A stretch of 36,444 nt of DNA. Source: a virus. Within the stretch, counting starts at the first letter, position 1. Every line of letters starts with the position of its first letter. The stretch is from positions 1 through 36,444 of the IMG/VR virus record IMGVR_UViG_3300042465_001527; one strand, written 5' to 3'. The translations under genes and the position numbers were made by a program. Under the pieces are notes generated by a model. The model worked only from the letters and a program-made list of their open reading frames with translations, was not told the DNA's origin and ran no database searches. Positions 1 through 36,444 of the stretch are shown here, piece by piece.

Positions 1-977
1 CCTTGACCGTGGCCAGCCAAAAGCACATTGGTGTCAACTTCACTTCTGCTGAATTGACCATGCAATTGGATGACTTCGCAGAGCGTGTGTTGAAGCCTCG
101 TATCAGCCAGTTGGCCAGCTCCATCGACGCTGATGTCGCCAATGCTTACAAGAGCATTGGTAACACCGTGGGCACTCCTGGCACCACTCCTTCGACTTCT
201 TTGGTGCTGTTGCAAGCCCAGCAGAAGCTGAACGAGAACGCCGCTGTGATGAACCCCCGTTATGCCACCGTCAACCCCGCCGCTAACGCTGGTTTGGTTG
301 AAGGCATGAAGGGTTTGTTCAACCCCACCGACACCATCAGCCGCCAATTCAAGAACGGCATGATGGGCATGGGCGTGTTGGGCTTTGACGAGATCAACAT
401 GTCTCAGTCAATCAAGCAGCACTCTACCGGCACCCGCGCCGCCACCGGCACCGTCACTGCTGCCGCCGTGACCGCTGAAGGTTCTGCTACGCTGACGCTG
501 ACTGTTGGTACTGGTGAAACCATCGCCGTTGGTGACGTGTTCACGATTGCTGACTGCTTTGCTGTGAACCCACAGACCCGTGAGTCCACCGGCTCGCTGT
601 TCCAGTTCGTGGCTTTGGCATCAACGACTGCCACCACCACCGCTACTGTGACCGTGGCTCCGATGTACTCGGCCAACCATGCTCTGGCTACCATGCTGAC
701 TTTGCCAGCTAACGCTAAGGCCGTGGTGTTTGTGGGTGCTGCCTCAACCCAGTACCCCCAAAACTTGGTCTACCACAAGGACGCCATCACGTTCGCTACC
801 GCTGACTTGTTGCTGCCCCAGGGCGTAGACATGGCCGCGCGCGCCGTTCACAATGGCATCAGCTTGCGTGTGGTTCGCCAGTACGACATCAACAACGACC
901 GTATGCCTTGCCGTATTGACGTGTTGTACGGTTTTTCCACCATTCGTCCTCAAATGGCCTGCCGCATTTGGGGTTGA
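1..977 (+). CDS. Major capsid (coat) protein, C-terminal part (P22 gp5-like), partial
   Basis: This is the larger part of the coat protein that forms the icosahedral head shell; the first in-frame codon begins at base 3 and about 325 residues follow. The N-terminal 74 codons lie at the other end of the window (36223-36444). The sequence just after the break (ASQKHIGVNFTSAELTM, then DDFAERVLKPRI) is typical of P22-type coat proteins as I know them. A Thr/Val/Ala-rich beta region at residues 140-215 sits where P22 coat has its inserted I-domain, and contains GDVFTIADCFAVNP. The apparent TTG at base 3 is an internal Leu codon, not a start. Scaffold lies upstream across the junction and beta-rich structural genes lie downstream. 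The family call is confident; the exact total length (about 400 residues) depends on the junction. Confidence 0.9.
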   Translation, partial: LTVASQKHIGVNFTSAELTMQLDDFAERVLKPRISQLASSIDADVANAYKSIGNTVGTPGTTPSTSLVLLQAQQKLNENAAVMNPRYATVNPAANAGLVEGMKGLFNPTDTISRQFKNGMMGMGVLGFDEINMSQSIKQHSTGTRAATGTVTAAAVTAEGSATLTLTVGTGETIAVGDVFTIADCFAVNPQTRESTGSLFQFVALASTTATTTATVTVAPMYSANHALATMLTLPANAKAVVFVGAASTQYPQNLVYHKDAITFATADLLLPQGVDMAARAVHNGISLRVVRQYDINNDRMPCRIDVLYGFSTIRPQMACRIWG

Positions 978-985
978 TCTGAAAC

Positions 986-1003
986 GGGGCTTTGGCCCCT
1001 TTC
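986..1003 (+). terminator. Weak hairpin after the coat gene
   Basis: GGGGC, a four-base loop, then GCCCC, followed by a short T-rich run (TTTCTTC) 9 bases after the coat stop codon. The stem is only 5 bp and the T tract is interrupted. It may attenuate transcription or stabilise the abundant coat mRNA rather than terminate fully. Confidence 0.4.
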
Positions 1004-1033
1004 TTCGTAACATCTTTTTGAAGGAAATTTATC

Positions 1034-1444
1034 ATGGCTTTACCTAATGGCGCAGGTGGTTATCAAGTCGGTGCTGGCAACCGTCAAGAAACCCTTATGA
1101 GTGCAATGGCTGCACCGCAAACCGCAACTACAACCGCAACTTTGACCGCCGCTCAAGTGGTCAACCAGATGCTGGTTGCAAACCCCGGTTCTGGTGCTCC
1201 CGCCGTTTACACTTTGCCCACCGCAGCGTTGATCGACGCCGCCGTGCCCAACGCCACCGTTGGCAGCACGTTTGATCTGTCGCTGGTTAACATCGGCACC
1301 AGTTCGGGCACCGCAGCACTGGCAACCGCTACCGGCATCACCGACGGCGGCAACGCTTTTGTTGCGCTGGCGATCACAACTAGCGCAATGTTCCGGTTCC
1401 TTAAAACCGGCGACGCTGCGTACACTGTGTACAAAATGGCCTAA
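1034..1444 (+). CDS. Hypothetical virion protein, possible head decoration protein
   Basis: A 136-residue protein rich in Ala, Thr and Gly, with alternating small and hydrophobic residues that suggest an all-beta fold (TATLTAAQVVNQML; TFDLSLVNIGTSSGTAAL). It has no signal peptide, membrane segment or catalytic motif. A clear ribosome site (AAGGAA) lies 10 bases before the ATG. It sits directly after the coat gene and has its own terminator-like hairpin behind it, as expected for a highly expressed capsid accessory protein. Decoration protein is a positional inference; I do not recognise the family. Confidence 0.75.
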   Translation: MALPNGAGGYQVGAGNRQETLMSAMAAPQTATTTATLTAAQVVNQMLVANPGSGAPAVYTLPTAALIDAAVPNATVGSTFDLSLVNIGTSSGTAALATATGITDGGNAFVALAITTSAMFRFLKTGDAAYTVYKMA

Positions 1445-1450
1445 ACCTAA

Positions 1451-1475
1451 TGGGGGCGTTTGCCCCCATTTTTCC
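1451..1475 (+). terminator. Rho-independent terminator
   Basis: A 7-bp perfect stem (TGGGGGC / GCCCCCA) with a 4-base loop is followed at once by TTTTT, 7 bases after the stop of the preceding gene. It would limit readthrough from coat and its partner into the next structural genes. Confidence 0.75.
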
Positions 1476-1503
1476 CTTTTGGAACTGATAAAGGAATTTA
1501 ATC

Positions 1504-2100
1504 ATGGCAAATAACAAACCCATTGGCGTTGCATACGCCGATCCCCAACTGGATTCGTTTCAAATTGGCGCAGCTAACGATCCAATTGCGATCACTTCTG
1601 CTGGTGTTCTGAACGGCGCGTATGCCACCACTTCAGCAACGTCGGGCGACACTCGTCTTAACTTTAACCGGCTGACCTTTACTTCGACTGGCTCTGGTGA
1701 AACTGCTCGTTTTTTGACCCGCGTAACTGGCGCTAACGGCGCTACAGGCGGCACCATCAACGGCGCACACGTCAGCACCTCGGTCAACACTGGCGGTACT
1801 ATCAGCGGCGCGGCCAACGCCATTCGTGCAACTATTGGTGGCACGTCCACCAACCCCGGCGGTACCTTGGCGGCTTTGCAACTGGACTCTGACTTTGCAT
1901 CTGGCGGCACCTGGAGCAATGCCTCCTTCTTGCGCGTGACCAACTCGGGCACGGGCGAAGTGGGCAACTTTGCTTTGATGCCTGCGGTCAGTGCAACTGG
2001 CGTGTTCCGCGCTAAAGTGGGTTCGCCCGTGGTCAGCCATACCATCCCCGTGGTTAGCGGCGGCACGACCTACTACATCATGGTTAGCTCGATTGCCTGA
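1504..2100 (+). CDS. Hypothetical beta-rich structural protein
   Basis: A 198-residue protein dominated by Gly, Thr, Ser, Ala and Asn in repeated beta-strand-like segments (GGTINGAHVSTSVNTGGTISG; GGTLAALQLDSDFASGGTW). This resembles a beta-helix or head-fibre/decoration composition. No membrane segment or enzymatic motif is visible. An AAGGAA ribosome site precedes the ATG. The preceding 136-residue gene has a similar composition, and both lie between coat and the gp4-like adaptor, so a role on the capsid surface is plausible. The family is not recognised. Confidence 0.75.
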   Translation: MANNKPIGVAYADPQLDSFQIGAANDPIAITSAGVLNGAYATTSATSGDTRLNFNRLTFTSTGSGETARFLTRVTGANGATGGTINGAHVSTSVNTGGTISGAANAIRATIGGTSTNPGGTLAALQLDSDFASGGTWSNASFLRVTNSGTGEVGNFALMPAVSATGVFRAKVGSPVVSHTIPVVSGGTTYYIMVSSIA

Positions 2101-2261
2101 TGGTAATCACCAAAGAGTTTCTCATTGGGGAAATTCAATCGCTTGAGCAAGAGATTGGGAAGGCGCAAGCCTTTCTGACTCAAGCTCAAGCGGTTTTAAA
2201 CGCTTATCAAATGCTTGATCGTAGATTGGATGAGCCAGAACCAACACCCATGGAAGAATAA
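2100..2261 (+). CDS. Small coiled-coil protein (53 aa)
   Basis: The ATG overlaps the TGA of the upstream gene (TGATG), and its TAA overlaps the next ATG, so it is translationally coupled on both sides. The product is charged and helical, with heptad-like spacing (EIQSLEQEIGKAQAFLTQAQ) and a Pro/Glu-rich tail. It is small and cytosolic or a virion accessory. Tight packing and clean helical character support a real gene. The function is unknown; chaperone-like or virion assembly roles would fit the location. Confidence 0.65.
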   Translation: MVITKEFLIGEIQSLEQEIGKAQAFLTQAQAVLNAYQMLDRRLDEPEPTPMEE

Positions 2262-2458
2262 TGCCTATCATTTACATGTCTCACCCCGTTCACGGCGCAA
2301 AGATTGCGTCGATGGAACTTGAAGCTGTAGCAGATGAACAAAATGGTTGGACACGCTATACTCTTGACACGCCAATCGATGTTGAAGAGGCGGCTCCACA
2401 GGAAGTAAAACGTAGACGTGGCCGTCCTGTTGTTGAGGCGGTCGAACTAGGAGCGTAA
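2261..2458 (+). CDS. Hypothetical 65-aa protein with AT-hook-like tail
   Basis: The start codon overlaps the previous stop (TAATG). The N-terminal half is a short beta-like segment (MPIIYMSHPVHGAKIASME); the C-terminal part contains KRRRGRPV, close to the RGRP core of AT-hook minor-groove binders, followed by an acidic end. It ends 2 bases before the gp4-like gene. DNA contact is suggested only by the RGRP motif; otherwise the function is unknown. Confidence 0.65.
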   Translation: MPIIYMSHPVHGAKIASMELEAVADEQNGWTRYTLDTPIDVEEAAPQEVKRRRGRPVVEAVELGA

Positions 2459-2460
2459 AG

Positions 2461-3192
2461 ATGGCCACCTACTCTGCTGCCGATCAGATCAACCGGGCGC
2501 TGCGGCTGCTGGGTGTGCTGGCTGAGGGCGAAACTCCCTCCGCATCAGTGTCTGAAGACGCCTTGATGGCGCTTAATCAAATGATCGACTCTTGGAATAC
2601 CGAGCGTCTGTCTGTCTTTTGCACCATCGACCAGATCGTCAACTGGCCGGTTGGTTCCATTGAAGAAACCCTTGGCCCCACCGGCTCCTTGGTGCGTTTA
2701 AACGGCACTGCCGTGCGGCCTGTTTTGGTTGACGACGCCACCTACTTCAAAGACCCTGGCACCGGAGTGTCGTATGGCCTCAAGCTGATCAATCAGCAAC
2801 AATACAACGGCATCGCGGTCAAGACCGTGACCTCGACCTTTCCCCAAGTCATGTTCGTCAACATGACCTACCCAGACGTCACGATCAACATTTACCCGCG
2901 CCCCACACGTTTGCTTGAGTTCCACTTTATCAGCGTGCAAGAGCTCAGTCAGCCTGCCAATTTGGCAACCAACATTCTGTTTCCACCTGGGTATCTACGG
3001 GCTTTTGCGTACAACTTGGCCATGGAGTTTGCGCCTGAATTTGGCGTCGAGCCCAGCCCTCAAGTGCAGCGCATTGCCATGACCAGCAAGCGCAACTTGA
3101 AGCGCATCAACAACCCAGATGACATCATGTCAATGCCGTATTCGCTGATCGCCACTCGTCAACGTTTTAACATTTACGCAGGAAATTACTAA
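2461..3192 (+). CDS. Head-tail adaptor / tail accessory factor, P22 gp4-like
   Basis: A 243-residue protein whose first 60 residues (ADQINRALRLLGVLAEGE..., EDALMALNQMIDSWNTERLSVF) match the helical N-terminus I associate with P22 gp4 tail accessory factors. In P22, gp4 rings assemble under the portal and start closure of the DNA-filled head. The remainder is mixed alpha/beta. It is longer than P22 gp4 (166 residues), as in many environmental relatives. It lies between coat and the gp10-like hub, as in P22. It sits two bases after the upstream stop in a compact late operon. Confidence 0.85.
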   Translation: MATYSAADQINRALRLLGVLAEGETPSASVSEDALMALNQMIDSWNTERLSVFCTIDQIVNWPVGSIEETLGPTGSLVRLNGTAVRPVLVDDATYFKDPGTGVSYGLKLINQQQYNGIAVKTVTSTFPQVMFVNMTYPDVTINIYPRPTRLLEFHFISVQELSQPANLATNILFPPGYLRAFAYNLAMEFAPEFGVEPSPQVQRIAMTSKRNLKRINNPDDIMSMPYSLIATRQRFNIYAGNY

Positions 3193-3193
3193 C

Positions 3194-3928
3194 ATGGCCA
3201 CCATTGCAATCACCTCCCTTCCCGCCGCAACTGCTGCTGCCACTACTGATGTTTTGCCAATTGTGCAATCAGGCACAACTAAACAAGTCACCAACGCGCT
3301 GTTGTTTACCAATTCAACTTTGGTTGCGCCCGCGCTTGGTACGCCCGCCAGTGGCGTTTTGGCCAACTGCACGGGTTTGCCAATTGCAACGGGCGTATCT
3401 AATTTAGGTACAGGTGTGGCAACATTTTTGACAACCCCCTCAAGTGCAAACTTGTTGGCAGCTTTAACTGATGAAACAGGTACGGGGGCAAATGTATTTG
3501 CCAACACCCCCACATTGGTGGCTCCAATTCTTGGTACGCCAACATCAGGAACTCTTACTTCATGTACGGGATTGCCGCTAACAACTGGCGTAACTGGTGC
3601 TTTGCCAGTAGCAAATGGTGGCACTGGTGCATCAGCAGCAGTTCAAGCATTGAGTGGCCCAGGTGCGGTAAATATCACAAGTCTTGCCACTGCTTTTACC
3701 TCCACTGGTACTGGCAATGCGTTGACACTTGCAGATGGCGCTCAAGGCCAACTTAAGACAATTATTTATGTCGCAGAAGCTGCTGGCGGTGATACTGGTG
3801 TCTTGACCCCTACCAACCTTGGCAGCGGAACCACAATCACTTTTAACGCGGTTGGAGATTCAGCAACTCTTCAGTTTGCTGGCACTGACTGGTGGGTTGT
3901 TGGATTCCGTGGTGCTGTAGTAGCTTAA
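3194..3928 (+). CDS. Tail-fibre-like repeat protein with anchor motif
   Basis: A 244-residue protein. Residues 1-36 (ITSLPAAT..., TDVLPIVQSGTTKQV) form an N-terminal module shared with the fibre gene at 31956. Two copies of an approximately 25-residue repeat follow, at residues 43-67 and 108-132 (LVAPxLGTPxSGxL then CTGLPxxTGV), and then ALPVANGGTG, a motif common in phage fibres and tail knobs. The C-terminal 80 residues look like a beta-sandwich tip. It is inserted between the gp4-like and gp10-like genes and its stop overlaps the gp10 ATG. A short fibre or head/tail-attached adhesin is likely; the binding target is unknown. Confidence 0.75.
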   Translation: MATIAITSLPAATAAATTDVLPIVQSGTTKQVTNALLFTNSTLVAPALGTPASGVLANCTGLPIATGVSNLGTGVATFLTTPSSANLLAALTDETGTGANVFANTPTLVAPILGTPTSGTLTSCTGLPLTTGVTGALPVANGGTGASAAVQALSGPGAVNITSLATAFTSTGTGNALTLADGAQGQLKTIIYVAEAAGGDTGVLTPTNLGSGTTITFNAVGDSATLQFAGTDWWVVGFRGAVVA

Positions 3929-5568
3929 TGAAAACGCCTATCCTTGGCTCGACCTATGTGACCCGCAGCATCAATGCTGCGAACGCCCGCATGGTCAACC
4001 TGTTTCCAGAAGTTATCCCCGAGGGCGGTAAAGAGCCTGCATTCTTGCAGCGTTGCCCAGGCTTGGCGCTTTTGTCAACGGTGGGCGCTGGCCCGGTTCG
4101 TGGGCTGTGGGCGTTTTCGCCTAATGATGGCGTGGGTTTTGTGGTGTCAGGCACCCAGCTCTACAAGATCGACAACGCTTATACGCCCACGCTGATCGGC
4201 ACCGTGGCCGGTTCTGGGCCGGTCAGCATGGCCGACAACGGCACGCAACTGTTCATTGCAGCCAATGGGCCGAGCTACATCTACAACAACACCACCAACG
4301 CCTTTGGCCAGATCACTGACCCAGATTTCCCCGGCGCGGTGACTGTCTGTTATCTGGACGGCTATTTTGTGTTCAACGAACCCAATAGTCAAAAAATGTG
4401 GGTTACAACGCTTCTGGACGGCACGTCCATTGACCCGCTTGAGTTTGCCAGCACTGAAGGGTCGCCTGACGGCCTGCTGGCCGTGGTGTCCAACTTCCGC
4501 GAGGTTTGGGCCTTTGGCACAAACTCCATTGAGGTCTGGTACGACTCAGGCGCCACAGACTTCCCCTTGCAACGCATCCAAGGCGCGTTCAACGAGCTTG
4601 GCTGCGCTGCCCCCTATTCCATTGCCAAGATGGACAATGGCCTGTTTTGGCTGGGCCGGGATCGCCGGGGCCAAGGCATCGTCTACCGGGCCAACGGTTA
4701 CCAAGGCCAGCGCATCTCAACCCATGCGGTTGAATGGCAAATCCAGCAATACAGCGATATGTCGGACGCCATTGCGTACACTTATCAACAGGATGGCCAC
4801 AGCTTTTACGTGCTGATCTTCCCCACGGCCAACACCACTTGGGTGTACGACGCGGCCACCCAAGCCTGGCATGAGCGAGCGGGCTTTGCCGAAGGCGCGT
4901 TTACCCGACACCGTAGCAACTGCCAGATGGCGTTTAACAACAAGATTGTTGTTGGCGACTATGAGAACGGCAATATTTACGCCTTCGACCTTGACGTGTA
5001 CGCCGACAATGGCCAGATTCAAAAATGGCTGCGCACCTGGCGGGCGCTGCCCACGGGGCAAAACAATCTCAAGCGCACGGCCCATCACAGCTTGCAATTG
5101 GATTGCGAAACGGGCGTAGGGTTAAACCTATACCCTGCATACGCCAGCGAAAACATAGATACTGAGTCGGGGTTAAACCTTGTGGCTCAGTATGTGCAAA
5201 CATTTTTGGCCACTCAATCAGGCGACATATTGACCACTGAAGCCGGGGACGGTTTTGAACCGTTAGGGCAATACGAATTATCAGATACTGACATTACGGG
5301 CTATGAAATTGTTACCAATTCGTACCCTGCTGCACCAGGCTACGACCCTGAAGCCATGTTGCGTTGGTCAGATGACGGCGGGCACACTTGGTCAAACGAG
5401 CATTGGTCACCACTTGGCAGGATTGGCGCCTATGGCCACCGGACGTTTTGGCGGCGGCTCGGCATGACAGTCAAGCTGCGGGATCGTGTCTATGAGCTGT
5501 CCATGACTGACCCGGTCAAAGTGGCCATCATGGGTGCCGAGTTAATTATTAGCCCAACCAATGCCTAG
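3928..5568 (+). CDS. Tail hub / packaged-DNA stabilisation protein, P22 gp10-like
   Basis: A 546-residue protein. The start (MKTPILGSTYVTRSINAANARMVNLFPE) and the string of beta repeats (GLWAFSPNDGVGFVVSGTQLYKI, YLDGYFVFNEPNSQKMW, EVWAFGTNSIEVWYDSG) are typical of the gp10/Phage_stabilise family, which forms the hub below gp4 and seals the portal channel. The ATG at 3928 overlaps the previous stop (TAATG); an in-frame ATG 36 bases upstream lies inside the preceding gene and is disfavoured. P22 gp10 is 472 residues; much of the excess appears to be an insertion at about residues 395-455, with more AT-rich codons, before the conserved-looking RWSDDGGHTWSNEHW segment. Confidence 0.88.
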   Translation: MKTPILGSTYVTRSINAANARMVNLFPEVIPEGGKEPAFLQRCPGLALLSTVGAGPVRGLWAFSPNDGVGFVVSGTQLYKIDNAYTPTLIGTVAGSGPVSMADNGTQLFIAANGPSYIYNNTTNAFGQITDPDFPGAVTVCYLDGYFVFNEPNSQKMWVTTLLDGTSIDPLEFASTEGSPDGLLAVVSNFREVWAFGTNSIEVWYDSGATDFPLQRIQGAFNELGCAAPYSIAKMDNGLFWLGRDRRGQGIVYRANGYQGQRISTHAVEWQIQQYSDMSDAIAYTYQQDGHSFYVLIFPTANTTWVYDAATQAWHERAGFAEGAFTRHRSNCQMAFNNKIVVGDYENGNIYAFDLDVYADNGQIQKWLRTWRALPTGQNNLKRTAHHSLQLDCETGVGLNLYPAYASENIDTESGLNLVAQYVQTFLATQSGDILTTEAGDGFEPLGQYELSDTDITGYEIVTNSYPAAPGYDPEAMLRWSDDGGHTWSNEHWSPLGRIGAYGHRTFWRRLGMTVKLRDRVYELSMTDPVKVAIMGAELIISPTNA

Positions 5569-6253
5569 CCCAAACGCGACGCCTACGCCCATTACACCCC
5601 CCAGGGTGCCGTTGATTGACCCGCGTACCGGGTTGATTGACCGGGCGTGGTACTTGTTCTTTCTGTCGCTTAACGACATTGCCACGGCGGTTGTTGACGA
5701 TTCTGGGCTTACGTTTAGTTCCGAGTCGCTGCTTGCGTCCTATGACGCCGCGCTTCGCCTAGTCAATCAAGAGTTGCAAACGCTGCCGCCCGTCGTTACC
5801 TTACCGATTCCTGACGTATTGACTGACTGCTGTTCGGCGTTGGTGTCTCAGATGGCTGAGATGCAAAAGCAAATTGAAGGGTTGCAAGCGCAACCCATTC
5901 TTGACATCGGCGCAATCAACGCATCTATTGCCGCGCTGTCAACCGTGCCAGTGACTGTAACGGCAGACTTTACAGTGGGCACCAGCAACTGGTACATCAA
6001 CAATAAGTCGGGCTCGACCTGTACAGTCACCTTACCAACTGCATCCACATTCCCTGGTGGGTACTTGACCTTCCAAAATTATCAAGCCCAGACGCTGGTG
6101 TCAGCGTCCAGCAACGTCGTCCCCCAAGCGGGCGGGGCGGCGGGCACCGCAATCCTCTTGGCAGTTGCAGGCAATTGGGCGACAATGGTGTCTGACGGCA
6201 CCAATTGGGTCATCATGCAAGCTGCCGCTAACAATTGCCTTTTACTGGAGTAA
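5561..6253 (+). CDS. Structural protein in the tail-needle position
   Basis: A 230-residue protein overlapping the gp10-like gene by 8 bases. It has a Pro-rich head with PLIDPRTGLIDRAWYLFFLSLND (residues 17-39), a motif I know from many phage tail proteins; a helical middle (residues 50-120) with QMAEMQKQIEGLQ heptad spacing; and a beta-rich C-terminal domain (TVGTSNWYINNKSGSTCTVTLP). Its position after gp10 and its length match P22 gp26 (233 residues, tail needle), and the head-coil-knob layout is compatible, but I see no direct sequence match. Tail needle or distal tail plug is an inference. Confidence 0.75.
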   Translation: MPSPNATPTPITPPRVPLIDPRTGLIDRAWYLFFLSLNDIATAVVDDSGLTFSSESLLASYDAALRLVNQELQTLPPVVTLPIPDVLTDCCSALVSQMAEMQKQIEGLQAQPILDIGAINASIAALSTVPVTVTADFTVGTSNWYINNKSGSTCTVTLPTASTFPGGYLTFQNYQAQTLVSASSNVVPQAGGAAGTAILLAVAGNWATMVSDGTNWVIMQAAANNCLLLE

Positions 6254-6256
6254 CCC

Positions 6257-6592
6257 ATGACAGTCACCGTCAAAGTCCTTGTTCCCGCCAAAAACGTCGA
6301 GAACAGTCAAACCACCCAGTACACAGCTACTGGCGTCACGGCCATCATCGATAAATTCACAGCCACCAATTACAGCGGCAGCGCTGCAACGATCAGCGTC
6401 AACTTGGTCACGGTGTCTGGGTCTGCCGGCAACTCCAACTTGATTACCAAGACCAAGACGCTCCAAGCGTCTGAGGTCTATACTTTCCCCGAACTGGTGG
6501 GCCAGGTGCTGGGTGTGGGCGACTTCATCAGCACCATTGCAGGCACTGCCACAGCTATCAACATGCGCGTCAGCGGACGCGAAGTGACTTAA
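6257..6592 (+). CDS. Hypothetical small structural protein
   Basis: A 111-residue, beta-rich protein (VTVKVLVPAKNVENSQTTQYT; ISVNLVTVSGSAGNSNLITKTKTL), preceded by a GGAG ribosome site. Alternating polar and hydrophobic strands suggest a single beta-sandwich, like small virion proteins that bind in copies on the head or tail. Its position between the needle-position gene and the first ejection protein corresponds to P22 gene 14, but no similarity is visible by eye. No membrane or enzyme motifs. Confidence 0.7.
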   Translation: MTVTVKVLVPAKNVENSQTTQYTATGVTAIIDKFTATNYSGSAATISVNLVTVSGSAGNSNLITKTKTLQASEVYTFPELVGQVLGVGDFISTIAGTATAINMRVSGREVT

Positions 6593-6602
6593 GGAGTTTG
6601 AT

Positions 6603-7373
6603 ATGGCCGCATGGATGATCCCCGCCGCGATTTTTGGTGGCGCACTATTGGGCAGCAGCGCGTCGCGCAGTGCGGCCAGCACTCAGGCAGACGCTGCCAG
6701 CCGCGCGTCTGATGCGCAACTGCAAATGTTCAGAGAGCAAGCGGCGCTGCAAGAGCCGTTTCGCCAAGCTGGTGTGCGTGCGCTACCCCAACTTGAAGCG
6801 CAGCGCAACATGATGCCGGGAGCGTTTACTGGCCAAGTCAACTTGGGTCAAGACCCGGGCTATGCGTTCCGATTGTCGGAAGGCCAGAAAGCGCTGGATC
6901 GAAGCGCTGCTGCCAGGGGTGGCTTGATCTCAGGCGGGGCGTTAAAGGCCGCGCAACGGTTCGGCCAAGACTTGGGTAGCCAAGAGTACCAAAACGCCTA
7001 CAACCGGGCGCTGACGGGCTACAACGCCAACGTAGCGCGTGAGGCCACAGGCTACAACCGTTTGGCAGCTCTTGCGGGCATTGGTCAGACGGCCACGGGT
7101 CAAATTGGCGCTGCGGGGCAAAACGCCGCGGCCAACATGGGCAATCTAATGACATCCGGTGCAGCCGCAAGCGCGGCGGGTCAAGTCGGTGCGGCCAACG
7201 CTTTGACCGGCGGCTTGAGCACATACTTGAACTACAACCAAGGCAACAACTTGGTCAATGCACTTAACGCCCGTAACGTCAGTATGAACCCCTACTATGG
7301 CGGCGGCGGTGGATATGGCGGCGGCGACTATGGCACTGGCAGCCGCGCCGGAATGATTGACACACCTTTTTGA
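6603..7373 (+). CDS. Ejection (DNA-transfer) protein, P22 gp7-like
   Basis: A 256-residue protein with a hydrophobic Gly/Ala N-terminus (AAIFGGALLGSSASRSAAS), then a long Ala/Gln-rich helical region (QADAASRASDAQLQMFREQAALQEPF), a segment GYAFRLSEGQKALDRSAAARGGLISGG common in phage injection proteins, and a Gly/Tyr-rich tail (YYGGGGGYGGGDYG). Such proteins are packaged in the head and ejected with the DNA to help form a conduit across the envelope. It heads a three-gene set of 256, 482 and 647 residues, matching P22 gp7-gp20-gp16 (229, 471, 609) in order and approximate size. Confidence 0.82.
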   Translation: MAAWMIPAAIFGGALLGSSASRSAASTQADAASRASDAQLQMFREQAALQEPFRQAGVRALPQLEAQRNMMPGAFTGQVNLGQDPGYAFRLSEGQKALDRSAAARGGLISGGALKAAQRFGQDLGSQEYQNAYNRALTGYNANVAREATGYNRLAALAGIGQTATGQIGAAGQNAAANMGNLMTSGAAASAAGQVGAANALTGGLSTYLNYNQGNNLVNALNARNVSMNPYYGGGGGYGGGDYGTGSRAGMIDTPF

Positions 7374-7381
7374 GGTAAACC

Positions 7382-8830
7382 ATGGCACTTGACCCAAACA
7401 TTGCGCTAGGCGTCCGAGGCGTTGAAGTGGCCAACCCGTTGGCCCAGTACGCCCAAGTTGCGCAGATTCAATCAATGCAAAATCAAAATCAAGTTAGCCA
7501 AATGCAACTTGATCAGATGCGCCGTGATGACGAAACGCTCAAGCAAATTCAAGCCAAGGCCGTAGAGCATGGTGGCCCGGCTGATATAAACCAGATTGCT
7601 AACGCCTATATCAATTCGGGCAACCCTAAGTTTATGGAGTTTGGTATTAGTTTGCGTCAGAAATTGGACGAGCGCGCCCAAATTGCAAGGATTATGGGTA
7701 TGGGCCAGACTCCAACTGCTGCACCGCCCCCCGCCGCTCCAACAACCAACGCTTTGGCGCCGCCCATGCAAGCTGGCGCGCTGGGTTCGGGTACGTTTGG
7801 TATGGCCCCTGAGCCCCGTGTCAATCAACTTGCACCTGCTCCCGCGCCTGCGCCGGCTGCAAATGCTTTGGCTGCGCCTGCTGCGGCACCTGCCGCTACT
7901 GTGCCGGGCGGGTTAGATGTAAATACTTTGCTTGCCCAACAAAACGCATTCATAGCTATGGGTAAGCCTGAAATGGCCCGCGCTTTGGACGCAAGAATTA
8001 CTTTGGCGTCTAGACAAACAGACACGCAAAGAGAAATGCAGGGGTTAGGTCTTCCCCTTACGCCCGAAGGGTTTAAACAATATACGGCGCTAAAACAAGC
8101 GCCACCAACTCAAACCGATTTGAGGAAAAATTTTGAGTTTGCAAAAACACCTGAAGGTGGCAATTACAGAGGCTCGTTTGCCGACTTTAAGGCTATCTCA
8201 ACGCCTAAAACAAGTGTCACCGTTAGTACAGAAAAAAAATACGGTGAACAATTTGCCGGCAAAATTGCAGACAGCGATAGCAATAAATTAGGCGCGGCAG
8301 AAAAGGCGCCTCAATTGGCTGAAAGTGCAAATCGAATTATTAATTTGGTTAGCCAAGGCAATCTATTTACTGGGCCTATCGCAGATGTCAAGTTGAATAT
8401 TGCGCGTGCTTTGAATGTTGTAGGCGCAAGCAACGACGAAAAAATTGCCAACACTGAAGCGCTTATTGCTGCTACAGGTCAGAGCACGCTTGACGCAATT
8501 AAGGGCGCAGGTTTAGGCACAGGCCAAGGATTTACGGATAAAGATCTTAAATTCTTGCAAGGGATTGCAGGCGGCGCAATTACGTATACCCCACAAACCC
8601 TTACTGAGTTAGCTACGATACAGCATCGAGTTGCAACTCGTAGCGTAGAAAATTGGAACCGCCGGTTTAAAGAAATACCTAAATCGGCAACGGAGGGTTT
8701 AGGGATTCAAGCCGCGCCCGACGTGCCGCCGCTATCATCTGGCGCAATATTTGCGGTGAACCTTACGACCGGCGCTCGTATTCAGTCTACTGATGGCGGC
8801 AAAACATGGAAACCAGCAGGAGCTAAATAA
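7382..8830 (+). CDS. Ejection protein, P22 gp20-position
   Basis: A 482-residue, mainly helical, Gln/Ala-rich protein. Residues 15-45 are strongly Gln/Met-rich (QYAQVAQIQSMQNQNQVSQM), residues 110-175 are a Pro/Ala linker (APAPAPAANALAAPAAAPAA), and the C-terminal half is helical (ANRIINLVSQGNLFTGPIADVKLN). The final stretch TGARIQSTDGGKTWKPAG resembles a short beta hairpin found at the ends of many phage proteins. No catalytic residues are recognised. It lies between gp7-like and gp16-like genes with short or overlapping junctions, so membership of the ejection complex is inferred from position, size and composition. Confidence 0.75.
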   Translation: MALDPNIALGVRGVEVANPLAQYAQVAQIQSMQNQNQVSQMQLDQMRRDDETLKQIQAKAVEHGGPADINQIANAYINSGNPKFMEFGISLRQKLDERAQIARIMGMGQTPTAAPPPAAPTTNALAPPMQAGALGSGTFGMAPEPRVNQLAPAPAPAPAANALAAPAAAPAATVPGGLDVNTLLAQQNAFIAMGKPEMARALDARITLASRQTDTQREMQGLGLPLTPEGFKQYTALKQAPPTQTDLRKNFEFAKTPEGGNYRGSFADFKAISTPKTSVTVSTEKKYGEQFAGKIADSDSNKLGAAEKAPQLAESANRIINLVSQGNLFTGPIADVKLNIARALNVVGASNDEKIANTEALIAATGQSTLDAIKGAGLGTGQGFTDKDLKFLQGIAGGAITYTPQTLTELATIQHRVATRSVENWNRRFKEIPKSATEGLGIQAAPDVPPLSSGAIFAVNLTTGARIQSTDGGKTWKPAGAK

Positions 8831-10773
8831 TGGCGTTACCACCTGGATTTGAACTTGAGCAAGCCGCGCCGCCGCAACAACCTGCGGGCATGAAATTGCC
8901 GCCAGGGTTTCAAATGGAATCTGGTGGTGGTGGCATGCCCGGCCCACGCCGCGCTTGGTCTGACGTGCCTGGCGAAGCGCTAGCTAACATTGGGCCAAGC
9001 GCGGTAAATTTTTACAAAGGTTTGGTGACCGCTATTACCAATCCGGTACAAACTGCAACAGGCATCCTTGACATTGGCGCAGGCGCTTTGCAAAACGTAT
9101 TGCCTAAAAGTGTTGTTGATTTGGTCAATCAGATAGACACCAATCCTGACGCAGCCAAACGTGCAATTGAAACTGCAAACGCCGTTGGCGGTATGTTTAA
9201 AGAACGGTATGGCAGCATAGACGGGCTAAAGAACACGTTGGCGACTGACCCCGTGGGCGCAGCGTCCGATCTATCATCTTTGTTAACCGGTGCCGCAGGT
9301 TTGATTAAAGCCGCGCCTCGCGTAACCGCAGGCGCGTTAAGTCGCGTGGCCCCATCGGCAGCGCAAACAGTGGCGGGTGCTGCACCTATTGCGGAAAGAA
9401 TCGCCGCGCCTTTGGCCACCATAGGCACGTATACCAACCCCTTGGCGCCCGTTACCACCGCCGCTGGGTATGGCTTGGCGTTAGGCGCTAAAGGCGCAGG
9501 CAACGTGATTGACGCTTTGGGCGGCCAACGCGCTGCGGCGCGAGCAGGCAACATCGTTCGCAACGCGCTAACTGAAGAAGGCAGAACACCTCAAAACCTA
9601 GCCGCCGCTCGAAATGCGTTGGCCGCTGCGCCGCCAGGCATGACTGTGCGCCAAGCGTTGGCTGATGTAACTTCGCCGCAAGTGCAATATCTTGGTGAGT
9701 CTGTTCAAGCTAAAACCGCACCTGGACGTGCGTTGGCCGTAGAAACCGCGCAAGAAGCAGATCGTATGGCGCGTTTGCGAGCCGCCACGCCTGATTTGCA
9801 AACCGCAGAGGCAATGCGAGCAAACGTAAGTGGGCCGTTGTACACGGCGGCTACGCAACCAGGTGTGGCAATCAACGTTGCGCCTTTGACGCAACAGATT
9901 GATACGCTGCTTGCCGCCAATCCAGGCAACGCAAAATTGGTGTCTGCGCTGAACCAAGTAAAAACTGGTTTGGAAAGCAGTGCTGATGCGCAGCAAGTAT
10001 CTTCAGTTTTGGACAACTTAAAAGATTTGATTGCATCCAAAGACAATAAGTTTATTGTCAAAAATTTAATCGGCGTCAAAAACACAATCGAACAAGCGTT
10101 GCCGGGGTATCAAAAAGCGCAACAAGTGTTTGCCGCTGCATCGCCGCCAGTTAACCAAGCCAAAGTCTTGGGCGCAATGCAAGATGTTCTTGAGCAACCC
10201 CTTGGCGTGGGAGAACGAGCTGGCCCATTTATGACCGCGTTAGGCCGTGGTGAATCAGCGTTGCTTAAAAAATCTACTGGCGCGGCTCGATATGGTGATC
10301 TTAGCCAAGTGTTGTCACCACAACAAATGAACGTGGTTAAAGGCGTTGAGTCCGAATTAAAACGCAACGCTGAAGTTGTGCGTCAGACTCAGGCCGGCGC
10401 AGAGGCCATGAAGATAATTTTGGAGGCTAACCAATCCAAGTTTCGCTTGCCCAGCTTTTTGGACGTCAAAGTCACATTGACCAATCAGATGCTTGACATC
10501 CTTAAAGACAAGATGAGCGCCAACGTGATGAAAGAGTTGGAAAAGGGATTTCAATCAGCCAAGAGCTTTGAAGACCTTATGAGCAAAGTGCCTGCATCTG
10601 AGCGCTTAGACGTGCTGCGGGCGCTAGGGCAGTCGCATAACCAATTGAGCCCGGCCAAATTGAACGTCTACACACAAGTACAAAACGCCTTGGCCCCAAA
10701 GCAAGAAAACCAAAACGCATTAAACGAACCCTTCCGCGTAGAAATTCGCGGCGTTGGATCAACAGGCAAATGA
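8830..10773 (+). CDS. Ejection protein, P22 gp16-position
   Basis: A 647-residue, largely helical protein whose ATG overlaps the previous stop (TAATG). It begins with two copies of LPPGF, a motif I have seen at the start of large podovirus internal proteins. Several amphipathic Ala/Gly-rich helices could insert in a membrane (residues 65-95, 140-180 and 190-235), and a long helical C-terminus follows. P22 gp16 (609 residues) occupies the same position and is needed for DNA transit across the inner membrane. No lytic transglycosylase motif was seen. The function is inferred from synteny, size and composition. Confidence 0.75.
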   Translation: MALPPGFELEQAAPPQQPAGMKLPPGFQMESGGGGMPGPRRAWSDVPGEALANIGPSAVNFYKGLVTAITNPVQTATGILDIGAGALQNVLPKSVVDLVNQIDTNPDAAKRAIETANAVGGMFKERYGSIDGLKNTLATDPVGAASDLSSLLTGAAGLIKAAPRVTAGALSRVAPSAAQTVAGAAPIAERIAAPLATIGTYTNPLAPVTTAAGYGLALGAKGAGNVIDALGGQRAAARAGNIVRNALTEEGRTPQNLAAARNALAAAPPGMTVRQALADVTSPQVQYLGESVQAKTAPGRALAVETAQEADRMARLRAATPDLQTAEAMRANVSGPLYTAATQPGVAINVAPLTQQIDTLLAANPGNAKLVSALNQVKTGLESSADAQQVSSVLDNLKDLIASKDNKFIVKNLIGVKNTIEQALPGYQKAQQVFAAASPPVNQAKVLGAMQDVLEQPLGVGERAGPFMTALGRGESALLKKSTGAARYGDLSQVLSPQQMNVVKGVESELKRNAEVVRQTQAGAEAMKIILEANQSKFRLPSFLDVKVTLTNQMLDILKDKMSANVMKELEKGFQSAKSFEDLMSKVPASERLDVLRALGQSHNQLSPAKLNVYTQVQNALAPKQENQNALNEPFRVEIRGVGSTGK

Positions 10774-10994
10774 TGGACTACCAAGTACTCTTCAACATTG
10801 CCGTGGCCATCGCCGGGTTCTTCGGCGGGTGGACGCTCAACCGCATCTACATCGCCATCGACCGGCTGGACGGCGACGTGCGCAACATGCCGCATAACTA
10901 CATAAGCAAAGACGACTACAAGGCCGACATCCGCGAGATGCGCGACTTGCTGGGCAAGATTTTTGACAAGCTCGACAACAAAGCCGACAAATGA
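10770..10994 (+). CDS. Small membrane protein near the lysis genes
   Basis: A 74-residue protein with one N-terminal membrane segment (residues 6-25, VLFNIAVAIAGFFGGWTLN) and a charged helical tail (KADIREMRDLLGKIFDKLDNKADK). Two successive ATGs (10770 and 10773) are possible; the first overlaps the preceding stop. Its own stop overlaps the next ATG (ATGA). Similar one-TM plus coiled-tail proteins often sit beside holins and may be accessory holins or haemolysin-XhlA-like factors. The lysis role is inferred from the neighbours. Confidence 0.7.
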   Translation: MMDYQVLFNIAVAIAGFFGGWTLNRIYIAIDRLDGDVRNMPHNYISKDDYKADIREMRDLLGKIFDKLDNKADK

Positions 10995-11446
10995 TCGACC
11001 TTACCAAAGCCATTGGAGCGGTTGCCGCAAGCGTTGCCGCACTGGGCGGCAGTTACACGCTGGCCGATAAATTTGGTTGGTTTGATAGGGCCATTCTTGA
11101 ATGGTCACCAGAGCATTTCAAGATCGTGGCAGAGGCTGGGCAACCCATCAACGTCACCGTTGCGCGGATCAAGAAGCGCGACGACTGTTCTGTTGAGAGC
11201 TTTACCCCAAGCATTCGGGACGCAGCAGGCATGGTGCATGAGGCCACCACCACCGCAAGCCGATTCAGCGGCCCGGCAGGCCCAGAGATTGATACATTCA
11301 CATATCAATTGACCATGGTGAGAAAAGAGAAGATTGCTGAAGGCAAGGCAACCTTACTGGCAACGATCAAATACAAATGCCCCGAGGGCGAGCGCGTTGT
11401 GCAGTACCCGCGCCACACCAACCTTAGTTTTGAATTGAAAGGTTAA
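10991..11446 (+). CDS. Membrane-anchored protein with a beta ectodomain
   Basis: A 151-residue protein with a hydrophobic N-terminal segment (residues 5-25, TKAIGAVAASVAALGGSYTL) that could be an anchor or uncleaved signal, then an Ig-like beta-strand pattern (VAEAGQPINVTVARIKKRDDC; FTYQLTMVRKEKIAEGKATLL). Two cysteines, in KRDDCSVESF and KYKCPEGE, could form a disulphide if the domain is periplasmic. It lies between a small membrane protein and the holin, translationally coupled upstream by ATGA. A lysis accessory or envelope-stage role is possible; no spanin lipobox is visible. The family is not recognised. Confidence 0.65.
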   Translation: MIDLTKAIGAVAASVAALGGSYTLADKFGWFDRAILEWSPEHFKIVAEAGQPINVTVARIKKRDDCSVESFTPSIRDAAGMVHEATTTASRFSGPAGPEIDTFTYQLTMVRKEKIAEGKATLLATIKYKCPEGERVVQYPRHTNLSFELKG

Positions 11447-11448
11447 GC

Positions 11449-11952
11449 ATGCTGACCCTGTTCTCCAGCCTTATTAGCTTCCTGATGGGCGGTCTGCCCA
11501 AAATCCTTGAGCTATTCCAAGACCGCGCCGACAAGAAGCATGAGTTGGCGCTTGCCGCCATGCAGACTGAGCGTGAACTGACCTTGAAGAAAGCTGGCTT
11601 GGAAGCCCAAGAGCGCATCGAGCACATCCAGACCGAGCAGATTCAGATCAACGCCGAGGTCACCAACAACCAGACGGCCATGCAAGAGCGCCAAGCGCTC
11701 TATGCGCACGACATAGCCTTGGGCCAAGGCGCCAGCATCTGGGTGACCAACATGCGCGCAGCGACCCGCTCAGTGATTACCTACGGCATGTTTGCCATGT
11801 TTATGTTTGTTGAGATTTTTGGTTTTTATTACGCCTGGCATACAGACGTGGCCTTTGATGTGGCGCTTAATCACCTGTGGGACGATGAGACCCAGATCAT
11901 TTGGGCTTGCATTGTGTCGTTCTGGTTTGGCGGGCAGGCGTTCAAAAAATGA
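11449..11952 (+). CDS. Holin, three-TM family
   Basis: A 167-residue protein. TM1 is at about residues 3-20, a long charged coil at 25-88 (DRADKKHELALAAMQTERELT), and two further membrane segments at 108-130 (ITYGMFAMFMFVEIFGFYYA) and 147-163. It ends IIWACIVSFWFGGQAFKK, matching the 'F/W-GG-x-AFxK' end typical of the 3TM phage/GTA holin family. Holins form inner-membrane pores that time lysis and release endolysin. The endolysin ATG overlaps its stop by 4 bases. Confidence 0.8.
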   Translation: MLTLFSSLISFLMGGLPKILELFQDRADKKHELALAAMQTERELTLKKAGLEAQERIEHIQTEQIQINAEVTNNQTAMQERQALYAHDIALGQGASIWVTNMRAATRSVITYGMFAMFMFVEIFGFYYAWHTDVAFDVALNHLWDDETQIIWACIVSFWFGGQAFKK

Positions 11953-12425
11953 ACGTCAGCGTTGATGCGATCAAGATGATCCAACACCATGAGGGCATCC
12001 GCTACAAACCGTACCGTTGCCCCGCACAGCTTTGGACAATAGGAGTAGGTCATGTTCTTTACCCAGATCAAGCAAAAATTCCAATCGATCAAAGAGGCGC
12101 TTACCCGCTTCACCCAGAAGACAATCGCACGTTTTCAAAAGACGAAGTAGATGGAATTCTTAGAGCCGATCTTCAGCGCTTTGAGCGCGGCGTGGGGCAA
12201 CTCATTCCTGTCGCTCTTACCCAAGGCCAATTCGATGCTTGCGTCAGCTTTGCTTTCAATGTTGGTCTGGGAACGCTACAGCGCAGCACCTTCCGTCAGA
12301 AGGTTCTTCGCGGGGAAAAAGACGCGGCCATAGCGTCGCTGTTGCAATACTGCAAGGCCGGCGGCAAGGTGCTCAGAGGGCTTGAAAACCGCCGCAAGGA
12401 CGAAGCCGCGCTGTTCATGTCCTGA
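11949..12425 (+). CDS. Endolysin, GH24 lysozyme
   Basis: A 158-residue muramidase that cuts peptidoglycan glycan strands at lysis. The T4/P22-type catalytic set is visible as E15, C24 and T30 with spacing E-x8-C-x5-T (HHEGIRYKPYRCPAQLWTIG), followed by VGH; Cys in place of Asp is found in many family members. QFDACVSFAFNVG and the C-terminal GLENRRKDEAALF are conserved GH24 features. There is no signal or SAR segment, so export depends on the holin. The ATG at 11949 overlaps the holin stop; an in-frame upstream ATG at 11901 would lie inside the holin gene. The 3' end overlaps a convergent HTH gene by 11 bases. Confidence 0.93.
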   Translation: MNVSVDAIKMIQHHEGIRYKPYRCPAQLWTIGVGHVLYPDQAKIPIDQRGAYPLHPEDNRTFSKDEVDGILRADLQRFERGVGQLIPVALTQGQFDACVSFAFNVGLGTLQRSTFRQKVLRGEKDAAIASLLQYCKAGGKVLRGLENRRKDEAALFMS

Positions 12426-12594
12426 ACATCTGCTTCTTCTTGAAGAAGTACCGAATCACCTGATAGTCCACGCCAAAGCGCTTGGCGATGTCCTTCTTGC
12501 TGACGCCTTGGTTCCACAGCGTTATGGCCCTAGATTCGCTGATGGGTGTGGGCTTGCGCCCGCTGCCTGGCCTGGCGCCGCCTCTAGTCTTCAT
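12415..12594 (-). CDS. Small helix-turn-helix DNA-binding protein
   Basis: A 59-residue basic protein. A flexible RGGARPGSGRKPTP start is followed by a homeodomain/resolvase-type HTH (ALIKE segment TLWNQGVSKKDIAKRFGVDYQVIRYFF at about residues 25-51). Such modules act as recombinase or terminase DNA-binding domains or as stand-alone regulators. It is the last gene of leftward cluster 1, overlaps its upstream neighbour by 11 bases, and converges on the endolysin gene with an 11-base overlap. Its position would let this leftward transcript oppose late lysis transcription. The DNA target is unknown. Confidence 0.7.
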   Translation of the reverse strand: MKTRGGARPGSGRKPTPISESRAITLWNQGVSKKDIAKRFGVDYQVIRYFFKKKQMFRT

Positions 12595-12688
12595 TGAGCG
12601 CCATCCAGACCATCAGACAGATCACGCCAATGCCCACCGCGATCCCAAGAAATCCAACGGCAAACACGGCAAGTATGGTTTCAATCAT
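12584..12688 (-). CDS. Single-pass membrane micro-protein (34 aa)
   Basis: An ATG preceded by AAGGAG at good spacing encodes a 34-residue peptide that is almost entirely one membrane helix (TILAVFAVGFLGIAVGIGVI) with an acidic C-terminus (LNED). It overlaps the genes on either side by 5 and 11 bases, as expected for a coupled operon member. A toxin-like, lysis-modulating or superinfection role is possible, but there is no direct evidence. Confidence 0.6.
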   Translation of the reverse strand: MIETILAVFAVGFLGIAVGIGVICLMVWMALNED

Positions 12689-13314
12689 GTCTTCTCCTTG
12701 ATGTCGTAAAACCAATCATCCCCTGCTGACCACTTGCGCGTGCCGTCCACTGTCCACAGGCGCTGCGCCGCTTGGAAGTCAGGGAACTTGGTCTCAGCAG
12801 GGATAAGGCTCTGGTCATACCACAGGCATCTGTTGTTGGGCTGGCAAGCAAACTGTCCGTTGTCCAACATGATCCAGTTGAAACTCTTGTGCTCCTCGGC
12901 CTGCTCAGTAAAGCCCGTGTCCAAGTCCATGCCGTCAGCGCAAAAGTCTACAGTGAACAGGTACCGCCCAAACTGCCATTGCTTGTCTTTGCCCAAGAAC
13001 TTCACGCCCAAGTTACGCAAGCCGATCTTCTCAATGACTGTGAATCTGTAACCCATGCAGTCCCACAGTTGCAGGGTGTCAATCGGAAGGTTGCCAGCGT
13101 TTGCGTGCCACACATAAGCGTGGATGGGCAACTTGTCGTACAGCGCGCCATACGCAGGCAGCAAGGACTCAATGCGGAACACCTGGCCCCTCAACGCTTT
13201 CAGGCTAACCCAGATTGCAGGCTCCAGTTCGCCGTGACCTTTGTGGTCGTTGTACAGAAACTCACGCTTCACAAAACATTTGATGGGCGGCAGCGACGCT
13301 ACGATGTAACTCAT
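12685..13314 (-). CDS. Hypothetical 209-aa protein
   Basis: A 209-residue globular alpha/beta protein rich in aromatic residues and Trp, without membrane segments. Recognisable stretches are MSYIVASLPPIKCFVKREFLYN, LPIHAYVWHANAGNLPIDTLQLWD and the end RKWSAGDDWFYDIKEKT. I recall similar sequences as conserved hypothetical proteins in phages but know no function. Its ATG overlaps the upstream stop (ATGA) and its 3' end overlaps the membrane micro-protein by 4 bases, so it is part of the leftward transcript from 15.9 kb. Confidence 0.75.
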   Translation of the reverse strand: MSYIVASLPPIKCFVKREFLYNDHKGHGELEPAIWVSLKALRGQVFRIESLLPAYGALYDKLPIHAYVWHANAGNLPIDTLQLWDCMGYRFTVIEKIGLRNLGVKFLGKDKQWQFGRYLFTVDFCADGMDLDTGFTEQAEEHKSFNWIMLDNGQFACQPNNRCLWYDQSLIPAETKFPDFQAAQRLWTVDGTRKWSAGDDWFYDIKEKT

Positions 13315-13460
13315 TTCAGTATCTCCCGGTATGCGTTAATCGCGGTTTTCAAATCGTTTTGCAACTGCTGGATGCGCTCGTCTTGCTCTTGCATCTTGGC
13401 GTAAGCCTCTGCGGCAAACTTGGCCAGGTTCTCTTGAGTCCAGGTGTCAAATGTCGGCAT
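13311..13460 (-). CDS. Small coiled-coil protein (49 aa)
   Basis: A 49-residue helical protein starting MPTFDTWTQENLAKFAAEAYAK, with a heptad-rich C-terminus (DERIQQLQNDLKTAINAYREI). The stop overlaps the next ATG, and the start lies 3 bases after the upstream stop. The compact context and clean coil support a real gene; the function is unknown. Confidence 0.65.
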   Translation of the reverse strand: MPTFDTWTQENLAKFAAEAYAKMQEQDERIQQLQNDLKTAINAYREILK

Positions 13461-13463
13461 GGC

Positions 13464-13658
13464 TCACCTCACCCGGCGCAGTGGTTCAATAACCTTCTCA
13501 GGCGGGGGCGGGGGCAGGTTTGCGCTGGGCGGTACCCAGCCCTGCTTGCGCCAAGTCTCCTGCACGTCAGCACCTGTTGTCCACTTATAACGCGGGTCGT
13601 CGGCGTTAATCCAAGGTTGGGTGATCTTGGTGCCTGGGGGTGGTGTCCAATGGGTCAT
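13464..13658 (-). CDS. Hypothetical 64-aa proline/tryptophan-rich protein
   Basis: The protein starts MTHWTPPPGTKITQPWINAD and contains DVQETWRKQGWVPPSA, then a PPPPPE run and a basic end. Its ATG overlaps the preceding stop (ATGA). The composition suggests a short, largely extended or SH3-ligand-like peptide. I know related short phage proteins only as hypothetical. Confidence 0.65.
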   Translation of the reverse strand: MTHWTPPPGTKITQPWINADDPRYKWTTGADVQETWRKQGWVPPSANLPPPPPEKVIEPLRRVR

Positions 13659-13846
13659 GGTCGTCTTGCCTCCTGTAGTATTTCAATCCGCTCGCGGGAT
13701 GCCCGCAAGGCCGTGTAGCGCTGGTGCAGTCGCTCCAGCACAGACACTCGTTTGGCTGACTCACGTTCGTGGGTCAGCATCTCAAGCACCTTGGCCTCAT
13801 CCAAAGTCTTGAGTTCAGCGTTTAGTTTTCGCCAAGTGATTTCCAA
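13655..13846 (-). CDS. Hypothetical 63-aa helical protein (TTG start)
   Basis: A 63-residue highly charged coiled-coil protein (LDEAKVLEMLTHERESAKR, LHQRYTALRASRERIEILQE). The start is a TTG with a GGAG ribosome site 7 bases upstream; no in-frame ATG exists near it. It overlaps the upstream 55-residue gene by 32 bases and couples to the next gene by ATGA. Function unknown. Confidence 0.65.
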   Translation of the reverse strand: MEITWRKLNAELKTLDEAKVLEMLTHERESAKRVSVLERLHQRYTALRASRERIEILQEARRP

Positions 13847-13982
13847 TTTTTGTCTCCAGTTTAGCTATCAAATCGATAGTGTGTTGCCATGTACGCGTTG
13901 CGGCGTTGGCGTCTTTGCGGTGAATTTTCAATATGGATCGCGCCGCTTTGAGTTGCGCTTTCCACAGGTCTAGTCTGGTCAT
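13815..13982 (-). CDS. Small basic helical protein (55 aa)
   Basis: A 55-residue Lys/Arg-rich protein (MTRLDLWKAQLKAARSILK... ending TKIGNHLAKTKR). Its ATG overlaps the helicase stop (ATGA), giving translational coupling, and its 3' end overlaps the next gene. The basic character is compatible with nucleic-acid contact, but no known motif is seen. Confidence 0.6.
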   Translation of the reverse strand: MTRLDLWKAQLKAARSILKIHRKDANAATRTWQHTIDLIAKLETKIGNHLAKTKR

Positions 13983-15328
13983 TTAAGTTCCTCCATTGCA
14001 ATATCCGACACCGCCCGCTTGTCATGCAAGGCGGCAAAAATTTTCTCGTCAATCGTTTTGTTGGTCAGCATCACGTAGCACCACACAGCGTGTGCTTGGC
14101 CTGAGCGGTGCAAACGACCAATGGTCTGTTCGTACAACTCCAAACTCCACGGCAGGGACAGAAACACCATGTGACACCCACCGTGCTGGAGGTTGAGCCC
14201 GTGGCCGGCTGACTTTGGATGGACGGCCAATAGCCTGACTTGTCCAGCATTCCATCGCTCGATGGCTCGGTCGTTGTCAAGAGTCGTGGGGTTGAACCGG
14301 CGCTTGAGTTCGGCAAGCTCTTCTTGATACTGGTAAACAATGATGGTATTTGCGTGTTGGTTCTCATCAAGCAACTCCTCCAAGCGATCAAATTTGTGCG
14401 GGCTAAACCACACCGGCGTCTGTGTGACAGTAAACTTGCCGGGTACGTCAGACGCCGTCTTGCGCGTGTCGTACACGAACCCGCTGGCCATTTGTTGCAG
14501 CTTGCCGGTCACCACACCCCCATTGGCCGCGATGGCTTTGGCGTCAGGGAACTCCACCACGAAGTCGGCCTTCATCTTCTCGTAGGGCTTGCGGTCGCTC
14601 AGGTCGCAACGCACCTCGACGACGTGCAGCGGGGGCAGCTTGTCTTTGTATTCGCCTGGCTCCAATACGAACGTCGCCGGCTTGATCTTGTCCATGACCT
14701 TGGCAAGCGACCCAACCCGTGGCGCCCACTCGCCAAACTCTTTGTTGATCAGCACAAAGTACTGTTGCATAAACGCGCCCTTGGCGCGGCCCAGCAAACT
14801 CTGGTCAACGATCTTGCATTGGCCAAACACGTCCTCCAAGCCGTTGCTGGTAAACGACCCGGTCAAGCCCCAGCGGATGGACACGCCTTTGATGATCTTG
14901 TCGAACGCTTTGAAACGCGCGCCTGATGGGTTCTTGAGCTTGGTGAGCTCGTCGAACACCAGCCCGTCCACTGGCAACCCATCGCCTGTTACGTCGCACA
15001 GCCCGGCCAGCCATTGCAGGTTGTCGTAGTTGATGACGATGACATTGGCGTCGCTGCTGAACACATCGTTGCGTTGCTTGGGCGTGCCCACCGCGATGGC
15101 CAGCTTCAGGTGTTTGCTCCACTTGGGTGCTTCAACGGGCCACACGTCGGTACAGACGCGCTTGGGCGCCACAACCAACCAGCGCTTGATGTGGCCGTCT
15201 TTGATCATGGCGTCCATGGCGGTCAGCGTAATTGCCGTCTTGCCAGCACCCACGGGCGCCAGCACCATGGCGCGGTCGTGCTCGTACAAGAAGTCAGCGG
15301 CCTGTTCTTGATAGGGGCGAAGGTTCAC
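13979..15328 (-). CDS. SNF2-type (SF2) DNA helicase/translocase
   Basis: A DNA-dependent ATPase of about 449 residues. Numbered from the chosen start, it shows LRPYQ near the N-terminus, Walker A APVGAGKT (24-31), motif II DELT (125-128) within VFDELTKLKN, motif III GLTGS, and SNF2 motif VI QTIGRLHRSGQ (401-411). DELT replaces the usual DEAH/DESH. I chose a GTG at 15328 because it gives a 4-base GTGA overlap with the upstream stop and a GGA-type ribosome site 8-10 bases before it; a GTG at 15343 would add 5 residues. It is paired with a VRR-NUC nuclease just upstream, a pairing common in phages and suggestive of recombination, fork processing or replication restart. Confidence 0.88.
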   Translation of the reverse strand: MNLRPYQEQAADFLYEHDRAMVLAPVGAGKTAITLTAMDAMIKDGHIKRWLVVAPKRVCTDVWPVEAPKWSKHLKLAIAVGTPKQRNDVFSSDANVIVINYDNLQWLAGLCDVTGDGLPVDGLVFDELTKLKNPSGARFKAFDKIIKGVSIRWGLTGSFTSNGLEDVFGQCKIVDQSLLGRAKGAFMQQYFVLINKEFGEWAPRVGSLAKVMDKIKPATFVLEPGEYKDKLPPLHVVEVRCDLSDRKPYEKMKADFVVEFPDAKAIAANGGVVTGKLQQMASGFVYDTRKTASDVPGKFTVTQTPVWFSPHKFDRLEELLDENQHANTIIVYQYQEELAELKRRFNPTTLDNDRAIERWNAGQVRLLAVHPKSAGHGLNLQHGGCHMVFLSLPWSLELYEQTIGRLHRSGQAHAVWCYVMLTNKTIDEKIFAALHDKRAVSDIAMEELK

Positions 15329-15519
15329 TTTGCGTTGTTCCACTCATCGGCAATTCGCTTTGCGTTCTCTTCGCTGGTCACCACCGCGCCGGGCTTGTCC
15401 GGGAACGTCAACACGTTCAAACCATTGCGGTTCATCACGCCCCACCAACCCATCTTGCCGCCAAGGTCTTCAGCGCGGTACGGGGGGAACGCAAAATACT
15501 TAGCGGGTACACCATCCAT
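15325..15519 (-). CDS. Hypothetical 64-aa protein between nuclease and helicase
   Basis: The ATG at 15519 is preceded by AAGGAG at 7-base spacing, so it is preferred over an in-frame ATG 30 bases upstream inside the nuclease gene. The product (MDGVPAKYFAFPPYRAEDLG, GKMGWWGVMNRNGLNVLTF, SEENAKRIADEWN) looks like a small alpha/beta domain. It overlaps the nuclease gene by 20 bases and the helicase start by 4. It may be a partner of this enzyme pair; the function is not known. Confidence 0.7.
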   Translation of the reverse strand: MDGVPAKYFAFPPYRAEDLGGKMGWWGVMNRNGLNVLTFPDKPGAVVTSEENAKRIADEWNNAK

Positions 15520-15913
15520 CAATTTGCTCCTTAGTCCACAAACACGCATAGCGCTGGTTCAGCAGTGCCATGTCCGACATAAAAATTTTCTGCAAGGGCG
15601 ACAACCGGCCACCCTTGGTCTTCAACTCCACAAACCATGTCGTGCCATCAGGCAGGCAAGCGATCCGGTCAGCCACACCTTTGCGCCCAGGTGAGGTGAA
15701 CTTCCACGTCTTGCCGCCCATGCGCTCCACAGTCCAAACAAAATATTTTTCGATCTCTTTTTCAAGCATTGGTTGCGGCTTAAAACCCCAGCGTTCTTCA
15801 AGGCGTTTAAGCGTTTCTTCGCGTGCAAGCTCTACATGCGCCAGCATTTCTTGATTTAATTCATTTAAACGACGCAGCTTTGCACGCCGCGCGTCATCCG
15901 TTACCTCGTTCAT
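15500..15913 (-). CDS. VRR-NUC domain nuclease
   Basis: A 137-residue protein. Residues 1-45 form a charged helix; residues 50-137 show the PD-(D/E)XK pattern of VRR-NUC enzymes: E53 (KEIEKYF), G-V-A-D82 (GRKGVADRIACL), E96-L-K98 (WFVELKTKGGRLSPLQ) and Q108. VRR-NUC proteins such as FAN1 and phage homologues cut branched or flap DNA. It is the first gene of leftward cluster 1, with the ATG 29 bases downstream of an extended -10 promoter, and precedes the helicase. Holliday junction or flap processing during replication is likely by family. Confidence 0.88.
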   Translation of the reverse strand: MNEVTDDARRAKLRRLNELNQEMLAHVELAREETLKRLEERWGFKPQPMLEKEIEKYFVWTVERMGGKTWKFTSPGRKGVADRIACLPDGTTWFVELKTKGGRLSPLQKIFMSDMALLNQRYACLWTKEQIDGWCTR

Positions 15914-15941
15914 GTTGGCTTTCCTGTTGTTGATGTCAAAA

Positions 15942-15974
15942 AGTTTAGCACACTTTTATTTTTTGTGCTACAGT
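15942..15974. promoter_or_regulatory. Divergent overlapping promoters inside a palindrome
   Basis: An inverted repeat TAGCACA - 11 bases - TGTGCTA spans 15946-15970. Each arm runs into an extended -10: TGTGCTACAGT on the plus strand (15964-15974) and TGTGCTAAACT on the minus strand (15942-15952). Both fit TGnTAnAnT. Predicted starts lie about 20-25 bases from the replication block (ATG 16004) and the nuclease gene (ATG 15913). No good -35 is visible at 17 bp on either side, so extended -10 recognition or an activator is implied. A dimeric regulator on the palindrome would control both operons. Confidence 0.65.
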
Positions 15975-16003
15975 CAAGGCTCATTAACTAAAGGAGAGTC
16001 CAC

Positions 16004-16153
16004 ATGGAACTGAAAATCACCACCAAAGAAGCAGAGAAAATTCTCTTGGAATGGGCGCAAGCCAAATTCCCAGATGCCTTCAATTCAGTAGAAATCAAAA
16101 CCTACACTTACAGCGGCGAAATCAAATTCACTAAAGAGGAAACACCAGAATGA
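16004..16153 (+). CDS. Hypothetical 49-aa protein, first gene of the replication operon
   Basis: A strong ribosome site (AAAGGAGA) precedes the ATG. The product starts MELKITTKEAEKILLEWAQ and ends in beta-like, charged residues (SVEIKTYTYSGEIKFTKEE). It lies just behind the divergent promoter and couples to the next gene by ATGA. The small alpha/beta protein is not recognised; the position suggests early expression. Confidence 0.7.
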   Translation: MELKITTKEAEKILLEWAQAKFPDAFNSVEIKTYTYSGEIKFTKEETPE

Positions 16154-16341
16154 ACGCATTCCCCAACCCCAACAGAACAGACCAAACAGGCATGACACTG
16201 CGGGATTACTTTGCGGCAAAAGCTATACAAAGCCTAATCGCTTTATTGCCATCGATAACCGAGATAAATGAGCTCCATTTGGCCAAGTGGTCTTACAAGA
16301 TAGCAGACAAAATGATGGAGGCACGCAATGCAGCACAGTAA
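16150..16341 (+). CDS. Conserved phage hypothetical protein (63 aa)
   Basis: It contains GMTLRDYFAAKAIQSLIALLP and ends YKIADKMMEARNAAQ, a layout I know well from short proteins in many phages of Proteobacteria (MTLRDYFAAKA ... Y-x-x-AD-x-M-x-x-AR). No function has been assigned to my knowledge. It overlaps the upstream stop (ATGA) and the next gene by 14 bases, so it is coupled to the nuclease gene. Confidence 0.8.
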   Translation: MNAFPNPNRTDQTGMTLRDYFAAKAIQSLIALLPSITEINELHLAKWSYKIADKMMEARNAAQ

Positions 16342-17455
16342 CATCGTCGGCGGCTCGACCGCCAAGCGCGTCATCAACTGCCCAGGCTCAGTGGCCTTGG
16401 TGCAAAAGATGCCGCCCCAGCCCAGCAACAAATACGCCGATGAGGGCACGCTGTTGCACAACGTCATTGCTGAGATCGTGATGACCGACAACCCGCCCGA
16501 GCATTACCTGGGCACCAAGTACGAAGACCAAGTGCTCACGCAAGAGTTGATTGAAAATAAACTGGTGCCTGCACTGGCCGCGCTTGATGAGATTGACCCA
16601 ACCAAGGAGATGGAAATTGAAGCTGAAACTCGCGTTGGCTTTGGCGATCTACTGCCTGGTGTGTTCGGTAGTACTGATCTTATTGGCCGGAGTGGACAAC
16701 GCGCTGTCGTTTTGGATTGGAAGTTTGGCGATGGTGTTATGGTTGACGTGGTGGAAAATCCGCAGTTGATGTTCTACGCCGCTGCGGCCATGCGCACTGA
16801 AAGCGCCAAGTGGGCCTTTGATGGTGTTGATGAGATCGAGTGCGTGATCGTGCAGCCGCCCCAAGTCAAGCGCTGGGTGACTACGCCAAAGCGCATCGCT
16901 GAGTTTGAGTTGCAGTTGGTGCAAGCGGTCAAGCTGGCGCAAAAGCCAGACGCCGAACTCAAGACCGGCGACCACTGCCGCTGGTGCGCAGCCAAGCCCA
17001 TCTGCCCACAAATGACTGGCGCTGTTGACCGGGCTTTGAAGACATCTATCGAGTCTTTGGACGCGCCGCAGATCAGCGCGTATCTGAAGAACGCCGACAT
17101 GCTGGAACAGTGGATCGCTGACCTGCGCGCGCTGGCGCTTCAGATGCTCGACAGCGGTGCTAAACTGCCTGATTACAAGTTGGTGGCCAAGCGTGCCATC
17201 AGACAGTGGACTGACGAAGACAAGGCCAAAGTCGCCCTGTTTGCGTTCGGTCTCACAGAATCTGAGGTGATGGAGACATCAATCATTTCACCGGCCAAGG
17301 CTGAGAAGGCGCTCAAAAAGCGCAAGCAAGCCCTGCCCGATGATCTGGTCGTCGCCGTCAGTTCGGGTACCACCATCGCGTCTGAGAGTGATCCCAGGCC
17401 GGCGGTGGTTCAAATCGGGAAGCAGTTGACTGCTGCCCTTTCTAAACTTCAATAA
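16328..17455 (+). CDS. Cas4/RecB-fold nuclease, DUF2800-like
   Basis: A 375-residue protein. RecB-family nuclease motifs appear in order: G40-x3-H44, GSTD117, D130-W-K132 (VVLDWKFGDG) and Q146-x3-Y150. Four cysteines, C18 (RVINCPGS) and C217/C220/C226 (HCRWCAAKPIC), are placed as in Cas4/AddB-type 4Fe-4S nucleases. DUF2800 proteins of this kind neighbour phage polymerases. It probably resects or trims DNA ends during recombination-dependent replication. The Lys-rich C-terminus (about 270-375) may bind DNA or a partner. Next come a candidate ssDNA-binding protein and a polymerase. Confidence 0.87.
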   Translation: MQHSNIVGGSTAKRVINCPGSVALVQKMPPQPSNKYADEGTLLHNVIAEIVMTDNPPEHYLGTKYEDQVLTQELIENKLVPALAALDEIDPTKEMEIEAETRVGFGDLLPGVFGSTDLIGRSGQRAVVLDWKFGDGVMVDVVENPQLMFYAAAAMRTESAKWAFDGVDEIECVIVQPPQVKRWVTTPKRIAEFELQLVQAVKLAQKPDAELKTGDHCRWCAAKPICPQMTGAVDRALKTSIESLDAPQISAYLKNADMLEQWIADLRALALQMLDSGAKLPDYKLVAKRAIRQWTDEDKAKVALFAFGLTESEVMETSIISPAKAEKALKKRKQALPDDLVVAVSSGTTIASESDPRPAVVQIGKQLTAALSKLQ

Positions 17456-17464
17456 GGAACAGAA

Positions 17465-18100
17465 ATGTCCAATTTAGTAGCGTTTTCTCAAGCGGGCTTG
17501 CCCGCAGTCTCCACCCTCTCAACCGCTTTACGCGCGATCCAAGCAGACGTAGGCCCAGCCGGCACAGTCATCCTGAAAATGGACAAGACTGGCCATTGGG
17601 TCTTCGGTGCCGATCAAACCGAAGTGGAAGACGACTCCACCTGGGCCATCAATCCTTTCAGCTTTGTCCACGGCTTCATCGCCTGGGGCGATGGTGAAGT
17701 GTTGGCCGAGAAGATGGCGTCGGTGTCGCAACCGTTGCCCGACCTTGATGAAGCGCCCCCCGGCGCCAAAAAAGGCTGGGAGACACAAGTGGGCATGAGC
17801 CTTAAGTGCATCAGCGGTGAAGACAAGGGCATGGAAGCGCGGTACACCACCACGTCAGTGGGCGGTAAGCGTTCTGTGCAGACCTTGGCTGTAGCGTTGG
17901 CAGAGCAGGTCGAAAAAGACCAAGCAAAGCCAGTGGCAATTGTGAAACTCAAAAAGGATCACTACGCCCACAAGTCCTACGGCAAAATCTACACCCCGGT
18001 GTTCGAGGTGCAAGAGTGGGTCAGCATGGACGGCGAGCCTGAGGTTGCCGAAGAGGCGCCCGCGCCTGCCCCCGCTGGCCGTCGTCGTCGGTCTGCCTGA
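17465..18100 (+). CDS. Candidate single-stranded DNA-binding protein
   Basis: A 211-residue protein preceded by AAGGA. Beta-rich segments (GTVILKMDKTGHWVFGADQ; MSLKCISGEDKGMEARYTTTSV; KPVAIVKLKKDHYAHKSYG) suggest an OB-like fold, followed by an acidic, Pro/Ala-rich tail ending in GRRRRSA. In comparable phage operons a DUF2815-type or similar ssDNA-binding protein sits between a DUF2800 nuclease and family A polymerase; that synteny is the main reason for the call. The terminal Arg cluster is unlike the acidic tail tip of bacterial SSB. The ORF is certain, the function moderate. Confidence 0.8.
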   Translation: MSNLVAFSQAGLPAVSTLSTALRAIQADVGPAGTVILKMDKTGHWVFGADQTEVEDDSTWAINPFSFVHGFIAWGDGEVLAEKMASVSQPLPDLDEAPPGAKKGWETQVGMSLKCISGEDKGMEARYTTTSVGGKRSVQTLAVALAEQVEKDQAKPVAIVKLKKDHYAHKSYGKIYTPVFEVQEWVSMDGEPEVAEEAPAPAPAGRRRRSA

Positions 18101-19998
18101 TGACTCTTTGGGTTGACTTTGAAACCCGTAGCGCCTGCGACCTAAAAGTCGCGGGCGTTTACAACTACGCTCAAGATGCAAGCACCGAAGTGCTGTGCAT
18201 GTCCTACGCATACAAGGATGAAGACGTCCAAACATGGACGCCCGACCAACCATTCCCCCGTTGGGTTGCAGAATATAAAGGCCCGATCTACGCCCACAAC
18301 GCAGCTTTCGAGCGCTTGATCTTTTGGTATGTCTTGCAGATCAACTTCGATTTAACACAGTTCGTCTGCACCGCCACCCAGGCCCGCGCCAACTGCGCGC
18401 CAGGTTCGCTTGAAGACGTGGGGCGCTTTGCTGGCGCGTCCATGAAGAAGGATCACCGGGGCTCGCAGTTAATCCGCTTGCTGTGCATACCGCCGTTCCG
18501 CAACGACCCCGAGCTCATGGCCGAGATGGTGGCCTACTGCGAGCAAGACGTGCGCGCCATGCGTTCGATCAGCAAGGCGCTGCGGCCACTCTCAGAGGAA
18601 GAACTACTCGACTACCACATCAACGAGCGCATCAACGACCGAGGCGTCTTGGTCGATGTGCCCTTGTGCAAGGCCGCTGTCAAGTACGCCAGCGATGAGT
18701 TGGTCGAGATTGAGCAGATCGTGGCCGAGGTCACCGAGGGCGCCATCACCAGCGTGCGCAGCCCCAAGATGCGCCAGTGGGTGATCGAGCGTGTGGGCCC
18801 GCAAGCCCTCAAGCTCATGGAGAAGGACGGTAAGTACAGCATCGACAAGACTGTGCGCGCCAATTTACTAAACTGTGAGGATGTCCCACCCCATGTTCAA
18901 GAAGTCATCCAATGCGCAGACGACCTTTGGGCGTCGTCGGTTGCGAAGTTCAGCCGCCTTGCAAGCCTGGCAGATGTCGAGGACAACCGAGTTCGAGGCG
19001 CGTTTGTATTCGCAGGCGGCAGCGCCACAGGCAGAGCCAGCAGCTATGGAGCCCAGGTTCACAATTTCACTCGCAAGTGCGCCGAATCGCCCGAGGACGT
19101 TAGAGTTGCAATGGTCAGAGGCCATTCAATTGTTCCTCGATTTGGAAAGTGCGTTACTGATGTCCTCAAGGGGATGCTCAGGCCCGCACTGATCCCTGCG
19201 CCGGGTAAGCAGTTGGTCGTGGCTGACTGGGCGGCGATAGAGGCCCGAGCCAACCCATGGCTCTCAGGCCGTGGGGACGATAAGCTGGCCATCTTTGCCA
19301 AGGGCGAGGACGTGTACAAGGTCAACGCTGCCGCCACCTTTGGCGTGCGGGTCGACGAGGTAACGAAAGACCAACGCCAGATCGGCAAGGTGCAAGAGCT
19401 CGCCTGCGGCTTTGCCGGCGGCGTGGGCGCCTTCGCGGCCATGGGCCGCGCCTACGGCGTGCAACTCACTGAGTTTGAATCCAAGCGCATGGTGGACGCA
19501 TGGCGTAGGGCAAACCCTTGGTCTGTGCCCTATTGGCAAAACCTTGAGGAAGCCTACACCCGCGCGATGCGCAACAAGGGCCATGAGTTCAGCGTGGGGC
19601 GGGTCACCTACCTATTCGACGGCCAGCATCTCTGGTACGCTCTGCCCTCCGCGCGGGTGCTGTGCTACCCATTTGCCAAGCTGGACGCCGATGGCGTGAG
19701 CTACGCCAAAGCCGCGTGGAAACCAGCAGCCGATGCAAAAGAATGGCCGCGTGCAAGGCTTTGGAAGGGTCTAGCGTGTGAGAATATCACGCAGGCCACC
19801 GCCAATGATTTGTTGCGCCATGCGCTGCGCCAGCTTGATGACGTGGTGCTCCATGTGCATGACGAGGTGGTCATTGAGACCGACCGGCCAGAGGAAATGG
19901 CCGTGCGATTGAAAGAGGTGATGTGTACGCCGCCGCCATGGGCCAAGGGCTTGCCCCTTGACGCAGAGGTGGCAATCATGTCGAGATACGGCAAATAA
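18100..19998 (+). CDS. Family A DNA polymerase with 3'-5' exonuclease domain
   Basis: A 632-residue replicative polymerase. The exonuclease domain has Exo I WVDFETRS (D6, E8), an Exo II-like AHNAAFERLIF (66-76) with E at the usual Asp position, and Exo III YCEQD (146-150). The polymerase domain has motif A VVADWAAIEARA (D376), motif B RQIGKVQELACGFAGG (426-441) and motif C HVHDEVVIE (D588, E589). There is no 5'-3' nuclease domain, as in T7-like and many phage polymerases. The ATG overlaps the preceding stop (TGATG). A GC-rich hairpin follows the stop. The Glu in Exo II occurs in phage homologues I recall, so proofreading may be intact. Confidence 0.93.
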   Translation: MTLWVDFETRSACDLKVAGVYNYAQDASTEVLCMSYAYKDEDVQTWTPDQPFPRWVAEYKGPIYAHNAAFERLIFWYVLQINFDLTQFVCTATQARANCAPGSLEDVGRFAGASMKKDHRGSQLIRLLCIPPFRNDPELMAEMVAYCEQDVRAMRSISKALRPLSEEELLDYHINERINDRGVLVDVPLCKAAVKYASDELVEIEQIVAEVTEGAITSVRSPKMRQWVIERVGPQALKLMEKDGKYSIDKTVRANLLNCEDVPPHVQEVIQCADDLWASSVAKFSRLASLADVEDNRVRGAFVFAGGSATGRASSYGAQVHNFTRKCAESPEDVRVAMVRGHSIVPRFGKCVTDVLKGMLRPALIPAPGKQLVVADWAAIEARANPWLSGRGDDKLAIFAKGEDVYKVNAAATFGVRVDEVTKDQRQIGKVQELACGFAGGVGAFAAMGRAYGVQLTEFESKRMVDAWRRANPWSVPYWQNLEEAYTRAMRNKGHEFSVGRVTYLFDGQHLWYALPSARVLCYPFAKLDADGVSYAKAAWKPAADAKEWPRARLWKGLACENITQATANDLLRHALRQLDDVVLHVHDEVVIETDRPEEMAVRLKEVMCTPPPWAKGLPLDAEVAIMSRYGK

Positions 19999-20000
19999 AA

Positions 20001-20020
20001 AGCCCGCTGGCAGGCGGGCT
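20001..20020 (+). terminator. Hairpin between polymerase and primase-helicase
   Basis: An inverted repeat AGCCCGC / GCGGGCT with a 6-base loop starts 3 bases after the polymerase stop. No T run follows; the ribosome site of the next gene begins within 6 bases. It is more likely an mRNA stabiliser or partial attenuator than a full terminator. Confidence 0.4.
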
Positions 20021-20037
20021 CTTAAAGGAGAGACATT

Positions 20038-22305
20038 TTGGAATTTCTGGATTTTATTACAAAACTTGCCCCAAGTGGCGAGACAGCGTTAATTGTCAGG
20101 CAAAAACCACAGTTGAAAGACGGCGAGATACAACTCCACGCTGATGGGGCCGTCAAATGCACATGGCCGGCATTCCTGCCCGACCCCAAGCGCATCAAAG
20201 CGGATCAAGCCTGGTACGGCAACACGGCCAGCTTTATCATCGACCGCTTCACCGAGGGCCGCGTGTCAGCGTCAGCGGCCAACTGCGAATACATCCTGGT
20301 GATGATGCTGGACGACATTGGCACCAAGTCCAAAACGCCCCCGCTCGACCCGACCTGGATCATGGAAACCTCCCCCGGTTCGTTTCAGTGGGGTTACGCC
20401 TTCAGCGATCAGCCGACCAAGGCCGAATTCAGCGCGGCCATCAAGGCCATCGCCGAGGCGGGATACACCGACCCTGGCGCCTGCAACTCGGTGCGCAACT
20501 TCCGACTGCCGGGCTCAGTCAACCTCAAACCAGGCCGCGACAACTTTGCCGCGCGCCTGGTGACTTTTCATCCAGATCGTGAGTTCAGCCTCACCGACAT
20601 ATGCGCCGCCTTGGGTGTCACACCAGTGGAGCCCGACTCGCTCACCTTGCGCCCGATCCGCATCTCAGACGATGGCGCGGACGATGTGATGGCGTGGCTC
20701 AGTGGCCAGGGTCTGCTGCTCTCCAAGCCCAATGGCGAGGGCTGGGCGGGCGTCATCTGCCCCAACAGTGCCGAGCATACCGACGGCAACCCAGAGGGGC
20801 GCTACATGCCCGCCAACCGGGCGTATTGCTGCCTTCACTCGCATTGCGTTGACTTCGATTCCCGCGCCTTTTTGACGTGGGTGGCCGACCAAGGTGGCCC
20901 CGCCCACACCCCCGGCTTGCGTGAGGAACTGCTCACCCAGGCTATGGAATCCGTGCGCGCCAAACTGACCCCCACCGCCGACTATCCAGACGAGGCCGCC
21001 CGCGTCATCGCCGAGGTGGAGCGCAAAGAACTGGGCCGGGTCGAGAAAAACGAGTGGTTTGAGCGCTTCGCCTACGTGCAGACCGATGACGCCTTTTTCG
21101 ACATGACCGACCGCCGGGAGGTCTCGCGCAACACTTTCAACGCCTTGTACCGGCACATCGACTGCAAATCAATCCATAACGCCAAGCGCCGCATCGAGGC
21201 CGCAACGTCCTTCGATGAGAACCGCCAAGGCAAAGGCGCCAAGTCCCTGGTTGGCATCACCTACGCCGCGGGCGCGTCCGTGCTGGTGGCCAGAGAGGGG
21301 CAGGTATATGGCAACCGCTGGCGCGATGCGCGCCCGCAGCCGGTGGCCGGTGACCCGGCTTTGTGGTTGGCCCATGTGGAGCGCATGGTGCCCGAGCGTT
21401 TCGAGCGTGAGCATTTGCTAAACGCTCTGGCCCACAAAGTACAGTTTCCAGGCCACAAGATCAACCACGCCATCCTTTTGGGCGGTAATCACGGGTCGGG
21501 CAAAGATACCCTCTTTGCCCCCTTCTTCTGGGCCATTGGTGGCCCGTCCAAGCACAATTGCTCCTTGGTCAAGAATGAAGAGCTCACATCCCAGTGGGGT
21601 TACGCGCTGGAGTGCGAGGTAATGGAGATCGCCGAGCTCAGGCAGGCCGAGGCGAAAGACCGCCGGGCGTTGGAGAATACCCTCAAGCCCATCATCGCCG
21701 CGCCCCCTGAGCTCCTCATGGTCAACCGCAAGGGCTTGCACCCTTACATGGCGCTGAACCGGGTCTTTGTGATCGCCTTTTCCAATGAGCGAGTGGCCAT
21801 ATCGATCCCCTCAGAAGACCGCCGTTGGTTCGTCCTATGGGCCGATGCCCCCAAGCTCCCAGAAGCTCAGGCCGTGAGCTTATGGAATTGGTACCAACAC
21901 CGGGGCGGCTTTGAGGCCGTGGCCCACTACCTGCACACTCGTGACGTGTCCGCGTGGAACCCGAACGCAGCGCCCCCCATGACTGAGGCCAAGTCCATCA
22001 TGGTCGAGCACGGCATGAGCGGCGCTGAATCATTCCTGGTTGACCTCATGCGTAGACGTGCCGGTGAGTTTTCCCGCGGCGTGTGCGGTGGCCCCTTTTA
22101 TGGGCTTTGCGACCGGCTCCAGGGCATGGCCCCCGGTGGGGTCAAGGTGGTGCAGGCCGCGCTATTGCACGCCTTCAAAGAGGCGGGTTGGATTGACATG
22201 GGCCGCATCAAGTCGCGCGACTTTGAGACCAAGAAGCACGTTTTCTGCGCCCCGGAGCTTGGCGAGTATTCGCGCAGCGATCTTAGGCGCATGATTGAAG
22301 TATAA
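20038..22305 (+). CDS. Primase-helicase fusion (AEP-like, zinc motif, DUF5906-like helicase)
   Basis: A 755-residue multi-domain replication protein starting at TTG (20038), with AAAGGAG 8-14 bases upstream. Residues 40-200 resemble an archaeo-eukaryotic primase domain (hydrophobic run then DD at 92-93; RNFRLPGSVNLKPG at 153-166). Residues 235-275 hold a Cys/His cluster (C241, H247, C264, C265, H267, H269, C270) that could bind zinc. Residues 340-755 resemble the DUF5906/SF3-type helicase: Walker A GNHGSGKDT (483-491), followed by acidic and sensor segments (ECEVMEIAELRQAE; NRVFVIAFSNER). It would prime and unwind for the upstream polymerase. Domain boundaries are estimates. Confidence 0.87.
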   Translation: MEFLDFITKLAPSGETALIVRQKPQLKDGEIQLHADGAVKCTWPAFLPDPKRIKADQAWYGNTASFIIDRFTEGRVSASAANCEYILVMMLDDIGTKSKTPPLDPTWIMETSPGSFQWGYAFSDQPTKAEFSAAIKAIAEAGYTDPGACNSVRNFRLPGSVNLKPGRDNFAARLVTFHPDREFSLTDICAALGVTPVEPDSLTLRPIRISDDGADDVMAWLSGQGLLLSKPNGEGWAGVICPNSAEHTDGNPEGRYMPANRAYCCLHSHCVDFDSRAFLTWVADQGGPAHTPGLREELLTQAMESVRAKLTPTADYPDEAARVIAEVERKELGRVEKNEWFERFAYVQTDDAFFDMTDRREVSRNTFNALYRHIDCKSIHNAKRRIEAATSFDENRQGKGAKSLVGITYAAGASVLVAREGQVYGNRWRDARPQPVAGDPALWLAHVERMVPERFEREHLLNALAHKVQFPGHKINHAILLGGNHGSGKDTLFAPFFWAIGGPSKHNCSLVKNEELTSQWGYALECEVMEIAELRQAEAKDRRALENTLKPIIAAPPELLMVNRKGLHPYMALNRVFVIAFSNERVAISIPSEDRRWFVLWADAPKLPEAQAVSLWNWYQHRGGFEAVAHYLHTRDVSAWNPNAAPPMTEAKSIMVEHGMSGAESFLVDLMRRRAGEFSRGVCGGPFYGLCDRLQGMAPGGVKVVQAALLHAFKEAGWIDMGRIKSRDFETKKHVFCAPELGEYSRSDLRRMIEV

Positions 22306-22329
22306 AAAAAAGCCCCCTTTCGGGGGCTT
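22304..22329 (-). terminator. Strong rho-independent terminator of leftward cluster 2
   Basis: Read on the minus strand, a 7-bp stem (AGCCCCC / GGGGGCT) with a 4-base loop is followed by eight T residues. It overlaps the stop codon of the primase-helicase gene on the plus strand. On the plus strand the hairpin is not followed by T residues, so it is directional and mainly stops leftward transcription. Confidence 0.82.
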
Positions 22330-22347
22330 ATGAGGTTTGGCAACTGC

Positions 22348-22407
22348 TCAAAGGTCAAGCAGCAGCGCCAGTATAGCGGCCAGAACGACCGCGCAGATTA
22401 GCGCCAT
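22348..22407 (-). CDS. Possible 19-aa hydrophobic micro-protein
   Basis: An ATG overlapping the end of the upstream gene by 10 bases opens a 19-residue peptide that is nearly all membrane-helix residues (MALICAVVLAAILALLLDL) and ends just before the terminator. The ribosome site is weak (GGTGG). It could be a real last gene of the operon or chance; the hydrophobic composition and the presence of similar peptides elsewhere in the genome raise the odds. Confidence 0.35.
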   Translation of the reverse strand: MALICAVVLAAILALLLDL

Positions 22408-22619
22408 GCTGCCACCAATGGCGCGGCATCATACGCAGGGGCAGGGCAGGCCACAGTGAAAAGCCCCGCGCCCCGCTTGATGCGCCCCCAGGCGTCCTTT
22501 CGGTTTTGGTTCACCAGCTCCCCCCGCTTGACCGCGCCATAGACTTGATCGCGCGTGAACCCCTCCGCTTCGATCTCCACCATGGTGCGCGGTGTTTCGC
22601 AAAAATCGATTAAGGTCAT
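22398..22619 (-). CDS. Small winged-helix-like protein (73 aa)
   Basis: The start MTLIDFCETPRTMVEIEAEGFTRDQVYGAVKRGELVNQ has the helix-turn-helix cadence of a winged helix (two helices, then a recognition-helix-like DQVYGAVKRGELV), followed by a wing-like strand (KRGAGLFTVACPA). I recall similar short phage proteins as hypothetical. Its ATG overlaps the preceding stop (ATGA). DNA binding is inferred from the pattern only. Confidence 0.7.
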   Translation of the reverse strand: MTLIDFCETPRTMVEIEAEGFTRDQVYGAVKRGELVNQNRKDAWGRIKRGAGLFTVACPAPAYDAAPLVAAWR

Positions 22620-22696
22620 GGCGCATCCCCTTTAGGCGGTGCCGGCGGTGGCGCGTATCGTCTCAGAATGTCCTCAAAGATCGGATGCAGCATCAT
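22616..22696 (-). CDS. Micro-protein (26 aa)
   Basis: GGGAGG precedes tandem ATGs; the peptide MMLHPIFEDILRRYAPPPAP then KGDAP ends with TGA overlapping the next ATG (ATGA). The short helix plus Pro tail resembles small conserved phage peptides of the form MHPxFxxIL. Coupling and a good ribosome site support translation; the function is unknown. Confidence 0.5.
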   Translation of the reverse strand: MMLHPIFEDILRRYAPPPAPPKGDAP

Positions 22697-22964
22697 CGAC
22701 CTCCCATGCGCTATCTTCGCCGCTGGCCAGCGTGATGTTTTCAGACAATGGCTGCCAGGCCCACTTAGTGAGCCCCACGTTCAAGCGCTCATAAGCGGCC
22801 ACATATTCGGCGGTGCTCATGCTAGCGCCATGGGGTGGATAGAACCGCTTAACGCCCCCTTTAGACTTGACCGGCTTATGCTTGCCGGTGCATTTGGCGT
22901 GGTGCGCCATGATGCCATCGCGCGCGGTTTTATAGGTGGTGTTTCCAATTTTTACGGTTTGCAT
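22674..22964 (-). CDS. Hypothetical 96-aa protein
   Basis: The start at 22964 has GGAGA 7 bases upstream; an in-frame ATG 78 bases further upstream would add a hydrophobic stretch that is actually the micro-protein locus read in another frame. The product begins MQTVKIGNTTYKTARDGIM, has a basic His/Lys-rich centre (HHAKCTGKHKPVKSKGGVKR) and ends acidic. No known domain was recognised. It is a member of leftward cluster 2. Confidence 0.65.
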   Translation of the reverse strand: MQTVKIGNTTYKTARDGIMAHHAKCTGKHKPVKSKGGVKRFYPPHGASMSTAEYVAAYERLNVGLTKWAWQPLSENITLASGEDSAWEVDDAASDL

Positions 22965-22965
22965 G

Positions 22966-23052
22966 TTACGGTCTCCAAATAAAAAGATCCAAAGCCACCA
23001 CAATGATGGCCACCAAAAAAACAATACGCTGCGCGCGCTCAAAAATAGTCAT
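22966..23052 (-). CDS. Single-pass membrane micro-protein (28 aa)
   Basis: The 28-residue peptide MTIFERAQRIVFLVAIIVVA then LDLFIWRP has a basic N-terminus and one membrane helix. Its ATG overlaps the TGA of the upstream gene (ATGA) and it ends one base before the next ATG. The tight junctions make it a likely real gene. Inner-membrane location with N-terminus in the cytosol is expected from the positive-inside rule. Function unknown. Confidence 0.55.
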   Translation of the reverse strand: MTIFERAQRIVFLVAIIVVALDLFIWRP

Positions 23053-23204
23053 AAGTTCCCCAGAAAAAAGTGATCAAAATCAAAAACGGCCACATAGAAC
23101 CCGCGTGGGCTCGCGTGCACTTCGTACACCCAGGCATCGGCATCATCGATGGCCAAGGCATCAGCGAGAGCCTGCGCGGCTCCCTTGGTGTTGAAGTAGG
23201 TCAT
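23049..23204 (-). CDS. Hypothetical 51-aa protein
   Basis: The product MTYFNTKGAAQALADALAID..., DADAWVYEVHASPRGFYVAV, ending FDFDHFFLGNL, looks like a small alpha/beta domain (helix, then two strands with aromatic residues). It starts behind a GAGAGG-like site and couples to the downstream membrane micro-protein by ATGA. It is short enough to be missed by automated callers. Function unknown. Confidence 0.6.
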   Translation of the reverse strand: MTYFNTKGAAQALADALAIDDADAWVYEVHASPRGFYVAVFDFDHFFLGNL

Positions 23205-23392
23205 GCACTAACCCTCTCATGCAATGCCTGCGCGCGCGCATGATGGCCCAGCATCTCGCGGATGATGGCGTGGCGTGGCGCCCGATGGGCGTGGGCGCGC
23301 GCAGATGGCCGCAGGCGCCCGTAGGTGGCGCGGATAACCGCACGTGTGCTGGCCCATACGGGCACGTTTAACCGCAGATAAGTACTAAACAT
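23201..23392 (-). CDS. Hypothetical arginine/histidine-rich protein (63 aa)
   Basis: I prefer the start MFSTYLRLNVPVWASTRAVI, preceded by GAAGGG, over an in-frame ATG 36 bases upstream. The rest is strongly basic (RATYGRLRPSARAHAHRAPR; HHARAQALHERVSA) and predicted helical. The composition suggests nucleic-acid or acidic-partner binding. I recall similar short proteins in betaproteobacterial phages, without assigned function. Its 3' end overlaps the next gene by 4 bases. Confidence 0.65.
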   Translation of the reverse strand: MFSTYLRLNVPVWASTRAVIRATYGRLRPSARAHAHRAPRHAIIREMLGHHARAQALHERVSA

Positions 23393-23403
23393 GATGATTC
23401 CCT

Positions 23404-23631
23404 TCAAATAGTGCAGCATCCGCAGCATGGATAGTCTTCGCAGCGCCCGCGCGGGTTGCGCGTAAACGTGCGATAAACCCCTTGATCGTTTAACGTGATT
23501 GTGTTGATCTGGCCATCGCTTGGCTCACCAGTGATCCATGCGCGCCGCGTGGCCGTGCAATATTGAATCTCATCTCCCGGATATATCGGCGCGCCGGTGC
23601 GCGCGTCTTTGCCCTTGAATTTTGCCTTCAT
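23404..23631 (-). CDS. Small cysteine-rich protein (75 aa)
   Basis: The product begins MKAKFKGKDARTGAPIYPGD and resembles a small beta-barrel (EIQYCTATRRAWI; INTITLNDQGVYRTFTRNP), ending in a cysteine cluster CEDYPCCGCCTI (C64, C69, C70, C72, C73). The cluster could bind zinc or another metal. Start at 23631 is 4 bases after the upstream stop; an ATG at 23646 preceded by GGGGTGG would add MTIKT and overlap the upstream gene by 11 bases, and remains possible. Confidence 0.65.
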   Translation of the reverse strand: MKAKFKGKDARTGAPIYPGDEIQYCTATRRAWITGEPSDGQINTITLNDQGVYRTFTRNPRGRCEDYPCCGCCTI

Positions 23632-23635
23632 AGTC

Positions 23636-23878
23636 TTAATGGTCATACACCACCCCATTAGGCATAATTTTGGTGAGGTTTGCGCTGGGCACGTGGCGCA
23701 CGTTTGACCCATCTTCATTAGGCGCCCACGTGCCCGCAAAATCAACGGCCACCACCGGCCCATCGATGGCCACCACGTGGCCGCGCATGTCCGCCGTGCG
23801 CTTATCGTGCCCCAAGCGCTTGACCACGTGGCGCGCAAATGCCACCCGGTCGCCTACGTTAAATTTTAATGTCTTCAT
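23636..23878 (-). CDS. Hypothetical 80-aa KOW/SH3-like protein
   Basis: The ATG follows AAAGGAAAG at good spacing. The product MKTLKFNVGDRVAFARHVVK..., MRGHVVAIDGPVVAVDFAGTW, then SANLTKIM has the strand pattern of small SH3/KOW-like barrels: a GD-V start, a G-x-V turn, and VAVDF followed by a hydrophobic end. It could bind nucleic acid or protein. No annotated function known to me. Member of leftward cluster 2 with a 71-base gap before it. Confidence 0.7.
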   Translation of the reverse strand: MKTLKFNVGDRVAFARHVVKRLGHDKRTADMRGHVVAIDGPVVAVDFAGTWAPNEDGSNVRHVPSANLTKIMPNGVVYDH

Positions 23879-23949
23879 GGTTTACTTTCCTTTAGTTGAT
23901 CGACGCAACACGCGCCCGCATGGCCACCGCATGGCCATGCAGTCACGCA

Positions 23950-24609
23950 TTAGGCCGCGAGCTTGATATCAATTACCCGTTTTTTCGTGCCATGCGCGGG
24001 AAAGCCCACAATGGCCGCGCGCTGGCGCTGGCATAGCTGGCAGCTGGCGCAGCTGACATCATCTCTCTGTGTGGCCGGGCAGATAACCACCGGGCGCCCG
24101 GCTGGCGTCACTGTGTTGGCCGTGGTGGTTGAAGGCAACACCACCACCACCGGGCCCGCTTGGTGATCGGCCAGCGCGTCGGCATCGGCCAGATCATTGG
24201 CCGACAGATTGACAGTGAAACCCCACGCGTTGGCGTGGCGTATCCATGCGATGCTGGCCGCATCGCGATGGTGTGAATACGTGAAACCGCGCTTACCCTG
24301 GTTTGCGGCCACCAGCTGGCCCAGTTTGACAGCGTCAACCGAACCGCCGGCCGTGGGCAGATCGCCCGCTTGATTGTGGCGCCACAGCTGGCCATCAGGC
24401 AGCGCGCTGATGGTTTCGCAAAATTGGCCCCATGACGTGCCACGCGTGCCCGCGCTGACAGCGGCCCAATGCAAAGCCAGTGGCCCGCTGGCCGCGTAGC
24501 ACTCAGCGCGCATTGCGCAATCTGGCGGGCATGATGCCTTTTCGGTGGTGCTGACAGGAATGGGCCCGGTTTTAGCGTTGGCGCTTTTGAGTGTGAGATG
24601 TACTTGCAT
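23950..24609 (-). CDS. Cysteine-cluster protein, Gp88/DUF7227-like
   Basis: A 219-residue protein with two cysteine groups: C27-x3-C31-x5-C37 (CPPDCAMRAECYAASGP) and C177, C187-x2-C190-x2-C193 (ICPATQRDDVSCASCQLCQ). The opening NAKTGPIPVSTTEKASCPPDC resembles phage Gp88/DUF7227-type proteins as I recall them, which carry metal- or Fe-S-binding cysteine sets and have no settled function. The end contains VGFPAHGTKKRV. It is the longest gene of leftward cluster 2 and follows a large perfect palindrome in the leader. An early host-interaction or nucleotide-metabolism role is speculative. Confidence 0.78.
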   Translation of the reverse strand: MQVHLTLKSANAKTGPIPVSTTEKASCPPDCAMRAECYAASGPLALHWAAVSAGTRGTSWGQFCETISALPDGQLWRHNQAGDLPTAGGSVDAVKLGQLVAANQGKRGFTYSHHRDAASIAWIRHANAWGFTVNLSANDLADADALADHQAGPVVVVLPSTTTANTVTPAGRPVVICPATQRDDVSCASCQLCQRQRAAIVGFPAHGTKKRVIDIKLAA

Positions 24610-24641
24610 GGTTTACCTTTCGTTTATTTGAGTGGATTTTT

Positions 24642-24680
24642 CTCCAGGCTTACAAAGTTTGTAAGCCTGGAGCATTTTTA
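24642..24680 (+). terminator. 31-bp perfect palindrome, plus-strand terminator candidate
   Basis: Bases 24642-24656 and 24658-24672 are perfect inverted copies (15 bp each, one central base), starting CTCCAGGCTTACAAA. On the plus strand the hairpin is followed by CATTTTTAGTTTT, as in an intrinsic terminator; on the minus strand it is followed by A residues. It lies between two leftward genes, so on leftward mRNA it would act as a stabilising or processing hairpin, while it would end rightward readthrough from the replication block. Confidence 0.5.
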
Positions 24681-24860
24681 GTTTTGCGCTAGCATGTTAT
24701 CTAATGCATCTTCAATGACGCCAACGGTGTAAACGTTAGCGCGCAGATTGTTCGGGGCCAAAATATTGTCGTCAATGAAAACCCATTTATCGGTAGTGGC
24801 GCGCCATTCCTGCGCCTGCGCCAGCGTCAGGGCCGGGATAATTTGCTGTAATTTGCTCAT
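24678..24860 (-). CDS. Hypothetical 60-aa protein
   Basis: A small mainly helical protein, MSKLQQIIPALTLAQAQEWR then TDKWVFIDDNILAPNNLRAN and VGVIEDALDNMLAQN. No motif is recognised. It lies in leftward cluster 2, 48 bases after the upstream gene, and its stop is followed immediately by the 31-bp palindrome. Coding is supported by fit into the operon and absence of competing frames. Confidence 0.65.
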   Translation of the reverse strand: MSKLQQIIPALTLAQAQEWRATTDKWVFIDDNILAPNNLRANVYTVGVIEDALDNMLAQN

Positions 24861-24908
24861 GGTTTGCCTTTTGATTGACGGCCAGCGCGTGGCTGGCCGG
24901 GTTGACGT

Positions 24909-25133
24909 TTAAATAGTGGTGAATCGATCCGAAATAATAAATTCGGGATTTTGATCAACGCCCAGGCGCTGCGCCAATGCCAGAATTTCGGCTTGCTGGG
25001 TTTTCTTTGGCGCGCTACGCCAAAGCATAGACAAACCGCGCGCAAGGTAATTTGCGCCAAAGTGCTGCATTTTCTGCATTGTGGCCACTTCGCGGCGTTG
25101 CCATTTATTAAGTGTTGTGGGCAAATTAGACAT
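24909..25133 (-). CDS. Hypothetical 74-aa protein, first gene of leftward cluster 2
   Basis: The start MSNLPTTLNKWQRREVATMQ is preceded by a GAAAG site and lies about 47 bases downstream of the predicted transcription start of the leftward promoter. It is a helical, basic protein with no recognised domain (KMQHFGANYLARGLSMLWRS; KTQQAEILALAQRLGVDQNP). An ATG 93 bases upstream in frame would sit before the predicted mRNA start and is rejected. The first position in the operon suggests early expression; the function is unknown. Confidence 0.7.
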   Translation of the reverse strand: MSNLPTTLNKWQRREVATMQKMQHFGANYLARGLSMLWRSAPKKTQQAEILALAQRLGVDQNPEFIISDRFTTI

Positions 25134-25186
25134 GATGGACTTTCGATTAGTTGATTGTTGCCGGTGCAAAATCGCGCCGGTGATGC

Positions 25187-25216
25187 ATTGTAAGCGATTC
25201 CCTTGCAACACGTCAA
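25187..25216 (-). promoter_or_regulatory. Leftward sigma70-type promoter
   Basis: On the minus strand, TTGACG (-35, 25211-25216), an 18-base spacer and TACAAT (-10, 25187-25192) match the consensus in 5/6 positions each. The predicted start is near 25180, giving an approximately 47-base leader to the first gene of leftward cluster 2. A GCCCACA element (25219-25225) lies just upstream of the -35. Confidence 0.75.
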
Positions 25217-25404
25217 ACGCCCACATATTTTGACCTTCGATTGTGTGGGGTTATTGTGTGTGGATAGTGTGGGCGCGATTGTGGGCGCATTTGGGGCTAT
25301 TGTGGACAACGTGCGATTGACCGGGCTTGAGAGTGAAAACTAGGGGTTTGTGGACAATGTGGACTACTTTAAATGATACGCTAGATGATAGATATTTTTG
25401 TAAT

Positions 25405-25422
25405 ACTATATAGCTATACAGT
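25405..25422. promoter_or_regulatory. 18-bp near-palindrome in the AT-rich segment
   Basis: ACTATATAGCTATACAGT is an inverted repeat with a single mismatched pair (25408/25419), centred in the AT-rich 25364-25430 stretch. It may be a dimeric regulator site or part of a DNA-unwinding region. No assigned factor. Confidence 0.4.
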
Positions 25423-25507
25423 AGGTGTATGGCTCACGAATCCTCACAACTCCCCGTTTCAGACGCAAAAAAAAACGCGTGGGTACAACGCCCACATTGT
25501 CCACAAA

Positions 25508-25543
25508 TGCGCTACCTGGTGCGCTACCTGGTGCGCTACCTGG
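25508..25543. repeat. Three perfect tandem copies of a 12-bp unit
   Basis: TGCGCTACCTGG occurs three times head-to-tail, followed by a partial fourth copy (TGCGC). The unit is just over one helical turn, so bound proteins would line up on nearly one face. The array abuts the inverted TTGTCCACAAA copy at 25497. It is too short and lacks spacers for CRISPR. An iteron or operator array is more plausible than coding sequence. Confidence 0.7.
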
Positions 25544-25619
25544 TGCGCGATGACCCCGGCCAGCGAGCGAACGGGTCGTGTGGACACTGCCCACATGACC
25601 CCCCACCAAAGTACTACAT

Positions 25620-25638
25620 TGTAAGGTTCTGTAAGGTT
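25620..25638. repeat. Direct repeat TGTAAGGTT, two copies 10 bp apart
   Basis: TGTAAGGTT at 25620-25628 and 25630-25638, separated by one base. The helical-turn spacing suggests a possible binding site in the control region. No further copies were noticed nearby, apart from a partial TTGTAAGC at the leftward -10. Confidence 0.4.
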
Positions 25639-25707
25639 GTCGGCTGCATGGCCGGTGGCCGGTTGCTGTTTGCTTGGAGGGGGGTGGGTAGGGCCGAGCG
25701 CCGAAGG

Positions 25708-25742
25708 TCACGGCAGCGGAGGGGCCGTGAACAAAATTTTTT
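25708..25742 (+). terminator. Possible terminator upstream of terS
   Basis: TCACGGC and GCCGTGA (7-bp stem, 9-base loop) are followed after 6 bases by TTTTTT. It would insulate terS from rightward transcription entering from the control region. The T run is offset from the stem, so efficiency is uncertain. Confidence 0.35.
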
Positions 25743-25778
25743 ATAGCCCACATTGCCCACACGACCCACAAATTTTTT

Positions 25779-25787
25779 TGTTATATT
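25779..25787 (+). promoter_or_regulatory. Extended -10 promoter giving leaderless terS
   Basis: TGTTATATT matches TGnTATAAT at all but one position. The -10 hexamer ends 6 bases before the terS ATG, so transcription is expected to begin at or next to the A of the start codon. No Shine-Dalgarno lies before this ATG. No good -35 is visible, as is allowed for extended -10 promoters. The GCCCACA trio at 25746-25770 sits where an activator or repressor could act. Confidence 0.55.
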
Positions 25788-25793
25788 CGGCAC

Positions 25794-26234
25794 ATGTTTG
25801 AAAGCCTACCTTTTGCACCGCGCAAGGTCGAAGCGACTGAGGCGCGTTTGCACCGCATCTACGAAGCCGCCAAGTTGGGGCTGAAAGGCGACTCGTTGGC
25901 GTTGGCTTCTGGCATGCTGCCCGCCGAATACCGGCAATTGGTGCAGCTTGACCCCATCGCGGAGATGGCCGCGCAAAAAGGCAAAGCAGACGCTGAGATG
26001 GAGATGTCGCAATGCCTGCACAAGGCAGCGCGCGAAGGCGACTCCAAAGCGGCGTTGGCCATACTTCAGAACGTCCACGGTTGGGTGGCCAAGCAATCTA
26101 TCACTATTGATGTTGACCAGCGCATTTCAGTCACCCAGGCGTTGCGCGACGCTGAGTCCAGGGTCATTGACGTCATCGCGCATGAGCCATCACTAAATAA
26201 GCTAACACATGCAGAGCACCAAGTACAGCGCTGA
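25794..26234 (+). CDS. terS: Small terminase subunit
   Basis: A 146-residue helical protein directly before the large terminase. The first 60 residues (EATEARLHRIYEAAKLGLKG, DSLALASGMLPAEYRQLVQL) have the helix-turn-helix arrangement expected of small terminases that recognise the packaging site. A central coil (EMAAQKGKADAEMEMSQCLH) would oligomerise the ring, and the C-terminus would contact TerL. It overlaps terL by 26 bases. It has no ribosome site and an extended -10 only 6 bases upstream, suggesting a leaderless message. Identification rests on position, size and fold pattern. Confidence 0.82.
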   Translation: MFESLPFAPRKVEATEARLHRIYEAAKLGLKGDSLALASGMLPAEYRQLVQLDPIAEMAAQKGKADAEMEMSQCLHKAAREGDSKAALAILQNVHGWVAKQSITIDVDQRISVTQALRDAESRVIDVIAHEPSLNKLTHAEHQVQR

Positions 26235-27732
26235 AGACGAACAAGAGCTGATGGCCCGGCTGTGGAGCCCGGCGATCAAGGACAACCCGTTGGCGTTTGT
26301 AATGTTTGCTTTTCCCTGGGGCGTCAAGGGCACGCCACTGGAGCACTTCACCGGCCCACGCAAATGGCAGCGCGAGGTGCTGCTGGACATTGCCGAGCAC
26401 ATCAAACTGAACCAGGGCAAGGCAGACTTTGATGTGCTGCAAGAGGCCATTTCATCTGGCCGGGGTATTGGCAAGTCGGCGCTGGTCTCATGGATCACAA
26501 TCTGGATGTTGGCCACGCGCATCGGCTCGACGACCATCATATCGGCCAACAGTGAGTCACAGCTACGGTCAATCACCTGGGCCGAGATTACCAAATGGCT
26601 GGCCATGGCCATTAACTCACACTGGTTTGAAGTCTCAGCCACCCGAGTGATGCCGGCCAAGTGGCTGACCGAACTGGTCGAGCGGGATTTGAAGAAGGGC
26701 ACGCGCTACTGGGGCGTGGAAGGGCGGTTGTGGTCAGCGGAGAACCCCGACGCCTACGCTGGCGTACACAACTTTGACGGTGTGCTGGTGGTTTTTGACG
26801 AAGCCAGCGGTATCGACGACTCAATATGGGCGGTGACCGGCGGGTTTTTCACAGAAAACACGCCAAACCGCTTTTGGTTGGCTTTCAGCAACCCACGGCG
26901 CAACACCGGGTACTTTTACGAAGCGTTTAATTCAAAAAGAGCGTTTTGGCGCACCAGGATTGTGGACGCCAGGACGGTCGAGGGCACCGACAAGGCGGTT
27001 TACAACCGAATCATTGACGAATATGGGCCTGACTCAAGCCAAGCGCACGTCGAGGTCTACGGCATGTTCCCCAGTGCGGGGGATGACCAGTTCATTGGCG
27101 CCGACATAGTGGACGACGCCATGGCCCGGCCCAAATATAAGGACGCCAGCGCCCCAATCGTGATCGGCGTAGACCCGGCACGGTTCGGAGCGGATGCTAC
27201 GGTGATTGCGGTCAGGCAAGGGCGGGATATTGTCAAGATCATGCGGCACAGGGGCGACGACACCATGACGGTGGTGGGGTATGTAATCGAGGCGATTGAG
27301 GAATTTAAGCCGGCGCTGGTCGTGATTGACGAAGGCGGGCTGGGCGCGGGTATTGTCGATCGATTAAAAGAGCAGCGGTACAAGGTTAAGGGCATAAACT
27401 TTGGGAATAAAGCCAAAAACCCGATCATGTACGGTAATATGCGCGCACAGATGTGGGGAGATATGCGAGAATGGCTGAAATCTGCTAGTATCCCTAGCGA
27501 CAGGTTCTTGAAGACGGACTTGATTTCGCCTATGATGAAGCCTGACTCACGGGGAACAATCTTCTTGGAAAGCAAAAAGGAAATGAAAGCTCGCGGTCTT
27601 GCCTCGCCCGACGCTGCTGACGCTATTTGCGTCACATTTGCCTTTCCAGTGGCACATCGTGAGTATGCTGAACCCAAGCGCACCGCTAGAAGCTACGGTA
27701 GCGCAGTGTCTACAGGATGGATGGGCGCATGA
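26209..27732 (+). CDS. terL: Large terminase subunit
   Basis: A 507-residue packaging motor. Walker A SGRGIGKS (83-90), Walker B VLVVFDEAS with D197/E198, and the coupling segment GFFTENTPNRFWLAFSNPRR form the ATPase. The C-terminal RNase-H-like nuclease has GVDPARFGADAT (D322), VVIDEGG (D374) and SPDAADAI (D468/D471). It translocates DNA through the portal and cuts it at the end of packaging. The length is usual. The next gene overlaps its stop by 4 bases. Headful packaging is inferred from the P22-like neighbours and the apparent circular permutation, not shown. Confidence 0.95.
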   Translation: MQSTKYSAEDEQELMARLWSPAIKDNPLAFVMFAFPWGVKGTPLEHFTGPRKWQREVLLDIAEHIKLNQGKADFDVLQEAISSGRGIGKSALVSWITIWMLATRIGSTTIISANSESQLRSITWAEITKWLAMAINSHWFEVSATRVMPAKWLTELVERDLKKGTRYWGVEGRLWSAENPDAYAGVHNFDGVLVVFDEASGIDDSIWAVTGGFFTENTPNRFWLAFSNPRRNTGYFYEAFNSKRAFWRTRIVDARTVEGTDKAVYNRIIDEYGPDSSQAHVEVYGMFPSAGDDQFIGADIVDDAMARPKYKDASAPIVIGVDPARFGADATVIAVRQGRDIVKIMRHRGDDTMTVVGYVIEAIEEFKPALVVIDEGGLGAGIVDRLKEQRYKVKGINFGNKAKNPIMYGNMRAQMWGDMREWLKSASIPSDRFLKTDLISPMMKPDSRGTIFLESKKEMKARGLASPDAADAICVTFAFPVAHREYAEPKRTARSYGSAVSTGWMGA

Positions 27733-27986
27733 AGAAGAAGAGCGTATCCCTCAGCGTAGGGCGCGGCGAGAAGTTGCCGGTGTCTAAGGGTGCAGGTCTG
27801 ACTGAGAAAGGCCGCGCTAAATACAACGCCGCTACAGGTTCCAACCTCAAGGCGCCAGCACCCAACCCTAAGACCAAGGCAGACCAAGGCCGCAAAGATT
27901 CATTTTGTGCAAGGATGGGCGCCGTAGCAGCTAACGCCAAGGACGGCGAACGCGCTAAAGCAGCTCTTAAAAGATGGAAGTGTTGA
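27729..27986 (+). CDS. Small basic protein, DUF6321-like (85 aa)
   Basis: The ATG overlaps the terL stop (ATGA); an earlier in-frame ATG lies inside terL. The protein is rich in Lys, Gly and Ala: VGRGEKLPVSKGAGLTEKGR, AKYNAATGSNLKAPAPNPK, then RKDSFCARMGAV and KRWKC at the end. I recall this pattern as DUF6321, a short family found between terminase and portal genes in phages. The function is unknown; DNA binding or packaging assistance is possible. Confidence 0.82.
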   Translation: MKKKSVSLSVGRGEKLPVSKGAGLTEKGRAKYNAATGSNLKAPAPNPKTKADQGRKDSFCARMGAVAANAKDGERAKAALKRWKC

Positions 27987-27987
27987 C

Positions 27988-28140
27988 ATGGCTACCAAAC
28001 CTGGACTTTACGCAAATATTCACGCCAAGCAGGCACGTATCGCCGCCGGCAGTAAAGAGAAGATGAGGAAGCCTGGCTCACCTGGTGCTCCAACTGCCAA
28101 AGATTTTAAAGATTCGGCCAAAACGGCAAAGAAGAAGTAA
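27988..28140 (+). CDS. Small lysine-rich protein (50 aa)
   Basis: It begins MATKPGLYANIHAKQARIAAG, continues EKMRKPGSPGAPTAKDF and ends in KTAKKK. It starts one base after the upstream stop. I have seen close relatives beside terminase/portal genes in many phages. It is likely unstructured, basic and nucleic-acid binding; the function is not established. Confidence 0.78.
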   Translation: MATKPGLYANIHAKQARIAAGSKEKMRKPGSPGAPTAKDFKDSAKTAKKK

Positions 28141-28141
28141 C

Positions 28142-28279
28142 ATGCCGCTTGTCAAATCAAAGTCTCCCGAAGCATTCCGCAAGAACGTTAAGGCTGAAAT
28201 CAAAGCGGGCAAGCCCGTCAAGCAGGCCGTGGCCATTGCGTATGCCGTCAAACGTGCAGCCCCGAAAGGAAAGAAATGA
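28142..28279 (+). CDS. Small lysine-rich protein (45 aa)
   Basis: MPLVKSKSPEAFRKNVKAEI..., KAGKPVKQAVAIAYAVKRAA, then PKGKK. This is a common short phage protein with a helical AVAIAYAVKR core and basic ends. It couples to the next gene by ATGA. DNA- or membrane-surface binding is plausible from the amphipathic basic helix; unproven. Confidence 0.78.
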   Translation: MPLVKSKSPEAFRKNVKAEIKAGKPVKQAVAIAYAVKRAAPKGKK

Positions 28280-28452
28280 AAACTCTTGCACCCATCGCTA
28301 AATTGAACAGCCGCGAACCCAAAATGTCTGGCGGCGGTATGCCTGACCGCAACAAAGAGACCCGTTCACCCACTGCCAACTGCAATGCCACGATTCCATC
28401 GGGCAACAATGTCAAGGCAACGGTGGACAAAGTCCTTAACAAGATCAAATAA
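28276..28452 (+). CDS. Small basic protein (58 aa)
   Basis: MKTLAPIAKLNSREPKMSGG..., GMPDRNKETRSPTANCNATI then KATVDKVLNKIK. It overlaps the upstream stop (ATGA) and its stop overlaps the portal ATG (TAATG). It is the fourth of a run of tiny basic genes between terL and portal. No known domain. Confidence 0.7.
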   Translation: MKTLAPIAKLNSREPKMSGGGMPDRNKETRSPTANCNATIPSGNNVKATVDKVLNKIK

Positions 28453-30614
28453 TGGCAGACTTCACAGGCATTGCGGCTGCTGGCGCAGTGGCCGAAGGCG
28501 GTAAACCAAAGAAGAGCGCGTCTGACATTCTGGCCACAGCCCGTGCCAGGCTTGATCTGGCGGTGTCCGCGCTTGCTGAAAGCCGCGAGGATGAGATCGA
28601 CGACCTGCGCTTTTACGCCGGTTCGCCCGACAACCATTGGCAATGGCCCGCCGATGTGCTGGCCACCCGTGGTGCGGTGCAGGGTCAAACGATCAACGCC
28701 CGGCCTTGTCTGACGATCAACAAGCTGCCCCAGCATGTGCGCCAAGTCACCAACGACCAGCGCCAGAACCGGCCTGGGGCCAAGGTCATCCCGGTGGACG
28801 ACAACGCCGACGTGGAAGTGGCCGACATCTTCAACGGCATGATTCGGCACATTGAGTACATCAGCGACGCCGATGTGGCCTACGATACCGCCTGCGAAAA
28901 CCAAGTTTCTTATGGCGAAGGTTACCTTCGCCTGCTGACCGAGTATTGCGAAGACAACACTTTTGACCAAGACATCAAGATTGGCCGTGTGCGCAACTCC
29001 TTTTCGGTCTACATGGATCCAACCATCCAAGACCCAACCGGCGCGGATGCCAAATGGTGCTTTGTCACTGAAGATGTGACCAAAGCCGAGTTTGAGCGGA
29101 TGTACCCAGACGCATCACCCATCACCACCTTGCAGTCGCTGGGTGTGGGCGATCAATCGATTAGCAACTGGCTCAATGAAGACACGATCCGCATCGCGGA
29201 TTACTACTACATTGACTTTGACCGCACGACGCTGAACCTGTACCCCGGCAACGCCACGGCGTTTGAAGGTACGCCAGAAGACAAGCAACTGCGGGCAATC
29301 TACGGCAAGCCCAAGAAGTCACGCGAGTCTGACCGCCCAAAAGTCAAGTACTGCAAGATCAACGGATACGAAATTCTTGAAGAGCGCGAGTGGGCGGGCA
29401 AATACATCCCCGTGATCCGCATTGTGGGCAACGAATTTGAAGTTGACGGTCGTTTGTACGTGTCGGGCTTGGTGCGCAACGCCAAAGACGCCCAGCGCAT
29501 GTACAACTACTGGGTATCCCAAGAAGCCGAGATGCTGGCCTTGGCACCCAAAGCCCCATTCATTGGTTATGGCGGCCAGTTTGAGGGATATGAAACAAAC
29601 TGGAAAACCGCCAACACGCAGAACTGGCCGTATTTGGAAGTCAATCCAGACGTTACAGACGGCCAAGGTGGCATGTTGCCACTACCCCAGCGGGCCCAGC
29701 CACCAATGGCCTCCAGCGGCCTTCTGCAAGCCAAAGCAGGGGCGTCTGAAGACATCAAGAGCACCACAGGGCAGTACAACGCATCTTTGGGCATGGGCTC
29801 CAACGAACGCAGCGGCAAAGCCATTCTGGCCCGCCAGCGCGAGGGCGACGTAGGTACTTACCATTACGGGGATAACCTAGCCCGTGGCGTGCGGCATGTG
29901 GCCCGCCAACTGGTGGACTTGATCCCCAAGATTTACGACACCCAACGCATTGCTCGCATCATCGGTGAAGATGGCGAGACAAAAATGATTAAGATCAACC
30001 CGGAGCAAGAGCAGCCGGTCAACAAGATCATGGATGAGCGCGGAATTGTGATCGAGAAAATTTACAACCCCGGCGTCGGCAAGTACGACGTGGTGGCAAT
30101 CACTGGCCCAGGCTACGCGACCAAACGTCAAGAGGCACTGGAAGCAATGGCACAACTGTTGCAAGGCAATCCTCAACTGTGGGCTGTGGCCGGTGACCTG
30201 TTTGTCAAGAACATGGATTGGCCTGGCGCTCAGGAAATGTCCAAACGCTTTGCCAAGACCATTGACCCTAAGTTTTTGTCAGACGGCGAGGACAACCCGG
30301 CACTGCAAGCTGCACAGCAGCAGATGCAGGCCATGGGTCAAGAGATGGAGCAAATGCACCAGATGATCAGAAACGTGGGCAAATCTATCGAGGTGCAAGA
30401 GCAAGAGCGCAAGGACTTTGAGGCCCAGGTCAAGGCATACGAGGCTGAAACAAAACGTTTGGCCCAAGTGCAGGCAAGCATGTCGCCAGAGCAAATTCAA
30501 GATATAGTCTTGGGTACTGTCCACGGGATGATCACATCAGGAGACCTGGTGAGCGAAATGCCTGGCCGCGAGCAGAATGAGATGATGCCCGAACAACAAG
30601 GGATGCCACAATGA
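28452..30614 (+). CDS. Portal protein, P22 gp1-like
   Basis: A 720-residue protein, close to the 725 residues of P22 portal. Recognisable family segments include the N-terminal ESREDEIDDLRFYAGSPDNHW, LTINKLPQHVRQVTNDQRQN followed by RPGAKVIPVDD, and SLGMGSNERSGKAILARQRE. The C-terminal 130 residues form a Gln/Met/Glu-rich coil matching the long helical barrel of P22 portal (QAAQQQMQAMGQEMEQMHQM). Twelve copies form the DNA channel at one vertex and bind TerL and gp4. It overlaps the preceding stop and the next gene. Confidence 0.93.
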   Translation: MADFTGIAAAGAVAEGGKPKKSASDILATARARLDLAVSALAESREDEIDDLRFYAGSPDNHWQWPADVLATRGAVQGQTINARPCLTINKLPQHVRQVTNDQRQNRPGAKVIPVDDNADVEVADIFNGMIRHIEYISDADVAYDTACENQVSYGEGYLRLLTEYCEDNTFDQDIKIGRVRNSFSVYMDPTIQDPTGADAKWCFVTEDVTKAEFERMYPDASPITTLQSLGVGDQSISNWLNEDTIRIADYYYIDFDRTTLNLYPGNATAFEGTPEDKQLRAIYGKPKKSRESDRPKVKYCKINGYEILEEREWAGKYIPVIRIVGNEFEVDGRLYVSGLVRNAKDAQRMYNYWVSQEAEMLALAPKAPFIGYGGQFEGYETNWKTANTQNWPYLEVNPDVTDGQGGMLPLPQRAQPPMASSGLLQAKAGASEDIKSTTGQYNASLGMGSNERSGKAILARQREGDVGTYHYGDNLARGVRHVARQLVDLIPKIYDTQRIARIIGEDGETKMIKINPEQEQPVNKIMDERGIVIEKIYNPGVGKYDVVAITGPGYATKRQEALEAMAQLLQGNPQLWAVAGDLFVKNMDWPGAQEMSKRFAKTIDPKFLSDGEDNPALQAAQQQMQAMGQEMEQMHQMIRNVGKSIEVQEQERKDFEAQVKAYEAETKRLAQVQASMSPEQIQDIVLGTVHGMITSGDLVSEMPGREQNEMMPEQQGMPQ

Positions 30615-30973
30615 AAGCGTGTGATTTTGTAGGGTTGCTGTTCTTGGCCCGAGATGTGACGCACAGCGTCCACTTGAATACCCGCAGCTATTCCAAGCAC
30701 AAGGCTTTGGCGCACTTTTATGAGCGCATCATTGATGCTGCGGATGATTTTGCTGAAAGCTATCAAGGCCGGCATGGTTTGATGGGGCCAATTACTTTGC
30801 ATTCAGCCAAGAAGACGGCTAACATCATTGAGTTTTTGGAAGACTCACTGAAAGAAATTGAAGACTGCCGCTATGAAGTGGCCGACAAATCCGATTCATC
30901 TTTGCAGCAGCTCATTGACAACATCATTGAGATTTATCTTCGCACTCTGTACAAACTCCGCTTTTTGGCATAA
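30611..30973 (+). CDS. DUF5856-like helical protein
   Basis: A 120-residue all-helical protein with LLFLARDVTHSVHLNTRSYS, HKALAHFYERIIDAADDFAE and SYQGRHG. This pattern matches DUF5856 as I recall it, reminiscent of the ferritin-like four-helix bundle of Dps/MrgA because of spaced His, Asp and Glu residues (H...H...D...E...H). Function in phages is unknown. It overlaps the portal stop by 4 bases and is probably made in the late phase. Metal binding, host stress or virion roles are open. Confidence 0.78.
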   Translation: MKACDFVGLLFLARDVTHSVHLNTRSYSKHKALAHFYERIIDAADDFAESYQGRHGLMGPITLHSAKKTANIIEFLEDSLKEIEDCRYEVADKSDSSLQQLIDNIIEIYLRTLYKLRFLA

Positions 30974-30982
30974 GGACGCATC

Positions 30983-31285
30983 ATGGAACTTTTGAATCCG
31001 CTATCACAAACTGGTTTTCCTGGCCGCACCGCGTCTTACAGCGGTTCTGCCGGCAATACTGCTGATTGGAACTCTGGCCCTGAAGGCGTGGTGGTCTGGT
31101 CTACGACCCCTTGCTATGTAGAGATTGGCCCCGCTGCTGTTGCAACAACTGGCAGCACGCCGATCCCCGCGTACACCCCAATCCCGTTCTATCTGCCCAT
31201 GGGTACTGGCGCTCCTTTCCGCGTGAGTGCCATTCGCATTGCAGATGATGGCGCGATCTACTGCAAACCGATTAACAAGCAATGA
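30983..31285 (+). CDS. Hypothetical structural protein (100 aa)
   Basis: A beta-rich protein (GVVVWSTTPCYVEIGPAAVA; PFYLPMGTGAPFRVSAIRIA) with the features of small virion proteins: no membrane segment, many Gly, Pro and Thr. A GGACGCATC-type ribosome site precedes it. It couples to the next gene by ATGA and leads into the tail-fibre cassette. Not recognised. Confidence 0.7.
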   Translation: MELLNPLSQTGFPGRTASYSGSAGNTADWNSGPEGVVVWSTTPCYVEIGPAAVATTGSTPIPAYTPIPFYLPMGTGAPFRVSAIRIADDGAIYCKPINKQ

Positions 31286-31443
31286 GCTTTGGTGTCGCTC
31301 TTCGCAACGCAGTAGCCATTGGTCTTGGCGGTATCGCCACGCTGGTTTCTGGAAAGCATGCCGAGATCATTATTGGCAATTTGTTGTGCGAAAACAATGA
31401 CAATCTTGTCCAAGAGGACGATGGTTTGATTCTTTTGGAGTGA
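31282..31443 (+). CDS. Small protein ahead of the fibre cassette (53 aa)
   Basis: MSFGVALRNAVAIGLGGIAT then LVSGKHAEIIIGNLLCENND and DDGLILLE. It has a hydrophobic, Gly-rich N-terminal half and an acidic C-terminus with the DGLILLE ending seen in phage tail-associated proteins. It overlaps the upstream stop by 4 bases. Probably a real but unassigned virion or assembly factor. Confidence 0.6.
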   Translation: MSFGVALRNAVAIGLGGIATLVSGKHAEIIIGNLLCENNDNLVQEDDGLILLE

Positions 31444-31448
31444 CCTAA

Positions 31449-31946
31449 ATGGCCGTCTTTCTTTCCCCTGTGGGCGGCGCTGCGGCCCAGTTCTTCACCA
31501 ACAGCGGCGTGATCCTGTCTGGTGGCAAGCTGTACACCTACGCAGCGGGCACAACCACGCCAAAGGTTACATACACGTCTTCTAGCGGTAACACAGCTCA
31601 TACAAATCCAATTATTTTAGATTCTGCCGGGCGCGTGCCTGGCGGTGAAATATGGTTAACTGCTGCCCCGTACAAATTTGCGTTATACACGTCAACAAAT
31701 GTGTTGATTGCAACTTATGACAATATTTCTGGTGTTGGTGCGGCAGAATATCAAATTCAAAACTTTACCGGAACAGGGTCACAAACCGTGTTTACGTTAA
31801 GTTCCGCATCATTAGGTGAAAATTTTACCCTTGTGTATATTAACGGCGTGTATCAGCAGAAAAACACGTACACCGTGGCGGGCACAACGCTAACTTTTTC
31901 AACAGCACCGCCGTACACTTCATCTATTGAAGTCATGTTCAATTAA
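31449..31946 (+). CDS. Tail-spike/fibre head-binding domain protein
   Basis: A 165-residue protein. Its first 80 residues (FFTNSGVILSGGKLYTYAAG, TTTPKVTYTSS, HTNPIILDSAGRVPGGEIWL) match the N-terminal virion-attachment domain that I know from many phage tail spikes. Here it ends after about 165 residues with a second beta domain (FTGTGSQTVFTLSSASLGEN) instead of leading into a receptor-binding beta-helix. It may be a free adaptor carrying the fibre and spike encoded next. A frameshifted ancestral spike is less likely, since the ORF ends cleanly and the next gene has its own ribosome site. Confidence 0.75.
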   Translation: MAVFLSPVGGAAAQFFTNSGVILSGGKLYTYAAGTTTPKVTYTSSSGNTAHTNPIILDSAGRVPGGEIWLTAAPYKFALYTSTNVLIATYDNISGVGAAEYQIQNFTGTGSQTVFTLSSASLGENFTLVYINGVYQQKNTYTVAGTTLTFSTAPPYTSSIEVMFN

Positions 31947-31955
31947 GGAATCATC

Positions 31956-33278
31956 ATGGCCGACACCAAAATTTCAGCATTACCTGCATCAACCACTCCA
32001 CTTGCGGGTACGGAGGTTTTGCCTATTGTTCAAAGTAGCTCTACTAAACAAGTTTCAGTTGCTAATTTAACTGCTGGTCGATCTTTTGATGCTTTGGGCA
32101 TGACCCTAACGTCAACAGACGCTGGTGCAGCCGCCGCCCCATTACTGGAGTTATACAGAGATTCAGCAAGCCCAGCGGCATCTGACACATTGGGCGAGAT
32201 TGAGTTTAATGGTGAAGATTCAGCAGGAAACAAACAAGCCTACGGTTTAATTCACGCCTCTATTCTCAGCCCAACGTCTGGTGCTGAACAGGGACAGATT
32301 CATATTGAAACAGCGACTGGCGGCGCATTGACAGAAAAGATGATTATTGGCACAAACAATCTTGTGATTAACGAGATCGGTGCAGTCTTTAACGTGCGGA
32401 TTGAAGGCGATACAGATGCCAATTTATTCTATACAGATGCTACAAATAGTCGAGTTGGTATAGGCACAATATCACCAGCAACAAAACTTGATGTTAGTGG
32501 TGCAGTAACTGCTACAAGTTATGATACAGGTTCTGCAACTGCAAAAGTTAGTATTGCCGGTACTACTATTTCAGGAGCAGGTAGCGATACTAATGTTCCT
32601 ATAATTCTTGACCCAAAAGGTGCAAGCAATGTAGTTATTACAAATAGTGCTTCAAATGCTTACGGTCATTTTAATGGTGGTAACACGGCGGCTAACAGCG
32701 CTGAACCTTGGATAGCGTCATTTAATAACATTGATGCCTCAGCAGCAACTTTTGGATGGGCTTTTTACAATAATGATGTTAATGGCGACTTAAATTTATA
32801 CAGGCGAGCTGGATCAACAACTGGCATATCCGTAATGGATTTTGCTCGTTCTTCAGGCGTAATAACAATGGCGGCGTATGGCGCTGGCGCAGCCACTTTC
32901 TCTGCTGCTGGCGTTATATCTTCTGTGTCTGATGAAACATGGAAGATTAAAGATGGAGTTCCAACTGACCCAGATGCAATGCTTAAAAAGCTAGAACCAG
33001 GTTATTGGTTCTATAACAACGAGAAGAAAGATACTTTCGGCAAAGATAGACAATTAGGTTTCTATGCTCAAAATGTGCATGAGGCGATTGGTGAAGAAGC
33101 TGCACCGACTCCTGAAACTTATTTATCTAACGATGAAAATGGAAACAAAATTACCGCAACTAAACCTTGGGGTTATTACGATAGATCAGTTTTAGCAGTT
33201 GTTGTTATGTCTTTAAAAAATGCGTTATCTACAATTGAAGAATTAAAACAGCGGATAACTGTATTGGAGAATAAATAA
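31956..33278 (+). CDS. Tail fibre with C-terminal S74 chaperone domain
   Basis: A 440-residue protein. An N-terminal anchor module (ISALPASTTPLAGTEVLPIV, shared with the gene at 3194) is followed by a beta-rich shaft with DATNSRVGIGTISPATKLDV, and a C-terminal intramolecular chaperone/peptidase S74 domain from about residue 322. The self-cleavage dyad is visible as S325 and K330 in SSVSDETWKIKDG, with the spacing of endosialidase-type chaperones, and GFYAQNVHEAIGEE follows. The domain trimerises the fibre and then cuts itself off before S325. The shaft region is more AT-rich than the rest of the genome. Confidence 0.87.
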   Translation: MADTKISALPASTTPLAGTEVLPIVQSSSTKQVSVANLTAGRSFDALGMTLTSTDAGAAAAPLLELYRDSASPAASDTLGEIEFNGEDSAGNKQAYGLIHASILSPTSGAEQGQIHIETATGGALTEKMIIGTNNLVINEIGAVFNVRIEGDTDANLFYTDATNSRVGIGTISPATKLDVSGAVTATSYDTGSATAKVSIAGTTISGAGSDTNVPIILDPKGASNVVITNSASNAYGHFNGGNTAANSAEPWIASFNNIDASAATFGWAFYNNDVNGDLNLYRRAGSTTGISVMDFARSSGVITMAAYGAGAATFSAAGVISSVSDETWKIKDGVPTDPDAMLKKLEPGYWFYNNEKKDTFGKDRQLGFYAQNVHEAIGEEAAPTPETYLSNDENGNKITATKPWGYYDRSVLAVVVMSLKNALSTIEELKQRITVLENK

Positions 33279-34963
33279 TGTCTTTAACTAAAGCCTCTTA
33301 TTCTATGATTACTGGCGCTCCAGTAAATGTTATGGACTTTGGCGCTGTTGGTGATGGCGTAACAAACGATATTGATGCATTGATTGCTGCACATAATACT
33401 GGTAAAAATGTCGTTTATGAAGCTGGGAAAACATATTATGTAGAGCCAAGCGTAGGAAGTTATACAAAATGCATACCTGTTTACGAAGGTCAAATTATTG
33501 AAGGTAATGGCGCAAGTATTCTTTGCACCAATGGTGGAAAATCAATCTTTTTGATTGACTGCCGACCTGGTATTGTCGATCACCACATCAACAACATGAT
33601 TGTGCGTGACTTCTTCATCGCGTCTGATAAAACAGGGTTTGCCAACAACGGCCCGTTGGACTTTGAGTATTTCCTTACGATTCGTGGTGGCTACATCATG
33701 ATGAGCAGCTTTACAAACATTGCTGCGGCTGTAACACCCACTGGTAATAACCCATCTTGCCGATCTGTTATTTATTTTGACTTGAATGACGACAATGGTA
33801 CAGGCGATGTGGGGGCACCTGACGGAATAACCATTTCCGACATGTACCTGCTTGCTGCGTATGGCACATCTTGCGGTGTTTTGTTTGACGGCGCTACAAC
33901 AACTGCACCAATTCAAAGCCGTGTTGGTAAGGTAGGTATCAGCAACATTTACATGGGCTGTATCAACCCCATTGACTTTGACAACCGCCTTACGACAACG
34001 GGCAAAAATGCCCCGGTGATTTTTAACGACTGTGACATGGGGTACGGTCAAATAAACACCCTGTATGGCGGCGTTTCTGTCATTCAGCTTTACAACGGTT
34101 CAACGGTCAGAAACACACCCATAACGGGGCTGTATAACGAGCTGATTAATCCACAGTCAAGCGGCGAGCGTGGGCTTGTGTACGCTGAAGCAGGCAGCAC
34201 CTACGCGCAGTGTATTTTTGAGTCTCCACAGGTCTATGCGATTGGCGTCAACTTTGCCCCATCGTACAACTACAAGATGTTTGACGGCACTTTTATTGAG
34301 TGCCACATTGCTCGGCCTGCGATCTATGAAAACGATCTGTCGTTAGCGCAAATTCCAGCCGATCTGATTAACCTTGACGCTTCGTCGTATGGGAACACGA
34401 TTGACCCGCTGATTTTGTTTTTCACATACAGTGGATTTGAAAACCAGTCCGACATTGCTCAAACTTTTATCACTTGCAGCCAAGGCAACTTGGTCAAGTC
34501 TTGGGTGCAGCCGTACAACAACGAGGCACGAAACGTAGCCATACCAGGGGCTGCTACCACCAAGATTTTGGAAGTCCCACGCTACATGATGGAGCAGTTG
34601 GACATGTACAAAATTCGGATTGTGGCAAAAGCGACATCCGGAACCATCCTTGCATTTGCCTCAACAAGCGTCAATCTTGTCAGCGCCACAACAACCTTCA
34701 CGGCAGGCAACAATGTTCATGTGATTGAAGGTACGATTTACATGAACGCCCAGTCAAAAGCGATTAACGCACAAGTGCCAACCACAATGTACGGTGAGTG
34801 GATCACCATGCACAACGGCGGAAATTTCACAAATGTGCCCGCAAACGGAACCTTTAATACTCGAACTACATCGCTTGAAATCTACGTTCAAACAACTGGC
34901 GCTGTGGACATTTTGACTGCAACTGTTGAAACGCTGCGCGGCGAGTACACCAACAAATTCTGA
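33278..34963 (+). CDS. Tail spike, pectate-lyase-like beta-helix
   Basis: A 561-residue protein. Its start (GAPVNVMDFGAVGDGVTNDI, residues 13-32) is the signature of the pectate-lyase superfamily N-terminal cap found in phage tail spikes and depolymerases. Short strand-turn repeats consistent with a right-handed beta-helix follow to about residue 380, then a beta-sandwich C-terminus (GTILAFASTSVNLVSATTTF). A polysaccharide-degrading or -binding role on the host surface is likely; the substrate and active site cannot be named. The ATG overlaps the S74 fibre stop. The first 260 bases are AT-rich like the upstream fibre. Confidence 0.82.
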   Translation: MSLTKASYSMITGAPVNVMDFGAVGDGVTNDIDALIAAHNTGKNVVYEAGKTYYVEPSVGSYTKCIPVYEGQIIEGNGASILCTNGGKSIFLIDCRPGIVDHHINNMIVRDFFIASDKTGFANNGPLDFEYFLTIRGGYIMMSSFTNIAAAVTPTGNNPSCRSVIYFDLNDDNGTGDVGAPDGITISDMYLLAAYGTSCGVLFDGATTTAPIQSRVGKVGISNIYMGCINPIDFDNRLTTTGKNAPVIFNDCDMGYGQINTLYGGVSVIQLYNGSTVRNTPITGLYNELINPQSSGERGLVYAEAGSTYAQCIFESPQVYAIGVNFAPSYNYKMFDGTFIECHIARPAIYENDLSLAQIPADLINLDASSYGNTIDPLILFFTYSGFENQSDIAQTFITCSQGNLVKSWVQPYNNEARNVAIPGAATTKILEVPRYMMEQLDMYKIRIVAKATSGTILAFASTSVNLVSATTTFTAGNNVHVIEGTIYMNAQSKAINAQVPTTMYGEWITMHNGGNFTNVPANGTFNTRTTSLEIYVQTTGAVDILTATVETLRGEYTNKF

Positions 34964-34983
34964 TGAATTGAAAGGAAATCGAA

Positions 34984-35247
34984 ATGGCACTGAAAAAAAC
35001 TGAAATTGTTCCCAGCAATATTGTTGGAGATGTGCAAGTGTCCTGCTATATCAAAGTGACAATGGTCAGTGCTGACAAGACCAATGTGGTGTCTGATGTT
35101 CTTTTCAGAAAAGACACTGCGGAAGGCGCAATCATTAAATCTGTTCGGCATTCATTTGCGCCCAACATGCAAGGTGAAAATTTTATCAAGCAGGCTTACG
35201 AACATCTGAAAACTTTGCCCGAGTTTGCAAATGCTGTAGACTGCTAA
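34984..35247 (+). CDS. Hypothetical 87-aa protein after the tail spike
   Basis: MALKKTEIVPSNIVGDVQVS, CYIKVTMVSADKTNVVSDVL, ending in a helix (QAYEHLKTLPEFANAVDC). AAAGGAAA precedes the ATG. A two-layer alpha/beta protein with no recognised domain. The position between spike and scaffold suggests a late-expressed assembly or virion protein. Confidence 0.7.
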   Translation: MALKKTEIVPSNIVGDVQVSCYIKVTMVSADKTNVVSDVLFRKDTAEGAIIKSVRHSFAPNMQGENFIKQAYEHLKTLPEFANAVDC

Positions 35248-35258
35248 AAGGGTAAGTC

Positions 35259-35366
35259 ATGACCGGCCAAAAAATTTTCTCGTTTACCGGCACAACAACC
35301 CCACTTGTGGGCACTGAAGCCATTGCGGCATACAAAGTTGCACAAGTAAAAGAATCTGTCGCATAA
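35259..35366 (+). CDS. 35-aa peptide resembling the fibre anchor module
   Basis: MTGQKIFSFTGTTTPLVGTE then AIAAYKVAQVKESVA. TTPLVGTE-x-(11 residues)-V-x-x-S/E-V parallels the TTPLAGTEVLPIVQSSSTKQVSV segment at the start of the fibre gene at 31956 and the related start at 3194. The ribosome site is GGTAAG. It is either a free mini-anchor or a remnant of a lost fibre gene. Coding is probable but not certain because of its length. Confidence 0.55.
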   Translation: MTGQKIFSFTGTTTPLVGTEAIAAYKVAQVKESVA

Positions 35367-35401
35367 TCGCGGCACAAACTGTATCGGCCCAGTAGACCGA
35401 G

Positions 35402-35414
35402 GTTCCTACGGAAC
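35402..35414 (+). promoter_or_regulatory. Small hairpin sequestering the scaffold ribosome site
   Basis: GTTCC-TAC-GGAAC forms a 5-bp stem; GGA of its right arm is the only Shine-Dalgarno-like element at usable spacing (about 7 bases) from the scaffold ATG at 35420. It could moderate scaffold translation. The stem is short, so the effect may be slight. Confidence 0.35.
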
Positions 35415-35419
35415 AAGAA

Positions 35420-36202
35420 ATGACTGAAGAAGTCCAACAAAACCTAGCGGAAGTAGACTCCGCGCCAGCAACGGAAGTGACGGCCACTCCTGAGACTGTT
35501 GAAAGTACGCCGGTAGTCGCTGATGAGCAGAAAGAACCTTCTAGGGTTTTTACCCAAGAAGAACTGGATGCAGCCATTGGCAAACGCCTTGCAAGAGAGC
35601 AACGTAAGTGGGAACGAGAACAAGCGCAGCGTCAGTCTGAACAACAGACGCTACAAGCAGCCCCGGCAGCATCCGCTGACCAGTTTGAGTCTACTGAAGC
35701 CTATGCGCAAGCACTGGCCCTTCAGAAGGCAGAAGAGCTGATCGCCAAGCGTGACCAAGCCAGGCAACAGTCGCAAGTTCTTGAGAGCTACCACGATCTT
35801 GAGGAAGAAGCGCGGAGTAAGTATGACGACTTTGAACAAGTTGCCTACAACCCCAAACTTCCAGTTACGAACGTGATGGCTGAAACGATTCAGTCTTCGG
35901 AGATTGGCCCTGAGTTAGCGTACTACCTCGGGTCTAACCCTAAAGAAGCGGAACGTATCTCACGCATGACGCCCTTGAGCCAGGCAAAAGAGATTGGGAA
36001 AATTGAAGCCAAATTGGTTTCAGCGCCCCCGGTCAAGAGAACAACGTCTGCGCCAGCACCGATTTCTCCCGTGACGGCTCGCTCCTCTGGAGCACCGGCT
36101 TATGACACCACTGACCCACGGTCTACCAAGACCATGAGCGCCTCAGAGTGGATTGAAGCCGAAAGAGCCCGACAGTTGAAAAAGATGCAGGCAACCCGCT
36201 AA
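35420..36202 (+). CDS. Scaffolding protein, P22 gp8-like
   Basis: A 260-residue, highly charged, Glu/Gln/Ala-rich helical protein located immediately before coat. It has an acidic disordered start, a central coil (ARSKYDDFEQVA; ALALQKAEELIAKRDQARQQ), a Pro-rich linker, and a C-terminal basic helix (SASEWIEAERARQLKKMQAT) that matches the coat-binding helix-turn-helix position of P22 scaffold. Scaffolds guide procapsid assembly and exit before DNA packaging. P22 gp8 is 303 residues. The identification rests on position, composition and C-terminal helix. Confidence 0.85.
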   Translation: MTEEVQQNLAEVDSAPATEVTATPETVESTPVVADEQKEPSRVFTQEELDAAIGKRLAREQRKWEREQAQRQSEQQTLQAAPAASADQFESTEAYAQALALQKAEELIAKRDQARQQSQVLESYHDLEEEARSKYDDFEQVAYNPKLPVTNVMAETIQSSEIGPELAYYLGSNPKEAERISRMTPLSQAKEIGKIEAKLVSAPPVKRTTSAPAPISPVTARSSGAPAYDTTDPRSTKTMSASEWIEAERARQLKKMQATR

Positions 36203-36222
36203 ATTTTTAAAGGATTTTTTCC

Positions 36223-36444
36223 ATGGCTAACAGTATCTTAACCATCGACATGATCACGCGCAAAGCGCTTGAGATTCTCGAAAACAACCTTGTGTTGACC
36301 CGTAACGTGAACCGTCAGTACGACGACAGCTTTGCTGTTGAAGGTGCCAAGATTGGTTCGACCCTGCGTATTCGTCTGCCTGATCGCGCTTTGGTGACCG
36401 ACGGCGCCGCCTTGCAAGTTCAAGACGACAACGAGCAGTTCACC
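36223..36444 (+). CDS. Major capsid (coat) protein, N-terminal part, partial
   Basis: A strong AAAGGA ribosome site precedes an ATG that opens a frame running off the window. The 74 residues (MANSILTIDMITRKALEILE, NNLVLTRNVNRQYDDSFAVE, GSTLRIRLPDRALV, ALQVQDDNEQFT) are the N-terminus typical of P22-type coat proteins. The remaining part is at the window start. The last base completes a codon, while the other part resumes at base 3 of the window, so one extra base (A would give QFT-TLTVASQ) is needed to join them in frame. Confidence 0.92.
   Translation, partial: MANSILTIDMITRKALEILENNLVLTRNVNRQYDDSFAVEGAKIGSTLRIRLPDRALVTDGAALQVQDDNEQFT

Follow-up and report, generated by a model that had tools for sequence, protein, structure and literature searches.

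A dense array of short, regularly phased repeats lies in front of the terminase genes of this phage, and the question raised by the locus is what the array does and which protein reads it. It occupies a divergent intergenic region, with the first leftward gene on one side and terS on the other, within a viral stretch of 36,444 nucleotides that was analyzed in full and is referred to as the window. A sequence-only reading had proposed an iteron-type origin, a control region or a packaging site.

Composition and layout of the array

The motif TGTGGRC was counted over the complete 36.4-kb window, and the 33 exact copies recovered (dinucleotide shuffles: 13.6 ± 3.4; 0 of 100 shuffles reached 33) show that the enrichment is real. 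Within 25219-25770 (552 bp) there are 12 exact units where ~0.2 are expected; the "about fifteen copies" mentioned earlier are arrived at when one-mismatch units (such as TGTGGAT at 25259 and ACCCACA at 25764) are added. The 9-bp phasing was confirmed: five tandem pairs have starts exactly 9 bp apart (25259/25268, 25349/25358, 25490/25499, 25746/25755 and 25755/25764), with 0 expected. The inverted 18-mer noticed before (17/18) likewise held and contains a perfect 16/16 core (25347-25362 and 25492-25507), between the arms of which lies an AT-rich stretch (25365-25450, 67% AT, peak 77%; genome 46%). The elements of the array are:

25219-25225, minus strand: single iteron TGTGGGC, abutting a leftward promoter-like site
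25259-25274, plus strand: iteron pair TGTGGATAG-TGTGGGC, 9 bp apart (spacing count)
25280-25286, plus strand: single iteron TGTGGGC (exact-motif count)
25301-25309, plus strand: single iteron TGTGGACAA (sequence reading, motif count)
25349-25364, plus strand: left core iteron pair TGTGGACAA-TGTGGAC, facing the AT-rich core (motif and spacing; same place in relatives)
25365-25489, no strand: spacer between the core pairs, AT-rich core peaking at ~25380-25409, proposed melting site (AT content, orientation in relatives)
25490-25505, minus strand: right core iteron pair TGTGGACAA-TGTGGGC, which repeats the left pair in inverted orientation (inverted repeat, motif, spacing)
25579-25595, both strands: two facing iterons, TGTGGAC (plus, 25579) and TGTGGGC (minus, 25589) (motif count)
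25746-25770, minus strand: terS-proximal triplet GCCCACATTGCCCACACGACCCACA (spacing count, comparison among TerS relatives)

That such an array represents chance or low-complexity enrichment, or a tandem duplication without function, is hardly credible. Recent tandem expansion did take place in some relatives, one of which (L063) carries ~15 TGTTGGCAG units, but no shuffle reached the observed motif count, and in the relatives the orientation, place and phase of the units are conserved while their sequence changes together with a protein segment (see below).

A simple promoter scan yielded a leftward sigma-70-like promoter at 25216-25187, adjoining the first array unit, and did not detect a terS promoter; of the two promoters that the array was said to bracket, only the leftward one was thus recovered. 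Rfam gave no match. Two further intergenic elements were seen: a 12-bp repeat, TGCGCTACCTGG, in three copies at 25508-25548 (a similar 12-bp period occurs in the relatives L002 and L056), and a conserved block at 25677-25745, GGGGGxGGGTAGGGCCG...CGGAGG...GAACAAATTTTTTT, which is seen ahead of terS in nearly all of the relatives that were read.

A primase-helicase with a predicted winged helix

The window contains a replication block (13979-22305) that encodes an SNF2-type helicase, an exonuclease-like protein, a PolA-type polymerase and a primase-helicase, followed by small leftward genes (22398-25133) and then by terS (25794) and terL (26209). The small leftward genes were considered as readers of the array and rejected, as they are not conserved among the phages that keep it. 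The parts of the primase-helicase gene that matter here are:

20038-22305, plus strand: primase-helicase with an AEP primase-like N-terminus and an NrS-1/D5-type SF3 helicase, the proposed origin-binding initiator (sequence and fold matches)
21955-22302, plus strand: C-terminal domain, residues 640-755, with a predicted winged helix from ~residue 662 (structure prediction)
22210-22227, plus strand: codons of the wing residues K725-S726-R727-D728-F729-E730, which covary with the iteron (covariation in relatives)

The N-terminus matches RepB_primase just below the Pfam cut-off and the AEP domain of S-2L PrimPol by fold, and the helicase region matches an NrS-1-like primase-polymerase both by sequence (E 0.0065) and by fold (E 1.2e-11). 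The whole predicted model matches the NrS-1 PrimPol CTR, poxvirus E5/D5, AsfvPrimPol and PriRep1 with dsDNA. AlphaFold2 modelled the full protein with low overall confidence (pLDDT 72, pTM 0.40) and the C-terminal domain with high confidence (core blocks >90), the latter in the order helix, strand, helix, helix, two-strand hairpin, helix, with residues 725-730 forming the hairpin turn. We label this domain a predicted winged helix, and place residues 725-730 in its wing, because of this strand/helix order and of weak MarR/PadR-like matches. The isolated domain had no significant Foldseek match in the PDB (best E 0.12) and matched phage NrS-1-like helicases in BFVD.

Covariation of wing and iteron in related phages

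Relatives were collected as 80 loci from a TerL scan and ~210 more from three primase-helicase scans. Like the window, ~200 related phages have a 9-bp-phased array in the position upstream of terS, and at most loci the stretch richest in 9-bp lags is the one that immediately precedes terS. The comparison with related phages that had been suggested as a check thus upheld the place and the 9-bp phase and revealed that the unit itself varies: TGTGGAC(AA), TGTAGGC(AA), TGTTGGC(TA), TGTCGGC(TA), TATGGAC(AA), TTTGGGT(CA) and TGTGTGC(CA). As the phase is constant while the unit sequence changes, the reader should be a co-evolving, phage-encoded protein. The same variation bears on the earlier hint that the units are host DnaA boxes at which host DnaA initiates. 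Although TTGTCCACA is one mismatch from TTATCCACA, and one relative (L075) has one true TTATCCACA, close relatives swap TGTGGAC for TGTTGGC, TGTAGGC or TTTGGGT with place and spacing retained, the non-DnaA-box sequences TTTGGGTCA, TGTTGGCTA or TGTAGGCAA standing in the same 9-bp phase, and we regard a role of DnaA as extremely improbable.

We then aligned the C-termini of the primase-helicases by array type and found that GR-x-K725-S-R727-x-x-E730-TKKH is the segment that varies in step with the unit. Over ~230 loci, the following wings and units pair: KSR..D/E with TGTGGAC, ASR[TAL][HY][SG] with TGTARG[CT], ASREYQ with TGTTGGC, SSREFQ with TGTCGGC, KSSLHD with TATGGAC and AS[GA]D with TTTGGGT. 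For the statistics, the unit label of a phage was the commonest 7-mer of the region of the form T.T.[GAT][GA][CT], a pattern chosen after seeing the arrays, and the labels were assigned blind to the protein sequence; related contigs were thinned at 98% identity, a step that does not remove recombination and linkage. Three kinds of evidence carry the argument: i) the ranking of protein columns; ii) repeated parallel changes; and iii) the contrast with TerS.

A mutual-information scan over 481 variable columns in 110 non-redundant phages placed E730, R727 and K725 at the top, with R727 first for iteron position 2 (NMI 0.72) and K725 and E730 first for position 6 (NMI 0.30 and 0.21); the best TerS columns reached 0.20 and 0.08. 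All cases with R727 have G at position 2 (84/84), and all with G or A at 727 have T there (20/20); K725 occurs with A at position 6 in 40/51 and A725 with G in 54/56. In terms of units, K/R wings have 360 GGAC, and A/R wings 0 GGAC versus 235 N[ATC]GG[CT]. Independent contrasts, computed on a tree from which the primase-helicase C-terminus was left out, gave ~9 changes in the same and 0 in the opposite direction for A at position 6 with K725 (p ~0.004), ~9.6/0 for GGAC with an acidic residue at 730 (p ~0.002) and 6/0 for G at position 2 with R727 (p ~0.03). When TerS was held at ≥90% identity (28 phages), 9 phages with ASR wings had TGTARG arrays and 19 with KSR wings had TGTGGRC arrays, with no overlap, and two relatives (L003 and L020) combine a TerS identical to that of the window with TGTARGCAA arrays and a diverged primase-helicase. 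To judge from these alignments, wing loop and repeats appear to have changed together many times, in what looks like a readable protein-to-DNA code.

The TerS contrast also decides on the packaging reading, in which the array would be a pac site recognized by TerS. The array does lie directly upstream of terS, yet identical TerS proteins occur with different arrays, which follow the primase-helicase, and the TerS columns hold little information on the unit; for the array as a whole we consider a pac site very unlikely. What speaks for it is the terS-proximal triplet, GCCCACATTGCCCACACGACCCACA, which follows the TerS lineage and not the primase-helicase, being kept in 27/28 phages with near-identical TerS whatever the wing or origin type. 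Since it is retained regardless of the wing, it is part of a different element or a leftover, and it probably stands apart from the array proper: a TerS site, an operator or a relic are possible, and 25746-25770 is the one part of the array for which the pac reading is conceivable.

Two relatives deserve separate mention. In G009, which has nearly the same virion genes and a RepA-like replication module, the array is absent, and CGGATGA repeats 9-10 bp apart overlap the 3' end of the RepA-like helicase gene (L106:13337-13471); these repeats are probably the own origin of G009. An apparent exception to the pairing is L219, which has an ASG wing and TGTGGAC units. Its array (L219:5552-6106) is chimeric, with TTTGGGT pairs flanking the AT-rich core and TGTGGAC units confined to the terS side, and it is a recombinant that took its distal units from another iteron type. 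As the core pairs fit its wing and the distal units do not, the pairs adjoining the AT-rich core are probably the ones that count.

Proposed origin and its relation to known systems

We read the array as the replication origin of the phage and its own primase-helicase as the initiator that would dock on the iterons via the C-terminal wing, with a probability of roughly 0.86. The iteron-type origin suggested beforehand is strongly supported, and the proposed reader is the protein that had then been named only as a fallback. In 104 relatives the plus strand carries most of the iterons to the left of the AT peak (+262/-51), and the minus strand most of those to its right (+130/-468). This layout bears on the possibility that the primase-helicase binds the array solely as a transcription regulator of the divergent leftward genes and terS, with replication starting elsewhere. 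An operator would suit the divergent intergenic location and the leftward promoter-like site that touches the first unit, but in most relatives the iterons on the two sides of an AT-rich core are oriented towards one another, which is the layout of PICI origins (PMC6092414), and the proposed reader is a helicase and no dedicated regulator; we judge a purely regulatory role unlikely. Under the origin reading, the early genes may in addition be controlled by binding close to the leftward promoter. The minimum of the cumulative GC skew falls near 24 kb, where gene direction also switches, and for this reason the skew was left out as evidence.

We infer that the primase-helicase binds, melts and initiates at the array in the following manner. 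The C-terminal winged helix would dock on the 9-bp iterons and its wing loop (725-730) would read the bases, R727 going with G at position 2 and K725 together with the acidic residue 730 with A at position 6. At the tandem iteron pairs, which face each other across the AT-rich core, two SF3 helicase rings would be loaded, the rings would melt the core, and the attached primase domain would start bidirectional priming, to be extended by the PolA-type polymerase of the phage.

Fused initiators of this general kind are familiar from phage P4, the alpha protein of which is a primase-helicase with a C-terminus that binds short repeats at the origin (ori/crr); by description, P4 is set apart by its primase type and its repeat. 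The closest model is the pri-rep-ori type of PICI/SaPI satellites, in which, according to PMC6092414 and PMC7581432 (citing Ubeda 2007), the initiator is an AEP primase with an SF3 helicase, the C-terminal domain of Rep recognizes the iterons, and two iteron sets flank an AT-rich region. The window likewise has an AEP primase with an SF3 helicase and iterons on both sides of an AT-rich region, and C-terminal iteron recognition is indicated by covariation only. Unlike the PICI/SaPI elements, it is a phage and no satellite, its iterons abut at 9 bp, and many iteron specificities occur inside one phage lineage. PICI origins lie directly 3' of the initiator gene (PMC6092414), whereas the array stands in front of terS at ~3 kb from the initiator gene, with the leftward genes in between; the proposed origin would work like the pri-rep-ori type, and because of this distance we do not file it as a member.

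The PDB entry closest to the primase-helicase in both sequence and fold is the PrimPol of phage NrS-1 (PMC7102993, PMC8718748), in which start-site choice has been assigned to the N-terminal half and not to a C-terminal wing (PMC8718748); in NrS-1 an 8-nt priming site is present in two copies and no iteron array has been reported, and the PrimPol Tail domain was described as a novel fold (PMC7102993, PMC8718748). Covariation of an initiator DNA-binding domain with origin iterons, including specificity swaps, has been described for RepA/ori of the PLE satellites of Vibrio cholerae (PMC8263062), where, unlike in the window, the initiator is a RepA_N protein with roughly 30-bp iterons and no primase-helicase wing. 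For the iteron-related domain of geminivirus Rep, specificity was inferred from a comparison of natural variants (PMC6669703 and references therein); these are ssDNA plant viruses with an unrelated, rolling-circle mechanism.

The proposal would assign an origin and its initiator from sequence alone in an abundant, almost uncultured phage lineage, and extend a satellite type of origin to phages. The ~110 non-redundant phages with at least 7 iteron types form a natural mutational series from which a wing-based code for DNA recognition can be read. At what we take to be even odds, this lineage of tailed phages repeatedly shifts the iteron specificity of its origin by substitutions in the six-residue wing, in a natural recognition code that couples residue 727 to base 2 and residues 725 and 730 to base 6; the probable driver is conflict over the origin, be it incompatibility on superinfection, satellites or nucleases directed at origins. 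Origin specificity turns over fast among phages whose virion genes are nearly the same, so that incompatibility of origins, or warfare aimed at them, can be put to the test. As no relative of the primase-helicase was confirmed in GTDB genomes, there is no prophage or host link. Named phages showed no direct DNA similarity to the window, and MW202483 is the only one that encodes a TerS homologue.

Some relatives carry additional elements around the array. A palindrome array, GTTAGTGnnCACTAAC, with copies ~28-29 bp apart, lies between the iterons and terS in L039, L045 and L256 but does not occur in the window. In L047, L055 and L037, HNH-like or MKFRKKPVEIEATQ-type genes are inserted between terS and terL. 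Phage DSL-LC05 (L111:3553-4293), which has a more distant primase-polymerase, carries CCACTGGGTCA-type repeats in the same place.
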